A DNA stretch of 49,646 nucleotides from Bryobacterales bacterium. GTDB taxonomy: Bacteria; Acidobacteriota; Terriglobia; Bryobacterales; Bryobacteraceae. The notes under the pieces are model-generated. The model searched no databases, had not been told where the DNA came from, and was given only the letters and a program-made list of their open reading frames with translations. Below are positions 1 to 49,646 of this stretch, in pieces. The stretch is from assembly GCA_003166865.1 (NCBI GenBank), contig PMUP01000098.1, positions 1 to 49,646 on the forward strand. The letters run 5' to 3'. Position 1 is the first letter of the stretch; each line of letters begins with the position of its first letter. The position numbers were made by a program, and so were the translations under genes.

Positions 1-90
1 GACCTTCCAATTGTTCTTGACCGCCTCCAGTTTAGCGGCCGTCACGATGGCGTGCGCTTCCGCGGATGTTAGGCTGAATTTCTGACGCAT
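1..90 (-). CDS. GlcG/HbpS-like heme-binding family protein (5' end only, runs off the window)
   Basis: Reading the minus strand from the ATG at 88-90 gives about 30 residues beginning MRQKFSLTSAEAHAIVTAA and ending at the window edge. This matches the start of the GlcG/HbpS (DUF336) fold, in which a first helix of the type LT-x-x-x-A-x-x-I-x-x-A-A is followed by a strand. Members bind heme or small organic ligands and often sit beside oxidoreductases. Two further members lie at 44.6 and 47.1 kb. There is no signal peptide in the visible part, unlike those two. The start codon lies only 6 bp from the divergent permease start, so one of the two starts may be misplaced. Family assignment rests on a short stretch. 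Confidence 0.6.
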   Translation of the reverse strand, partial: MRQKFSLTSAEAHAIVTAAKLEAVKNNWKV

Positions 91-96
91 GTTCTT

Positions 97-897
97 ATGA
101 TACTTCCCACTTCCATGGGTCCCTGGCAAGCAGTAGTCGCATTCGGCTCCGCCTTCGTGGCCGGGGCCATCAACTCCGTGGCGGGCGGCGGAACGCTACT
201 CACGTTTCCCACTTTGATCTGGCTCGGGTTGCCTTCCATCAACGCGAACGCCACCAGCACAGTTGCGATCTGGCCTGGCACGGTTGGGACCATCTGGGGT
301 TATCGCCAAGAACTGCGAACGTCCAGCCCCCGCATGCTGGCTCTAGCCGCGCCCAGTGTCGTCGGAGGCATTCTCGGCGCCCTGTTGCTGAATCACACGC
401 CGCCGGCCGTCTTCGATGCGCTGGTGCCATTTCTGATCCTCTTCGCCACGCTGCTGTTCATGGTCCAGGAGCCGATTCAGAGGCGGCTGAAGATTTCAAA
501 TCCCGAGTCGCATATGTCATCGCACAAATCCACGCGGTGGCTCATGGGCGCGATGACGTTTCAGCTCTTCGTGGCGCTGTACGGCGGCTACTTCGGCGCG
601 GGTATCGGCATTCTGATGCTGGCGGCGCTCAGCGTGCTCGGCTTCACCGACATTCATCAGATGAACGGGCTGAAAGCGCTGCTCGGCGCGAGCATCAACG
701 GCGTGGCGGCAATCTATTTCATCTGGGCGCGCATGGTGTGCTGGCCCGAGTTCGTGGTGATGGTGATCGGCGCCATCATCGGCGGATACGGCGGCGCACT
801 CATCGCGAGGCGGATCGGAGGGGCTGCCGTGCGGCGCATTGTCATCATCGTTGGCCTTTCGATGGCCGCGTCGATGTTTATAAAGTTCTTACGCTAG
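97..897 (+). CDS. TauE/SafE family membrane permease (probable anion/sulfite exporter)
   Basis: 266 residues with about eight hydrophobic helices. The N-terminal segment GAINSVAGGGTLLTFPTL (about residues 24-41) is the hallmark of the TauE/SafE (UPF0721) family. The second half-repeat carries GGYFGAGIGILMLAAL (about 162-178), as expected for this duplicated fold. Family members move small anions such as sulfite or sulfoacetate across the inner membrane; the substrate cannot be read from sequence. The ATG at 97 has a weak ribosome site. A start at the ATG at 115 (MGPWQ) is equally plausible and would ease the very tight divergent spacing with the upstream HbpS-like gene. Confidence 0.88.
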   Translation: MILPTSMGPWQAVVAFGSAFVAGAINSVAGGGTLLTFPTLIWLGLPSINANATSTVAIWPGTVGTIWGYRQELRTSSPRMLALAAPSVVGGILGALLLNHTPPAVFDALVPFLILFATLLFMVQEPIQRRLKISNPESHMSSHKSTRWLMGAMTFQLFVALYGGYFGAGIGILMLAALSVLGFTDIHQMNGLKALLGASINGVAAIYFIWARMVCWPEFVVMVIGAIIGGYGGALIARRIGGAAVRRIVIIVGLSMAASMFIKFLR

Positions 898-901
898 TGG
901 C

Positions 902-1777
902 TTATTTCAGCTCCGCGATCATCCCCGGCACGCTCCATTGCTGTTGCAGGCTGCCCGGCGCCCATTTGTACTCGTCGGTCATCACCTTTGCGATCTCATC
1001 CTGGCTCTTGCCTTCATGCACCAGGCCGGTCACTCGATTGCGCAGCTTCTCCACATTGTTGCGATAGGTCAGCAGGCCCGCTTTGTTCGTCACCGCGCCA
1101 TGGCCCGGAATCACCGTGTCGAAATCGAGCTTGAGCGCGGAATCTAGCGTCTTGGTCCACTCCACAACGCTCCCGCCGCCGTTATAGTCGATGAGCGGAC
1201 TGGTACCCGCCATCAGATCGCCGGTGTGAAGCGTGCGCAGCGCCGGGAAGTAAATCACCGCGTCGCCATTGGTGTGGCCGCGCCCGAGGTAGTACGCACG
1301 CACTTCCTTGCCGCCCAAATAGACCGCGGTCTCGGTGGTGAAAGTGATCCGCGCGGGGCTCATGCCGGGCGCCGCGTTGGACTGTTTGTGCTCCAGGATG
1401 TTGGTCCGTGCCATCGCGGTGGAAATGATCTCAGCCGTCGGCAGAAACTTGGTGTTCCCGCCGCTGTGGTCCGAGTGATAGTGGGTATTGATGATGTACT
1501 TAATCGGCTGATTGGTGACGCTCTTCACCTGGTCCACGATGCCTTGATGATCCTGATCGAATTTGTCGTCGATCAGGATGACGCCTTCGTCGGTGATGTA
1601 GACCGCGACGTTGCCTCCATCGCCTTCGATCTCATAAAGATCGTCCTTCACTTTGTTGAGCGTGAGTTTCGCAGGCTGCGGCTGGTTCTGGGTGTATGCG
1701 ATCCAGGCCAGCGTCAGGAACAGCACTGCGGCGGAAATGCGGGTAAGGAGTGTTCGGGACACATGTATTCGGATCAT
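902..1777 (-). CDS. Secreted MBL-fold metallo-hydrolase
   Basis: 291 residues with an N-terminal hydrophobic signal/anchor (about 10-28). Metal ligands are all visible: HYHSDH (H99, H101, D103, H104), H168 in GRGHTNGD, D187 in HTGDLM and H226 in IPGHG. This is a complete two-zinc metallo-beta-lactamase-fold site. The bridging Asp in a GD motif fits the broad hydrolase superfamily better than a true B3 beta-lactamase. Probably periplasmic; substrate unknown. It lies 4 bp beyond the convergent permease gene and 20 bp downstream of the S9 peptidase on the same strand, so it may share that transcript. Confidence 0.85.
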   Translation of the reverse strand: MIRIHVSRTLLTRISAAVLFLTLAWIAYTQNQPQPAKLTLNKVKDDLYEIEGDGGNVAVYITDEGVILIDDKFDQDHQGIVDQVKSVTNQPIKYIINTHYHSDHSGGNTKFLPTAEIISTAMARTNILEHKQSNAAPGMSPARITFTTETAVYLGGKEVRAYYLGRGHTNGDAVIYFPALRTLHTGDLMAGTSPLIDYNGGGSVVEWTKTLDSALKLDFDTVIPGHGAVTNKAGLLTYRNNVEKLRNRVTGLVHEGKSQDEIAKVMTDEYKWAPGSLQQQWSVPGMIAELK

Positions 1778-1797
1778 TGCCGGACACTATATCAAAA

Positions 1798-4173
1798 TCA
1801 CCGGGGCTGTATCAAAGCAGGCGGCTTCAGATTTTTCTCCAACAGATCGAAAATCCGTTTGTACTCGTCCGCCCAGCTCGACGGCTCAACGAATCCATGG
1901 TTCTCCACCGGATACACGGCCAGCTCCCAATTCTCCTTGTGCAGCTCGATCAGCTTCTGCGCCAGCTCCACGGTGTCCTGAAAGTGCACGTTTGTGTCCG
2001 CCATGCCGTGGCAGATGAGCAGCGCGCCTTTCAGACCCTGCGCGAAGTAAATTGGTGACGACCGTTTGTACGCTTCGGTATCCGTCTGCGGAAGATTCAA
2101 AATGTTCGAAGTGTATTCGTCGTTGTAATTCGCCCAGTTTGTAACCGGCCGCAGCGCCGCGCCCGCCGCGAACACATCCGGCTGGCTGAACATCGCCATC
2201 AGCGTGATAAAGCCGCCATAGCTGCCGCCGTAAATGCCGATGCGTCTCGGATCGGTGCCGTACTGCGACACCATCCAGCGCGCGGCATCGATGTTGTCGT
2301 CCAGATCCTTGCCGCCCATGTGCTGGTAGATCGCGGTGCGCCAGTCGCGCCCGTAGCCGGCGGATCCCCTGTAATCGACATCCGCAACAAGATAGCCGTG
2401 CTCCATCAACAGCTGGTGGAACATGTACTCGTGCGCGTAATACGACCACCAGCGGTGCACGTTTTGCAAATAACCCGCGCCATGTACGAAGACCACCGCC
2501 GGACCACCTTTGCGATAATTCGCCGGTTTGTAAACGTGCGCCCGTAACGTTGCACCATCACGCGCGGCAAACGTCGCGATGGGCGTGTCCAGCCATGGAT
2601 ACTCCCAGAACTCCGGCGCCGGCGACGACGTCAGCTTCTTGGCAGCGGCATCGACGCGCGTCTCCTGGACATAAAGCTCGGGCGGCTTGTTGGTGTACGA
2701 ATACACGTCCGCAAACCAGCGATCATCCGGCGACGGCACGAACGAATGGCCGCCGGGAAGCGTGCTCAAGCGGGTTCGTGCGCCCCCCTCGGCGTTCATT
2801 TCATAAACATTTTGTTCCCCTGGGCCGGCCTCGTTAGTCACCAAGAAGAAGCGGCTCTTATCGCGGGATAAAATCGCGCTTTCCACTTCCCACGCACCCG
2901 ACGTCAGCGCTTTCGCTTCTCCGCCCGCGAAGGGAGCGGCGTAGAGATGCGAAAAACCCGTGCGCTCCGATTGGAAATAGATTTCCCGATCGCCTTTCAT
3001 CCAGCCGATCGTGACGGTTTTGGGTTCATCCAAGTCGACTAGCCCGGGGCCTCCCAGCCACGCGTCGTCATGATCATGCGCCACCACGCGCGTCTTTCCA
3101 GTCTCTTCGTCGAGAGCCAGTATCCAGCGGTCCTTGTTGTCGAGGGCGCGCGAATCCACCACTGCCATCGAGCCGTCGTCGGACCAAACAGGCTCGAAGA
3201 GGTGCACCTCGCGATCGACGGGGGTTTTCGCATCCGACGGCTGCAGGGAGGCACGCTGGCCGTGATCCACCCACTTCACTTCGCCAGTCTCCACGCTCAG
3301 GATCGCCAGCCGTGCCAACCGCTGCTTATCGCCCACCTTCTCGTACGAAGGGATGTCCTCCGTGTAACCCGATTCCGTCACGAAGCTCGGCACAACTGTG
3401 CGCTTGGCGCCCGTAGCAGGTTCATGAATGCTCGCGATGACGTACTTCTCGTCCGGCGTGAGCCGCAGCAGAGCTACCGTCTGCCCGGCTTGCAAAGTAA
3501 ATGGCTTCCGCGGATGCTCACGCTTTCGCTTGGCCTCCAATTCCTCGCGTTCCGCCGCGCGTCGCCGGATGGCTTCAAAGAGATCCTTCTCTTCCTTCTT
3601 GAGCGCCTCCTGGCTCGCGGTGCCTTTTTCCTCTTGGCCCGGAGGCGGCGGACTTCCAGCGGGGCGAATATCCGTCAGCTCCTCGATCGCGCCACTATCC
3701 AGCGCTATCACATACAGATTGTCCGCCCGCGTGAACGCGACGCGTTTTTCATCGCGCGTGAAGTGTGGATCCGTCTCCGCGTCGCCGGTCTTAGTTATTT
3801 GCCGCGTGTTCCCCGTGGCCGCGTCGTAAAGAAAGATATCGCCACCGCGCGCGTATACTGTCCGCTGCTTGTCTCGGGTAGCATCTCCGGATGCCGGTGG
3901 TGCCGCGTTGGCCTCGGCATCTGATAACTTCCGCAGTCCCGCGCCATCCCGCTCCACCACGTAAGTATCCGGCTGCTTGATACGCGGATCGCTCGCCTGC
4001 TTCCATTGAAAATAGATTTGCCGTCCGTTGCCAGACCAGCGAACTTGCGAAGGCTCGTAGCCATACAACTCCGGCCCTCGCATGATGTTGTCGATGGTGA
4101 GTGCGAACTTCCCCGCGGGTGCAGCCTGGGACGCTAGCAGAATCGCGAGGAAAGGGATCGTGAACCGCTTCAT
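1798..4173 (-). CDS. Secreted S9 family peptidase (prolyl oligopeptidase / dipeptidyl-peptidase IV type)
   Basis: 791 residues: a signal peptide (about 1-20), an N-terminal beta-propeller with WD40/TolB-like repeats (for example DAETDPHFTRDEKRVAF) and a C-terminal alpha/beta-hydrolase domain. The catalytic triad is readable as S651 in GGSYGGF, D726 in ADTNVHF and H759 in NHGFVEP. A charged, low-complexity insert (about 175-225, rich in E, K and R) interrupts the propeller. Such enzymes cleave oligopeptides, often after proline or alanine, in the periplasm. A GAGG ribosome site precedes the ATG. It probably supports peptide scavenging. Confidence 0.93.
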   Translation of the reverse strand: MKRFTIPFLAILLASQAAPAGKFALTIDNIMRGPELYGYEPSQVRWSGNGRQIYFQWKQASDPRIKQPDTYVVERDGAGLRKLSDAEANAAPPASGDATRDKQRTVYARGGDIFLYDAATGNTRQITKTGDAETDPHFTRDEKRVAFTRADNLYVIALDSGAIEELTDIRPAGSPPPPGQEEKGTASQEALKKEEKDLFEAIRRRAAEREELEAKRKREHPRKPFTLQAGQTVALLRLTPDEKYVIASIHEPATGAKRTVVPSFVTESGYTEDIPSYEKVGDKQRLARLAILSVETGEVKWVDHGQRASLQPSDAKTPVDREVHLFEPVWSDDGSMAVVDSRALDNKDRWILALDEETGKTRVVAHDHDDAWLGGPGLVDLDEPKTVTIGWMKGDREIYFQSERTGFSHLYAAPFAGGEAKALTSGAWEVESAILSRDKSRFFLVTNEAGPGEQNVYEMNAEGGARTRLSTLPGGHSFVPSPDDRWFADVYSYTNKPPELYVQETRVDAAAKKLTSSPAPEFWEYPWLDTPIATFAARDGATLRAHVYKPANYRKGGPAVVFVHGAGYLQNVHRWWSYYAHEYMFHQLLMEHGYLVADVDYRGSAGYGRDWRTAIYQHMGGKDLDDNIDAARWMVSQYGTDPRRIGIYGGSYGGFITLMAMFSQPDVFAAGAALRPVTNWANYNDEYTSNILNLPQTDTEAYKRSSPIYFAQGLKGALLICHGMADTNVHFQDTVELAQKLIELHKENWELAVYPVENHGFVEPSSWADEYKRIFDLLEKNLKPPALIQPR

Positions 4174-4211
4174 TCCTCACATGCTAGCGCATGTCCAGGC
4201 GCAGTCTGACC

Positions 4212-4715
4212 CTACTTGCGAACAAAGTACAGTGTCGTCTCGGCGTGCTGGGTGTGAGTCGAACTTTCCTTGATCTCCAGCGTCATATGCTTTCCATCAT
4301 CGGAGAGCGTATGAACCCAGTGCCCCTGCACCTGATCGCCTTTGATCTGCGCGGCCCAATCAGTCATCAGCTTGTTCCCATCTATGCTGCTCTTGAACGT
4401 TGCCATGAACGGCCCGATCTGGCTCTGCTGTTCCTGGCCGTCCGTAGTCAAATGCAACTTGTCGGTCATCACCCCGAGATATAGCAACGGCAGCACGCCA
4501 TTGTCGGGCTCCTTAAACGTGGACTCAATCGTCAACCCGGAATTGTCCTGCTTGATTTTTGTCTCCATGTTGTTGGGCGCGTCGCCGGGCCGCGGACTGT
4601 GTTTGTCCAAAACCCACTTGCCCGAAAAGCTGTCGGCGTTCTCTTTGGCGCCCGCCAGGTTCAAAACCACGAAAGTAATTGTAAATAAAAGTATTACCGA
4701 TTTGGCCAGTTTCAC
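4212..4715 (-). CDS. Small secreted protein of unknown function
   Basis: 167 residues starting MKLAKSVILLFTITFVVL, a clear signal peptide or N-terminal anchor. I chose the GTG at 4713-4715 because GAGGAG lies 7 nt upstream; the frame stays open to a TTG at 4733. The mature part is rich in short beta-strand-like stretches (SGKWVLDK, LTIESTFK, LHLTTDGQEQ, MTDWAAQIKGDQVQGHWVHTL), suggesting a small beta-barrel or lipocalin-like fold. I do not recognise a named family. It lies 38 bp upstream of the S9 peptidase on the same strand. Confidence 0.7.
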   Translation of the reverse strand: MKLAKSVILLFTITFVVLNLAGAKENADSFSGKWVLDKHSPRPGDAPNNMETKIKQDNSGLTIESTFKEPDNGVLPLLYLGVMTDKLHLTTDGQEQQSQIGPFMATFKSSIDGNKLMTDWAAQIKGDQVQGHWVHTLSDDGKHMTLEIKESSTHTQHAETTLYFVRK

Positions 4716-4841
4716 TACAGGTCTCCTCGCCAATAGGATGCAGTTCGGGGGCGAACGATTACATCTCTTGTGAGGTTTTTCGCGCCCGCCAAGCCCTCCG
4801 CCTGCCTCGGGCTACAAGCGCTCGAGGGCCAACGGTCGATC

Positions 4842-5375
4842 TTATCGGCTGCGTTCCGCGCCCACTAACGTGAAGGCGATGACGCAGTTCGCCGCGGACC
4901 GGTTGCGCCAGGCGTGGCGCGTTCCGTTTTGCACTACACAGTCTCCCGCCTTGATTAGAACCTCGGAGCCGTCATCGAGTTCGAGATAAACCTCACCCGA
5001 AATAACCACATCGAAGTCCACTGTATCCGTGGTGTGCATGCCCGGATTCTCCAGCTCCAGCACTTCGGCCATACCGGGTAATTTCTCCCGTAGCTCGCCG
5101 AACGCAGTCGCCAAATCAGCAGGCGCGAGCTCCGACTCTGCCTGAGGCGGTATGGTGAAAAATCCAAAACGGAATCCGGTCTTGGGCGGGAAGTAGCCTG
5201 AATGTGGCGGCCCTGCGCCATTGGAAGGGTGTCGAACGACCGATTCGCTCCCCCACAACCGGTGGAACTCGAAACCCGGAAGAAGAGCGAGCGTTACCGG
5301 CGCGACTGGCGCATCGCGGACAAATACCGATTTGCCGGATGTGTTTTGTCCTGTTACCACACAACGAATGTCCAT
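4842..5375 (-). CDS. Cupin-domain protein
   Basis: 177 residues. The C-terminal half has the single cupin barrel: a first motif around TVDFDVVISGEVYLELDDG and a second around GDCVVQNGTRHAWRN (PxGxxHxxxN-like). Only some of the usual metal-binding His residues are present: H in GMHTT and H in TRHAW. The N-terminal half (FEFHRLWGSESVV) forms a partial extra strand region. Members are small-molecule binding proteins or dioxygenase-like enzymes in the cytoplasm. Here it stands alone between the peptidase group and the divergent MBOAT operon, so no partner indicates a substrate. Confidence 0.75.
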   Translation of the reverse strand: MDIRCVVTGQNTSGKSVFVRDAPVAPVTLALLPGFEFHRLWGSESVVRHPSNGAGPPHSGYFPPKTGFRFGFFTIPPQAESELAPADLATAFGELREKLPGMAEVLELENPGMHTTDTVDFDVVISGEVYLELDDGSEVLIKAGDCVVQNGTRHAWRNRSAANCVIAFTLVGAERSR

Positions 5376-5477
5376 GAGACCTCCTGGTCAGTGTACACAA
5401 GCCATATAGACGGCAATCCCTCGGCCCCAATCACCAATCCCTAACTCCGCCCTCCGCTATACTTGGGGCATCCCGAG

Positions 5478-6839
5478 ATGTTGTTGACCACCGCGGCTTA
5501 TTTCAGCTTTCTCGCCGCCGTTTTCTTCGCCTACTGGCTGGCCGCGCGATACCGTCTGGGCGCGCTCGCCGTCGTCCTCTTCGCCAATTATTTCTTCTAC
5601 GCTCGCTGGGATCTCGCCTACCTCGCCATCATTCCCGCGGCGTCCACGTGCGATTTCTTCATCGGCCAAGCGCTCCACCGCTCCACGCACCCCGGCCTTC
5701 GACGGCTGATCGTGACACTCAGCATCGCGCTCAACATCGGCCTCATCGCGTCGGTGAAGTACTTGCCCGTGCTGCCGTGGGTGCTGCCCCTCGCGCTTTC
5801 CTTCTACGGCTTCCAATCGCTCACCTACACCATCGACATCTACCGCCGCGACGCGCAGCCGGCCGAGAGCTATCTCGCTTACCTCGCCTCCGCTAGCTTC
5901 TTCCCCACCACCGTCGCGGGGCCCATCACACGACTCTCGACACTATGGCCGCAGTGGTCCAAGCGCGAAATGCTCAGCGCGGAGAACGGAGGCAAGGCTC
6001 TCTTTCTCATTGGCCTCGGCCTGGTAAAGAAACTGCTGATCGCCGACTTCCTCGCCGAAAGCCTGGTGAATCGCGTCTTCGATTTGCCCAAACTGTACTC
6101 GGGCGCCGAAGTGCTGGCGGGCGCCTACGGCTATGCGCTCCAGCTTTACTACGATTTCTCCGGCTACACCGACATCGCGCTGGGCTCCGCCTTGCTGCTC
6201 GGCATCACGCTTCCGCCCAACTTCAATCGCCCCTACGCCGCCCAAAACATTTCCGACTTTTGGCGTCGCTGGCACATTTCCTTCTCCAACTGGCTCCGCG
6301 ACTATTTGTATTTCTCGCTGCCAGGCCTGCGCTCGCGCTGGAAAGTCTTCGCGTATTTGAATCTCGTGATCACCATGATGCTCGGCGGCCTTTGGCACGG
6401 GGCTGGTTGGACGTTTCTGGTCTGGGGCGCCTGGCACGGAGTTGGCTTGGCCGTGCATCGCTGGTGGCAAACGCTGCGAGGTAAACGGACGCCAGCACCG
6501 GCCTTGGCGGCTCGCTTCGCCCGCGCGTTCCTCACGTTTCACTTCGTTCTGATCGGATGGATCTTCTTCCGCGCTTCCAGCCTGGACACCGCGCGCGATA
6601 TCCTCTACCAGATCACCTCCGGCACAATCTCTTTTGTGAATATAACCCCGGCGTTCGTGCTAGTGGCTGTCTTTGCCGCTGCCGCACATTACATTCCGAA
6701 GCGCTGGTACGATGGCGGCCTACGGCTCTACTGCCAGTCGCCTTACTACGCGCAGGCTGCGGCCATCGCCGCCGTGGTGGTCGCAATTCGTTATGCCGGA
6801 GGCGCTAGTGCCGCGCCGTTCATCTACTCGCGGTTTTAA
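5478..6839 (+). CDS. MBOAT family membrane O-acyltransferase (AlgI/DltB-like)
   Basis: 453 residues, polytopic, with around ten membrane helices. The MBOAT core is plain: FSGYTDIALG, then NFNRPYAAQNISDFWRRWHIS and NWLRDYLYF, then the two conserved histidines H307 (GLWHGAGW) and H320 (WGAWHGVG). AlgI and DltB use this tunnel fold to pass an acyl group from a cytoplasmic donor to an extracytoplasmic acceptor. I prefer the ATG at 5478; the frame is open to a TTG at 5463. It is the first gene of a tightly packed operon with two SGNH proteins, an ACP and a ketosynthase-III-like protein. The ACP is the likely donor carrier and the SGNH proteins the likely periplasmic acceptor enzymes. Confidence 0.92.
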   Translation: MLLTTAAYFSFLAAVFFAYWLAARYRLGALAVVLFANYFFYARWDLAYLAIIPAASTCDFFIGQALHRSTHPGLRRLIVTLSIALNIGLIASVKYLPVLPWVLPLALSFYGFQSLTYTIDIYRRDAQPAESYLAYLASASFFPTTVAGPITRLSTLWPQWSKREMLSAENGGKALFLIGLGLVKKLLIADFLAESLVNRVFDLPKLYSGAEVLAGAYGYALQLYYDFSGYTDIALGSALLLGITLPPNFNRPYAAQNISDFWRRWHISFSNWLRDYLYFSLPGLRSRWKVFAYLNLVITMMLGGLWHGAGWTFLVWGAWHGVGLAVHRWWQTLRGKRTPAPALAARFARAFLTFHFVLIGWIFFRASSLDTARDILYQITSGTISFVNITPAFVLVAVFAAAAHYIPKRWYDGGLRLYCQSPYYAQAAAIAAVVVAIRYAGGASAAPFIYSRF

Positions 6840-6841
6840 GC

Positions 6842-8203
6842 ATGCTGCCTCCCATGTGGCCGAAGAAAGCCTCCCTCGCGATTGTCACCTTCGGCGTGCT
6901 GGTATTGCTGCTCGAGGTCGCGAAGTTCGCGCGTCCGTTCACAGCAGGCGAGGCTCTCGATTTCCGTCCGCGTAACACGCCCGCGATCGAACCGTTCGCT
7001 CCGATTCCGGCATTCAAAGCGCCGGCCGCCGCATCGAGGCGACCGATTCTGGAGCCCAATCTCATCGACCCGCACGATGCTCTCAGGGCGTTTTACCTCG
7101 CCCTGTGGCGTACCGAGGTAGGAGCGCCGGGCGCAGTCACGCGCGTGCTTCATTATGGCGATTCTCCTGTGACCGCCGATTCCATCACCGCCGACGTGCG
7201 TTCGCTTTTGCAGCAACACTTCGGCGACGCGGGCCACGGCTTCGTTCTCATCGCCAAACCCTGGGCTTGGTACGGCCATCGAGGCGTCGAGGTGCAAGGC
7301 AAAGGCTGGCACATTGCGGCCGCCACGCAAACCCGCGCTCGCGATGGATTCCACGGCCTCGGCGGTGTGAGCTTTGAAGGCGATACGGGCGCTTCTTCGC
7401 GGCTCGTGCTGGCCGAAGATCACGCTCAAATCGAGATTCAGTACCTGCGCCAGCCCGGCGGTGGCGTGCTAACGGTGGAAGCAGCAGGGCAGACGCTCGG
7501 CGACGTGGAAACCGAAGGCCCGGCAAAGGAACCCGGCTTCCAAACCTTTCCATTGCCCGCCGGCGCCCGCACCATCCAGCTCTCCGTCGAGCGCGGCCCC
7601 GTTCGCCTCTTCGGCGTCAGTTTCGAAAGAAACACGCCGGGCGTGATTTACAATAGTCTTGGGCTGAATGGCGGTCAAGTTCAAGTTGTGGTGCGCTATT
7701 TTGACAAGCCCCAGTGGACCGAAGAGTTGCGGCACCAGCATCCGGATCTGGTGGTGATCAATTACGGCACCAACGAAAGTATCTATGCCGACTACATCGA
7801 GCGTTACTATCCCGGCGAGTTGCGCCAAGTGATCGAGCGCGTAAAAGCGGCCGTCCCGGGCGCATCGATTCTGATCATGAGTCCCATGGATCGCGGACAG
7901 CGCGATTCCAATTCCCACATCACCACCGTTCCCGCCCTGCCGCGCCTGGTGGAGATCCAGCGCCAAACGGCGGCGGAAATGAACTGCGCGTTCTTCAACA
8001 CATTTCAAGCTATGGGCGGCGAAGGAACCATGGCGCGCTGGTATGACAGCCAGCCGAGGCTGGTGAGCGCCGATTTCACTCATCCCCTGCCAGCCGGCGC
8101 GCGGAAAGTCGGCGTGTTGCTCGATCAGGCGCTCGAATCCGGCTACCGGCAATTCAAAGCTCGAGAGCAGCAACGGATTGCACAACGGGAGACGCACCAG
8201 TGA
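6842..8203 (+). CDS. Membrane-anchored SGNH/GDSL hydrolase-fold protein, first paralog
   Basis: 453 residues with an N-terminal membrane anchor (about 9-23). The SGNH active site reads as S108 in HYGDSPVTAD, the NYGTNES block (about 303-309) in place of GxND, and D411/H414 in ADFTH near the C-terminus. A conserved middle segment (YLRQPGGGVLTVEA) is shared with the next gene, so the two are paralogs. It starts 2 bp after the MBOAT stop and overlaps the next start by 4 bp (GTGA), implying translational coupling. By analogy with DltD, AlgJ and AlgX, it should sit in the periplasm and complete acyl transfer from the MBOAT protein, or remove acyl groups. Confidence 0.85.
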   Translation: MLPPMWPKKASLAIVTFGVLVLLLEVAKFARPFTAGEALDFRPRNTPAIEPFAPIPAFKAPAAASRRPILEPNLIDPHDALRAFYLALWRTEVGAPGAVTRVLHYGDSPVTADSITADVRSLLQQHFGDAGHGFVLIAKPWAWYGHRGVEVQGKGWHIAAATQTRARDGFHGLGGVSFEGDTGASSRLVLAEDHAQIEIQYLRQPGGGVLTVEAAGQTLGDVETEGPAKEPGFQTFPLPAGARTIQLSVERGPVRLFGVSFERNTPGVIYNSLGLNGGQVQVVVRYFDKPQWTEELRHQHPDLVVINYGTNESIYADYIERYYPGELRQVIERVKAAVPGASILIMSPMDRGQRDSNSHITTVPALPRLVEIQRQTAAEMNCAFFNTFQAMGGEGTMARWYDSQPRLVSADFTHPLPAGARKVGVLLDQALESGYRQFKAREQQRIAQRETHQ

Positions 8204-9498
8204 CGCGGCTGGTGCTTATTTTAGCGGCGCTGCTTTCGGCTGTTCCGGCTCCCGCGGTAACCACTGCCGCAAAAAAGACGGCCAAGAAGAAGCCCCGCAA
8301 AAAACGTGTTCGCGTAGCCGTGGTTCACGTTTCGCCAGTGGTTCGAGGCGCAGCCTTGCGCGCAATTAGCGAACGAACCGCCCGGCCTGCCAGCGTTCTC
8401 GAAGGCGCCGGAGCTCTAGTGCCGTTCTTCGAGCAGCTCTCGCATCCTCCGGAAACCGGATCACTGCACATCCTGCAATATGGCGACTCGCACACCGCTT
8501 CCGATGACTGGGCCAATCAACTGCGCCAGGATTTTCAGGCTAAGTTCGGCGCCGGCGGCCCAGGATACACGCTGCCCGGCCATCCATTTCTTGGCTATCG
8601 CCGATTCGATAGCCATGGCAGCAATTCGCGAGGCTGGTACACCGGCGGCATCGTGACTCGCAAAGACGACGGAATCGACGGGCTCGGCGGAATCAGCCTG
8701 ACTGCGCGATCCGCGGATGAGACGGTGACGCTGACTGTCGAGTGCGAGCAGCTCGAATTGCATTTCCTGCGCCAGCCCGGCGGGGGACAACTCGAATTTT
8801 CCGTGGATGGCGCTTTTGTCGCAACCGTCGATACTGATGGCGAAAGCGCGCCAGGAACCTATCAGTACGCAGCCACGCCCGGCGTGCACCAGTACACGCT
8901 GCGGACCCTCAGCGCCGCGCCTGTGCGGCTGTTCGGCTGGGTCGCTCAGAATCAAGCTGGCGTGACCTACGAGACGCTCGGCATCAACGGCGCACAGGCG
9001 AACCTGATACTCGATTGGAACCCGGACGTCCTCGCGGCGGAGCTGACGAGCCGCGATCCGGCCCTCATCGTTATCGCGTACGGCACGAACGAAGCTCTGA
9101 GCCGCACCTGGACCCCCGAAGGTTACCGCGCCGCGCTCACCGAGATCATACGGCGCCTGCGCGCCACAATTCCGGTCGCGAGTATTCTTCTGGTCGGACC
9201 GCCGGACTGCGAGCATCGCCTGCGCGGCCGCCTGGCGCCATTTCCGCATCTGGATCAGGTGATCGAAATCCAGCGTGAAGTGGCCCGCGATAACGGCTGC
9301 GCCTTTTGGGATTGGCGCGCTGCGATGGGCGGACCGGGATCCGTGCGCCAATGGGTGCAGGCCGGCCTCGGCCAAGGCGACTATACGCATCTTACCGGCG
9401 CTGGATATCGCACCATCGGCGGCACGCTCTTCGAAGATTTAATGGAGCAGTACAACCGCTTTGTCGCGATCCGCGCCGAAGGAACGCATGGACAATAA
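8200..9498 (+). CDS. Exported SGNH/GDSL hydrolase-fold protein, second paralog
   Basis: 432 residues, GTG start overlapping the previous stop by 4 bp. A signal peptide (about 1-22) is followed by a strongly basic Lys/Arg stretch (about 26-40). Catalytic positions: S97 in QYGDSHTAS, the AYGTNEA block (about 291-297) and D394/H397 in GDYTH. It aligns by eye with the preceding protein over nearly its whole length (shared FLRQPGGG, LG.NG.Q and YGTNE segments), pointing to tandem duplication and then specialisation. Loss or gain of an N-terminal anchor separates the two. Substrate unknown; an O-acyl glycan or lipid-linked acceptor is inferred from the MBOAT/ACP context. Confidence 0.84.
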   Translation: MTRLVLILAALLSAVPAPAVTTAAKKTAKKKPRKKRVRVAVVHVSPVVRGAALRAISERTARPASVLEGAGALVPFFEQLSHPPETGSLHILQYGDSHTASDDWANQLRQDFQAKFGAGGPGYTLPGHPFLGYRRFDSHGSNSRGWYTGGIVTRKDDGIDGLGGISLTARSADETVTLTVECEQLELHFLRQPGGGQLEFSVDGAFVATVDTDGESAPGTYQYAATPGVHQYTLRTLSAAPVRLFGWVAQNQAGVTYETLGINGAQANLILDWNPDVLAAELTSRDPALIVIAYGTNEALSRTWTPEGYRAALTEIIRRLRATIPVASILLVGPPDCEHRLRGRLAPFPHLDQVIEIQREVARDNGCAFWDWRAAMGGPGSVRQWVQAGLGQGDYTHLTGAGYRTIGGTLFEDLMEQYNRFVAIRAEGTHGQ

Positions 9499-9721
9499 GG
9501 AGCGCATCCTCGCCATCGTGAGAAAGGTCTCCAATCAAACCGCCGCGCCCGATCCGGATGAATCTCTGTTCGATTCCGGTTTCCTGGACTCTTTCGCGCT
9601 GCCGGACATGGTGAGCGAACTGGAGCGCGAGTTCGGCATCAAGATCCCCGATTCCGATTTGAATCCCCGCAAATTTGAATCCATCGCGAAAATCCAAAGT
9701 TACATCGAGAGCAGGATGTAG
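9488..9721 (+). CDS. Acyl carrier protein
   Basis: 77 residues from the ATG at 9488, which overlaps the end of the preceding gene by 11 bp. The carrier motif DSGFLDSFALPDMV places the phosphopantetheine serine at S35 (DSF instead of the usual DSL), followed by helix II-like SELEREFGIKIPDSDL. Such a short free-standing carrier in an MBOAT/SGNH operon is the same arrangement as DltC. It should carry the acyl group in the cytoplasm and present it to the MBOAT channel. The ketosynthase-like gene starts 3 bp later, so that enzyme probably loads or modifies this carrier. Confidence 0.9.
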   Translation: MDNKERILAIVRKVSNQTAAPDPDESLFDSGFLDSFALPDMVSELEREFGIKIPDSDLNPRKFESIAKIQSYIESRM

Positions 9722-9724
9722 CCG

Positions 9725-10663
9725 GTGGCGGCGATCAAGGCGTTCGGAGCCTACTTGCCGTCGCGTATCGTAACTAACAGCGAACTCGCTGCGCGATTGG
9801 ATTGCGAACCGAATTGGATTCTGGATGTCTCTGGAATTGAGGAGCGGCGCTACGCGGTTCCGGATGAGTCCGTCGCGAGCATGGGCGTGGCCGCGGCCCG
9901 CGAGTGCCTGGATCACGCCGGACTGAAAGCCACCGATGTCGGAATGATTCTGGTGTCCTCGGGTTCATCGGAACGCCGCTTTCCTGGACCCGCATCGGCC
10001 ATCGCACACGCTTTGAACAGGGATGGCATTCCATCAATCGATCTGCCTATCGCCAGCGCGGGCAGCTTGTTCGGCATGGCGATGGCCGCGCCGCTCTCTG
10101 CGATGCACGGCAATGTATTGGTAATCGCGTCCGAAAAAATGTCGGCCATCGCGATGCGCGAGCCCATGGAACGCGGCGTTGCGCCGCTCTTTGGTGATGG
10201 TGCGGGCGCCTGCCTGATCGGTCCCGCGATCGATCCAGGAGCCGGCTCCGCGCGAATTATCGATTACATCCTGCATTCCGACGGCGCTTTCGCCGACGAT
10301 CTGCGCTTGGAGTTCGACGCGCCGCTCGCCATGAACGGCCGCTCGGTCATCCTGCAAGCGTCCCGCAAGGTCCCGTCCGCGATCGGCGAGTTGCTCGACA
10401 AAAATGGACGAACCGCTCAGTCCGTCAAAGTGTTCCTGATGCATCAAGCGAATCAAAACCTGATGGATCGCGTGGCGCGGGCGCTGGACGTGGAGGCGGC
10501 GCGGTTCTATTCCAACATCCGGCGTTACGGGAATACATCATCCGCATCCATGCTCATCGCCGCCGCGGAATGGTGGCGCGATCCAGGGCCTGCCGCCGGC
10601 GACCTGATCTGCTTCGCCGCATTCGGCGCTGGATTTAATTGGGGGGCTTTACTGGCCGGCTAA
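9725..10663 (+). CDS. Ketosynthase III (FabH)-like protein with Ser in place of the catalytic Cys
   Basis: 312 residues, GTG start. The thiolase fold of the FabH family is clear: MAAIKAFGAYLPSRIVTNSE, GIEERRY, FGDGAGACLIG, HQANQNLMDRVA and RRYGNTSSASM. The family triad is Cys-His-Asn. Here His (H240) and Asn (N270) are kept, but the nucleophile position reads IASAGS, with S111 encoded by AGC at 10055-10057. Serine-bearing members such as DpsC are known to act on acyl chains differently from ordinary FabH, so this may be an acyltransferase or thioesterase loading the adjacent ACP, not a condensing enzyme. Last gene of the MBOAT operon; its stop overlaps the convergent stop of the next gene. 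Confidence 0.88.
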   Translation: MAAIKAFGAYLPSRIVTNSELAARLDCEPNWILDVSGIEERRYAVPDESVASMGVAAARECLDHAGLKATDVGMILVSSGSSERRFPGPASAIAHALNRDGIPSIDLPIASAGSLFGMAMAAPLSAMHGNVLVIASEKMSAIAMREPMERGVAPLFGDGAGACLIGPAIDPGAGSARIIDYILHSDGAFADDLRLEFDAPLAMNGRSVILQASRKVPSAIGELLDKNGRTAQSVKVFLMHQANQNLMDRVARALDVEAARFYSNIRRYGNTSSASMLIAAAEWWRDPGPAAGDLICFAAFGAGFNWGALLAG

Positions 10664-11760
10664 TCGCCAGACGCCCGCTGCGGCGCGTGGTACGCAAAAT
10701 AGGACGAGAGCGCGGCGCGCAATGTGCTCCAGCGCGTCCGGAGCAGGGAGATCCCGATCATGAACAGGATCACGATTACCGCTGCGATTCCGCACTGCAC
10801 GTTGGTCAGCGATTCCTTCAGCCATCCGAACCAGCGGCCGTACACCAATTCGATGTGTACCCAATACACCAGCAGCGATGTGGTGCCGAGCTGCCGCACC
10901 CAGCTCCAAGACGCGCCCAGCGGAAACGCCGTCCACACATACGCGAAGCCGATCACCAGCAGGACCACGCCCAGCTTCATCACGATCAGCCCCGGGCTAT
11001 CCAGCCAAAATTCCGACTTGGGGTAGAGCGAGTACGGGAGGTTGGAAAAATACTCGCCGCCGGCAATTAAGCCAAAGCCGAGCAACCCTCCCCACTGCAT
11101 CACGCGATTCATTTGATCGGGTTTGACCAGGCGCAGCACGCTGCCGATGCTGAGTCCGAACGCGATAAACGACGCCCAGGGGAAGAATCCGAAGTATTGA
11201 TAGCTGGGAACGAAGTACGCGGAAATACCGGACGGAAGCCAGCGCCAGTCGATTGCCGAGACCAGCGGCGCGGCCACGGCGATTGCGATACCCAATCCAG
11301 CGCACAAACGCACACGCTGGGCGGTAGTGAAAATGGCCATCACGGACATCAGGCCGATCGCGAATCCCATGCAATTCAGAATGTCGACTTTGAACAAGTC
11401 GGTCCATGGACTTTGGCCGAAGGCGAACGTCCAAAGCTGGAGACGGAACAGGAAAGCCAGCATGAACAGATAGGCGGCGCGCCGCAGCGCGGCTTTCCAA
11501 CGGCCCATTGAGGGCAGTCCTTCGCGTTCGCGGCGGTCCATCAAGAAAGCCAGCGTGATGCCGGTGAGGACCAAGAAGATCGCGGGGCCGATGCCGCCGA
11601 AAAACTGCGAAAGCATATACGGGCCGCCGGCGCGCAAATCCGTTCGATTGAAAGAGTGAAACACGTGGCCCTGCAGCATGACCACGACTGCGGCGCCGCG
11701 CGCCCAATCCAGGAACGTTAAGCGCCCGCTCACGTCGCGATTGTTTGACGGCGTGGTCAT
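10660..11760 (-). CDS. Multi-pass acyltransferase, heparan-alpha-glucosaminide N-acetyltransferase-like (DUF1624 type)
   Basis: 366 residues with about ten hydrophobic helices. The N-terminus RLTFLDWARGAAVVVMLQGHVFHSF has the D-x-x-R-G and membrane histidine pattern of the DUF1624/HGSNAT group, which moves an acetyl group through the membrane onto a sugar or lipid acceptor. The ATG overlaps the stop of the upstream LolA-like gene (ATGA), so the two are translationally coupled. The 3' end overlaps the stop of the convergent ketosynthase gene (CTAA). Its place next to the MBOAT operon suggests a second envelope acylation activity, but it is on the other strand, so a shared pathway is only inference. 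Confidence 0.78.
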   Translation of the reverse strand: MTTPSNNRDVSGRLTFLDWARGAAVVVMLQGHVFHSFNRTDLRAGGPYMLSQFFGGIGPAIFLVLTGITLAFLMDRREREGLPSMGRWKAALRRAAYLFMLAFLFRLQLWTFAFGQSPWTDLFKVDILNCMGFAIGLMSVMAIFTTAQRVRLCAGLGIAIAVAAPLVSAIDWRWLPSGISAYFVPSYQYFGFFPWASFIAFGLSIGSVLRLVKPDQMNRVMQWGGLLGFGLIAGGEYFSNLPYSLYPKSEFWLDSPGLIVMKLGVVLLVIGFAYVWTAFPLGASWSWVRQLGTTSLLVYWVHIELVYGRWFGWLKESLTNVQCGIAAVIVILFMIGISLLRTRWSTLRAALSSYFAYHAPQRASGD

Positions 11761-12443
11761 TTACCCGGATACTCGGTCTTAACACCTGGCGGAGGCTTTA
11801 GTTGCAACGCATCCGGCTGGAGCGGAGGGTTGATTTTCTGATCGCTGTACGTCACCAGGATATAGTCGCCCGAGGGCTCGAAAATCTTTTCGCGCAGCGG
11901 ATAGGGATCGCCTTGCTCGGGAATCCACAGCTCCAGCTTCTTCACGTACTGTTTGGCTTCCCCGTTCTTGGGTATCAACTGCAACCGGGTAAGAGTTTGT
12001 CCGTTGATAGTCTCGGACCCCGCAATCGTCACGTCGTAGTTCGTTGCAATTTCAGTGCCGGAAGTCCCGAAGCCGATCATGAGGAACTTGTCTAGTTGCT
12101 CGCCGTGCTTACCCAAGTCGAATATTTGCAGCGTCTTGATCTTCGGGAGATATTCTTGAACCCGGCGTTTCTCAATAGTGATGACCTTGGCGTCGGGTGA
12201 GGTGAAATCGAGCCGGCCCTGCACCTCGCCTGGCTGCACCTTTTTCATGATTACGGTGCCTGTCTCCGAACTGTCGTCGTTCAGAACGTCGGTGTGTGTT
12301 ACGTGTGTAACCTGCGCGGTCATGGATTTGAACTCGCTGGCAGCCTTATCCATCCGGCTCAGAATTTCTTGCAAGTTGTCTTTCGCGATTCCGAGAGGAG
12401 CAAACACTCCGGCGAGGAACAGGCACACCGTCCAAGTCTTCAT
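11757..12443 (-). CDS. LolA-like outer-membrane lipoprotein-sorting protein
   Basis: 228 residues starting MKTWTVCLFLAGVFAPLGIA, a signal peptide; the frame extends about 64 codons further upstream, but that part overlaps the next gene and looks non-coding. The mature part begins DNLQEILSRMDKAASEFKSMTAQV, the usual LolA/LolB-fold opening, and continues with TGTVIMKKVQPGEVQGRLDF and YLPKIKTLQIFDLGKH, a half-open beta-barrel. Such periplasmic proteins carry lipids or lipoproteins. It is coupled (ATGA) to the downstream acyltransferase, so it may present or remove an acylated lipid. This is a divergent member, not the housekeeping LolA. Confidence 0.78.
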   Translation of the reverse strand: MKTWTVCLFLAGVFAPLGIAKDNLQEILSRMDKAASEFKSMTAQVTHVTHTDVLNDDSSETGTVIMKKVQPGEVQGRLDFTSPDAKVITIEKRRVQEYLPKIKTLQIFDLGKHGEQLDKFLMIGFGTSGTEIATNYDVTIAGSETINGQTLTRLQLIPKNGEAKQYVKKLELWIPEQGDPYPLREKIFEPSGDYILVTYSDQKINPPLQPDALQLKPPPGVKTEYPGK

Positions 12444-12474
12444 CAATAGTTGGGATTCCAGAAAGCGCCTTACG

Positions 12475-12831
12475 CTACGGCGTGGTGAACGCCATGAACC
12501 CCTTGATTTCTTGTTCGGAATCGACAATTGGCTCCAAACGGACAACATGGTATTTCTTGCCGGTCCGCGCCTGGAGCAAGGTACTGGCCTCGGTGTTCCG
12601 CGCGGCTTCCGGGGTGTTCGAAAGTTGCTCGGCATCCATCCAGAAGACCGTCTCGCCGTGTTCGGCGGGGAGCATCACGATGCTGTTGGCTCGGGGCTGA
12701 TCGCGGAACCACTCCCTGGGCGTTAGAAAAATGAAGGCCACGATGAGCCCGACCATCACGTCGTACTGCCAGCCGGCGCGTGGATAATCCCAAAACAGAA
12801 AGCGCTTCACGCCGCTCATTGGGCTACTCAT
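12475..12831 (-). CDS. Small membrane protein of unknown function
   Basis: 118 residues with one clear membrane helix near the N-terminus (about 26-38, VMVGLIVAFIFLT) after WDYPRAGWQYD, and a soluble C-terminal domain with the ordered pattern MLPAEHGETVFWMDAEQL and KKYHVVRLEPIVDSEQEIKGFMAF. I do not recognise a named family. It precedes the LolA-like gene by 31 bp on the same strand, so it is probably in the same transcript, with the C-terminal domain in the periplasm. An alternative start four codons later (second Met) is possible. Confidence 0.65.
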   Translation of the reverse strand: MSSPMSGVKRFLFWDYPRAGWQYDVMVGLIVAFIFLTPREWFRDQPRANSIVMLPAEHGETVFWMDAEQLSNTPEAARNTEASTLLQARTGKKYHVVRLEPIVDSEQEIKGFMAFTTP

Positions 12832-12875
12832 GCGACCACCAGTTTATCATGCGCCCGGTGTGCGCCTGAACCGCG

Positions 12876-13505
12876 CTACTTGTACTTGCGCAGGACGGCG
12901 AGCACTCGGCCCTGGATCTGCACCGAGGCTGCGTCGACAATGATGGGTTGCATCGCGGCATTGGCGGGTTGCAAGCGGATACGGCCAGCGGGCTCGTGAT
13001 ATAGACGTTTGAGTGTGGCTTCGCGCCCCTCGATGAGTGCCACCACGATTTCACCGTCCTGCGCTTGCCCGGTCCGCTCCACCAGAACATAGTCGCCGCT
13101 CAGGATGTGATCGTCGATCATGGATTCGCCGCTCACTTGAAGCGCAAAGGTATCGCCCTTGCCCGCGAAATCGGCGAACTGCAAAGTGTCCTGTCCTTGG
13201 ATGGCTTCGACGGGCGAGCCCGCGGCGATTCGACCGGCGAGGGGAATCTCGGTGGATCTGGGGGTGGCGCGGCTCTTACGCCGCTCCTGAACGTATTTCG
13301 GCGAGACTTCGAGCGACCGGCTTTGGTTAAACAAGCGGTGCAGGTAATTGCGCGACTCCAGCGCTTGAATGTGCTTGTGCACGGTTGCCAGGGACGCCAG
13401 TTTCAGGCCGTGAGCCAGTTCCTCATAGCTGGGGCTGTAGCCGTTCTCTTCGACGAAGTCCGCGATGAAGTCGAGAACCTCTTTTTGCCGCTTGGTGAGA
13501 GCCAT
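12876..13505 (-). CDS. lexA: LexA repressor, SOS response regulator
   Basis: 209 residues from the ATG at 13503-13505; the frame is open upstream without a better start. The N-terminal winged helix has MALTKRQKEVLDFI and GYSPSYEELAHGL as in LexA. The autocleavage site is A95-G96 in GRIAAG, the catalytic serine S128 in SGESM and lysine K166 in ATLKRLY, all in the usual places. On RecA-ssDNA activation it cleaves itself and derepresses DNA-damage genes. I see no convincing inverted-repeat SOS box just upstream, so autoregulation cannot be shown. It lies 44 bp upstream of the small membrane protein gene on the same strand. Confidence 0.95.
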   Translation of the reverse strand: MALTKRQKEVLDFIADFVEENGYSPSYEELAHGLKLASLATVHKHIQALESRNYLHRLFNQSRSLEVSPKYVQERRKSRATPRSTEIPLAGRIAAGSPVEAIQGQDTLQFADFAGKGDTFALQVSGESMIDDHILSGDYVLVERTGQAQDGEIVVALIEGREATLKRLYHEPAGRIRLQPANAAMQPIIVDAASVQIQGRVLAVLRKYK

Positions 13506-13567
13506 GCCTCCATTCTCAGGCGAAGAAAAGGGGAAGTCAAGACGCAGCGATGAATTGTGACTGGCGG

Positions 13568-13595
13568 TTGGTGGTTGGCGCGGATGGAGTAAAAT
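13568..13595 (+). promoter_or_regulatory. Candidate sigma-70-type promoter of tRNA-Ala
   Basis: TTGGTG and TAAAAT hexamers are separated by 16 bp; the -10 ends 19 bp before the mature tRNA, a reasonable distance for a short 5' leader. Read by eye only. Confidence 0.4.
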
Positions 13596-13614
13596 GGTGT
13601 GCGCGGTCAAAAGT

Positions 13615-13690
13615 GGGCGGCTAGCTCAGCTGGGAGAGCGCTGCGTTCGCAATGCAGAGGTCGGGGGTTCGATCCCCCCGCCGTCCACCA
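13615..13690 (+). tRNA. tRNA-Ala (anticodon CGC)
   Basis: 76 nt including an encoded CCA. The acceptor stem pairs GGGCGGC with GCCGTCC (one G-U pair). The D arm GCTCAGCTGGGAGAGC, the anticodon stem CTGCG/TGCAG and the T arm GGGGGTTCGATCCCCC are all intact. The seven-base anticodon loop TTCGCAA puts CGC at 34-36, which reads the alanine codon GCG. A single tRNA with no neighbouring tRNA genes. Confidence 0.97.
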
Positions 13691-13718
13691 AATTCGATTT
13701 GCATCCCGGGTGCCCGGA

Positions 13719-14450
13719 TCATTTCATGTGCTCGAGGCCCACGGCCGGGTGGGCTGGCGTGTCATTGTCTTTACAGGGGGCCGCTTCCGGAGCGGCCGGA
13801 ACGTCGATCAGGATCGTGTTGGTCGTCAGGGTGCCGGTCCAAGGTACACCAAAGCGCGACCACCGATCGGACAAACTTGCCTCGAGCGCGGCGGATAATT
13901 CCCGGTGCACAAACCGTAACTTGAGGTATACCCGGTGGCCTCGCAGATCGGGATACTTTTTGAACAGCCCCTCGCGGCTCACGGGCAAAGTAATCTCCTC
14001 CAATAGCGGCGGTGTCATCTCGCCGCCGGCCGGAATCACGGCGAAAACATCGTTTTTCGGAGTGACGGGACTGTCCGGGCTGACGTCGGCCGGAAGGTCC
14101 TCCATCGGCTTGAAGGTTGGATCGAACAGACCTATGCCTTCTTTAAATACGCTCATCGATCCTGGCTTGAGCGCGGTGTAGATGGTTCTTTCACGCTCCA
14201 GAGGCAGAATCAGCGGGCGGGTTCCGGGATTTCGATACGAAACCGTGACGTGAAGCCGAAGCACCAAATAGGCAGGCGGCTGGCGTCCGGGATCTAGGCC
14301 TCGCACCCGCGCGAAGCAGTAGCTTACACCGGCGTCGGCTGCGATGGCCGAGGGGTTGGCTATCCGCGAGTCCCGAAGCGTCGCGGCCTGACCAAAACCA
14401 AGACCAATGCAGATGAGCGCGCTCGCGGTTGCGAATTTCGTAGACAGCAT
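13719..14450 (-). CDS. Secreted protein of unknown function
   Basis: 243 residues with a signal peptide ending near GFGQAA. The mature part has alternating hydrophobic strands (YLVLRLHVTVSYRNPGTRPLILPLE), suggesting an immunoglobulin-like or other beta-sandwich fold, and two isolated cysteines near its ends that could pair. I do not recognise a family. The gene stands alone between the tRNA and the PPC-domain gene, with 47 bp to its upstream neighbour on the same strand, so co-transcription is possible. Confidence 0.7.
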   Translation of the reverse strand: MLSTKFATASALICIGLGFGQAATLRDSRIANPSAIAADAGVSYCFARVRGLDPGRQPPAYLVLRLHVTVSYRNPGTRPLILPLERERTIYTALKPGSMSVFKEGIGLFDPTFKPMEDLPADVSPDSPVTPKNDVFAVIPAGGEMTPPLLEEITLPVSREGLFKKYPDLRGHRVYLKLRFVHRELSAALEASLSDRWSRFGVPWTGTLTTNTILIDVPAAPEAAPCKDNDTPAHPAVGLEHMK

Positions 14451-14497
14451 CAGATTTCAAGTTTATCGAGAAATCGCACTTGAGCGGGATGAATGTG

Positions 14498-15031
14498 CTA
14501 CCGCGCGCGGGGGTCGATGAGAGCGAGCCCCGTTTCTGGATCAAAGCGCTTCTGCATCGTTACGGGATCCACTGTCACCATCACTTCGAGCGTCGGGAAG
14601 ACATGCGCTTCGATCAGATGGCCACCCTTGGCCGAGGCGTCATCCAGGCCCACCACGAGATGCGTATGCACCGCAGGTTTGCCTTCGAACATCGCCACGT
14701 CACCAATCATCGAAAGCACTTCCACCTGCTGAGGAATCGGAATTGCTTTGTAGCTTTTCTTTTCCCTGTCCATCCACGCCACCGTCACATCCTGTAAGGC
14801 CCCGACACCGGTGAAATGCGCGCTGGTCAGGTGGTAGCGTTGTGCGAACTCGATCAGGCCGGAGGCGACCTCATCGCCTTTTCCGAAGATGACCGCATAT
14901 TGGCGCGGCTCCGCGCCCTCGCTCGTCAGCAGCTGCACTCGCATGCCTGGAGCCTTACCAAGCTCGGGGTGGTTTGCTACCGGAACATAGTATGCGCCAG
15001 GCGGGGAACACTCGATCAGATTCGGATTCAT
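14498..15031 (-). CDS. PPC/DUF296-domain protein
   Basis: 177 residues. The PPC (plants and prokaryotes conserved, DUF296) fold is clear from FTGVGALQDVTVAWMDREKKSYK, EVLSMIGDVAMFEGKPAVHTHLV and GGHLIEAHVFPTLEV. The conserved His pair HTH may bind a metal, as seen in solved bacterial trimers. The bacterial proteins have no AT-hook and their role is unknown. A strong GGGAGG ribosome site precedes the ATG. It is divergent from dcd, with 70 bp between the starts. Confidence 0.88.
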   Translation of the reverse strand: MNPNLIECSPPGAYYVPVANHPELGKAPGMRVQLLTSEGAEPRQYAVIFGKGDEVASGLIEFAQRYHLTSAHFTGVGALQDVTVAWMDREKKSYKAIPIPQQVEVLSMIGDVAMFEGKPAVHTHLVVGLDDASAKGGHLIEAHVFPTLEVMVTVDPVTMQKRFDPETGLALIDPRAR

Positions 15032-15101
15032 TTTTCAGCCTCCCTTCGTTAGACGCCGCTGGAGCGCTTTTTCGATCTACCCTGTGGTAACTTGAATCTC
15101 T

Positions 15102-15674
15102 ATGGTTTTGTCCGATGTGGACATCCGGCGCTACCTGGCCGAGGGGAGAATAAAGATTTCTCCGGAGTTGCCGCCGGAGCAGTTTGGAAGTTGTTCGGTG
15201 GATTTCCGGCTGGGCCACGAGTTCAATGTCTTCGAGCACAGCCGTCACGCCTGCATCGATCTGCGCGACAGCAAAGGCATCGACGGGATCATGCGCAGCG
15301 TCGAGGTGCCGGCGGGCGAGCCGTTTATCCTACAGCCGCGCGAGTTTGTGCTGGCGATCACGGAAGAAACGCTCGAGCTGGCTGACGACGTGCTGGGGCG
15401 GCTGGAAGGCCGGTCGAGCCTCGGCCGCATCGGCATCATCGTGCATGGCACCGCCGGATTGTTCGATCCCGGTTGGGCGGGCAAAGCGACGCTCGAGTTG
15501 AGCAACCTGGGCCGCATGCCGGTGGCGCTGTATCCGGGGATGCGCATTTGCTCATTCACCTTCGAGCAACTGTCGACGCCCTCGTCGATGCCCTATCGCA
15601 AGAAGGCCGGCAACAAGTACGCTGGACAGACGCGTCCGCTCGCGAGCCGGCTGGCGGGCGAATTCAAGGGTTAA
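15102..15674 (+). CDS. dcd: dCTP deaminase
   Basis: 190 residues, the normal length for the family. Family signatures: MVLSDVDIRRYL at the start, CSVDFRLGHEF, the nucleotide-binding RSSLGR, HGTAGLFDPGW and the ATLELSN segment with the catalytic Glu, and a C-terminal KYAGQ. It converts dCTP to dUTP in the cytoplasm, the first step toward dTMP. The stop overlaps the ATG of thyX (TAATG), so the deaminase and the thymidylate synthase are made together. That is a direct dCTP to dTMP route once a dUTPase is supplied from elsewhere. Confidence 0.93.
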   Translation: MVLSDVDIRRYLAEGRIKISPELPPEQFGSCSVDFRLGHEFNVFEHSRHACIDLRDSKGIDGIMRSVEVPAGEPFILQPREFVLAITEETLELADDVLGRLEGRSSLGRIGIIVHGTAGLFDPGWAGKATLELSNLGRMPVALYPGMRICSFTFEQLSTPSSMPYRKKAGNKYAGQTRPLASRLAGEFKG

Positions 15675-17125
15675 TGACGCGTTCGACAACCCAGCGCGTA
15701 ATCACGCTCGCGCCCCTGCCACCGGAGAAATGCGCATTTGCGCTGGCGCGCTACAGCCGGTCGCCTGATTCGATCCGCGATTCACTCGAGTGGGTGCGCA
15801 CGCACGATTCGGCGAAGTTTCTGGAGAGCTTCTATTTCCAGTACGGGCACGCGTCGATCGCGGACCTGGGGCACGTGGTGCTGTGCTTTGAAGGCGTCTC
15901 GGAGCTGGCCGCCACCGAGATCGAAGATGAGCAGCTTTGGGATGGGCAGGCGCGATCATCACGTTACCAGGACTTTTCGAAATCGGGATTCGTGACGCCG
16001 CCGGAGTTCGATGCCGCGCAGGCGGCCACGTATCAAGAAGCCGCGGAGGCGTTGCTCGAAGGGTACAACGAAGTTCACGCAAAAGTGTTCGATCATCTCG
16101 CCGGAAAACTCCCGCGGCCGGAGGACATGCAACCGGAAGCCTATCAGCGCAATTTAAAAGCCCGGGCGTTCGACGTCGCGCGCTATCTGCTGTGCTTTGG
16201 CATTCCGACGGGAGTAGGGCAAGTGACCAGCATCCGAACGCTGGAGCGGCAGGTCCGGCGGCTGAAGGCTTCCGAGTATGCAGAGCTGCGCAGTCTGGCG
16301 TCGGAAATTGCAGTGGCATGCGCGGAGGAGCCGTGTTTGCGATGGGAGGCCGCGGGATCGGTTGAGGCGCCCGGTGAAGCAGTGGCGCCGACGCTGGCGC
16401 GGCATCTCGACGCCGATGAGCATGCCGAGCGGAGCCGCGACGATTTGCGGACCTGGGCCAAGCAGAATTTGCCGGTGCAGGAAGCGCCCGCGGCGACCGA
16501 AGACGTGGATTTGATGAAGCCGCCGGACACGTTGGCCGATATCGTGGCGACGTTGCTGTATCCGGTGACCGATTGGCCCTATCGGGAGCTGTATGAACTG
16601 GCCAGTTCGTGGAGCCCGGCGCGCAGGAACGAAGTGCTGGACGTCGCGTTGCAGTCGCGCAGCCGGCGTGATGAGTTATTGCGGAATTTCCGCGGCGCAC
16701 CGTATGTGTACGACATCATCATGGACATTGGCGCGTATCGCGATCTTCATAGGCACCGGCGCTGCCAGCAGTTCCGGCAGAGTTACTCGGCACACTTGGG
16801 GTTTGAGACTCCGGCGTCGATTCGAGAGGCCGGGCTAAGCGCGAGATACGAGGCACTCATAACGCAAGCGCGGAATGTTTTGGCTTCGCTGCCCCAGCCG
16901 GGAGCGCAGTACCTGCTTCCTTTTGCGACCCGCTCGCGCTTTCTCTTCAAGATGGATTTTGCGGAAGCCGAATACATCGCGCGGTTGCGCTCCGGGGTGA
17001 AAGGGCACTTCAGCTATCGCAAAATTGCTTGGGAAATGAAGCAAAAGATGAGTGCGCTTGAGCCCGAGCTGGGCCGGCTCATGCAGGCCACTCCCCCTTG
17101 GGAGGAAGACCCGTTACAAAGATAG
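15674..17125 (+). CDS. thyX: FAD-dependent thymidylate synthase, long tandem-domain form
   Basis: 483 residues, about twice a standard ThyX. Both halves show ThyX-like architecture. The N-terminal half has YGHASIADLGHVVLCFEGVSELAATEIE and GQARSSRYQDFSK but lacks the RHR motif. The C-terminal half carries RHR at R360-R362 (LHRHRRCQQFRQSY) followed by HLGFETP. ThyX methylates dUMP to dTMP using methylene-tetrahydrofolate, with FADH2 as reductant. The duplicated form with one intact motif suggests that a single chain makes composite active sites. I chose the ATG at 15674 overlapping the dcd stop; the frame is open further upstream inside dcd. Translationally coupled to dcd. Confidence 0.9.
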   Translation: MTRSTTQRVITLAPLPPEKCAFALARYSRSPDSIRDSLEWVRTHDSAKFLESFYFQYGHASIADLGHVVLCFEGVSELAATEIEDEQLWDGQARSSRYQDFSKSGFVTPPEFDAAQAATYQEAAEALLEGYNEVHAKVFDHLAGKLPRPEDMQPEAYQRNLKARAFDVARYLLCFGIPTGVGQVTSIRTLERQVRRLKASEYAELRSLASEIAVACAEEPCLRWEAAGSVEAPGEAVAPTLARHLDADEHAERSRDDLRTWAKQNLPVQEAPAATEDVDLMKPPDTLADIVATLLYPVTDWPYRELYELASSWSPARRNEVLDVALQSRSRRDELLRNFRGAPYVYDIIMDIGAYRDLHRHRRCQQFRQSYSAHLGFETPASIREAGLSARYEALITQARNVLASLPQPGAQYLLPFATRSRFLFKMDFAEAEYIARLRSGVKGHFSYRKIAWEMKQKMSALEPELGRLMQATPPWEEDPLQR

Positions 17126-17147
17126 CCCAATTAAAGATAGCCCAATA
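17118..17147 (+). repeat. Tandem 15-bp duplication at the thyX 3' end
   Basis: AAAGATAGCCCAATT is followed directly by AAAGATAGCCCAATA. The first copy contains the thyX TAG stop, the second only a dead copy of it, so this looks like a slippage duplication. No function inferred. Confidence 0.8.
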
Positions 17148-17259
17148 CTGTCCACCGGCCGTCACTCGCAGGCGCGAATACAGCCTCAATGGTAAAAGTT
17201 TCCACGTTACATCGGCTCGAAAACCAGCAATCTCATTGAGTTAGAACCGTTTTGATCTT

Positions 17260-17274
17260 TGGCACGCAAGCTGC
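17260..17274 (+). promoter_or_regulatory. Candidate sigma-54 promoter of the LPxTA-VWA-sortase operon
   Basis: TGGCACGCAAGCTGC has GG (17261-17262) and GC (17273-17274) separated by exactly 10 bp, the sigma-54 -24/-12 spacing, with TGGCACG fully matching the -24 element and one mismatch in the -12 element. It lies 105 bp before the ATG of the operon. The convergent gene at the operon's far end encodes a sigma-54 activator, supporting the reading. CTCAATG (17185-17191) and CATTGAG (17234-17240) form an inverted pair upstream that might bind the activator. Confidence 0.6.
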
Positions 17275-17379
17275 CCTATGGTGCAGCAGGTTGTGGCCAC
17301 GCGGTGGGCAGCCTGAATGACCGTGCGGTTGCCTGAAGCGATCGCGAAACGGCAATTTGCAAAGAAGGAGTTCAATCAC

Positions 17380-18063
17380 ATGAAACATTCACTACTCGCA
17401 GTGGCATCCATCGGATTGCTCGGAATCGCATTCGCACCGAGTGCGCCGGCGGATGAATGGAATAAGAAGACAATTTTGACGGTGAACGAGCCTATCCAAG
17501 TTCCCAACATGGTTTTGCCCGCGGGCACGTACGTTATCAAGCTGCTCGATTCGCCTTCGGACCGGCACATCGTGCAGATTTTCAATGCGGACGAAAATCA
17601 CCTGTTCACGACAATTTTGGCGATACCGAACTACCGGCTTCAGCCCACGGGCAAGACCGTGGTCACGTTCTGGGAAACGCCTCCCGGACAGCCGAAGGCT
17701 ATGAGGGCTTGGTTCTATCCGGGCGACAATTTCGGTCAGGAGTTCGCCTATCCGAAGTCGGCCGCCGCCCAGATCGCGGCAATATCTCGTCAAACGGTGC
17801 CGACCACCGAGGCAACGCAGGCGGCTGAACTGCCGCAGGCGGAAGTAACGCAAACGCAGCCCGAGCCACAGCAACCGCAGGAAGTGGCGCAGAACACGCC
17901 GCCTCCGCAGCCCGAAGCCGCACTGGCTCAGGAACCAACTCCGGTAGCCGCACTGGTTCCCCAGGAACTGCCGAAGACTGCCAGCCCATATCCGTTGATT
18001 GGTTTGGCGGGCGCATTCTCGTTGGGTCTCTTTGCACTAATCCGAGGCTTCCGTTTGTCGTAA
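17380..18063 (+). CDS. Secreted protein with C-terminal LPKTA-type sortase signal
   Basis: 227 residues from the ATG at 17380, with AAGAAGGAG 9 nt upstream. Order: signal peptide (about 1-22); a conserved N-terminal domain (DEWNKKTILTVNEPIQVP, VLPAGTYVIKLLDS, TVVTFWETPPG) of a type I associate with acidobacterial secreted proteins; a Pro/Gln/Ala linker (about 145-195); then LPKTAS (197-202), a hydrophobic helix and the basic tail RGFRLS. That tripartite end is a sortase sorting signal, with LPxTA as for class D enzymes. A sortase is encoded two genes downstream, so this is its probable substrate, anchored outside the cytoplasm. Confidence 0.82.
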   Translation: MKHSLLAVASIGLLGIAFAPSAPADEWNKKTILTVNEPIQVPNMVLPAGTYVIKLLDSPSDRHIVQIFNADENHLFTTILAIPNYRLQPTGKTVVTFWETPPGQPKAMRAWFYPGDNFGQEFAYPKSAAAQIAAISRQTVPTTEATQAAELPQAEVTQTQPEPQQPQEVAQNTPPPQPEAALAQEPTPVAALVPQELPKTASPYPLIGLAGAFSLGLFALIRGFRLS

Positions 18064-18077
18064 CATGATTGGGAGTT

Positions 18078-19028
18078 ATGACCCGTGGCCGCGAAGTGGC
18101 TTGGCCGGTGAGCTTGCTGGTTCTCGCGAGCGCGGTGGGTTGGGGTCAACTGAAAGGCCCAGCCACCGCGAAAGTTGAAGAACCTAGCGATTTCACCATC
18201 CGGACTACTTCGCGGCTGGTTCTTTTGGATGTTAGCGTGAAGGATGCATCGGGCGGGTTCGTGTCCGGGCTGTCCAAGGACAATTTCAAGGTTTACGAGA
18301 ACGGGCAGCCACAACCGGTCACGCAGTTCGCCAACGCCGACATTCCCGTGACGGTGGGGATTGCGGTGGATGAGAGCGGAAGCATGCGGCCCAAGCGTGC
18401 GGAAGTGGTCACGGCGGCGCTCGCGTTTAACCAAGCCAGCAATCCGATGGACGAAATGTTCATCATCAACTTCAATGAGAAACCCCGGCGCGGCTTGCCG
18501 GACGATGTGCTTTTTTCAGACGACGTCCAGCAACTGCGGCTGGCGCTGTACCAAGGCATTCCGGAGGGACGGACGGCGCTTTACGACGCGGTCGAGATGT
18601 CTCTCAATCAGCTCGAGTTTGGACGGCGCGATAAAAAGACGCTGGTGGTAATCAGCGACGGCGGGGACAATCACAGCCGGCACACGCTGGAAGACGTGAC
18701 GCGCGAAGTGCTGAGGTCGGTGGCGACGATTTATACGGTCGGCCTTTATGACGAGGACGATCCAGAGAGCAATGAGGGCGTGCTCAAGAAGCTGGCGAAT
18801 GTCAGCGGAGGCGTGTTCTACCATCCCAAGGCGCTGGACGAGATCATACCGATTTGCCGCCAGATCGCCAAGGACATTCGCACCAGATACACCATTGGCT
18901 ATGTGCCGCCGGCTGAAGGCAAAGCGGAGCGGCATATCAAGGTAGTGGCGTCTTCGCCGGATCATACTAAACTGCTGGTGCGAACGCGAACGAGCTACGT
19001 GTTCTCGCCAGACAAGGTGTCCCAATGA
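18078..19028 (+). CDS. VWFA-related acidobacterial protein
   Basis: 316 residues, signal peptide ending near VGWGQ. The N-terminal strand RLVLLDVSVKDASGGFVSGLSKDNFKVYENGQPQPV is the standard opening of this acidobacterial family. The VWA domain follows, with the MIDAS motif DESGS (98-102), TALYD (about 174-178) and ISDGGD (about 199-204), enough to bind a divalent metal and an adhesive ligand. The start is uncertain: the ATG at 18078 or a TTG at 18069. It overlaps the sortase start by 4 bp (ATGA). No LPxTA signal of its own. It probably works with the anchored protein and the sortase at the cell surface. Confidence 0.88.
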   Translation: MTRGREVAWPVSLLVLASAVGWGQLKGPATAKVEEPSDFTIRTTSRLVLLDVSVKDASGGFVSGLSKDNFKVYENGQPQPVTQFANADIPVTVGIAVDESGSMRPKRAEVVTAALAFNQASNPMDEMFIINFNEKPRRGLPDDVLFSDDVQQLRLALYQGIPEGRTALYDAVEMSLNQLEFGRRDKKTLVVISDGGDNHSRHTLEDVTREVLRSVATIYTVGLYDEDDPESNEGVLKKLANVSGGVFYHPKALDEIIPICRQIAKDIRTRYTIGYVPPAEGKAERHIKVVASSPDHTKLLVRTRTSYVFSPDKVSQ

Positions 19029-19792
19029 GGGTTCGCTTGAGGGGAACGGAGCGGCGCGGCCTGCTGGTCGCCGAGTGGACCTTCCTGCTGCTGGGCCTCG
19101 TGGCGGTGGACTGCTTCGTGTGGATCACCACCAGCAGCGTGCTGTATCAGGCATACCAGGATTGGGCCTTCGATCAGAATCTGCGGGGATTGACGGCCAG
19201 CGTCGGCGGCTTTGTGAATGACGAGGCGCGCTGGTTATGGAGCAGGAGGAGCGACAGCGCGCCGCAGGCGGAAGCGCCATCCACGCCAGAGGCTGGGTCG
19301 AGTGAAGGGACGAATGAACCGCCGCCGAGTGGGCCGCCGAGCGAAGCCCAACCCGCCATGCGCTCAGTGATCGGCCGGCTCCAGATCCCGAGATTGAAGC
19401 TATCCGTGATGGTGCGGGAAGGCGCCGACGAGCGCACGTTGAGCCGGGCGGTGGGACATATACCCGGCACGGCGCTGCCTGGCAGGCTGGGGAACGTGGG
19501 ATTGGCCGGGCATCGCGACACGTTTTTCCGTGCGCTGCGGAATATTCGAGAGGATGACGCGATCGAATTCGAGACCACCCAGGGCATGTACCGCTACGTT
19601 GTGAAATCCACCACGATTGTCGGTCCGCGCGACGTCAGCGTACTCGCGGCGTCTGGCGGCGAGAACTTGACGCTGGTGACCTGCTATCCGTTCTACTACG
19701 TCGGCTCGGCGCCCAAGCGCTTCATCGTGCGCGCGGCGCAGGTTTCGGCTATCGCGGCTATCCCGAAGCACCAACGGCAACCAGGCTCTTGA
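19025..19792 (+). CDS. Class D-like sortase
   Basis: 255 residues: an N-terminal membrane helix (about 13-38), a Pro/Ser/Glu-rich linker (about 80-110), then the sortase barrel from IGRLQIPRLKLSVMV. The catalytic set is complete: H163 in AGHRDTFF, C220 in TLVTCYPF and R232 in PKRFIV. TLVTCYPF and GHRDT are typical of class D enzymes. Sortases cut a C-terminal signal and attach the protein to a cell-envelope acceptor; the acceptor in a diderm acidobacterium is unknown. Its ATG overlaps the VWA stop, and its 3' end overlaps the convergent activator gene by 35 bp. Confidence 0.92.
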   Translation: MRVRLRGTERRGLLVAEWTFLLLGLVAVDCFVWITTSSVLYQAYQDWAFDQNLRGLTASVGGFVNDEARWLWSRRSDSAPQAEAPSTPEAGSSEGTNEPPPSGPPSEAQPAMRSVIGRLQIPRLKLSVMVREGADERTLSRAVGHIPGTALPGRLGNVGLAGHRDTFFRALRNIREDDAIEFETTQGMYRYVVKSTTIVGPRDVSVLAASGGENLTLVTCYPFYYVGSAPKRFIVRAAQVSAIAAIPKHQRQPGS

Positions 19793-21161
19793 GCTTGGCG
19801 GTGAGCGTGGTACGTTTCAAGCCCAGCATTTCGGCCGCGAGTTTCTTGTTGCCGCGGGTCTTTCGCAAGGCCTGTTCCAGGATGTTCAACTCGATGCTCC
19901 CCACGGTGCGCTCGAAGTCCAGGCCGTGGTCGGGAAGCGCGATCAAAGGATGCGAACCCGGCGGGTAGGCGGCTGGATGCCGGCGCGGCGGAAGCGGAAA
20001 ATCTCCCGGGAAAAGGACCGAACGTTCCCCGCTGAGTACGATGGCCTTTTCGACGGCGTTTTCCAGTTGACGGACGTTGCCGGGCCAGTCGTGCGCGGCC
20101 AGGCGGCCGAGCGTCTCCAGGGAGATTTGCTTGGCGGTAAGGTTTTCCTCCCGGCAAATTCTCTCGATAAAGTGCTGGACCAGAACCGGAATGTCGGAAC
20201 TGTGCTCGCGCAGCGGCGGCATCGCGATGGGGACCACATTGAGCCGGTAGTACAAATCTTCACGGAACTTGCCTTGTTTGATCAGTCCGGCGAGATCGGC
20301 GTTGGTGGCGACGATCACCCGCGCGTCCACGCGGATGGTTTCCGAGCTGCCCAGCCGTTGGAACTCGCGCTCCTGGAGCACGCGCAGCAACTTGGCTTGC
20401 AGGCCGAACGGCAGGTCTCCAATTTCGTCTAAGAAGATGGTCCCGCGATGGGCCTCTTCGAACCGCCCGATGCGGTGGTTGACGGCGCCCGTGAATGCAC
20501 CCTTGACGTGTCCGAACAGCTCGGCTTCGAGCAGAGCTTCGGGGAGCGCGCTGCAATTGACTGCCACCAGCGAGAAACGCTGGCGCGCGCTGGAGGCGTG
20601 GATGGAACGCGCGGCCAATTCCTTGCCAGTTCCGGTCTCACCGGTAATGAGGACAGTGGCGCGGCGCGGGGCCACTAAGCGGATTTGCTGAGCGATCTGC
20701 CGCATGGGACGGCTTTCGCCGATCAAGAGCCTGCGCCCGGCGTCGGATTCGACTGGAGCCACGCTGGCTTCCTGCGCCCACTTGGAATTGGCGGCGAAAT
20801 ATAGCAGGCTGGTGGCGTCACCATCCGCGTACACGTGGAAGGCGCCCAGCCGCAGCAAGCGCACCACCTCGGTTGCGGACGCCTGGGGAGCCCGCAGCAC
20901 GATCGGCGTACCGGGCTGGGCTTGTTGTAACTCTTCCAGCAAACTGATCGGGCAAGCACAATTCGGCAGAGGGAGACTCACCAGTACGACATCGAAATCC
21001 TGATTGCTAAGAAGCTCCAGTCCGTCCTCCGCGCGCCGCACGGTCGTGGTGGATGCGGAGAGAATTCCGAAGGAAAATTCCTCCGGCTGTTCCGTGATGC
21101 ATAGGATCTTGGGAGTTAGGCTGAGGGGCGTGATGGGTGGAAACCTCTGTTGCTCTTCCAT
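19758..21161 (-). CDS. Sigma-54-dependent activator with a degenerate receiver
   Basis: 467 residues from the ATG at 21159-21161; an upstream extension of 26 codons has no better start. Domains: a receiver-like domain (about 15-120), an AAA+ domain (about 145-375) with GETGTGKE (Walker A), the sigma-54 contact motif GAFTGA and [12 protein letters not shown] (Walker B), then a Fis-type helix-turn-helix ([20 protein letters not shown]). The residue at the phosphoacceptor position is S62 (VVLVSLPLP), so phosphorylation control is unlikely. Convergent with the sortase operon, whose upstream region holds a sigma-54 promoter, so it probably activates that operon. Confidence 0.9.
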
Positions 21162-21233
21162 CGGCAGCTTGGGGAGAAGGAACGGCGAAAAAATGCACTT
21201 AGTGCTATGAGGCGAGGAGAGATAGTGCTGGAG

Positions 21234-21298
21234 GTACACTAGAGCTTATGACCGATTCCGAGCGCATGTCGCGGCCGCTGTCCGCCGTCGACCCGGAG
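21234..21298 (+). repeat. 65-bp direct repeat, copy 1 (glyA promoter and 5' end)
   Basis: This segment is 63/65 identical to 22152-22216, which contains the start of intact glyA. Both copies include the TACACT element, the ATG and the first 17 codons. The sequence diverges sharply on the left side. On the right it fades within about ten bases. Confidence 0.95.
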
Positions 21299-21316
21299 TT
21301 CCGCGAAGCAAGATAA
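21248..21316 (+). pseudogene. Orphaned 5' fragment of glyA
   Basis: Starts with the same [17 protein letters not shown] as GlyA, then leaves the glyA sequence and meets a stop after 22 codons. It is the front end of glyA left behind, or copied, when the HEPN-like cassette entered. If its promoter is active it will transcribe the HEPN-like unit downstream. Confidence 0.85.
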
Positions 21317-21641
21317 CGTAATCGTGATCATTCCGAGAGCACATGCCCAACAGGCTGAATTCGCCGCAGCGGTCGCGCAGGTGGAACGGTAACTCCACCC
21401 CAATGTTGTTCGCATCTACCATACGTTTGGAAACGACTGGACCGGTGAAGCGTCGGTATTTTTCATGGTCGTACTCTCCGATGCCGCCAGCCGGCGAGAT
21501 CAACTCCTAAGTGTCACTAACGGTGTCTCGAACGCCATCGTGCAGCAAGTGGAGCCCCTGGAGCAGTGGGGCGTTCTCCCGTATTTCAAGTTCCGCAGCC
21601 AATCCGAGCAGGTCCTCCATAAAGAGGAAGTATGGACGTAA
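21303..21641 (+). pseudogene. Truncated and nonsense-interrupted partner gene of the HEPN-like gene
   Basis: One reading frame carries protein-like sequence: NVIVIIPRAHAQQAEFAAAV, then an in-frame TAA at 21390-21392, then LHPNVVRIYHTFGNDWTGEA and GVLPYFKFRSQSEQVLHKEE, ending at TAA 21639-21641. The stop looks like a single change from GAA. No start codon is visible before the join with the glyA fragment, so the 5' end is probably missing as well. A 58-codon remainder could start at the ATG at 21465. It ends 4 bp before the HEPN-like ORF, as an operon partner would. I cannot name its family. Confidence 0.6.
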
Positions 21642-21645
21642 CTAG

Positions 21646-22047
21646 ATGTCCCTTCCAAGTGAGCTGTTGCCGCTAGCGAGCCATCTCGCAAATCTCGACG
21701 CGGAGGCGCATCGTCAAGCCAGCTTTAGGCGTGCGGTTTCCACTGCATACTACGCCCTCTTCCATCTCCTCGTTTCCGAAACCACGCTGAACTGGAGCCG
21801 GGACGAGACGCGCTCCGCGCTTGGCCGGCTATTTGAGCACCGAAAAATGAAAGGTGTTTGCGACAAGAAGGTTACCGAACTGAATAAGCTCCTCAAGGAC
21901 AATCCGCAGGATAGCCCCGAGCTCACGGTTTCCAAACATTTGCTAACCATTGCCAATACTTTTGTGCAGGTCTTTCAAGAGCGAAACGACGCCGACTACG
22001 AGACCTCGAAGGGAATGGGACCGGACCAACGTGCTATGGCAAATTGA
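21646..22047 (+). CDS. HEPN-like domain protein
   Basis: 133 residues, all helical. The segment RRAVSTAYYALFHLLVSE (about 28-45) is the recognisable helix of HEPN-type proteins, which are often small RNases or toxins paired with an adjacent antitoxin or nucleotidyltransferase. I do not see a clear R-x(4-6)-H catalytic motif, so it may be a non-catalytic member. AAAGAGGAAG lies 15 nt before the ATG, far for a ribosome site. It sits between two copies of the glyA 5' end, with a broken companion gene 4 bp upstream, so it may be a survivor of a decaying two-gene cassette. Confidence 0.65.
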   Translation: MSLPSELLPLASHLANLDAEAHRQASFRRAVSTAYYALFHLLVSETTLNWSRDETRSALGRLFEHRKMKGVCDKKVTELNKLLKDNPQDSPELTVSKHLLTIANTFVQVFQERNDADYETSKGMGPDQRAMAN

Positions 22048-22151
22048 CGCCGTCTCGGCTGCGTTCAAGAGTTAGGAAGCCATCAAACACGAACCGGCTG
22101 CCCAAGCGTTTCTATTCTCTCTGCTGGCTCGGGATCGATAAGCACGATCCA

Positions 22152-22216
22152 GTACACTAGAGTTTATGACCGATTCCGAGCGCATGTCGCGGCCGCTTTC
22201 CGCCGTCGACCCGGAG
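22152..22216 (+). repeat. 65-bp direct repeat, copy 2 (promoter and start of intact glyA)
   Basis: Matches 21234-21298 with two substitutions. TACACT at 22154-22159 could serve as a -10 element; it ends only 6 bp before the ATG, which would make glyA transcripts nearly leaderless. No Shine-Dalgarno sequence is visible upstream of the ATG. Confidence 0.9.
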
Positions 22217-23446
22217 ATCTACGAAGCCATCCAGCACGAAGCGGAGCGCCAGCATAGCCGGTTGGAACTGATCGCCAGCGAAAACTTCACCTCCGAGGCC
22301 GTGCTGCAGGCCACCGGCAGCGTGTTCACCAACAAATATGCGGAAGGCTACCCCGGGAAGCGCTATTACGGAGGATGCGAGTTCACCGATGTAGTGGAGA
22401 CGCTGGCGCGCGAGCGCGCCAAGAAGCTTTTTGGGGCCGAGTATGTGAATGTGCAACCGCACTCCGGATCGCAGGCCAACCAGGCGGCGTACTCGGCGGT
22501 GATCCAGCCGGGGGACGTGATTCTGGGCATGAACCTGGCGCACGGCGGGCACTTGACGCATGGCCATCCGCTGAATTTTTCCGGCAAGACGTACCATGTG
22601 ATTCCCTACGGCGTGACGCGCGAGGACGAGCGCATCGATTACGTGGAGCTCGCCCGGCTGGCCGAGGAGCACAAGCCCAAGCTGATCATCGCGGGCGGCA
22701 GTGCGTATCCACGGATCATCGATTTCGCGCGCTTCCGCAAGATCGCGGATTCGGTGGGGGCGATCTTCCTGGTGGACATGGCGCATATTTCGGGGCTGGT
22801 GGCCGCCGGGCTGCACCCGAATCCCGTTGAATATGCGGACATCGTGACGTCCACGACGCACAAGACACTGCGCGGTCCGCGTTCGGGGATCATTCTGGCC
22901 AAGGCGAAATATGGCGCGGCGATCGATAAAGCATTGTTCCCCGGCATCCAAGGCGGGCCGCTGGTGCATGTGATCGCGGCCAAGGCGGTGTGCTTCCTGG
23001 AGGCCATGACGCCCGAGTTTCGGACTTACTCCAAGCAAGTGATCGCAAACGCGCAGGCGCTGGCCGAAGGTTTGCAGCAGCAAGGTTTCCGCGTGGTGTC
23101 GGGCGGAACGGATACGCATTTGATGCTGGTGGACGTGTTCGCGAAAGGAGTGCGCGGCAAGGAAGCCGAGACGGCGCTGGACGAGGCCTACATCACGGTG
23201 AACAAGAACGCGATTCCGTTTGATGTGAATCCACCGCTGAATCCGAGCGGCATTCGGTTAGGAAGCCCGGCCGTGACCACGCGAGGTTTCCGAGAGAGCG
23301 AGATGCGGCAAGTGGCGGCGCTGATCGCGGAGGCGTTGAATGACGTGCAGTCGGCGGAGACGCTGCTCGCCGTGCGCCGGCGCGTGGCGGAATTGACGGA
23401 ACGCTTCCCACTTTACGCGTGGAAGCTGGCGCGGGCCTCGGCTTAA
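22166..23446 (+). CDS. glyA: Serine hydroxymethyltransferase
   Basis: 426 residues, normal for the family. Signatures: [66 protein letters not shown] and the PLP lysine K233 in [10 protein letters not shown]. It interconverts serine and glycine and makes methylene-tetrahydrofolate, the methyl donor used by ThyX, whose gene lies 5 kb upstream. The first 17 codons are duplicated at 21248. No ribosome site is visible, and a -10-like TACACT almost touches the ATG. The glycosyltransferase gene starts 28 bp downstream and may be co-transcribed. Confidence 0.97.
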
Positions 23447-23474
23447 TTTGGACGGCTTAAGCGAGTAGCGCCGG

Positions 23475-24659
23475 ATGCCACTTCAGATCGCGCTCGATAC
23501 TCGCCGCATCGCCGATTTCGGCATCGGTACATACATCCGGAACCTGGTGCGGGCGCTGGCGCGGATTGACTCGGCCAATCAGTACACACTCATCACGACT
23601 GAGCAGCCAGTCCCGGAGTTTTCCGATCTGCCATCCAATTTCCGGACGGTGATCTTCGCGGGCCAAACCCGGACCGGCTTGGCGCAGGTGAGCTACGGGC
23701 TGTTCCTCGGAAAGCTCGGCGCCGATCTCTTTCACATTCCGCTGAACGCAGTGCCGCTCATGATGCCGAAGCCGTATCTGGTGACCGTCCATGACATGAG
23801 CACACTGCTGTTCGCCAGCCCGTCAGGCTACCGGAATCGCTTACGGCATTTTTATCTGCGGCGCGGCCTGTTGCGGGCCGATCGCGTGATGGCGGTCTCG
23901 ATGGCGACTTGCCGCGACGTGGAGGTGCTGTTGGGGATTCCTGCCAGCCGCATCCGCGTGATCTACAACGCGCCGGATCCCGTCTTCGACGCACCCACCT
24001 TACACACACCCAGCGCGCCCGTCGAGGGCGAGGGGTCCGGCTATCCGCCTGAGATTCAGAGGGTCCTGGACCGCTATCGCATCCACTATCCGTTCCTGTT
24101 ATACGTGGGACGCACCAATCCGCAAAAGAACATTCCCCGGCTGGTGGAAGCCTTCGCGGTGCTGCGCGGCGAGATCCAGGATCACCCGGTGTACCGGGAT
24201 CTGCGGCTGCTGATCATCGGGGATGAGATCTCGCGCTACCCGGCGCTGCGTCACGCCGTGATCCAGAGCCGCGTTGAAGACACGGTGCGTTTCCTGGGCT
24301 TTGTGCCGATCGACACGCTGCGGTCCTTCTACCAAGCGGCTTCGGCCTTCGTCTTTCCGTCCTTATATGAAGGCTTTGGACTGCCGCCGCTGGAGGCCAT
24401 GGCGTGCGGGACGCCGGTGGTGTGCTCGCACGTCAATTCACTGCCGGAAGTGGTGGGGGAGGCGGCGGAGGTGGTCAATCCGGAGAATGTGTTCGACATC
24501 GCGCGGGGGATGCGAGAAGTGCTGCTCAACGCTGAGCGGCGCAGGACGCTGGTGAAGCTGGGTTTTGAGCAAGCGCGGCGCTTCAGTTGGGAACGGACGG
24601 CGCAGCAGGTGCTGGAAGCCTATGAGGAAATCGGGTCGTACAAGAAGCGGCCGCGCTGA
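23475..24659 (+). CDS. GT4-family glycosyltransferase (GT-B fold)
   Basis: 394 residues. The N-terminal domain begins MPLQIALDTRRIADFGIGTYIRNLVRAL, with the glycine-rich acceptor loop. The C-terminal donor domain has LYVGRTNPQKNIPRLVEAF and the E-x7-E motif in SLYEGFGLPPLEAMACGTPVV. Such enzymes add a hexose or similar sugar to a glycan at the cytoplasmic face. The acceptor is unknown; no other glycan genes adjoin it. The weak ribosome site and the 28-bp gap suggest it depends on glyA transcription. Its last 40 bp overlap the end of the convergent regulator gene. Confidence 0.92.
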   Translation: MPLQIALDTRRIADFGIGTYIRNLVRALARIDSANQYTLITTEQPVPEFSDLPSNFRTVIFAGQTRTGLAQVSYGLFLGKLGADLFHIPLNAVPLMMPKPYLVTVHDMSTLLFASPSGYRNRLRHFYLRRGLLRADRVMAVSMATCRDVEVLLGIPASRIRVIYNAPDPVFDAPTLHTPSAPVEGEGSGYPPEIQRVLDRYRIHYPFLLYVGRTNPQKNIPRLVEAFAVLRGEIQDHPVYRDLRLLIIGDEISRYPALRHAVIQSRVEDTVRFLGFVPIDTLRSFYQAASAFVFPSLYEGFGLPPLEAMACGTPVVCSHVNSLPEVVGEAAEVVNPENVFDIARGMREVLLNAERRRTLVKLGFEQARRFSWERTAQQVLEAYEEIGSYKKRPR

Positions 24660-25375
24660 GGCAGCGCGTCCCGGTCGCACTCACGGCCGATCCATAGGAC
24701 GCTGGCTTTTACGGCTGCGGCGAGTTCGGAAGCGGAAACCGGATAAGGCTCCCAATCAGCTGGAGTATCCAAAGTGGAATCGGTTGCCAGGTAATAGCCA
24801 TGCGCGCCGGGCCGGATGTAGCGGATCACGGCTTCGAATCCGGCTTCAGTGCCGCGCTCGACCACGAAGAGACCTTGCGGCGCGAGTGTGGACGAGCGGC
24901 TCGGTGAGATATCCAGAAGAGCGACGTCCGACGAACCTAGCGTGGCGCGCATGGAGGGATCGGCGATGAGGCTGGCCATCACCAGGTTCGCGGGCGCGTC
25001 ATTTTCGGGTGCACTGAGGGATGGGAACGGCAGCGGGAAGTTCTTGCGACGGTTCAGCCCCGCTGGCCAGGGCATTCCGGGACCGATGGGGCGGTCCAGG
25101 AATGGGACTTCGGCGGAACGCTGTGGCAGGCGTCGGCTTCGAAGATGAGCTTCGAGTTCGCCGGAGGGGGCCAGATCGAGCAAGGATAAGTGAAAGTATT
25201 TTAATGCGAGGTCGAAAATCTTCGGTGAGAAATTTCTGACGCCTTTCAGCACATTATGGACATGAGGCTGCGAGATGCCAATCAGCCTGGCGAATCCTCT
25301 CTCCGTCAACTCGCCATTACGAATTTGGCTCCGGACGTACATCAGCAACTTGAGCTGGGCGTCCTGGTAAGTCAA
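24620..25375 (-). CDS. HTH regulator with an S24/LexA-like C-terminal domain, probably non-cleaving
   Basis: 251 residues from a TTG start with GGGGAGG 7 nt upstream. The N-terminal helix-turn-helix is FARLIGISQPHVHNVLKGV (about 28-46). The C-terminal domain has the S24 pattern DPSMRATLGSSDVALLD, keeping the serine, but the usual lysine of KR is replaced (EAVIRYI), so self-cleavage is unlikely. A phage-repressor-like regulator. A perfect 17-bp palindrome lies 16 bp upstream of its start, probably its own operator. It is divergent from the CxxC protein gene at 25667, which it may also control. Confidence 0.72.
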   Translation of the reverse strand: MTYQDAQLKLLMYVRSQIRNGELTERGFARLIGISQPHVHNVLKGVRNFSPKIFDLALKYFHLSLLDLAPSGELEAHLRSRRLPQRSAEVPFLDRPIGPGMPWPAGLNRRKNFPLPFPSLSAPENDAPANLVMASLIADPSMRATLGSSDVALLDISPSRSSTLAPQGLFVVERGTEAGFEAVIRYIRPGAHGYYLATDSTLDTPADWEPYPVSASELAAAVKASVLWIGRECDRDALPQRGRFLYDPISS

Positions 25376-25390
25376 AATGACGCCTCCCCG

Positions 25391-25407
25391 TATTTCAGTT
25401 TGAAATA
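25391..25407. promoter_or_regulatory. Perfect inverted repeat, probable operator
   Basis: TATTTCA-GTT-TGAAATA: two perfect 7-bp arms around 3 bp, 16 bp upstream of the start of the HTH regulator. An odd-length dyad of this size fits a dimeric HTH repressor. A weaker dyad, AGGAATTTTTTCCT, lies at 25534-25547 in the same divergent region. Confidence 0.6.
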
Positions 25408-25666
25408 GGCTCCCGCGAGAATAAGAAAAAAACAGGAGTCGGGAAGCATTCACCTACTAAGTGGGCATTTCCGGCAAACCATCGTAAACAAATGACCGGC
25501 TTAGCCTTGTCGGACTCTCTCCTTAGCTCGGGAAGGAATTTTTTCCTAGTTGTTGCGCCCTTTCGCGTTGACGTGACTCGCGAGGGCCGTAAGACTGGAA
25601 AAATCACCCATAATAGACACGACTCGGTTGTTCTTCCGGGTTTGGAATTAAAAGGAAGAGGACGAA

Positions 25667-26245
25667 ATGGAATGGACACGATCGGAAACGTTGGCGCTGG
25701 CGGCGCCGGCGTGCAACATTTGCCTGGGCTTAGGATTGCGAATCGGCCGAAGTGAGGCGACGCATCCGTGCAACTGTGTGCTACGAGCCATTTTCCGCGC
25801 ATGTTTTGATCGCTTTCGCGACTGTGTGAGCCGTGAGAAGTACATGAGCAGGGTGACGCTGGATCCATTGCCCGGCAAGGAAAGAAGAGGTACCTGGGGG
25901 CGCAAAGACGAGGAATATTCGGCCGATTTTTGTCTGGTGAGTAAACGAACTTTGACGGAACTCGAACACCGCATTTTCCGCTATCACTTTCTGATGGGGG
26001 CGGATTGGAAGCTATGCTGCCACAGGTTGCAGATGGACCGCGGCAATTTTTTCCACGCGGTGTACCGAATTGAACAAAAATTGGGCCGAGTATTTCGAGA
26101 ACTGGAGCCGTATGCCCTGTTTCCGGTCAATGAATATTTCCACGGACCGGCCAAGGGCGTTTCCAGTTGCCTGGAAGAACACGTGGTGCCGATCCGGCGG
26201 CCCTGCGGCCACGGCATTCACGTTTTCACGCAGCGCACGGCCTGA
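25667..26245 (+). CDS. Cysteine-motif protein with sigma-region-4-like helices
   Basis: 192 residues. The N-terminus has C16/C19 (CNIC) and C35/C37 (CNC), a likely zinc knuckle. The middle LTELEHRIFRYHFLMGADWKLCCHRLQMDRGNFFHAVYRIEQKLG (about 97-141) resembles sigma-70 region 4 or another DNA-binding helix-turn-helix with a long recognition helix. AAAGGAAGAGG precedes the ATG. I cannot name the family; a DNA-binding regulator is inferred. It is divergent from the HTH/S24-like regulator, with a palindromic operator between them, and ends 3 bp before the convergent YceH-like gene. Confidence 0.7.
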   Translation: MEWTRSETLALAAPACNICLGLGLRIGRSEATHPCNCVLRAIFRACFDRFRDCVSREKYMSRVTLDPLPGKERRGTWGRKDEEYSADFCLVSKRTLTELEHRIFRYHFLMGADWKLCCHRLQMDRGNFFHAVYRIEQKLGRVFRELEPYALFPVNEYFHGPAKGVSSCLEEHVVPIRRPCGHGIHVFTQRTA

Positions 26246-26248
26246 AGT

Positions 26249-26917
26249 TCATTCGAACTGTTTTTGGAATTCGGCGAACTGCTGCTTCAAGTCTTCAAGC
26301 TCGCGGCGCAATTGGGCGATTTCGGCTTCCAGAGCACCGATGCGGCTTTGAGGGGGCGGCGGCCCGGGCTCCGGTCCAGCCTCCGCTGCAGGTGGACTGG
26401 CGGCAGACACCGGCGGACCAGCGGAAATTGGCGCCTCGCCTGAGAGCAGATGCGCGTAGCGGGCTTCCTTTTCACCCGGACGGCGCGGAAGCTTGGTGAC
26501 CAGCTCGGGCATGCGGTCGAGGACCGACTCCACCTCCGCGAGGTCGCCGAACGGGTGCATGCGTTCGGCGCGCGTGCGCAGCTCACCGAGCGTCTGCGGA
26601 CCGCGCAGCAGCAATTCACAGAGGACGGCGAGCTCGCGGCGGCCCAGATTGAACTTTTCTGAAATGCGATGACCATACTTCGGGACGCGGCTGCCGGCGC
26701 CGGTGATGCTCACGAGCAGACCTTTGTCGCGCAGCGTATACAGGGCGCGATCGAGGGCCTGCTCATCCAGATGGACCACCGGGTTGCGATTCGACTTCTG
26801 ATTGCAAGCGTTCAGCAAGCCGTTGAGGGAGAGCGGATAGTATTCGGGCGTGGTAATCTCTTTTTCGAGAAGCGATCCCAGGACCCGGATCTCTTCGGCA
26901 TCGAGCGTTAGATCCAT
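26249..26917 (-). CDS. YceH/DUF480 family protein
   Basis: 222 residues, starting MDLTLDAEEIRVLGSLLEKE, the standard opening of the DUF480 family, followed by TTPEYYPLSLNGLLNACNQKSNRNPV and GRRELAVLCELLLRGPQTLGELR. These are two winged-helix domains. The C-terminus adds a Pro-rich spacer and a short coiled coil (about 190-222, EAEIAQLRRELEDLKQQF) that may drive oligomerisation. The family is widespread but its role is unknown; DNA binding is plausible. The frame stays open to a TTG 17 codons upstream, but the ATG fits the family start. Confidence 0.92.
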   Translation of the reverse strand: MDLTLDAEEIRVLGSLLEKEITTPEYYPLSLNGLLNACNQKSNRNPVVHLDEQALDRALYTLRDKGLLVSITGAGSRVPKYGHRISEKFNLGRRELAVLCELLLRGPQTLGELRTRAERMHPFGDLAEVESVLDRMPELVTKLPRRPGEKEARYAHLLSGEAPISAGPPVSAASPPAAEAGPEPGPPPPQSRIGALEAEIAQLRRELEDLKQQFAEFQKQFE

Positions 26918-27221
26918 CGCTCCAGTTTTGCATGTTGGAGCCGAGCGGCTAGTCACGCACTCGCGCAAGGCGAATCCTTGAGACTGTCACGCAGCTGGGG
27001 TGCGGGCCAGACACATCCGCCCACAAATGGTCTAAACTAGAAGCACGCGGTTTGATCGCCCCCGCCGCTGTTGAGCTGGCAAGGGGATCGGCGCTTTCGA
27101 GCGTGCGACTGATCGAATCGACGGCCCGGAAGTAAACCCACGGGCCCGGACTACGCCGTGGGGACCCAACCACCTGTAATCGTGCGATTTCGATTCCCAA
27201 AGAATGGGACCGGTAACAAGC
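26918..27221. other. Intergenic region with one stem-loop
   Basis: 304 bp with no convincing gene. CCCACGG (27137-27143) and CCGTGGG (27156-27162) could form a 7-bp stem with a 12-base loop about 60 bp before the response-regulator start. This might be a leader structure or an operator. No match to a known riboswitch was recognised. Confidence 0.4.
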
Positions 27222-29018
27222 ATGTCTGCACGAATTTTGATTGTCGAAGATGAGAGGATTACGGCTGAAGATCTGCGTGAGACCCTGACGGACCTCGGTT
27301 ATACGGTGACGGCCTCGGTTTCGAATGGCGCGGACGCCATTGCGCAAGCGGAAGAGGACACCCCGGATCTGGCCCTGATGGACGTTCGCATCCAGGGAAA
27401 TATGGACGGAACGGAAACGGCCCGCGTTTTGCGGGAGCGTTTCAACATCCCAGTGATCTACTTGACGGCGCACGCCGACAGCTTCACGGTGGCGCGAGCC
27501 AAGGATGCGGAGCCCTTGGGCTACATCACAAAACCATTTCAGGAAGCCGCGCTTCACGCCAGCATCGAAATCGCTCTGCACAAACATGGCGAAGAGCTGA
27601 AATCGCGCGGGAAGGAAGAGCTGCTGGTATCCACGCTGCGGGCGATCGCCGAAGGCGTAATTTCGGCGGATGCCACCGAAACGATCACGTTGTTCAACCC
27701 GGCAGCGGAGGCTTGGACGGGACGGCCGGCGAGCGAAGCATTGGGACGGCCGGTGAGCGACGTGTTTCAGGTGGTGTCGGCCGCAACGGGAGAGCTGCTG
27801 GCGCTGCCCTGGGCGCTGGTGTTCTCCGGCGGGAGGTTACGCGAGCTGCCCGGCAACGCTGTGCTGGTTTCGCGCACTGGCGAGAAGCGGGCCATCAGCG
27901 GCAGCATCGCTCCCATACATGATCATCACGGGGCGGTCTCGGGCGCCGTTTTGGTGTTCGGGCGCGCCCCGGAACAAGCCGAGGGGCATGCCGAGGAAGA
28001 ACGCGCCGCGGACCCCGGGGAGTCCTTGGACAGCGCCTTGGACGATCAGGGAATCGGGCTGGGCGGTTTCAAGGTCGTGGCCGCGTCGCCGGTCATGAAG
28101 CAGGTTCTCAAGTTCGCGCGGCGGATAGCGCAAAGTGAAGTCTCCACCATTTTGTTGGAAGGCGAGAGTGGAACTGGGAAGGACGTCCTAGCGCAATTCC
28201 TCCACTACCACGGACGGCGCCACGAGGGACCGTTCGTCGCGTTGAATTGCGCCGCCATTCCCGAAACGCTGCTGGAGAGCGAGCTATTCGGCTATGAGAA
28301 GGGCGCCTTCACGGATGCGCGCGCGGCCAAGGCGGGAATTATGGAGATCGCTTCCGGCGGGTCCATCTTTTTGGATGAGATTGGCGAGATGCCTCTGACG
28401 GTGCAGGCGAAGTTGCTGCGCGTTCTGGAAGAGCAGACCTTCCGGCGGTTGGGCGGCGTTCGCGACATTCAAGTGGATGTACGGGTGATGGCGGCCACCA
28501 ACCGGAAGCTGACGGAAGCGATTCACGAAGGCAAATTCAGACTGGACCTGTACTATCGGCTGAACGTGATTCAGGTGTCTCTGCCCGCTTTACGGGAGCG
28601 CAAGGAAGACATCCTGCCACTGGCCGAGCATTTCGTGCGGCTCTACAACACCAAGTTCAAACGCGACATCCAGGGCATCTCGCATCCGGCCGGGAAGCTT
28701 CTGCTGTCGCATGGCTGGCCGGGAAACGTGCGCGAACTGCGCAACGTAGTGGAGCGCGCCATGGTGCTGGAGGATGCGGACCGGATTCAAAGCGCGAGCT
28801 TGCAGATCAGCTCGAACGGCAACGGAATCCCGGAAGCGCTGCACGCGACGGTGGGGGACGCCGAGGCGCCGTTTCAGACCAGTCTGGAAGAGGCGGAAAA
28901 GAACCTCTTGACGCGGGCACTCGAAAAGTCAGGCGGCAATCAAACGCGCGCCGCCGTGCTGCTCGGCATCACTCGCGACACCTTGCGCTACAAGATGAAG
29001 AAGTTTAACTTGCACTAA
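27222..29018 (+). CDS. Sigma-54-dependent response regulator with receiver, PAS-like and AAA+ domains
   Basis: 598 residues from the ATG at 27222. Domains: a receiver (about 1-115) with acidic pocket EDE and phosphoacceptor D54 (LALMDVRIQ); a PAS-like domain (about 130-245; FNPAAEAWTGRPASEALGRP); the AAA+ domain (about 285-520) with GESGTGKD and GGSIFLDEIGEMP; a Fis-type HTH at the end (NQTRAAVLLGITRDTLRYKMKK). The sigma-54 contact motif reads GAFTDA, not GAFTGA. Unlike the activator at 19.8-21.2 kb, this one can be phosphorylated. No histidine kinase gene adjoins it, so its partner is elsewhere. Confidence 0.92.
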   Translation: MSARILIVEDERITAEDLRETLTDLGYTVTASVSNGADAIAQAEEDTPDLALMDVRIQGNMDGTETARVLRERFNIPVIYLTAHADSFTVARAKDAEPLGYITKPFQEAALHASIEIALHKHGEELKSRGKEELLVSTLRAIAEGVISADATETITLFNPAAEAWTGRPASEALGRPVSDVFQVVSAATGELLALPWALVFSGGRLRELPGNAVLVSRTGEKRAISGSIAPIHDHHGAVSGAVLVFGRAPEQAEGHAEEERAADPGESLDSALDDQGIGLGGFKVVAASPVMKQVLKFARRIAQSEVSTILLEGESGTGKDVLAQFLHYHGRRHEGPFVALNCAAIPETLLESELFGYEKGAFTDARAAKAGIMEIASGGSIFLDEIGEMPLTVQAKLLRVLEEQTFRRLGGVRDIQVDVRVMAATNRKLTEAIHEGKFRLDLYYRLNVIQVSLPALRERKEDILPLAEHFVRLYNTKFKRDIQGISHPAGKLLLSHGWPGNVRELRNVVERAMVLEDADRIQSASLQISSNGNGIPEALHATVGDAEAPFQTSLEEAEKNLLTRALEKSGGNQTRAAVLLGITRDTLRYKMKKFNLH

Positions 29019-29111
29019 CCTCCCGCGATTGGCGCAGTTCAGGGCGCGATGGCGAAGTTCAAGGATTGGGTAACCAATCTCCTCGCGGCTGGTCTAACGA
29101 GGGGGGACAAT

Positions 29112-30020
29112 GTGATCAATCGCCGTTTAGGCAGAACGGGTGAAACGGTTTCGGCCATTGGGCTCGGGGGGTTCCACCTGGGGATCCCGAAAGATCCCAA
29201 CGACGCAGTCCGGATCGTGCGAAGCGCCATCGACCGCGGCGTTACGTTCCTGGACAATTGCTGGGATTACCACTTGGGCGAAAGCGAGCGGCGCATGGGA
29301 ACGGCTCTGCGCGATGGATACCGCGATCGCGTATTCCTGATGACTAAGTTCGACGGGCGAACCAGGAAAGCGGCCGCCATGCAGATCGACGAATCGCTGC
29401 GGCGTCTCCAAACGGATCATGTGGATTTGATCCAATTCCACGAGAACATCCGTCTCGAGGATCCCGACCGTTTCTTCTCGGCCGGCGGCGCGCTGGAAGC
29501 GCTCCTCGAAGCCAAAAAGGCAGGCAAGATCCGCTTCATTGGATTCACCGGGCACAAAGATCCGTCGGTTCATCTGCGGATGTTGGAGCTGGCCGAGGAG
29601 CACAAATTTCATTTCGACACCTGCCAGATGCCGTTGAACGTGATGGACGCGCATTTCCGCAGCTTCTCGCACCACGTGCTCCCCAAGCTGGTGGAGCAGG
29701 GCATCGGAGTACTGGGGATGAAGCCAATGGGAGACGGCCACATCTTGAAATCCGGCGCCGTGACGGCGGTGGAGTGCCTGCACTACGCTTTGACTCTGCC
29801 AACCTCGGTGGTGATCACCGGCTGCGAAAGCATGGATCGCCTGGATCAGGCAATCGAGGCCGTGCAGAGTTTCCGGCCGCTAACGAACGATCAGATCACG
29901 AAGCTGCTGGCGAGGACACAACCCTACGCGGGCGGCAGATATGAGCCGTTCAAAACCACGTCAGCTTTCGATTCCACGGCGCGCAATCCGGATTGGTTGG
30001 GAGAAGCGGAGCAGATGTGA
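29112..30020 (+). CDS. Aldo/keto reductase
   Basis: 302 residues from the GTG at 29112, preceded by a GGGGGG ribosome site 5 nt upstream; the protein then begins MINRRLGRTGETVSAIGLGGFHLG, matching the usual family start. An ATG at 29049 would add 21 residues. The (beta/alpha)8 barrel signatures are present: TFLDNCWDYHLGESERRMG with the catalytic Tyr (Y53), MTKFDG with Lys, LIQFHE with His. It reduces aldehydes or ketones with NAD(P)H in the cytoplasm; the substrate is unknown. It may share a transcript with the response regulator 93 bp upstream. Confidence 0.88.
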   Translation: MINRRLGRTGETVSAIGLGGFHLGIPKDPNDAVRIVRSAIDRGVTFLDNCWDYHLGESERRMGTALRDGYRDRVFLMTKFDGRTRKAAAMQIDESLRRLQTDHVDLIQFHENIRLEDPDRFFSAGGALEALLEAKKAGKIRFIGFTGHKDPSVHLRMLELAEEHKFHFDTCQMPLNVMDAHFRSFSHHVLPKLVEQGIGVLGMKPMGDGHILKSGAVTAVECLHYALTLPTSVVITGCESMDRLDQAIEAVQSFRPLTNDQITKLLARTQPYAGGRYEPFKTTSAFDSTARNPDWLGEAEQM

Positions 30021-30032
30021 GGGGGATCGGCT

Positions 30033-30875
30033 CTAGTGGGTCATCGAATAGACGACGTAGTTGACACCGATACGAATGCCGAGCGCCGAGTACTTTTCCG
30101 GATACTCCGGATCGTCGGCCCACTCCCATGAGTCGCCGATGTCGGAGTTGAACGACATCGCCACCATCACTCGCCCATGGTCGTCCAGGATGCCGCGCCA
30201 GTAGGGTATCGCGCCATCGTTGCGATAGGTGGTTCCACGGCGGATGGCCCATTCGCCGGGGACCTGATAGCGGTCGTCGAGATCGTAGACGGTGTGAAAA
30301 ATGGAGTCGGCGTCCGGGATCTCGATGATGGGACGATCGGGAAACACCAGCCGCATGCTTTCATAGAAGCGGTCCCATTCCTCGGTTCCCCAGAAGTCAT
30401 CGAGCATCAGGAATCCGCCGCGCAGGAGATACTCGCGCAGCTTTGCCACCTGCGGGAGAGTTAGCTTCCAATCGCCCATTTCGCCGGCGTTCAGCCAGGG
30501 CCAATTGAAAACATCGTCGCCGTCATCCAGGTTGACGGGTTGTTCGACGGAGCGTGCCTGGATGCGCGTCAATCGCCGGAGCGCCAGGGAAAAATGGCGG
30601 TCGGCGCGCGGATAGTCCTGGCTCCAACTGGTGCCGCCCTCGAGCCATGTGGTGGAAGCGCCATATCCGAAGTAGCGGCCGAATCGGGCGTGCGGATGTT
30701 GAGGATACATCAAGCGGGCGAAGACCCATTCGGTTTTGTCCTGGTAGTCCGGCGGAAGCTCCACATTGTCGTAGGGCTCCAGGCTGCGATAGACGCGGAA
30801 TGGCATCTGGAATCCCCATAGCGCGGCCGCGAGCGAAATTCCCACTCCCAGCCACAGCACATTCCGGAGAGTCAT
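30033..30875 (-). CDS. DUF4159 domain protein, exported
   Basis: 280 residues with an N-terminal signal/anchor (about 4-23). DUF4159 features: EWVFARLMYPQHP near the start, WSQDYPRADRHF, then LREYLLRGGFLMLDDFWG, a glutamine-amidotransferase-like fold region without its catalytic cysteine, and YSALGIRIGVNYVVYSMTH at the end. In many bacteria the family sits with MoxR/BatA/DUF58-type genes and DUF4175, a putative envelope-stress set. Here the DUF4175 gene lies about 2.4 kb away on the other strand, with small genes between them. Confidence 0.85.
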   Translation of the reverse strand: MTLRNVLWLGVGISLAAALWGFQMPFRVYRSLEPYDNVELPPDYQDKTEWVFARLMYPQHPHARFGRYFGYGASTTWLEGGTSWSQDYPRADRHFSLALRRLTRIQARSVEQPVNLDDGDDVFNWPWLNAGEMGDWKLTLPQVAKLREYLLRGGFLMLDDFWGTEEWDRFYESMRLVFPDRPIIEIPDADSIFHTVYDLDDRYQVPGEWAIRRGTTYRNDGAIPYWRGILDDHGRVMVAMSFNSDIGDSWEWADDPEYPEKYSALGIRIGVNYVVYSMTH

Positions 30876-30975
30876 CGGACAACCTAGTGCGAGAATAGCA
30901 CCACCAAGAGGCTGGACTAGCCGGGTGCCATCGCGGCCTTATCTGTGTTCCCTTGTTTAAGAAGGAGACAATTTC

Positions 30976-31590
30976 ATGAATCTTAGCCGGTGCCTCACAT
31001 TCGGTATGTTGTTTGCGAATCTTGCGCTGACCGCGGGCGCGCAGCGTTCAGCAACCCCGGCCGGTCCCGCGCAACCTCCCCTGCTGGGATCGCTCGCGGG
31101 TCACCCGAGCTGGCCTGCGGCAAAGAAAGCGAGCGATGTGGACACGGTGGATCACCTCCTGGCGTCGCTTTATGACGTGATCTCTGGGCCCGCCGGCAAG
31201 GCTCGCGACTGGGATCGATTCCGCTCGCTGTTCCTGCCCGATGGGCGGCTCGCGGTGATTCGCCCGGACATCCAAGCCACACGCGCCGACCCCGAGCGCA
31301 AAGGCGATGCTGTTTTCCTTAGCCCCGATATGTATGTCGAACGGGACGACACTTACTTCAAGACGCACGGGTTCTTCGAGCGCAGCATCGCGAATCGCGT
31401 CGAGGAGTTCGGCAACCTGGTGCACGTGTGGAGCACCTACGAGAGCCGGCGCGCGGAGCATGATCAGCCATTCGCGCGAGGCGTCAACTCCATCCAGATC
31501 GTGCATGCCCAGGGACGCTTCTGGCTTGCCAGCGTCCTGTGGGACGAAGAACGGTCCGGGCTGACACTGCCCGAGAAATATCTCAAATGA
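30976..31590 (+). CDS. Secreted NTF2/SnoaL-like protein
   Basis: 204 residues with a signal peptide ending at TAGAQ and a strong AAGAAGGAG ribosome site. After a Pro-rich spacer, the C-terminal 145 residues have a SnoaL/NTF2-like layout: a helix (DTVDHLLASLYDVIS), DWDRFRSLFLPDGRLAVI, a long helix and paired strands (VEEFGNLVHVWSTYESRR, GVNSIQIVHAQGRFWLASVLWDEE). Members are small ligand-binding or enzymatic cones; the ligand is unknown. Monocistronic. Confidence 0.78.
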   Translation: MNLSRCLTFGMLFANLALTAGAQRSATPAGPAQPPLLGSLAGHPSWPAAKKASDVDTVDHLLASLYDVISGPAGKARDWDRFRSLFLPDGRLAVIRPDIQATRADPERKGDAVFLSPDMYVERDDTYFKTHGFFERSIANRVEEFGNLVHVWSTYESRRAEHDQPFARGVNSIQIVHAQGRFWLASVLWDEERSGLTLPEKYLK

Positions 31591-31710
31591 CGCTGACCGG
31601 GGCGTTCACGCCGCTCCCTCAACGATCTTCCCCGCGCACCCAACGACATCCATCACCCGGCGTGCAAGATCGCTCTCCGCCCATGCAACAACCGCAATGG
31701 AGGTCTTCTT

Positions 31711-32385
31711 ATGACAAACCCGATTCCAACGCCAATCCCTAATCCCAAATCCCCAACGCCCAACCGTTCCACCGGACCGCGCACCGCCGCCGGCAAACAG
31801 CGCTCTTCTCAGAACGCCATCACCCACGGCCTCACCAGCCGCTCCCCCGTCCTCGCGACCGAGGACCCCGCCGCCTACCAGCTCCACTGCCGCCAGTTCT
31901 TCGACGAATACCAACCCGCCACTCCCACCGAAACCCAGCTCACCCAGGAACTCGTCGACACCGCCTGGCGACTCAACCGCATCCCCCTGCTCGAAGCCGC
32001 CCTCCTCGACCGCGCCACCAACCCGCCCACCGAGCAAGCCCGCATCGACTTCGACATCGTCGACGCCCACCGCGCCCTCGCCACTCTCGGCCTGCACTAC
32101 CAGCGACTCTCCCGCCAGTTCCAAAAGGCCGTTGACAAGCTCCGCGAAATCCAATCCGAGCGCCGCCACGAGCAAGAGCGCGACCTCAAGCGCGCCGCTG
32201 CCCTCCTGGAACTCCATAAACACAAAGGGCTCCCCTACGACCCCGCTCAAGATGGGTTCGTTTTTTCAAAAGACCAGGTCGAGGCCCACGCGCAACGCCT
32301 GATGCGCCTCAACGAGTCCCGCCAGTTCGAATATGTACTGTTCCAAATGCGCCCGCCCGCCCGCGCGACCAGCGCCTCTTCCTGA
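31711..32385 (+). CDS. Conserved protein of unknown function with an N-terminal TGPRT-x-x-GK-x-x-S-S-x-N-A motif
   Basis: 224 residues, GGAGG 7 nt before the ATG. The N-terminus is Pro-rich and then reads STGPRTAAGKQRSSQNAITH, a basic motif I associate with a family found in many copies in Acidobacteria and Planctomycetes. The rest is helical (VDTAWRLNRIPLLEAALLDR, LHYQRLSRQFQKAVDKL) with a charged coiled coil. Third codon positions are unusually C-rich compared with neighbours, hinting at a separate history. Function unknown; nucleic-acid binding through the basic motif is a guess. Confidence 0.7.
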   Translation: MTNPIPTPIPNPKSPTPNRSTGPRTAAGKQRSSQNAITHGLTSRSPVLATEDPAAYQLHCRQFFDEYQPATPTETQLTQELVDTAWRLNRIPLLEAALLDRATNPPTEQARIDFDIVDAHRALATLGLHYQRLSRQFQKAVDKLREIQSERRHEQERDLKRAAALLELHKHKGLPYDPAQDGFVFSKDQVEAHAQRLMRLNESRQFEYVLFQMRPPARATSASS

Positions 32386-32412
32386 ACCCGTTGCCCACGC
32401 GCTGCGGGCGCC

Positions 32413-32440
32413 TTGCGACTTCTCGTGAGGCTGCTACAAT
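32413..32440 (+). promoter_or_regulatory. Candidate sigma-70-type promoter
   Basis: TTGCGA and TACAAT separated by 16 bp, about 70 bp before the ATG of the small gene at 32509. Confidence 0.55.
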
Positions 32441-32508
32441 ATTTTCAGTCGCGTCGATGCCAGGTTCTCCGCGACCCTTCCGAAGTCAGACAGGGGAAAG
32501 GAGAACCT

Positions 32509-32706
32509 ATGCAGCCAACACAAATACTGATCGAAACTGCTAGAGAGATGGGCGAGATCGACCACGTTTCCGTGAGTGCTAACGGTCGATTGTTCGTCGT
32601 AGCCTACCCACCACGCGCCCGGCAGTTTCCGATCCCTGAGCGCCTCGACAACCAACAGGCATGGCAGATGCTTTCGGAAGCCGTGAAGTTCGTCAAGAAC
32701 CAATAA
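32509..32706 (+). CDS. Small protein of unknown function
   Basis: 65 residues from the ATG at 32509, with AAAGGAG 6 nt upstream and a good promoter before it. The sequence is regular: a helix (TQILIETAREMGEID), two short strands (HVSVSANGRLFVVAYPP) and a C-terminal helix (NQQAWQMLSEAVKFVKNQ). The strong expression signals make it credible despite its size. I do not recognise a family. Confidence 0.6.
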   Translation: MQPTQILIETAREMGEIDHVSVSANGRLFVVAYPPRARQFPIPERLDNQQAWQMLSEAVKFVKNQ

Positions 32707-32839
32707 GGAGCGGGTCCCTTATGGCGGAACGGTCGCCTTTTGAACGTTCCGCCCACAAGACTTCGTATCCGAAGAAAGGAGCCTGGAGGTGGCTACGACG
32801 TCGAGCCCGTGAGGGTCTGCTCGGCCGAATTCCTCGCCT

Positions 32840-32881
32840 CCTGGTCCGGCGAGTTTTCCTCCTGGTCCGGCGAGTTTTCCT
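32840..32881 (+). repeat. Perfect tandem 21-bp duplication
   Basis: The 21-bp unit beginning CCTGGTCCGGCGAGTTTTCC occurs twice head to tail at 32840-32860 and 32861-32881. Its length is a multiple of three, so it keeps frame in any ORF crossing it. No convincing gene covers it. Confidence 0.9.
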
Positions 32882-32936
32882 GCTTGTGGACTCGCAAGAT
32901 CCACGATGCGCACCGCACCTTAATGCCATCTGACAG

Positions 32937-33200
32937 TCAGTGCGATAATCTGCGCCTGACGACACGGTTGAAATCGGGCACGGGAGAAGACGACGATATC
33001 CGCTCACGGAGAAACGTTTTGTCGGGGTCCATGTGGAGCTGCAGGTTGTATCCTCCACTCTGAAGCCGAATCACTACAGCTTCAAACGGCCCCAATTCCT
33101 TCGTCGCAAGATTGTAGGCGGCCTTTAGCCCCGCCTCAACCTTGCGTCTCACGTCTTGACATACGATGTCATTTCCATTGGGCGTAGCTAACTTGCTCAT
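32937..33200 (-). CDS. Possible small protein of unknown function
   Basis: 87 residues starting MSKLATPNGNDIVCQDVRRK. The composition looks protein-like (AAYNLATKELGPFEAVVIRL, QSGGYNLQLHMDPDKTFLRE), with a probable helix followed by strands. No ribosome site is visible, and plus-strand ORFs overlap it, so the call is tentative. It is divergent from the large DUF4175 gene, with about 100 bp between starts. Confidence 0.4.
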   Translation of the reverse strand: MSKLATPNGNDIVCQDVRRKVEAGLKAAYNLATKELGPFEAVVIRLQSGGYNLQLHMDPDKTFLRERISSSSPVPDFNRVVRRRLSH

Positions 33201-33302
33201 ATCAGTGATTTTACTACCCCAACGCACCGGGACGTTTGCTCCGTCCCCTGGCCAATGCGATATGCTTCAAGTAGCATCGTTGGCCGCGCCGATGGAGACT
33301 CA

Positions 33303-36300
33303 ATGACTGCCCGCGAACAACTTCACGCCTACATCGCGCAACTGGAACAACGTCTGCGCTGGAGCACCGTGCTGCGCGGCGTTGCCATCCTCACTGGCGG
33401 CGCTTTGGTCGCCACGCTGGTGCTGGTCACCATCGCCAACGCCCTCGCCTTTTCGCAGGGGAGCGTCACCGCCGCCCGCTTCGCACTCATCTTGATTTTG
33501 GCCATCGCCGCCTCGGCCGGATTGGCGCTGCCCTTGCGCCGCTTGACCCGCCGCCGGGCCATCGGTACCGCAGAAGCCGCCTTCCCACAATTCCAGCAGC
33601 GCCTCACCACCTTCACTGAACGCGATGGACAAGATCCCTTCATCGAACTTTTGGCCGGAGACACACTCGGCATCGCCCAATCCGCCGAACCCACGCAATT
33701 GGTCACCGACCGCCGCCTCTGGATCTCGCTGGCCACCGGCGTCGGCGCCTTTGTCGTTCTGATCTGGATGATCGCCGCCGGCCCCGGCTTTCTTGGGTTT
33801 GGCGCCTCGCTGCTGTGGACCGGTCCGCATCGCGACAAGCCCGCGCTCTACGATCTGCGCGTCACTCCCGGCGACGCCGTTGTGCGCCGCCACGCCGACC
33901 AGATGGTTTCGGCCCTCCCCACCGGCCTGCGCTCCCCCAGCGTCAAAGTGCATGCCCGTTTTCAGAGCTCTTCCAAGTGGGAAGAGATTGCGATGCAGCC
34001 CAAGGCGTTCGGCAGTTTCGCCGGAGGCTACGAATTTCTCTTTGCCGGTTTGCCCGAGAACGTCGAGTATTATGTCACCGCCGGAGCGATGACCTCGAAG
34101 CACTTCAACATTCGCGTCACCGATTTGCCGACCGTGAAGCAGATTCGCGTCACCTACCATTACCCCACCTGGACCGGCATGCCGTCAGAAGTGGAGGAGC
34201 GCGGCGGCGATCTGCGCGCCGTCATCGGCACCCAGGCCGAACTCCAGGTCTCCACCGATCGCCCTCTTGCGGGCGGCCAGCTCCAACTCGACAACGGACA
34301 GCAGATCCAACTGACCAATTCACAGCAACTCTCCGGAGGCCAGAATAACGTCTATCACGCTGCCGTCAAGATGGATCGCGACGGCGTCTATCACGTCGCT
34401 GGCGTTGAGCAGGGCCAGCCCGTTCGCGTCAGCGAGGATTTTTTCATCGAGGCCCGCAAAGCCAATCCGCCTCAGATTTCGTTGGTGCGTCCCGGCCGGG
34501 GTGACTACCACGCCAGCCCCATCGAAGAGGTGACCGTCGCTGCCAAGGCTACCGGCGAGTACGGCCTCGCGGGCGTCGCACTGCATTATTCGGTCAACGG
34601 CGGCCCCGAGACTACGGTGGATCTTCTCCACAAAAAGGGCGAGAAACAAGCCGACGGCTCAACCACGCTCTCGCTGGAGAAATTCAAGCTCGTTCCGGGC
34701 GATCTGGTTAGCGTCTACGCCACCGCCAAGGATGCCAACGCCGAAGCCCACACCGACATGATGTTCATCCAGGCCGACCCGTTTGAGCGCGAGTTTTCGC
34801 AATCGCAGACTTCGGGCGGCGGAGGTGGTGGAGGCGGTGGTGGTGGCAATCCTTCCGCGGAAATCTCACAGCGGGAGAAGGAGATCATATCCGCCACCTT
34901 CAAGCAACAGGGAGACAAGAACTCGACTCAAAAGCAGGCCACCGATATCGCCAAGCTGCTGGCCCAATCGCAATCCACCCTGCGCGATCAGGCCATCTCC
35001 CTTTCCGAGCGCTTGCAGGCTCGCGAGTTGACCGATGAAGTGAAGGCCATCAGCGATTTCCAGAAGGATATGATCGCCGCCTCCGAGGCCATGGCGCCGG
35101 CCGCGCAACAATTGCAGCGGGAGAAGTGGAAGGACGCCATCCCCAACGAGCAGAAGGCTCTGCAATCCCTGCTGCGCGCCGAAGCCACCTTCCGGCAAAT
35201 TGAGGTTGCGTTTGGAGCGCGCGGGGGTGGAGGCGGCAGCGGGGGCGGCGCGGCACGCGACTTGGCCCAGCTCTTCGAGCTCGAGCTCGACACCGAGAAA
35301 AATCAGTACGAGACCCGGCAAAGCGCGGCTACCAGCGATGAACAAAAGGCGCGAGAAATCGACGACGCGCTCAAGAAGCTCGACGAACTGGCCAAACGCG
35401 AGGAGGATCTAGCGCAGCAGCAGCGCAATGGCACCCAGACTGCCGAGCAAAAATGGCAACAGGAGATGTTAAAGCGCGAGGCGGAGCAGCTCCAGCAACA
35501 GATGGAGCAACAGCTTTCTCAAAGTGGCCGGCAAGGCCAGCAGAGCCAACAGGGGCAGCAGAGCCAACAGGGGCAGCAGAGCAGCCAGAGCGCTTCAGCC
35601 TCCGGGCAAAGCACTTCTGGGCAATCTAGCGGACAGCCGGGCCAACGCGGCAGTCAAGACAAGTCCCCGCAGTCCGCGGATCAAGCCGCCGACAGCCGCC
35701 AACAGTCCGCCCAACAGGCGCTCGACCGCTTGCGCCAAGCCAACCAGGACATGAAGCGCGCCGTCTCGCAGGGCGCCAGCGCCGCTGATTCCCGCCGCGC
35801 CGCCGACCGCTTGCGCGAAGCCACCGATCTGCTTGGCGGCATCGAGCAGCAGGACGCCGCTGGCCGCCTCAACTCGATGGCCCAAACGGCCGACCAATTG
35901 GCGGCCCGTCAAAAGCAGCAAGCCGATCACGTGCGCGACTTGATGACTCAACAGAATGCCGCTCGCGAGTCCGGCAAGCCGCAGACCTACCCGTCCCCTA
36001 AGGAAGTCGACAAAATGGTCAACGATCGCCAACAGGTGAGCGATGACTTGGCGCGCCTCACCCAGCAAATGCGCGGCGCGGCACGCGAGCTCGCGCCCAC
36101 GCAACCGGCGGCTTCCACTAAATTGCGGAGCGCGCTCGATGGCATGGACGGAAACGATCTCGGCACCCGCATGCAACGCAGCTCGGATCAGCTGCGTAGC
36201 GGCCAGTTCTCCGATACCGCCGAAACCAACCTCACCAGCGATCTGCAAAAGCTGGGCCAGCAAGTCGGCGACGCGGCTCGCGCCTTGGGCAGTGCTCAGC

Positions 36301-36950
36301 ACATTTCCGAGGACGCCGCGCTCAACCGCGCCATGGACGATCTATCCCGTCTGCGCGATCAACTCGCTAACACACTGAGCCGCGCGCGTGAGCAAGCGGG
36401 GTCCGGTGCAAGCGGCCAAGCCGGCCAAGCGGGCCAACAGCAGCAGAGTCAGCCCGGTCAACCAAGTCAGCAGCAAGCGCAAAACGGCCCGTTGGGTCCG
36501 GTAGGCAATCCGGCGGATGGCGGGACCAATCGCGATCGCAACGCGAGGGGCGGCTACGATACTGGCAATACGCGCATCTCCGGCCGGGCCGTGGCGCCTC
36601 AACAAGGTCCCAACCCGGTCGATACCCAGCGCCAGATTGACCAGGGACTGAATCTGCTCAACCAGGTTCGTGCCGTAGTGCAGGATAATCCCGAGGGGCG
36701 GCGCGAATTGCAGGCGCTGATCGATCAAATGCGCAATCTGGATCCCAGCCGTTTCCCCGGGAATCCCACGCTAGTCGAGCAGATGCACCAGCAACTCGTC
36801 AGCAGCGTGGACGCGCTGGAACTGCAACTGCGCCGTCAACTCGACGAAAAACGGGGCGGCACCATCCGCAACACCGACCCGGCCAAGGTCCCCGCCGGCT
36901 ATCAGGACTCGGTCGCCGAGTACTACCGCAAACTCTCGAATACACACTGA
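33303..36950 (+). CDS. Giant DUF4175-type membrane protein with Gln- and Gly-rich coiled coil
   Basis: 1215 residues from the ATG at 33303; the frame is open 16 codons upstream. The N-terminus has two membrane helices (about 22-47 and 58-76) and a third near 151-175. A beta-rich extracytoplasmic region follows (about 190-490). Then come an eleven-glycine run (about 505-515), long charged and Gln-rich coiled-coil segments (about 530-1100) with repeats such as QSQQGQ, and a C-terminal SVAEYYRKLSNTH. DUF4175 proteins occur with DUF4159 and MoxR/Bat-type genes; their role is not established. Gln/Gly tracts like these suggest extended, possibly multimeric envelope scaffolding. A strong monocistronic candidate. 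Confidence 0.85.
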   Translation: MTAREQLHAYIAQLEQRLRWSTVLRGVAILTGGALVATLVLVTIANALAFSQGSVTAARFALILILAIAASAGLALPLRRLTRRRAIGTAEAAFPQFQQRLTTFTERDGQDPFIELLAGDTLGIAQSAEPTQLVTDRRLWISLATGVGAFVVLIWMIAAGPGFLGFGASLLWTGPHRDKPALYDLRVTPGDAVVRRHADQMVSALPTGLRSPSVKVHARFQSSSKWEEIAMQPKAFGSFAGGYEFLFAGLPENVEYYVTAGAMTSKHFNIRVTDLPTVKQIRVTYHYPTWTGMPSEVEERGGDLRAVIGTQAELQVSTDRPLAGGQLQLDNGQQIQLTNSQQLSGGQNNVYHAAVKMDRDGVYHVAGVEQGQPVRVSEDFFIEARKANPPQISLVRPGRGDYHASPIEEVTVAAKATGEYGLAGVALHYSVNGGPETTVDLLHKKGEKQADGSTTLSLEKFKLVPGDLVSVYATAKDANAEAHTDMMFIQADPFEREFSQSQTSGGGGGGGGGGGNPSAEISQREKEIISATFKQQGDKNSTQKQATDIAKLLAQSQSTLRDQAISLSERLQARELTDEVKAISDFQKDMIAASEAMAPAAQQLQREKWKDAIPNEQKALQSLLRAEATFRQIEVAFGARGGGGGSGGGAARDLAQLFELELDTEKNQYETRQSAATSDEQKAREIDDALKKLDELAKREEDLAQQQRNGTQTAEQKWQQEMLKREAEQLQQQMEQQLSQSGRQGQQSQQGQQSQQGQQSSQSASASGQSTSGQSSGQPGQRGSQDKSPQSADQAADSRQQSAQQALDRLRQANQDMKRAVSQGASAADSRRAADRLREATDLLGGIEQQDAAGRLNSMAQTADQLAARQKQQADHVRDLMTQQNAARESGKPQTYPSPKEVDKMVNDRQQVSDDLARLTQQMRGAARELAPTQPAASTKLRSALDGMDGNDLGTRMQRSSDQLRSGQFSDTAETNLTSDLQKLGQQVGDAARALGSAQHISEDAALNRAMDDLSRLRDQLANTLSRAREQAGSGASGQAGQAGQQQQSQPGQPSQQQAQNGPLGPVGNPADGGTNRDRNARGGYDTGNTRISGRAVAPQQGPNPVDTQRQIDQGLNLLNQVRAVVQDNPEGRRELQALIDQMRNLDPSRFPGNPTLVEQMHQQLVSSVDALELQLRRQLDEKRGGTIRNTDPAKVPAGYQDSVAEYYRKLSNTH
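35541..35576 (+). repeat. Perfect tandem 18-bp repeat inside the DUF4175 gene
   Basis: CAGAGCCAACAGGGGCAG twice, encoding QSQQGQ twice. In-frame expansion or contraction of this tract would change coiled-coil length without breaking the gene. Confidence 0.92.
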
Positions 36951-37301
36951 CCGCAAATCGCGATTGATGGATGAAAGTTTCGGTCCAGCAGAACCAGCGA
37001 CCTCCTGGTCCCGAACCAGAAACTGACGCATTTTCAAAGATTTAGCAGGGGGCACAGCGGTTTATCGCCGTTGCGCAATGTTGCTAGTTGTCAAAGGCTC
37101 GGGCGACCTTTCAAGCCCAGCGCTAACAATGGCGCACAACGCTGCTATGCGTGGGGTGGGCACAAAAATGGGCACAGTTCCGTGGCCATAATCCCTGCTT
37201 GGTGCGCGCGGCTTCCCAAGAGAATCTGCTTCGCCCAGCCAGCGATTTGAGACCATGGGTGTTGCGCGCACTTCGCTGCGCGGAGAGCGGACAAATCCCC
37301 A
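36951..37301. other. Gene-free stretch after the DUF4175 gene
   Basis: 351 bp with no supported gene. It holds a 10-bp palindrome (AATCGCGATT, 36956-36965) just after the stop. Near 37150 a frame reads GVGTKMGTVPWP before a stop, reminiscent of the C-terminal end of some integrases but far too short to claim. Confidence 0.5.
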
Positions 37302-37555
37302 GTGGCAGGACCCAAGAAACCTGTTTCTCACGACGCCGGAGGCCCGAGCGCCAGCCGAGGTCCGGCGTATCAGACATACTTCGCCGTGTATCAGACCCTG
37401 GAATTGATCGTTCGCCACTTCGCGGCGCCGCACAAGACTCTGGCTATCAGGATCGAACCGCGAATAGTTCATCGCGAGAGCGGTTCGGTAACGGCATGGG
37501 GCGTCTTGATCGAAGCCGACGCAATCGCCTGGGAGGCAAAGTTAGACGTCATTAA
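37302..37555 (+). pseudogene. 5' fragment of a gene of unknown function
   Basis: A GTG-started frame gives about 85 residues (RGPAYQTYFAVYQTLELIVR, ESGSVTAWGVLIEADAIAWE, AKL) with the look of the N-terminal part of a larger protein, perhaps nuclease-like. After AKL the frame continues into sequence that is antisense to another protein-like frame, so the gene appears cut off around 37555. Identity unproven. Confidence 0.3.
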
Positions 37556-37565
37556 CGGTGCCTAT

Positions 37566-37905
37566 TCATCGGGAACCACGCTGGTCGCAGTCGCCTGTCC
37601 TCAACCCGTTGCGAGATTCTCCGTCAGTGATTTCATTCGAGTCATAATGCGAGAACGCCACCCGGTAATTGGCATCACCGACGGTGTAGTTCCAAGTTCC
37701 AATTGTCAGTCCGAACTCATCTTGATGGCGATTTAGAGCCGTAATGAGTTCAGGCGGTAAGTGCTCGGTTGGCTGCCCCAGCATAAGGCTGCCACCAGCA
37801 GGCCAGACACCGGTAGCGATGTTCCGCCAAGGTTGCCCCGTGAAATTCGGATCTCCAAAAGTAGATCTCGCATGCGTGCGCCCTTACCACGTTCGCATAA
37901 AGGAC
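37566..37905 (-). pseudogene. Remnant of an unidentified gene
   Basis: A minus-strand frame without a start codon reads GDPNFTGQPWRNIATGVWPA, then EHLPPELITALNRHQDEFGL, GTWNYTVGDANYRVAFSHYD and ends soon after NEI. Protein-like, but truncated at both ends. It overlaps the tail of the plus-strand fragment at 37302, consistent with two broken genes joined head to head. Confidence 0.3.
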
Positions 37906-37956
37906 GTGCGGCTTAAACCATTAGCGTCGCGCGCCGGCACGGACGCGCAAAAGCCA

Positions 37957-40170
37957 CTACATTCCGTCTATGATTGCGTTCAGCGTAACGCTGGGCCGCA
38001 TCGCTGCGGCGCACTTAGCGTCGTCCGGGAAATAATACCCCCCGATGTCCACCGGCTTGCCCTGTGCCACCAACAACTCCTGAGCAATCTTGCCCGCGTT
38101 CGTCTCCAGCGCGGCGGCTACCGGAGTGAAGCGTTGCTTCAACTCCCCGTCCTCGTCCTGGGCGGCGAGTGCCTTTGCCCACGCCAACGCGAGATAGTAC
38201 GTCGAGCCGCGGTTGTCGATCTCGTTCACCTTGCGCGAAGGCTCGCGGGCGTCTTCGAGGTACTGGCCGATGGCCTCGTCCAGCGTTTTCGAAAGCAGCG
38301 CCGCGCGCGGATTGCCGGTCTTCGTCGCCATCAACTCCAGCGAGGGCACCAGCGCACAGTATTCACCGAGCGAGTCCCAGCGCAGATGACCTTCTTTAAC
38401 AAACTGCTGCACGTGCTTGGGTGCCGAACCGCCGGCCCCGGTTTCTAACAATGCGCCGCCTCTGAGCAGCGGCACGATCGAGAGCATGCGGGCGCTTGTC
38501 CCCAATTCCAGAATCGGGAACAGGTCGGTGAGATAGTCACGAAGCACGTTGCCCGTGACGGAGATGGTGTCCCCTCCGCTGCGAATTCGCTCTAGCGAGA
38601 ATTTCATCGCGTCGACCGGCTTCATGGTATCCAGTCCCAAGACGCCTTCTTCCCGTAGGTAGGCCTTCACCTTGGGGATGATTTGCGCATCGTGGCCGCG
38701 ATCCTCGTCGAGCCAGAACACCGCGGGTGCGCCGGTTGCCCGAAAGCGTGTCACAGCCAACTTTACCCAGTCGCGGATGGCCTCGTCTTTCGTCTGGCAG
38801 GCGCGGAAAATATCGCCGCGCTCGACGCTCTGTTCGAGCAGTGTTCTGCCTTCGGCATCGACGATGCGAATCGTGCCGTTGCCGGACGCGACAAACGTCT
38901 TGTCGTGCGAACCGTACTCTTCGGCCTTCTGCGCCATGAGCCCTATGTTGGACACGCTGCCCATGGTCGCCGGATCGAACTGTCCGTGCTTCTTGCAGTC
39001 CTCGATCACGGCCTGATATATGGTGGCGTAGCAGCGGTCCGGGATCATGGCTACCGTGTCTACGAGCGCGTCCTCTTTGTTCCACATCTTGCCGCCGTCT
39101 CGGATCACGACCGGCATCGATGCGTCGATGATCACGTCGTTGGGAACGTGCAGGTTGGTCTTACCTACCCGCGAATCGACCATCGCCAAACCGGGGCCCT
39201 GGTCGTAACAGGCTGCGATATCGGCCTCGATCTCGGCCTTCTTCTTGGCCGGAAGGTGGTTGAGTTTGTCGACGACGTCGGCCAGTCCGTTGTCGACGTT
39301 GGCGCCAATCTCCAGGATCGCGCCGGCGTGCTTCTCCAGGGCATCGGCGAAATACACCGCCACACAGTGCCCGAACATGATCGGATCGGAGATCTTCATC
39401 ATCGTGCACTTCAGATGCAGTGACAACAGAGCATTGTCAGCTTTAGCGGCGGCCATCTGCTCCGCATAGAATCTCCGCAGCGCCGCCACGTTCATCACCG
39501 CGCAGTCGATGACTTCGCCCTCCAGCAGCGGGATGCTTTGCTTCAGCACCTTCACCGCGCCGGCTGAGTCCACGAATTCGACGCGCACGTTGGTTGCGGC
39601 ACCGACCGTCGTGGATTTCTCGCTGCCGTAGAAGTCCTTGTCACTCATGTGGGCGACACGCGTCATGGAACCGGACTTCGGCCAGTTTTTCATCGTCTTG
39701 TTTGGATGCTTCCGCGCGAACGCTTTCACCGACTTCGAAGCACGACGGTCCGAATTGCCTTCGCGCAATACGGGGTTCACCGCCGAGCCCAAGACCACGG
39801 CAAAGCGGGCCTCGAGCGTACGCTCCTCCTCGGTCGACGGCTGCTCGGGATAGTCGGGTATGTTGTAGCCCTTTCCGCGGAGTTCCGCAATCGCTTCCCG
39901 GAGTTGCGGAATCGAGGCGCTGATGTTGGGGAGCTTAATGATGTTGGCCTCCGGTGTCTGCGCCAGCTTCCCCAGGCGGGTCAACTCGTCGGGAATCTTC
40001 TGGTCGTTCCGAAGACACTCAGGGAAGTTGGCGATAATACGTCCACCGAGCGAGATGTCAGCCGTTTCGATCTCCACCCCTGTCCCCTTGAAGTACGCTT
40101 GTAGGATGGGCAGCAGCGCGTACGACGCGAGTGCGGGTGCCTCGTCGGTCTTGGTCCACGTGAGCTTCAT
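37957..40170 (-). CDS. icd: Monomeric NADP-dependent isocitrate dehydrogenase
   Basis: 737 residues, the usual length of the monomeric (about 740-residue) type and unrelated in length to the dimeric enzyme. Signatures from N- to C-terminus: [117 protein letters not shown] and [21 protein letters not shown]. It oxidatively decarboxylates isocitrate to 2-oxoglutarate, giving NADPH for the TCA cycle and biosynthesis. It is intact although flanked by decayed genes on both sides. Confidence 0.97.
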
Positions 40171-40331
40171 GTATTGGTCTTAGTGTGAATGAGTGTGGAG
40201 AGACGCGGTCGCAAAGCGGGACCGGTCCCAAACTGAAAGCGTAGGATAGCATGACTAACCAGTTGCCAGAACACGACGCTCACGCTGAGGATTTGGCCGC
40301 CTGATCGATTAAGCAGAAAGGGAGATTCCTC

Positions 40332-40652
40332 ATGAACAATAGAAAATGCACTACCATCGGCAGGTTTTCACCATCGCCGCGCGGCCTTGACACTCGGGCT
40401 GGCGATCACACCCACGGCAAGCGCACAGTACAAAGGATGCTCGAACGCTAGTCTGCGGGGCAGCTTCTCGCAGACGGGCAGTGGCGTTACATCTCCACGG
40501 GACCAAGCCAGTCCCTTCGCCAGCGTCGGCACTCATCGCAACCTTTCTTCGCCATTGATAGCAACGGGGACGAGGTGAAAATCATCGTCACAGACCCGGG
40601 CTCCGTAATCACTTGCGTCGCGAAGAAGCTGTTTCCAGGAAGAGCCATTTGA
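40332..40652 (+). pseudogene. Frameshifted, internally deleted secreted protein gene
   Basis: An ATG with GGGAGA upstream starts a frame that soon needs shifting. The body LTLGLAITPTASAQYKGCSN, then GSFSQTGSG and SPFASVG lies in the 40387 frame. The C-terminal part FFAIDSNGDEVKIIVTDPGS and VITCVAKKLFPGRAI lies in a second frame (40542-40652). These are the two ends of a secreted protein type common in Acidobacteria (signal peptide, CSNASLRGSF, terminal IVTDPG), joined with the middle missing. At least two frame changes are required, so it is dead. Confidence 0.65.
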
Positions 40653-41237
40653 AAGCCCGACCCGCTCGATTCGGGTGTCTCTGCCCTCCTCGCGAAAACG
40701 GTGCGGCGCTTTGGCTTTCGCCCCAACGCCGCGCTTCTTGGCTTCCCCGGGCCGCTCTCTCCGCATGTGGCCGCTGAACAGCGCCTTCCTGGACATTGGG
40801 CTACCCATGGGGGGCCTGCCTGGGGCAGCTGACTGGGACGAGGCTTTCACCTGTGATCGGACATTGTCGGTAGTCTCGCGGGGCTCCCTGAACCTGTCCA
40901 GCAAAGCGGAGCCGATTTGCCCCTGAGCGATACAAACTCGCAATTCATCCGTGCCTATGTCGAGGGATCGCGCCACTGTTTCAGCGAAGCTTTCATCATC
41001 GGTCCGGACGAAGGCGTGGTCGGCCAGAATACTTCGGACGGCCTCGCACCATAGGCCTGCGGGCCCGAGCGAGTCCAGCTCCGTTCTGATTTCGGAACAA
41101 CGCGGGTCCTCGAGGCGTGCAGCGATGCGGAGCATTTCATCGCGCACAACCGCCATACCTCTCCAATCGTCCTCTTTGTCAGACCGAGCAGCGAACACCC
41201 GCTCAAGCTTCTGAAGTCGCTTGCGGGTCGTCTTCAT
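40533..41237 (-). CDS. Protein of unknown function, probably with a disturbed C-terminus
   Basis: 234 residues. The N-terminal 120 look genuine: KRLQKLERVFAARSDKEDDW, MLRIAARLEDPRCSEIRTEL, ETVARSLDIGTDELRVCIAQ, largely helical. The middle is basic and low-complexity. The last 40 residues are exactly antisense to the pseudogene at 40332-40652, so the original 3' end is probably gone and translation runs on into unrelated sequence. No family recognised. Confidence 0.45.
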   Translation of the reverse strand: MKTTRKRLQKLERVFAARSDKEDDWRGMAVVRDEMLRIAARLEDPRCSEIRTELDSLGPAGLWCEAVRSILADHAFVRTDDESFAETVARSLDIGTDELRVCIAQGQIGSALLDRFREPRETTDNVRSQVKASSQSAAPGRPPMGSPMSRKALFSGHMRRERPGEAKKRGVGAKAKAPHRFREEGRDTRIERVGLSNGSSWKQLLRDASDYGARVCDDDFHLVPVAINGEERLR

Positions 41238-41258
41238 CGCTCTATGCCAGACGGCTGG

Positions 41259-41678
41259 TTACCTCGCCTTGATGGCATCGTAAGCCTCAAGCGGAATCTT
41301 CTCGTCGATATTTTCTCCCTTCATCACTCGGTCGAGCTTCGCCATCCAATACTCCAGCCACTGCGCGGTATGGGGGACGAGGCCGCTGTTGCGGTCCCTT
41401 AGCCGTGCTTCGAGTTAGCCATCAGTCATCATCGCCCTTCGCATAATTGCATTCCTCGCCTCCATATCGTCGCCACAGGCCAGTTGCATAAGCTCTTCGG
41501 CGACGCACTCCAAGTCCCGATCTCTGAGCGAAGGGACCAAGGACTGAAGGGCGTCTTCAAAACTTGCACCCTTAAGGCGGGCGCGCTCCTCAGCGCGGGC
41601 CAGGAGAATGTCGGTCGTGATCGGAATCCGAATGGAGCGCTCCAGGACCGACATCCTGCGCTTGGTGCTGCTTAACAT
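41259..41678 (-). pseudogene. Small gene possibly split by an in-frame stop
   Basis: The first part (41415-41678) encodes 87 residues: RMSVLERSIRIPITTDILLA, RAEERARLKGASFEDALQSL. After TAA at 41415-41417 the same frame stays open for 51 codons with protein-like sequence: LEARLRDRNSGLVPHTAQWL, EYWMAKLDRVMKGENIDEKI, then a stop at 41259. Either one nonsense change split one gene, or two fragments abut in frame by chance. No family recognised. Confidence 0.4.
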
Positions 41679-41700
41679 AAGGATCTCGCTGTGCTAGTTT

Positions 41701-41775
41701 CCTCCTAGCTCGTCCCTCGCCGATCTTCGCCAGAAAGAGCTTTGGATCGAAAAGCGGTCTTGTTTCCGTTTTCAT
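41701..41775 (-). pseudogene. 5' remnant of a Crp/Fnr-type regulator gene
   Basis: From ATG at 41773-41775 the frame reads MKTETRPLFDPKLFLAKIGE, then GRA. This closely resembles the N-terminus of acidobacterial Crp/Fnr regulators (FDPKxFLAKVGEG). The similarity ends after about 23 residues and the frame then runs into the neighbouring gene's antisense. Only the front end survives. Confidence 0.5.
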
Positions 41776-41964
41776 TAGGAAGCCTAGCCAGACTTAAGCC
41801 CAGATTCCCATTTTGCCTTCTGGACGCCAAGTGTGCACCTAATCGTCTTCCAGCACGTTTTCAAAATCGAATGCGGGCGTCTGTTTCCGGTGAGCGTTCT
41901 TGAACAGACGGAACCGATGCTGACTTGATACGCTCGTTGCAGAGCAATTTTCACGGAGGAGAGC

Positions 41965-42129
41965 ATGAAGTCAGTTGCCGCCAAGGGCAAGTTTCCCGAA
42001 GTGAAGGGCAAGACTAAGGAAGAGTCGGGAAAAGTGATGGATGATCCCACCTTGGAAGGCAAAGATGAAAATAAAGTTGGAAGAGTCCAAAGGAAAACCC
42101 GCCAGGCGGACAACGGCATCAAAAAGTGA
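41965..42129 (+). CDS. CsbD-like small stress protein
   Basis: 54 residues from the ATG at 41965, with a strong ACGGAGGAG ribosome site. The sequence AKGKFPEVKGKTKEESGKVM, then LEGKDENKVGRVQRKTRQA matches the CsbD pattern of repeated K-G-K/E-x-x-G segments (intrinsically disordered, Lys/Glu-rich). CsbD proteins are induced by general stress in many bacteria; the molecular role is unknown. Small size makes it easy to miss. Isolated between the pseudogene region and the minus-strand redox cluster. Confidence 0.72.
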   Translation: MKSVAAKGKFPEVKGKTKEESGKVMDDPTLEGKDENKVGRVQRKTRQADNGIKK

Positions 42130-42185
42130 CAGGGCCGCCCGCTCCAGCCAAATGAAATCGAACTGCGACTAAGCCACTGGTGGCA

Positions 42186-42935
42186 CTAGTTACGCGGGAC
42201 TGACTTTCCGTAAACTTCGATCCCACCGAGTTGAATCCAGCCGCCGGTGCCGTGGCCGCTGCCTGGGATCAGGTCCGCAAAGCCAATTTCATCGACCTTG
42301 CTCAGATCCGGATTGGGAACCCAGATTTCGCCATTCGGATTGGCTGCGGCACGACCGCTATTCAGCGTGACCACTTTCTCCGGATCTAGCTTGATCCAAT
42401 GTACGCTCGCCAGTGAGAATTGGCTCTGCGTGAGCATCGTGATTGAGGAGAATTCGGCGTCCCCCACCAGCATATTGCCGTTTGCCAGTTTCACTACCGG
42501 ACGAACCACATGGAAACCCGAGGTCTTCGTGAACCACCGTATAGTGGCGAGTCCGGTCAGATCAATATAACTGTCCTTGAGCCTAAACGTCATCGCAAAC
42601 GGCGCTGGGGCCGTTCCCGACCACACGCCATAGGGCGTGAGAGCGTTCCCGGGAGCGCCGGTTGTCAGTATCTGCTTGGCCGCTCCATAATATTTCATCT
42701 CCACGTTCGGATCGCCCACGTTTTCCTGGACTGGCGTATACCGGACTTTGGTATTCTCTTGGCTCGGCGGCCGCACCCAATCGACCTTAAAAGCAAGCGG
42801 CGCTACCATCGCGCGCGGCGGCGCTTCTCCTCCGGCTGCCGCTCCCTCTTCTCGCGGGGCCTGCTGAGCTAGCGCGCTGCACGTTATCGCCAATGCGAGA
42901 AATCCGACAGCCGTTCTCGGTGAAACACAACGCAT
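42186..42935 (-). CDS. Secreted beta-rich protein of unknown function
   Basis: 249 residues from the ATG at 42933-42935, chosen because AAGGAG lies 9 nt upstream. The signal peptide ends near ITCSALAQ. The mature part reads as a carbohydrate-binding-like beta-sandwich: MTFRLKDSYIDLTGLATIRW, RPVVKLANGNMLVGDAEFSS, WIQLGGIEVYGKSV. That pattern resembles jelly-roll modules, though no catalytic motif is visible. Last gene in the minus-strand secreted/redox cluster; probable periplasmic or surface location. Confidence 0.7.
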   Translation of the reverse strand: MRCVSPRTAVGFLALAITCSALAQQAPREEGAAAGGEAPPRAMVAPLAFKVDWVRPPSQENTKVRYTPVQENVGDPNVEMKYYGAAKQILTTGAPGNALTPYGVWSGTAPAPFAMTFRLKDSYIDLTGLATIRWFTKTSGFHVVRPVVKLANGNMLVGDAEFSSITMLTQSQFSLASVHWIKLDPEKVVTLNSGRAAANPNGEIWVPNPDLSKVDEIGFADLIPGSGHGTGGWIQLGGIEVYGKSVPRN

Positions 42936-43045
42936 CAAAAACGCTCCTTTTGCGCACATAGCCTTTTGTCATCTAAACGATTCGAAATAGATCGCGCGTC
43001 CATTGATTTTAATTGTTATTGATCACTTAGATTCACTGCCGGCGG

Positions 43046-43915
43046 CTATTTGCCGACATTGCCATCCCTGATGAGTTTGTTAAACTTAAACTCTTCGGAC
43101 GGTACGCAATAAATCTGCTCGTCCCAGGTTTTGCCGCCCTCCCGATCCAGCTTCCAGATTTTGGTATCGCTACGGAATGGTTTCGAATAGTATTGCGGGT
43201 CGGTGATGGTCTCAACTAGCTCCAGGGTATCCGCATCCAGTCGGCGGTAACGCTCCTCCAGACGCATCTGGTCGGTATGCGGATATCCGTTGTGATCCAG
43301 CCAAGTTCTTTCGTCAAACCCGAGGGAGTTCACCACAAAGGTATTTCCTTCCCACTTGCCGACCGAATATCCGTTCCACCTGGGCTCAACTTCATCCAAT
43401 TTCGGGAGTTGCCGCCCGTCCGTCCAAACCACCCGGTAATCGTGATGCCACTGGGAAAAGGTGAACATTCTGTCGGGAAGCTGAACCATTTCGATCGTGG
43501 CGTGTGGTCCTGCAACCTGGCCATTCAGCATGCGCGGCACACCCCACGGATCGCACATTGCCTGGGGGTCGTTCCCCAGCATGGGAGCTGTGATTCGTCG
43601 TCCATAGGAGGGGATATTCTTGTCAAACTTCGCCTTCCCCTCTGCCGTGAAAGGAGCTTCGGCTGTTTCCACGTCCAGCTTTTGCGGAGCGGGGGCTTGC
43701 CCCAGTATGTATGCCTGCAGTTCATTCGCACCGCCAGGCACATTGCTGTAGGTTTGGAAAGGGCTCACTCGGTTCCACTTGCCCGAGAGATCGTGGGGAT
43801 CGAAGGCCCCGGTCTGGTCCTTTGCCGTTTTCTCTTTCGAAGCCGTTTGCGCGAACAGAAGAGGCGAAAAAAAGACGCCGGCTGAAATGACTGATATTGC
43901 TAAGCGCTGTCGCAT
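43046..43915 (-). CDS. Secreted protein of unknown function
   Basis: 289 residues with a signal peptide ending at PLLFAQ. The conserved-looking core contains LSGKWNRVSPF, APFTAEGKAKFDKNIP, NDPQAMCDPWGVPRML, FTFSQWHHDYRVVWTDGRQL, WNGYSVGKWEGNTFVVNSLG and FDERTWLDHNGYPHTDQMRL. I associate this motif set with an uncharacterised secreted family in Acidobacteria that travels with DUF6152 genes, as here. The strongly conserved WHHDYR suggests a functional site. Function unknown. Confidence 0.78.
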   Translation of the reverse strand: MRQRLAISVISAGVFFSPLLFAQTASKEKTAKDQTGAFDPHDLSGKWNRVSPFQTYSNVPGGANELQAYILGQAPAPQKLDVETAEAPFTAEGKAKFDKNIPSYGRRITAPMLGNDPQAMCDPWGVPRMLNGQVAGPHATIEMVQLPDRMFTFSQWHHDYRVVWTDGRQLPKLDEVEPRWNGYSVGKWEGNTFVVNSLGFDERTWLDHNGYPHTDQMRLEERYRRLDADTLELVETITDPQYYSKPFRSDTKIWKLDREGGKTWDEQIYCVPSEEFKFNKLIRDGNVGK

Positions 43916-44031
43916 CGTGTGGGTCCCTTCTTAGCAGCACATTCGCTGTCACCGCTGAACATCGGGTGCAAAAGTTGATGCTCCACGCCCCAGCCTGCCG
44001 CTGGCCCGCGAGTTATCGCGTCGGCCGAAGC

Positions 44032-44442
44032 CTATTCTTTACCTTGTGTCGGCGGCCTCCCACCACCCATTGGGAGCTTCTTTCCGTTAATGATGAGTTC
44101 CTTGGCAAGACAGGCAGTCGAACCGGGCACTCTATGAGGATTACAGGTTATTGTCACTGTGTCTCCAGGTTTGATCGAATCTCTGGTCCAACCTAGATTC
44201 ATATTCTTCATCATCAAAGGAGTCGGCCCAAATTCTGAACCCCAGTGCTGAACGTTGCCGTCGGCGTCCTTCACATCGAAGTAGAGTTGAGGATGCGGGT
44301 AGGAGAACGAGAACTCAGTTACGATCCCCGTCATAGTGAGAGTCTTGTCCGTCTGGTACGTCACCGAAGTTCCGTGGTGGGCAAAGATTGGTGCGCCGCT
44401 GATTATGCCGAAGACCACATAGCTGATCAGTTGCTTTCCCAT
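44032..44442 (-). CDS. DUF6152-type secreted protein
   Basis: 136 residues from the ATG at 44440-44442, with GGGAGGA 8 nt upstream. The signal peptide is followed by AHHGTSVTYQTDKTLTMTGIVTEFSFSYPHPQLYFDVKDADG, the recognisable DUF6152 pattern: an AHH motif, a small OB-like barrel with conserved His. PGDTVTITCNPHRVPGSTACL ends the barrel. Function unknown; the two adjacent His suggest metal binding. It belongs to the same minus-strand group as the secreted protein at 43046. Confidence 0.85.
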   Translation of the reverse strand: MGKQLISYVVFGIISGAPIFAHHGTSVTYQTDKTLTMTGIVTEFSFSYPHPQLYFDVKDADGNVQHWGSEFGPTPLMMKNMNLGWTRDSIKPGDTVTITCNPHRVPGSTACLAKELIINGKKLPMGGGRPPTQGKE

Positions 44443-44521
44443 GCCTGAATCCTCCCAAATCGGAAATCCCAATCGACTCTACCGCTTTGCCTGGCGAGGT
44501 GTAAAGCGCAATTAACATATT

Positions 44522-44549
44522 TTTACAACTCGTCTCTTTACAACTCGTC
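44522..44549. repeat. Two 13-bp direct repeats, 15 bp apart
   Basis: TTTACAACTCGTC at 44522-44534 and again at 44537-44549. They lie about 80-107 bp upstream of the DUF6152 start. The spacing is closer to 1.5 helical turns than two, so a tandem binding site is possible but not compelling; slippage duplication is also possible. Confidence 0.8.
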
Positions 44550-44611
44550 CTGAGCAAGCATCGCAGCCGCGCGTCAGGAGGCCCGGACGCGCCTAAGGTT
44601 CACGGCGTTGC

Positions 44612-45262
44612 CTATTTGACGCGGTCCTTGATCTTGTTGAGGCCGGCTGTGGCGCAGACTTCGTCCTGATCCCCGCCCGCCGCGCCGCTGGCGCCGATTG
44701 CGCCAATGATCTCGCTTCCGGCCATTATTGGTACCGCGCCCTCCATGACGAACATGTTGGGAGTGACCCGGGCGAGCAAAGCTTTGTCCGTCTGCACAGC
44801 TGTGGCCGCTTTGGAGCTCGGCATCTTAAAGGTGAGTGCCACTAGCGCCTTTCGCACGGCGACGTAGACATGCCCGCCGTCAGACCCCTCGGCCTCCACC
44901 GCTGCCCGTGGCTGACCGGAAGTGTCTATGACGCCGGCACCGATATAGAAACCACCGGCTGCACAGGTGTCAACAGCCGCACGAGCCGCCTCGATGGCAA
45001 GGTCAAGAGCCGGCCCGCGAATCGACACAGGCGGGCGAGGAGTAGGGCGAGCGGCTCCTCCAGGCGGTCTTTGCGGTGGTGGCGTGAATTTCCCGCTGCT
45101 GTCCAGCATGCCGAAAGGCGGCAGCGTGTCGCCAGGAAGGCTGGCTGGCGAGGCCGGTTTATCGGGAGGCCGGTTTCCCGGCGCCTGAGCAAGTACAGAA
45201 GCGAAAAACGCGGCGAGAATGCATCCACCGCGAACTACCGTTTGAATCATACGCGACTTCAT
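44612..45262 (-). CDS. Secreted HbpS/GlcG-like heme-binding protein
   Basis: 216 residues from the ATG at 45260-45262 with GGAGG directly upstream. A signal peptide (about 1-26), a Pro-rich spacer (about 27-80), then the HbpS/GlcG fold: LDLAIEAARAAVDTCAAGGF, YIGAGVIDTSGQPRAAVEAE, RKALVALTFKMPSSKA, GAVPIMAGSEIIGAIGASGA and EVCATAGLNKI. The ATG overlaps the stop of the upstream quinoprotein gene (ATGA), so the two are made together. Probably a periplasmic heme or small-molecule partner of that enzyme. Confidence 0.87.
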   Translation of the reverse strand: MKSRMIQTVVRGGCILAAFFASVLAQAPGNRPPDKPASPASLPGDTLPPFGMLDSSGKFTPPPQRPPGGAARPTPRPPVSIRGPALDLAIEAARAAVDTCAAGGFYIGAGVIDTSGQPRAAVEAEGSDGGHVYVAVRKALVALTFKMPSSKAATAVQTDKALLARVTPNMFVMEGAVPIMAGSEIIGAIGASGAAGGDQDEVCATAGLNKIKDRVK

Positions 45263-47052
45263 TTGTCCTCCACACCAAACGCGAGCAGTACATTTCCTGG
45301 CATGACCGGAAGGCGGGCGTAACCAGAGCTGGAAAAAACCATTCCTCCCGCGATAATCGGTCCGCTGCCGTTGATCGACCCACCGTGCGCCTTGATACCG
45401 TTCACGGTCGGGAACTGCTGGAGTGTATCGAAATCCCAAATAATGCCGCCGGCTGCACTTTCATAGGCCCGCAGATGTCCATCCAACGAGCCGGCAAACA
45501 CAACCCCGGGCATTGCACTCACCGGGCTGGGCTGAGCCGCACTGCATCCCGGGGTTCCCAGGCAAGCAGGCTTCGGAGCAGGCGTTGACCATGCCGTCTT
45601 ACCCGTGGCGATTTCGACGCCGAATACACCGCCTCCCGCTTCTGGTTTTCCCGGATCCCAATCGGACAGCGCCACGTAAGCGAATCTGTCATCCGCCGCG
45701 GAGCCCCACATGATTCCGCCTTGAGGGCCACCGGAACCAATCCGGCTGGACCAAACGATCTTCCCTTGATTCGCAGGATCGAGCGCATACAATATTCCAG
45801 ACTTTGCGCCCACGATCAAGAGACTGCGCCGCCCCGCGATCGGCCGCAGGATGGGAGGCGTACCGATATCGAAGTCTTTGCCGGGGGGTTGCGGGCAGTT
45901 CGCCTGATCTGTGTTGCACCCGAAGTTGAAAACATCATCGGACAGCAATTGTCGCGACCACAATGGGCGGCCCGTGTCCATATCAAAAGCAAGGACTGCG
46001 TCGCTCGCGGGAGTTGGCGGATCAGAGTAGTTTACGCCGGTGCTGACATAAATGGCTTTGCGCGCAAGATCCACGGTAGGAGACGACCATAACGCGACGC
46101 CCGAGGGTCCCCACTTCGGTGTTCCGGCCGCGCTCTTTCCCGTCGGCTTCGCGGGCTCCGAAATTGTATAGGATTTCCAAATTTGTTTTCCGCTTGCGGC
46201 ATCCAGTGCCACCAGGCTGCCTCGGAAGGTGCAGCATTCATACGTGGGGTTTCCGGCAGCCACCTGTTCAGCGCCACCCGAGACTGGGACATAGAGCCGA
46301 CCCTTCTCTAGTTTTGGCGTTCCTGTGATCTCGGCGTACAGGTGCTCGTCAACTCGAGTTTTCCAAAGAAGAGCGCCGGTGTGGGCGTTGACGGCGTACA
46401 TGTTGCCCTGCAAATCGCCGAAATAGGCAGCCCGGCCATTGTTCTCCACGAGGATCGCGGTTCGCACCCCCTCCGCTGCCTTATAGGTCCAATAGATGCA
46501 TCCTGTTTGGGCATTGAGTGAATAGACTGTGCCATCCGCGCTCCCGACAAAAACCCTCCCTCCGAAAACGCTAGGAGCTGCAAAGGCGGTGGCTACTCCG
46601 GGAAATCCAAATGCCCATTTCAGCTTGAGTCTCGGAACATCCTCGCGAGTAAGACCGGCCGCTTTCGCGGTTTGGAATCGGGTGTTGCCCGGATCGGCTC
46701 CCCATCCGTTCCAACTGGCTGCATTGGTCGCAGGCTTGGTAGACGCAGAACATGTTGCAGAGAGCGGGATGACTTCTGCGTTCTCAGCTGTTCCCAAATA
46801 CTTGGCTACTGCATTCCGCTGTGCGGGATTGAGTTGGGAGCCTTGCGATCTCATTTTTCCCGTTTCGAGAGCCGTGAGAATGGCCTGCGCCGGCAAGCGC
46901 CGCAGCGTCTCCGGCAGAGGCGCCTGTGTTGGACTCCCGGAGCGGTGACAGGTTGAGCAGTTATTGCGAAAGAGCTCGGCGCCGTCCTGCGCCCGCCCCG
47001 TGCCACAGGCCAGTAGAAGGTACGCAAAGACTTGGAGGGAATTCTTCGTCAT
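45259..47052 (-). CDS. Cytochrome c - PQQ-type beta-propeller quinoprotein dehydrogenase
   Basis: 597 residues: signal peptide, an N-terminal cytochrome c domain with the heme site C32-S-T-C35-H36, then an eight-bladed PQQ-like propeller with repeats such as VFVGSADGTVYSLNAQTGCI, AAYFGDLQGNMYAVNAHTGA, SLVALDAASGKQIWKS and GILYALDPANQGKIVW. The arrangement resembles polyvinyl-alcohol dehydrogenases. It should oxidise an alcohol or similar substrate in the periplasm and pass electrons to heme. Flanked by two HbpS/GlcG genes; it overlaps the downstream one by 4 bp and starts 10 bp after the upstream one. Confidence 0.9.
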   Translation of the reverse strand: MTKNSLQVFAYLLLACGTGRAQDGAELFRNNCSTCHRSGSPTQAPLPETLRRLPAQAILTALETGKMRSQGSQLNPAQRNAVAKYLGTAENAEVIPLSATCSASTKPATNAASWNGWGADPGNTRFQTAKAAGLTREDVPRLKLKWAFGFPGVATAFAAPSVFGGRVFVGSADGTVYSLNAQTGCIYWTYKAAEGVRTAILVENNGRAAYFGDLQGNMYAVNAHTGALLWKTRVDEHLYAEITGTPKLEKGRLYVPVSGGAEQVAAGNPTYECCTFRGSLVALDAASGKQIWKSYTISEPAKPTGKSAAGTPKWGPSGVALWSSPTVDLARKAIYVSTGVNYSDPPTPASDAVLAFDMDTGRPLWSRQLLSDDVFNFGCNTDQANCPQPPGKDFDIGTPPILRPIAGRRSLLIVGAKSGILYALDPANQGKIVWSSRIGSGGPQGGIMWGSAADDRFAYVALSDWDPGKPEAGGGVFGVEIATGKTAWSTPAPKPACLGTPGCSAAQPSPVSAMPGVVFAGSLDGHLRAYESAAGGIIWDFDTLQQFPTVNGIKAHGGSINGSGPIIAGGMVFSSSGYARLPVMPGNVLLAFGVEDK

Positions 47053-47062
47053 GCTAAGAGCG

Positions 47063-47593
47063 CTACTTCAACTTGTCGGCGACCTTCGCCAGTCCGGCCT
47101 TCGCGCAGGCCTCGTCCATCTCCCAACCCGGGGCTCCGCTCACGGCAATAGCGCCAATGGTTTCCTGATCGACAATAATCGGAATCCCGCCGCCCATGTC
47201 GATGGTGCCTTCGATGGGTGGATTCGGCATGGTGCCTTCGAGCAACGGCACAGGCTCGGCGGTCTTCTTCGACCATCCCTCGACCACCTCCTTGGAGGGG
47301 CGCCGATAGACTAACGCGGTATAGGCCTTCTTGCGGGCTACGTCGAACCGATGCAGATTGGCTCCGTCATCCTGGAGCGCGATGATGGTTCGGCCCGTGG
47401 CGTCAAGCACCGTGACGGCGCACTTGTAGTGTAGCTCTCTGCATTTTTCAAGAGAGCCTTGAGTCATCGCCATCGCCATATCCAGCGAAAGCGCCTTATG
47501 GACGATGAGTCCTTGTTCGGAGCGCGCCACAGATGCGCCGGCGATTACCAGCGCAGTCACGGCCCCCCACGTAGCGAAATATTCTTTTGACAT
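47063..47593 (-). CDS. Secreted HbpS/GlcG-like heme-binding protein
   Basis: 176 residues with a signal peptide ending near GASVARS and GGAAGGAAG upstream of the ATG. The fold markers are LSLDMAMAMTQGSLEKCREL, YKCAVTVLDATGRTIIALQD, RFDVARKKAYTALVYRRPSK, GGIPIIVDQETIGAIAVSGA and DEACAKAGLAKV. Shorter than the family member on the other side of the quinoprotein, without the Pro-rich spacer. The pair flanking one quinoprotein suggests linked heme-binding or cofactor roles. It lies 25 bp downstream of the metallo-hydrolase gene, so all four are probably one operon. Confidence 0.9.
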   Translation of the reverse strand: MSKEYFATWGAVTALVIAGASVARSEQGLIVHKALSLDMAMAMTQGSLEKCRELHYKCAVTVLDATGRTIIALQDDGANLHRFDVARKKAYTALVYRRPSKEVVEGWSKKTAEPVPLLEGTMPNPPIEGTIDMGGGIPIIVDQETIGAIAVSGAPGWEMDEACAKAGLAKVADKLK

Positions 47594-47618
47594 CGTTACT
47601 TCCTTCCTTTCGTTCCAG

Positions 47619-48620
47619 CTACTGCTCTTTACGGCGGGCGATCTGGGCGTCCATACACTCCGACATTACGTCCAGGAACTTCCCGTATTCGGCCTGACCC
47701 ACGATGAATGGATTCGGTTCGCCCTTGCTCCTCGCCTTGAGCTTTTCCAGTTTCTCGGGAAGGCCATCCATCAGCGGGTGATTCTGAAGTTCCACATCCA
47801 CTTTGGCCTTTTTCGTTTCTTCTTTGAAATGGGCGATCGACTTCAGGTATTGCTGCAGTCCTTCATCGGGAATGCGTCCGACCAGTAGGATGGTCCCTCC
47901 GAAAAGCGCGGCCATGTGGGTCTTGCCCTGGTCTTTCACCGGGAAGATGAATCCCATGGAACCCGCGGTATGTCCAGGGATGGCGAAGGGCATCACTTTC
48001 TCATCACCAAGCACGATGGGCTGGCCTTCAGTAATGACCATATCTTTTCGAGGCGGCGTGACGGGCGGGCCCGCGGGACCCTTGTTCGGGTTCGCTCCCG
48101 CCGGCGGCGCGGGGGGATGCAACATGAGATCCCAATCCACCGCCGACACGTAGATGCGCGCATTGTAGTGCTCTTGCAGATAGAACGATCCGCCAAAATG
48201 GTCGGCGTGACCGTGGGCGATGATAACGGTCTTGATTGTGGTGGGATCCAATCCGAGTTTCTGGAATCCAGGCAGAAGCAAAGTATCCACCTGATTGGCG
48301 CCCAAGGAATCGATCATCATCAACCCGGCGGATGTGCGAATCACATACGCAACCGTTCCCTGGTTTCCAATGGCATACACGTTGTCGAAAATCTTAGCCG
48401 GATCGATGGGAGGATCGGTCGGGCTATTGGGGCGCGGCGCTTCGCAGAAAAAGTGGGCCTCTCCCGCCCATTCCTCACCAGCGGTTTTCTTCGCTTTGTC
48501 GATCAGAGCTTTCACCGCGTCGGAGTCTGGTTTCGCGGGCGCAGCTTCGGGTGGCTGCGCGTGCAAGAGAACTGCGGAAACCACGCAGCACGGGAGAATA
48601 TAGCGGTTCTTCTTCAACAT
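47619..48620 (-). CDS. Secreted MBL-fold hydrolase, subclass B3-like
   Basis: 333 residues from the ATG at 48618-48620, with GAGG 7 nt upstream. Signal peptide ending near LLHAQ. Metal ligands: H136, H138, D140, H141 (HGHADH), H217 (IPGHTAGS) and H281 (QNHPLMDG). That three-His plus Asp-His set is the B3 beta-lactamase pattern. A Pro-rich insert (about 172-192) lies between strands. It may hydrolyse an ester, lactone or beta-lactam in the periplasm; with a quinoprotein next door, a lactone product is an attractive but unproven substrate. First gene of the redox operon. Confidence 0.88.
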   Translation of the reverse strand: MLKKNRYILPCCVVSAVLLHAQPPEAAPAKPDSDAVKALIDKAKKTAGEEWAGEAHFFCEAPRPNSPTDPPIDPAKIFDNVYAIGNQGTVAYVIRTSAGLMMIDSLGANQVDTLLLPGFQKLGLDPTTIKTVIIAHGHADHFGGSFYLQEHYNARIYVSAVDWDLMLHPPAPPAGANPNKGPAGPPVTPPRKDMVITEGQPIVLGDEKVMPFAIPGHTAGSMGFIFPVKDQGKTHMAALFGGTILLVGRIPDEGLQQYLKSIAHFKEETKKAKVDVELQNHPLMDGLPEKLEKLKARSKGEPNPFIVGQAEYGKFLDVMSECMDAQIARRKEQ

Positions 48621-48651
48621 GTCATTTCCTCTCATCTCTCTAAGGTCCTGC

Positions 48652-48664
48652 GATCGGGCCGATC
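48652..48664. promoter_or_regulatory. Inverted repeat in the divergent promoter region
   Basis: GATCGG-G-CCGATC, a perfect 6-bp dyad with one central base, between the divergent metallo-hydrolase and Gfo/Idh genes. Possible operator. Confidence 0.35.
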
Positions 48665-48822
48665 ATATCAACCTGCGGCCGGCCGTGCCTAGAGGGATTC
48701 GATTTTAACTCCAACGCCGCCTTCCGGATTGTTAAGACTTGTAATCATGCGGGCTTCTGCCTTGACTCCCCCAGGCCCCCAGCCTTAAACTCCAGGGCAG
48801 GTTTAAACTAAGGCAAGCGGAT

Positions 48823-49646
48823 ATGAAACAGATTAACCTCGGTATTGTTGGCACTGGTTGGTGCGGAGGCATCCGTGCCGTGGCTGCGGCGGCGAGCCCC
48901 TGGGTCAATGAACTGCACATCGCGGAGATTAAAGAGGACCGGCTCGCCGAAATCGCCGCGCTGGTCAAGCCGGTTACGGCCACAACGGAATATCGGAAGC
49001 TGATCGAAAATCCGTCCATCAGCGCCGTTATGATTTCGACCACACCCGAGCCGACCCACTACCCGATCGCGAAGGAAAGCCTCCTGGCCGGCAAACACGT
49101 TTTTCTCGAAAAGCCGATTGCCATGGAACTTGCGGAAGCGGATGAGCTGATCGCGCTGGCCGCCTCGAAAAAGCTGGCGTTTACCATCGGATATTCGCAA
49201 AGGTTCAATCCGAAGTTTGCGTACGTAAAACGCTCCATTGAAGACGGCACCATCGGCGAGCCTTGCAGCGCTTTAGTCAGCCGGCACATTACGCGGAACC
49301 TGGGCAAAAAGATCGGTGGCCGAGTGAAGCTTTCTCCTGCCGCCATGGAAGCTACGCATGACATCGACTTCGTCTTGTGGTGCCTTGCTCCGAGAAAGCC
49401 TGTCCGCGTCTATGCTCAGGAAGTTCACAAGATTATGAAGGGGCAGTACAACGTGCCAGACTGCGTGTGGATCGTTGTGACCATGGATGACGGGACCGCG
49501 TTCACGGTCGGTGCCGGCTGGGTGCTTCCTCCCGCGTATCCGAATTTCTCTTCTACTTGGATCGAGTTCGTCGGCACAGAAGGGGCGGTGATGGTGGACG
49601 ACACGCATCGCGACGTGTACACCACCACGTTGCAGAAGGGCATTCA
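48823..49646 (+). CDS. Gfo/Idh/MocA family oxidoreductase (3' end beyond the window)
   Basis: About 274 residues are visible from the ATG at 48823 before the window ends. The Rossmann start MKQINLGIVGTGWCGGIRAV (GxGxxG-like) is followed by STTPEPTHYPIAKESLLAGK and the signature HVFLEKPIAMELAEADELI with catalytic-region EKP. Then FTIGYSQRFNPKFAYVKRSI and the conserved EATHDIDFVLW. Such NAD(P)-dependent enzymes oxidise or reduce sugars and cyclitols. It is divergent from the redox operon, with a dyad between them, so joint control is possible. Confidence 0.92.
   Translation, partial: MKQINLGIVGTGWCGGIRAVAAAASPWVNELHIAEIKEDRLAEIAALVKPVTATTEYRKLIENPSISAVMISTTPEPTHYPIAKESLLAGKHVFLEKPIAMELAEADELIALAASKKLAFTIGYSQRFNPKFAYVKRSIEDGTIGEPCSALVSRHITRNLGKKIGGRVKLSPAAMEATHDIDFVLWCLAPRKPVRVYAQEVHKIMKGQYNVPDCVWIVVTMDDGTAFTVGAGWVLPPAYPNFSSTWIEFVGTEGAVMVDDTHRDVYTTTLQKGI

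Follow-up and report, generated by a model that had tools for sequence, protein, structure and literature searches.

A conserved five-gene operon of Acidobacteriota probably encoding a carrier-fed MBOAT-SGNH system for envelope O-acylation

The window, which is the whole stretch of 49,646 nucleotides analysed here from a Bryobacterales genome, carries one tight operon at positions 5478-10663. It encodes an MBOAT, two SGNH proteins (SGNH1 and SGNH2), a DltC-like acyl carrier protein (ACP) and a KASIII-fold protein (Table 1). From gene 1 to gene 5, the junctions read from the sequence are a 2-bp gap, a 4-bp overlap, an 11-bp overlap and a 3-bp gap. The five packed genes named in the original prediction are all in place and match their families in Pfam: the MBOAT PF03062 (E 2.8e-25, above cut-off), both SGNH proteins PF13472 (SGNH1 E 2.2e-16, motifs GDS, GTNE and DFTH; SGNH2 E 5.1e-16, motifs GDS, GTNE and DYTH), the ACP PF00550 (E 5.6e-10, motif LDSF), and the KASIII PF08541 (E 6.5e-24) and PF08545 (E 9.2e-12). 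The SGNH partner is indeed duplicated, SGNH1 and SGNH2 being paralogues with 33.6% identity. The active-site Ser of the KASIII, the Ape1 type of both SGNH proteins and the MBOAT end FIYSRF had not been visible to the author of that prediction.

Table 1. Genes and sites of the operon in the window
Feature	Position	Strand	Remarks
MBOAT acyltransferase, DltB fold, 453 aa	5478..6839	+	ATG at 5478
MBOAT loop, residues 278-286 (YFSLPGLRS)	6309..6335	+	aligns with helix HC of DltB, which docks DltC
MBOAT C-terminal acyl-shuttle hexapeptide F448-I-Y450-S-R-F453	6819..6836	+	fits FXYXXF (PMC12148441)
SGNH1, 453 aa	6842..8203	+	N-terminal helix 8-27, linker, Ape1-type SGNH domain
SGNH1 nucleophile Ser108 (GDSP)	7163..7165	+	partners Asp411, His414
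SGNH1 beta-rich insert, about residues 149-274	7286..7663	+	occupies the place of Ape1's CBM insert
SGNH2, 432 aa	8200..9498	+	signal-peptide-like N terminus, Lys-rich linker, Ape1-type SGNH domain
SGNH2 nucleophile Ser97 (GDSH)	8488..8490	+	partners Asp394, His397; invariant in alignment A2 (12 rows)
DltC-like acyl carrier protein (ACP), 77 aa	9488..9721	+	
ACP Ser35, phosphopantetheine site (LDSF)	9590..9592	+	predicted
KASIII-fold protein, Ser-type, 312 aa	9725..10663	+	proposed acyl-CoA:ACP loader
KASIII nucleophile position Ser111	10055..10057	+	Cys in FabH
KASIII His240	10442..10444	+	74/74 Ser-type members
KASIII Asn270	10532..10534	+	74/74 Ser-type members

In addition to its Pfam match, the MBOAT is assigned to its family by the fold of its AF2 model, which matches DltB with Z 29.5 and 29.1 (next match 23.0). 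DltB was also the sole match of its profile in the PDB at E 0.01, and the NCBIfam DltB model was hit with E 3.1e-51, under the cut-off of that model. FXYXXF, the acyl-shuttle motif of MBOAT-SGNH systems (PMC12148441), closes all 89 MBOATs examined, namely that of the window, those of 73 of 75 related loci (two under 381 aa were left out) and 15 from further genomes. Together with the Ser-Asp-His triads of the SGNH proteins (12 and 30 rows for SGNH1, 12 rows for SGNH2), this would place the operon in the MBOAT-SGNH family. The loop at the place of the docking helix was compared using the DltC contacts on DltB described in PMC11035591. Its residues P282, G283 and R285 are present in 74/74 MBOATs longer than 380 aa (window and related loci); the motif varies among more distant clusters, several of which lack it, and residues 278-285 have an AF2 pLDDT under 50. 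The other MBOAT of the host genome (L049), with YIPLGGNRHG at the loop position and a weak GDSL neighbour, presumably is nearer to the AlgI/AlgJ kind. Alginate O-acetylation by AlgI/AlgJ shares with the operon an MBOAT and an SGNH-like protein; we know of no dedicated ACP or KASIII there.

Judged from profiles and models, both SGNH proteins are of the Ape1 type. The AF2 model of SGNH1 matches two Ape1 proteins over residues 72-438, with Z 40.0 across 342 residues for that of N. meningitidis and Z 35.3 for that of C. jejuni; the next match is at 15.1. The beta-rich insert rests on this model and the structural match. For SGNH2, the profile search against the PDB retrieved Ape1 with E 5.1e-56. 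An Ape1-type SGNH with an inserted carbohydrate-binding module, as in the OAP cluster, is thus represented here (Z 40.0; E 5.1e-56). Ser108, Asp411 and His414 of SGNH1 are invariant in two alignments, A1 (12 rows) and A5 (30 rows). Helix 8-27 of SGNH1 is taken as a membrane anchor; the signal-peptide-like N terminus and the Lys-rich linker of SGNH2 were judged by eye. At the site aligned with GxNG of Ape1, both proteins keep Gly (G274 in 30 rows of SGNH1, G261 in 12 rows of SGNH2). We take this site to be block II of PatB, where PatB transferases have Ser or Asn. Ser or Asn in block II serves as the criterion for PatB-type transferases (PMC12148441). SGNH1 or SGNH2 may be a transferase, yet as a candidate only.

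The closest solved relatives of the ACP are D-alanyl carrier proteins. Its top NCBIfam model is DltC (E 2.6e-11, short of the curated DltC cut-offs), and D34-S35-F36 is invariant (19/19). The KASIII shares with FabH the fold, the His and Asn of the triad, and the Trp32 position (W in 72/74 Ser-type members), but differs in its nucleophile, at the Arg36 and Arg249 positions, and in forming a separate clade. In the KASIII tree, a group of 38 Ser and 3 Cys rows (41 in all) separates from the FabH side with support 100/99. The nucleophile position holds Ser in 74/74 main-clade members, and Cys in 33/33 on the FabH side and 3/3 of a sister group. At the E. coli Arg249 position, Asn stands in 73/74 Ser-type members and Arg in 33/33 FabH-side proteins, while Arg occupies the Arg36 position in 0/74 Ser-type members; since the genomes are related, Fisher values overstate the significance of this residue comparison. 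Ser is not universal within the family, as three diverse relatives (L037, L040, L203) keep Cys and the Cys-His-Asn triad. Two of these three (G075, G291) were inseparable from FabH on score alone.

The triad of the window KASIII, Ser-His-Asn, is neither the Cys-His-Asn of FabH nor the Ser-His-Asp of DpsC. DpsC-like enzymes of type II polyketide pathways likewise combine a KASIII fold, a Ser nucleophile and a cognate ACP, but DpsC belongs to a polyketide synthase, whereas the present KASIII is tied to MBOAT-SGNH genes. According to PMC12664062, which also gives the DpsC triad, DpsC is an example of a Ser-type KASIII able to work as a transferase, with condensation by such enzymes not excluded. 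Five residues past His240, where DpsC has D302 (its His being H297), Asn stands in 73/74. Given this Ser-His-Asn variant, a transacylase, i.e. a loader, fits better than a synthase. The original prediction had left open a fatty or short acyl group. A short acyl group is retained; a fatty chain is disfavoured because the E. coli FabH Phe87 position is Phe in 72/74 Ser-type members, a residue that a review treats as a weak guide.

The gene set is no chance arrangement: its order recurs and the ACP stays beside the KASIII. Among 80 related loci, counted with up to 3.5 kb between neighbouring members, 50 have all five genes in order and 54 have SGNH1-SGNH2-ACP-KASIII. Where the KASIII lies near SGNH1, it adjoins the ACP in 54/55 of these loci, the exception being L092, which has a KASIII without an adjoining ACP. 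The five-gene order, proposed for a search across Acidobacteriota, is hence conserved in many members rather than specific to one strain. For the 25 loci without a nearby KASIII, 16 genomes were tested, mostly those in which the contig continues. Thirteen of the 16 encode a Ser-KASIII elsewhere, and none was found in the other three (G303, G309, G312). In all 16 unlinked KASIII loci (the 13 plus G187, G289 and G100) the ACP directly adjoins. When unlinked from SGNH1, ACP and KASIII therefore usually stay together at another place in the genome. Few further neighbours of these pairs are common among loci, although four loci (L221, L223, L230, L233) have an SGNH2 relative next to the pair. The suspicion that ACP and KASIII might travel with another pathway was not borne out, as no single other pathway was seen.

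A similar picture emerges at the level of genomes. Among 120 genomes of the order, which include several of the 16 tested above for a KASIII away from SGNH1, 58 have SGNH1 and KASIII, three SGNH1 only, one KASIII only, and 58 neither. The two are thus jointly present or jointly absent in 116/120, unlinked cases included, and a Ser-KASIII was not found in 3/61 SGNH1-bearing genomes. In a survey of 297 genomes of the phylum, strong SGNH1 occurred in 12; nine of these encode a Ser-type KASIII, and the KASIII of the remaining three is Cys-type but falls in the same clade. Genome G100 has a Ser-KASIII without SGNH1, close to a different MBOAT and a weak GDSL protein. G008 and G146 have MBOAT-SGNH-SGNH clusters of weaker similarity with no ACP or KASIII alongside, and no KASIII scoring above FabH level was found in these genomes, so the SGNH arrangement alone does not require a carrier.

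We consider it probable, on the evidence of sequence comparison, that the operon encodes a carrier-fed MBOAT-SGNH envelope O-acylation system with a Ser-KASIII loader. Acyl-CoA would donate a short acyl group to Ser111 of the KASIII, which would hand it on to the ACP's phosphopantetheine arm, filling the job of the DltA ligase by transacylation instead. Acyl-ACP would dock at the cytoplasmic face of the MBOAT, and the acyl group would move to Tyr450 of FIYSRF; the motif itself is present, and its acylation is suggested by PatA and Dlt. SGNH1, encoded right after the MBOAT and with its presumed anchor helix, would accept the group on Ser108 and transfer it to a glycan outside the cytoplasm, peptidoglycan being the likeliest. 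SGNH2, a secreted-looking paralogue, could remove the group as Ape1 does or act as a second transferase. Two placing enzymes, as originally predicted, are therefore just one option, since both resemble the peptidoglycan O-acetylesterase Ape1. A more specific version is tentative: a KASIII converted by the Cys-to-Ser change into an acyl-CoA:ACP transacylase might load the DltC-like carrier, the carrier would supply an MBOAT with its own tyrosine shuttle, and the two Ape1-type SGNH proteins would attach a short acyl group other than acetyl to Acidobacteriota peptidoglycan and take it off again. Envelope acylation would then be energised in a third way.

The flanking genes do not name the acceptor. 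Of the surface glycan or lipid first envisaged, a glycan, namely peptidoglycan, appears likelier than lipid. With the rest unchanged, the acceptor could instead be a surface polysaccharide or exopolysaccharide, which we regard as rather doubtful. MBOAT-SGNH pairs are known from the acetylation of alginate and cellulose as well (PMC12148441), a nucleotidyl transferase, a hexapeptide transferase and DegT surround ACP-KASIII in G100, and single sugar genes occur at L222, L226 and L227. However, both SGNH proteins match Ape1 far above other solved SGNH proteins, and some clusters have lytic transglycosylase or SH3_3 genes as neighbours.

It is unlikely that the KASIII still condenses, in which case a special acyl product, 3-oxoacyl or elongated, would be made on the ACP and exported by the MBOAT. 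The FabH-like fold, the strong FabH similarity and the kept His and Asn would agree with condensation, the three Cys-type members could condense, and an enoyl-CoA hydratase-like gene lies upstream in three loci (L083-L085). This is countered by the Ser of the main clade, by the transferase ability of DpsC and by the ten recurrent neighbour families (Pfam), which include no ketoreductase or malonyl loader, the neighbours of unlinked pairs being mostly outside that scan.

Ordinary PatA/PatB/Ape1-like peptidoglycan O-acetylation from acetyl-CoA, with ACP-KASIII merely co-transcribed for another task, seems similarly improbable. The Gram-negative OAP cluster also groups an MBOAT bearing FXYXXF with two SGNH proteins, yet PatA draws on acetyl-CoA and a carrier is said to be absent (PMC12148441), whereas here a DltC-like ACP and a Ser-type KASIII are added and both SGNH proteins are Ape1-type. 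The distance between ACP-KASIII and SGNH1 in 15 of the 58 genomes of the order having both (by coordinates) and the carrier-less G008 and G146 clusters would suit this explanation. It is opposed by the shared presence and absence of SGNH1 and KASIII even when unlinked, the different MBOAT near the pair in the exceptional G100, the DltC type of the ACP, and the loop at the DltC-docking place, which is peculiar in close relatives.

Dlt (DltA, DltB, DltC, DltD, DltX) likewise has a DltB-fold MBOAT, a DltC-like carrier and an SGNH partner; here, by contrast, the SGNH proteins are Ape1-type and, as predicted and apparently borne out by sequence, a ketosynthase-fold protein takes the place of DltA beside a dedicated carrier. 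Dlt-like D-alanine addition, in which the KASIII would be a helper and the ligase a stand-alone adenylating enzyme encoded elsewhere, is very improbable: MBOAT and ACP are nearest DltB and DltC among solved structures and adenylating domains are numerous in the genome (the DltA model gives 26 matches), but the operon has no adenylating enzyme, the best DltA-model match in this about 96% complete genome reaches 298.9 bits against a cut-off of 559.85, and the MBOAT C terminus itself bears the shuttle motif.

As MBOAT-SGNH pathways other than Dlt are said to be carrier-free (PMC12148441), evidently because they use acyl-CoA, the carrier-fed system proposed here would be a new variant. With a PatA-type shuttle MBOAT and a DltC-type carrier combined in a widespread, co-inherited set, the carrier-free rule would no longer hold, and the donor side of MBOAT-SGNH machines would prove exchangeable. 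That a carrier is reserved for the system points to a selected acyl group, either not acetyl or under tighter control than acetyl. The system would also give Ser-type KASIII a cellular role outside polyketide pathways. The five-gene set is kept by many soil Acidobacteria, and it would give access to the way in which the Acidobacteriota, a large phylum of soils, modify their cell walls.

The five-gene operon on the plus strand was characterised by its gene content, its conservation, the co-occurrence of its genes, sequence motifs and predicted folds. Pfam and NCBIfam models assign the genes, in order, to an MBOAT protein, two GDSL/SGNH proteins (SGNH1 and SGNH2), a phosphopantetheine carrier (ACP) and a KASIII protein. 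MBOAT and SGNH1 lie 2 bp apart, SGNH1 overlaps SGNH2 by 4 bp, SGNH2 overlaps the ACP by 11 bp, and the ACP and KASIII lie 3 bp apart. The genome containing the window spans 6.67 Mb in 107 contigs. Two flanking genes, one HGSNAT-like and one upstream encoding a cupin, were rejected as parts of the system: a tblastn search of the 80 named loci matched neither of them at E 1e-4. The original prediction regarded the operon as a possible undescribed envelope-acylation system. MBOAT-SGNH acylation itself is already known. The novelty narrows to a combination for which the open-access literature, among the matches listed, gave no account: an MBOAT with a PatA-type shuttle, a dedicated carrier resembling DltC and a KASIII of the Ser type.

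Features of the window and of related gene clusters (L-numbers) discussed in the text
Feature	Location	Position	Strand	Remark
Five-gene operon	window	5478-10663	+	
MBOAT	window	5478-6839	+	
SGNH1	window	6842-8203	+	
SGNH2	window	8200-9498	+	
Lys-rich stretch of SGNH2	window	8200-8310		by eye
ACP	window	9488-9721	+	
KASIII	window	9725-10663	+	
HGSNAT-like membrane acyltransferase gene	window	10660-11760	-	convergent; 4-bp overlap with KASIII end
tRNA-Ala (anticodon cgc)	window	13615-13690	+	mechanical ORFs overlap the tRNA
1231-aa open frame	window	33255-36950	+	without Pfam match at E 0.001
SGNH2 to KASIII interval	L092	12652-12730		
SH3_3 protein	L033	9031-10470		after SGNH2
SH3_3 protein	L035	2340-3488		after SGNH2
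SH3_3 protein	L130	12737-14140		after MBOAT-SGNH1-SGNH2
Second MBOAT of the window's genome	L049 (G000:C74)	8008-10812		

Scanning genome contigs with an SGNH1 alignment yielded 265 relatives, and the 80 best of them were retained as loci. Since SGNH1 was the query of this single scan, all 80 have SGNH1 by construction. They are titled Bryobacterales, Terriglobia or other Acidobacteriota, with the exception of one titled Arcobacter (L135), which is probably a misbinned Acidobacteriota contig, because it has 66% G+C and its KASIII clusters with Bryobacterales in the tree. Gene order around the 80 SGNH1 genes was counted from tblastn matches to the proteins of the window and to relatives of these, neighbouring members being allowed to lie up to 3.5 kb from each other. 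The full set of five genes was in order in 50 of these best 80 of 265 loci. L091, in the nearly complete genome of Bryobacterales bacterium F-183 (AP025252.1), has all five. The other arrangements were SGNH1-SGNH2-ACP-KASIII (4/80), MBOAT-SGNH1-SGNH2-KASIII (1/80), MBOAT-SGNH1-SGNH2 (16/80), MBOAT-SGNH1 (8/80) and SGNH1 by itself (1/80). Several short gene sets, those of L097, L162 and L156 among them, stop where the contig does. In L092, SGNH2 and KASIII lie 78 bp apart, and no ACP was detected between them.

The AF2 model of the MBOAT (mean pLDDT 85.3) is closest to DltB, the MBOAT of the D-alanylation (Dlt) system (Z 29.5 and 29.1; next solved MBOAT Z 23.0). DltB was also the sole match of the MBOAT sequence profile in the PDB at E 0.01. 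Furthermore, the protein has extra helices outside the DltB-aligned part and ends in FIYSRF. According to the available text of one paper (PMC12148441), PatA, of peptidoglycan O-acetylation, acetylates the Tyr of an FXYXXF-type motif, and MBOAT/SGNH pathways other than Dlt are stated to be without a carrier protein. The FXYXXF motif was present in 89/89 MBOATs examined, including the second MBOAT of the window's genome, and is therefore a mark of the MBOAT-SGNH kind, not of the proposed carrier-fed variant. This second MBOAT (loop YIPLGGNRHG, C-terminal FVYFQF) adjoins a weak GDSL gene, with no ACP or KASIII relative called beside it. In the operon MBOAT, SLPGxR occupies the loop that aligns with helix HC of DltB, the docking place of DltC, in a region of low AF2 confidence. 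P282, G283 and R285 occur in 74/74 MBOATs longer than 380 aa from the window and the named loci, the partial ones of L127 and L132 being left out of the loop and motif comparison. SLPGxR was rejected as a mark of all carrier-linked MBOATs and is a correlate only, since it is absent from the MBOATs of L036, L037, L038, L039, L040 and genome G100; the loop varies in more distant clusters.

The closest solved relatives of the ACP are D-alanyl carrier proteins, including those solved with DltB (8jf2, 6bug). D34-S35-F36 is kept in 19/19 aligned carriers, with Phe at position 36 and Asp or Glu at position 40 in 19/19. An acidic residue at position 40 is common among carriers, and therefore does not discriminate. 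In DltC, Met36, Val39 and Glu40 are the contacts on DltB, as given in the available part of PMC11035591. The idea of a Dlt system whose DltA ligase lies elsewhere was rejected, as the genome gave 26 sub-threshold matches to DltA and none over the cut-off.

The KASIII tree covered 76 of 112 sequences, the Ser-type ones partly drawn at random. Ser-type KASIII (38/76 tree rows) form one clade (support 100/99) and three Cys-type KASIII another (100/96). Jointly, both clades split from the FabH-like sequences, which come from these genomes and from others (100/99). Ser likewise fills the active-site column in a distant KASIII-like group, L191 (genome G312) and L192 (G303), on a long branch inside the FabH side. 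Removal of these two, as members of a different tree group, reduced the residue table from 76 to 74 Ser rows. The table omits short KASIII (at most 280 aa from linked loci, at most 270 aa from others). Among the 64 KASIII rows of the gene-order analysis, the active-site letter is absent in 1 and the His and Asn letters in 4. Ser111, His240 and Asn270 are invariant in the 74/74 Ser-type KASIII, and FabH-side sequences have Cys at the nucleophile position in 33/33. Arg36 and Arg249 of E. coli FabH have a role in CoA/ACP docking. Arg occupies the first position in 0/74 Ser-type and 33/33 FabH-side sequences; the second holds Asn in 73/74 and Arg in 33/33, respectively. The Trp32 position is conserved in 72/74 Ser-type KASIII. 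The operon triad is thus Ser-His-Asn, whereas that of FabH is Cys-His-Asn and that of the Ser-type acyltransferase DpsC is Ser-His-Asp (available text of PMC12664062). From the Ser nucleophile, the neighbouring ACP and the lack of a ligase, we infer that KASIII would be the loader of the ACP. The FabH cap position is Phe in 72/74 Ser-type KASIII; that this proves the acyl group to be short was rejected, as the available part of a review cautions against such inference; the identity of the group, like its transfer, is something we infer.

In SGNH1, a linker joins the N-terminal helix (8-27) to an SGNH domain that is interrupted by a beta-rich insert. Among solved structures, its predicted model (mean pLDDT 85.7) comes closest to the peptidoglycan O-acetylesterase Ape1, with Z 40.0 for the N. 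meningitidis enzyme (342 residues, rmsd 2.4) and Z 35.3 for that of C. jejuni, against Z 15.1 for the following structure; the Ape1 structures include 4k3u. The SGNH2 profile matched the same two enzymes at E 5.1e-56 and 4.5e-37. Catalytic Ser, Asp and His are all retained in SGNH1 and SGNH2. Both also have Gly in the GxNG site that aligns with Ape1, a site which we take to be block II. PatB transferases have Ser or Asn instead of the block II Gly, according to the available text of PMC12148441. Either of the two may therefore transfer or hydrolyse. As the transferase, SGNH1 appears the likelier, given its anchor helix and the place of its gene directly after the MBOAT. By eye, SGNH2 carries a Lys-rich basic stretch between its N-terminal segment and the SGNH domain, also seen in its relatives of L034 and L035.

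Peptidoglycan would be the favoured acceptor because of the Ape1 architecture of the SGNH proteins. Neighbouring genes lend this modest support. A DPBB lytic transglycosylase gene lies immediately upstream in L034 and L036, and SLT-LysM transglycosylase genes lie near the weaker clusters L045 and L046. An SH3_3 protein follows in L130, L033 and L035, clusters with no linked ACP-KASIII; this family occurs in 10 loci, and one representative was scanned. The presence of sugar genes around ACP-KASIII in G100, and in a few other cases, speaks against peptidoglycan. The commonest other neighbour family occurs in 16/80 loci. A common flanking pathway naming the acceptor was rejected, as ten representatives of recurrent neighbour families scanned with Pfam gave no single theme (metallo-beta-lactamase fold, zinc ribbon, SH3_3, DUF4350/PEP-CTERM, SAM synthetase, transglutaminase, GntR, enoyl-CoA hydratase, Fe trafficking and VWA).

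The ACP-KASIII pair also occurs apart from the cluster. KASIII is missing nearby in 25 loci; the genomes of 16 of these were searched for it, leaving out L097, L137, L138, L141, L142, L151, L155, L156 and L162, most of them near contig ends. A close KASIII lay elsewhere in 13/16 genomes (at least 409 bits; next best matches at most 244 bits). Together with those of G187, G289 and G100, these made a set of 16 unlinked KASIII. ACP directly adjoins KASIII in 16/16, an SGNH2 relative lies next to the pair in 4/16 (L221, L223, L230, L233), and the 16 pairs have few further neighbours in common.

In 297 genomes of the phylum, 17 had an SGNH1 match, strong in 12 including the window's genome (E 8.8e-82 or better) and weak in five further ones. 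These searches scored the best candidates per genome (up to 5 for SGNH1, up to 7 for KASIII), so that misses are possible, and their Fisher values are indicative only, as the genomes are related. KASIII profile scores were at least 407 bits in 10 genomes, then 290.7 in G063, a Cys-type member linked to a cluster, then at most 270. Strong SGNH1 was present in 9/10 genomes at or above 407 bits, the exception being G100, with no SGNH1 match in this search. Three genomes with strong SGNH1 (G075, G063, G291) lack the Ser type; each has instead a Cys-type KASIII belonging to the same clade, assigned in G075 and G291 by tree and residues, not score. Two of the five genomes with weak SGNH1 matches, G008 (L045) and G146 (L046), combine an MBOAT with two weakly similar SGNH genes and have no ACP or KASIII nearby; among the best few candidates scored per genome, neither had a KASIII above FabH-level scores. 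Therefore, carrier-less arrangements of similar SGNH genes exist too, and within this phylum L045 and L046 may be clusters that acylate peptidoglycan without a carrier.

Among 120 related genomes of the order Bryobacterales, some recurring from the 16 searched for unlinked KASIII, SGNH1 was found in 61 (E 1e-60) and Ser-KASIII in 59 (E 1e-100). Both occurred in 58/120 and neither in 58/120; SGNH1 was without Ser-KASIII in three (G356, G402, G409), and Ser-KASIII without SGNH1 in one (G358). By coordinates, the two are close in 43/58 and apart in 15/58 genomes. Four genera (g175, g177, g180, g192) contain members with both and members with neither side by side, and SGNH1 and Ser-KASIII therefore come and go together. 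ACP and KASIII together form a module bound up with the MBOAT-SGNH genes. In G100 (L236, G100:C294), ACP and Ser-KASIII lie in the vicinity of sugar genes, another MBOAT and a weak GDSL protein, and there the pair may supply an MBOAT system of a second kind.
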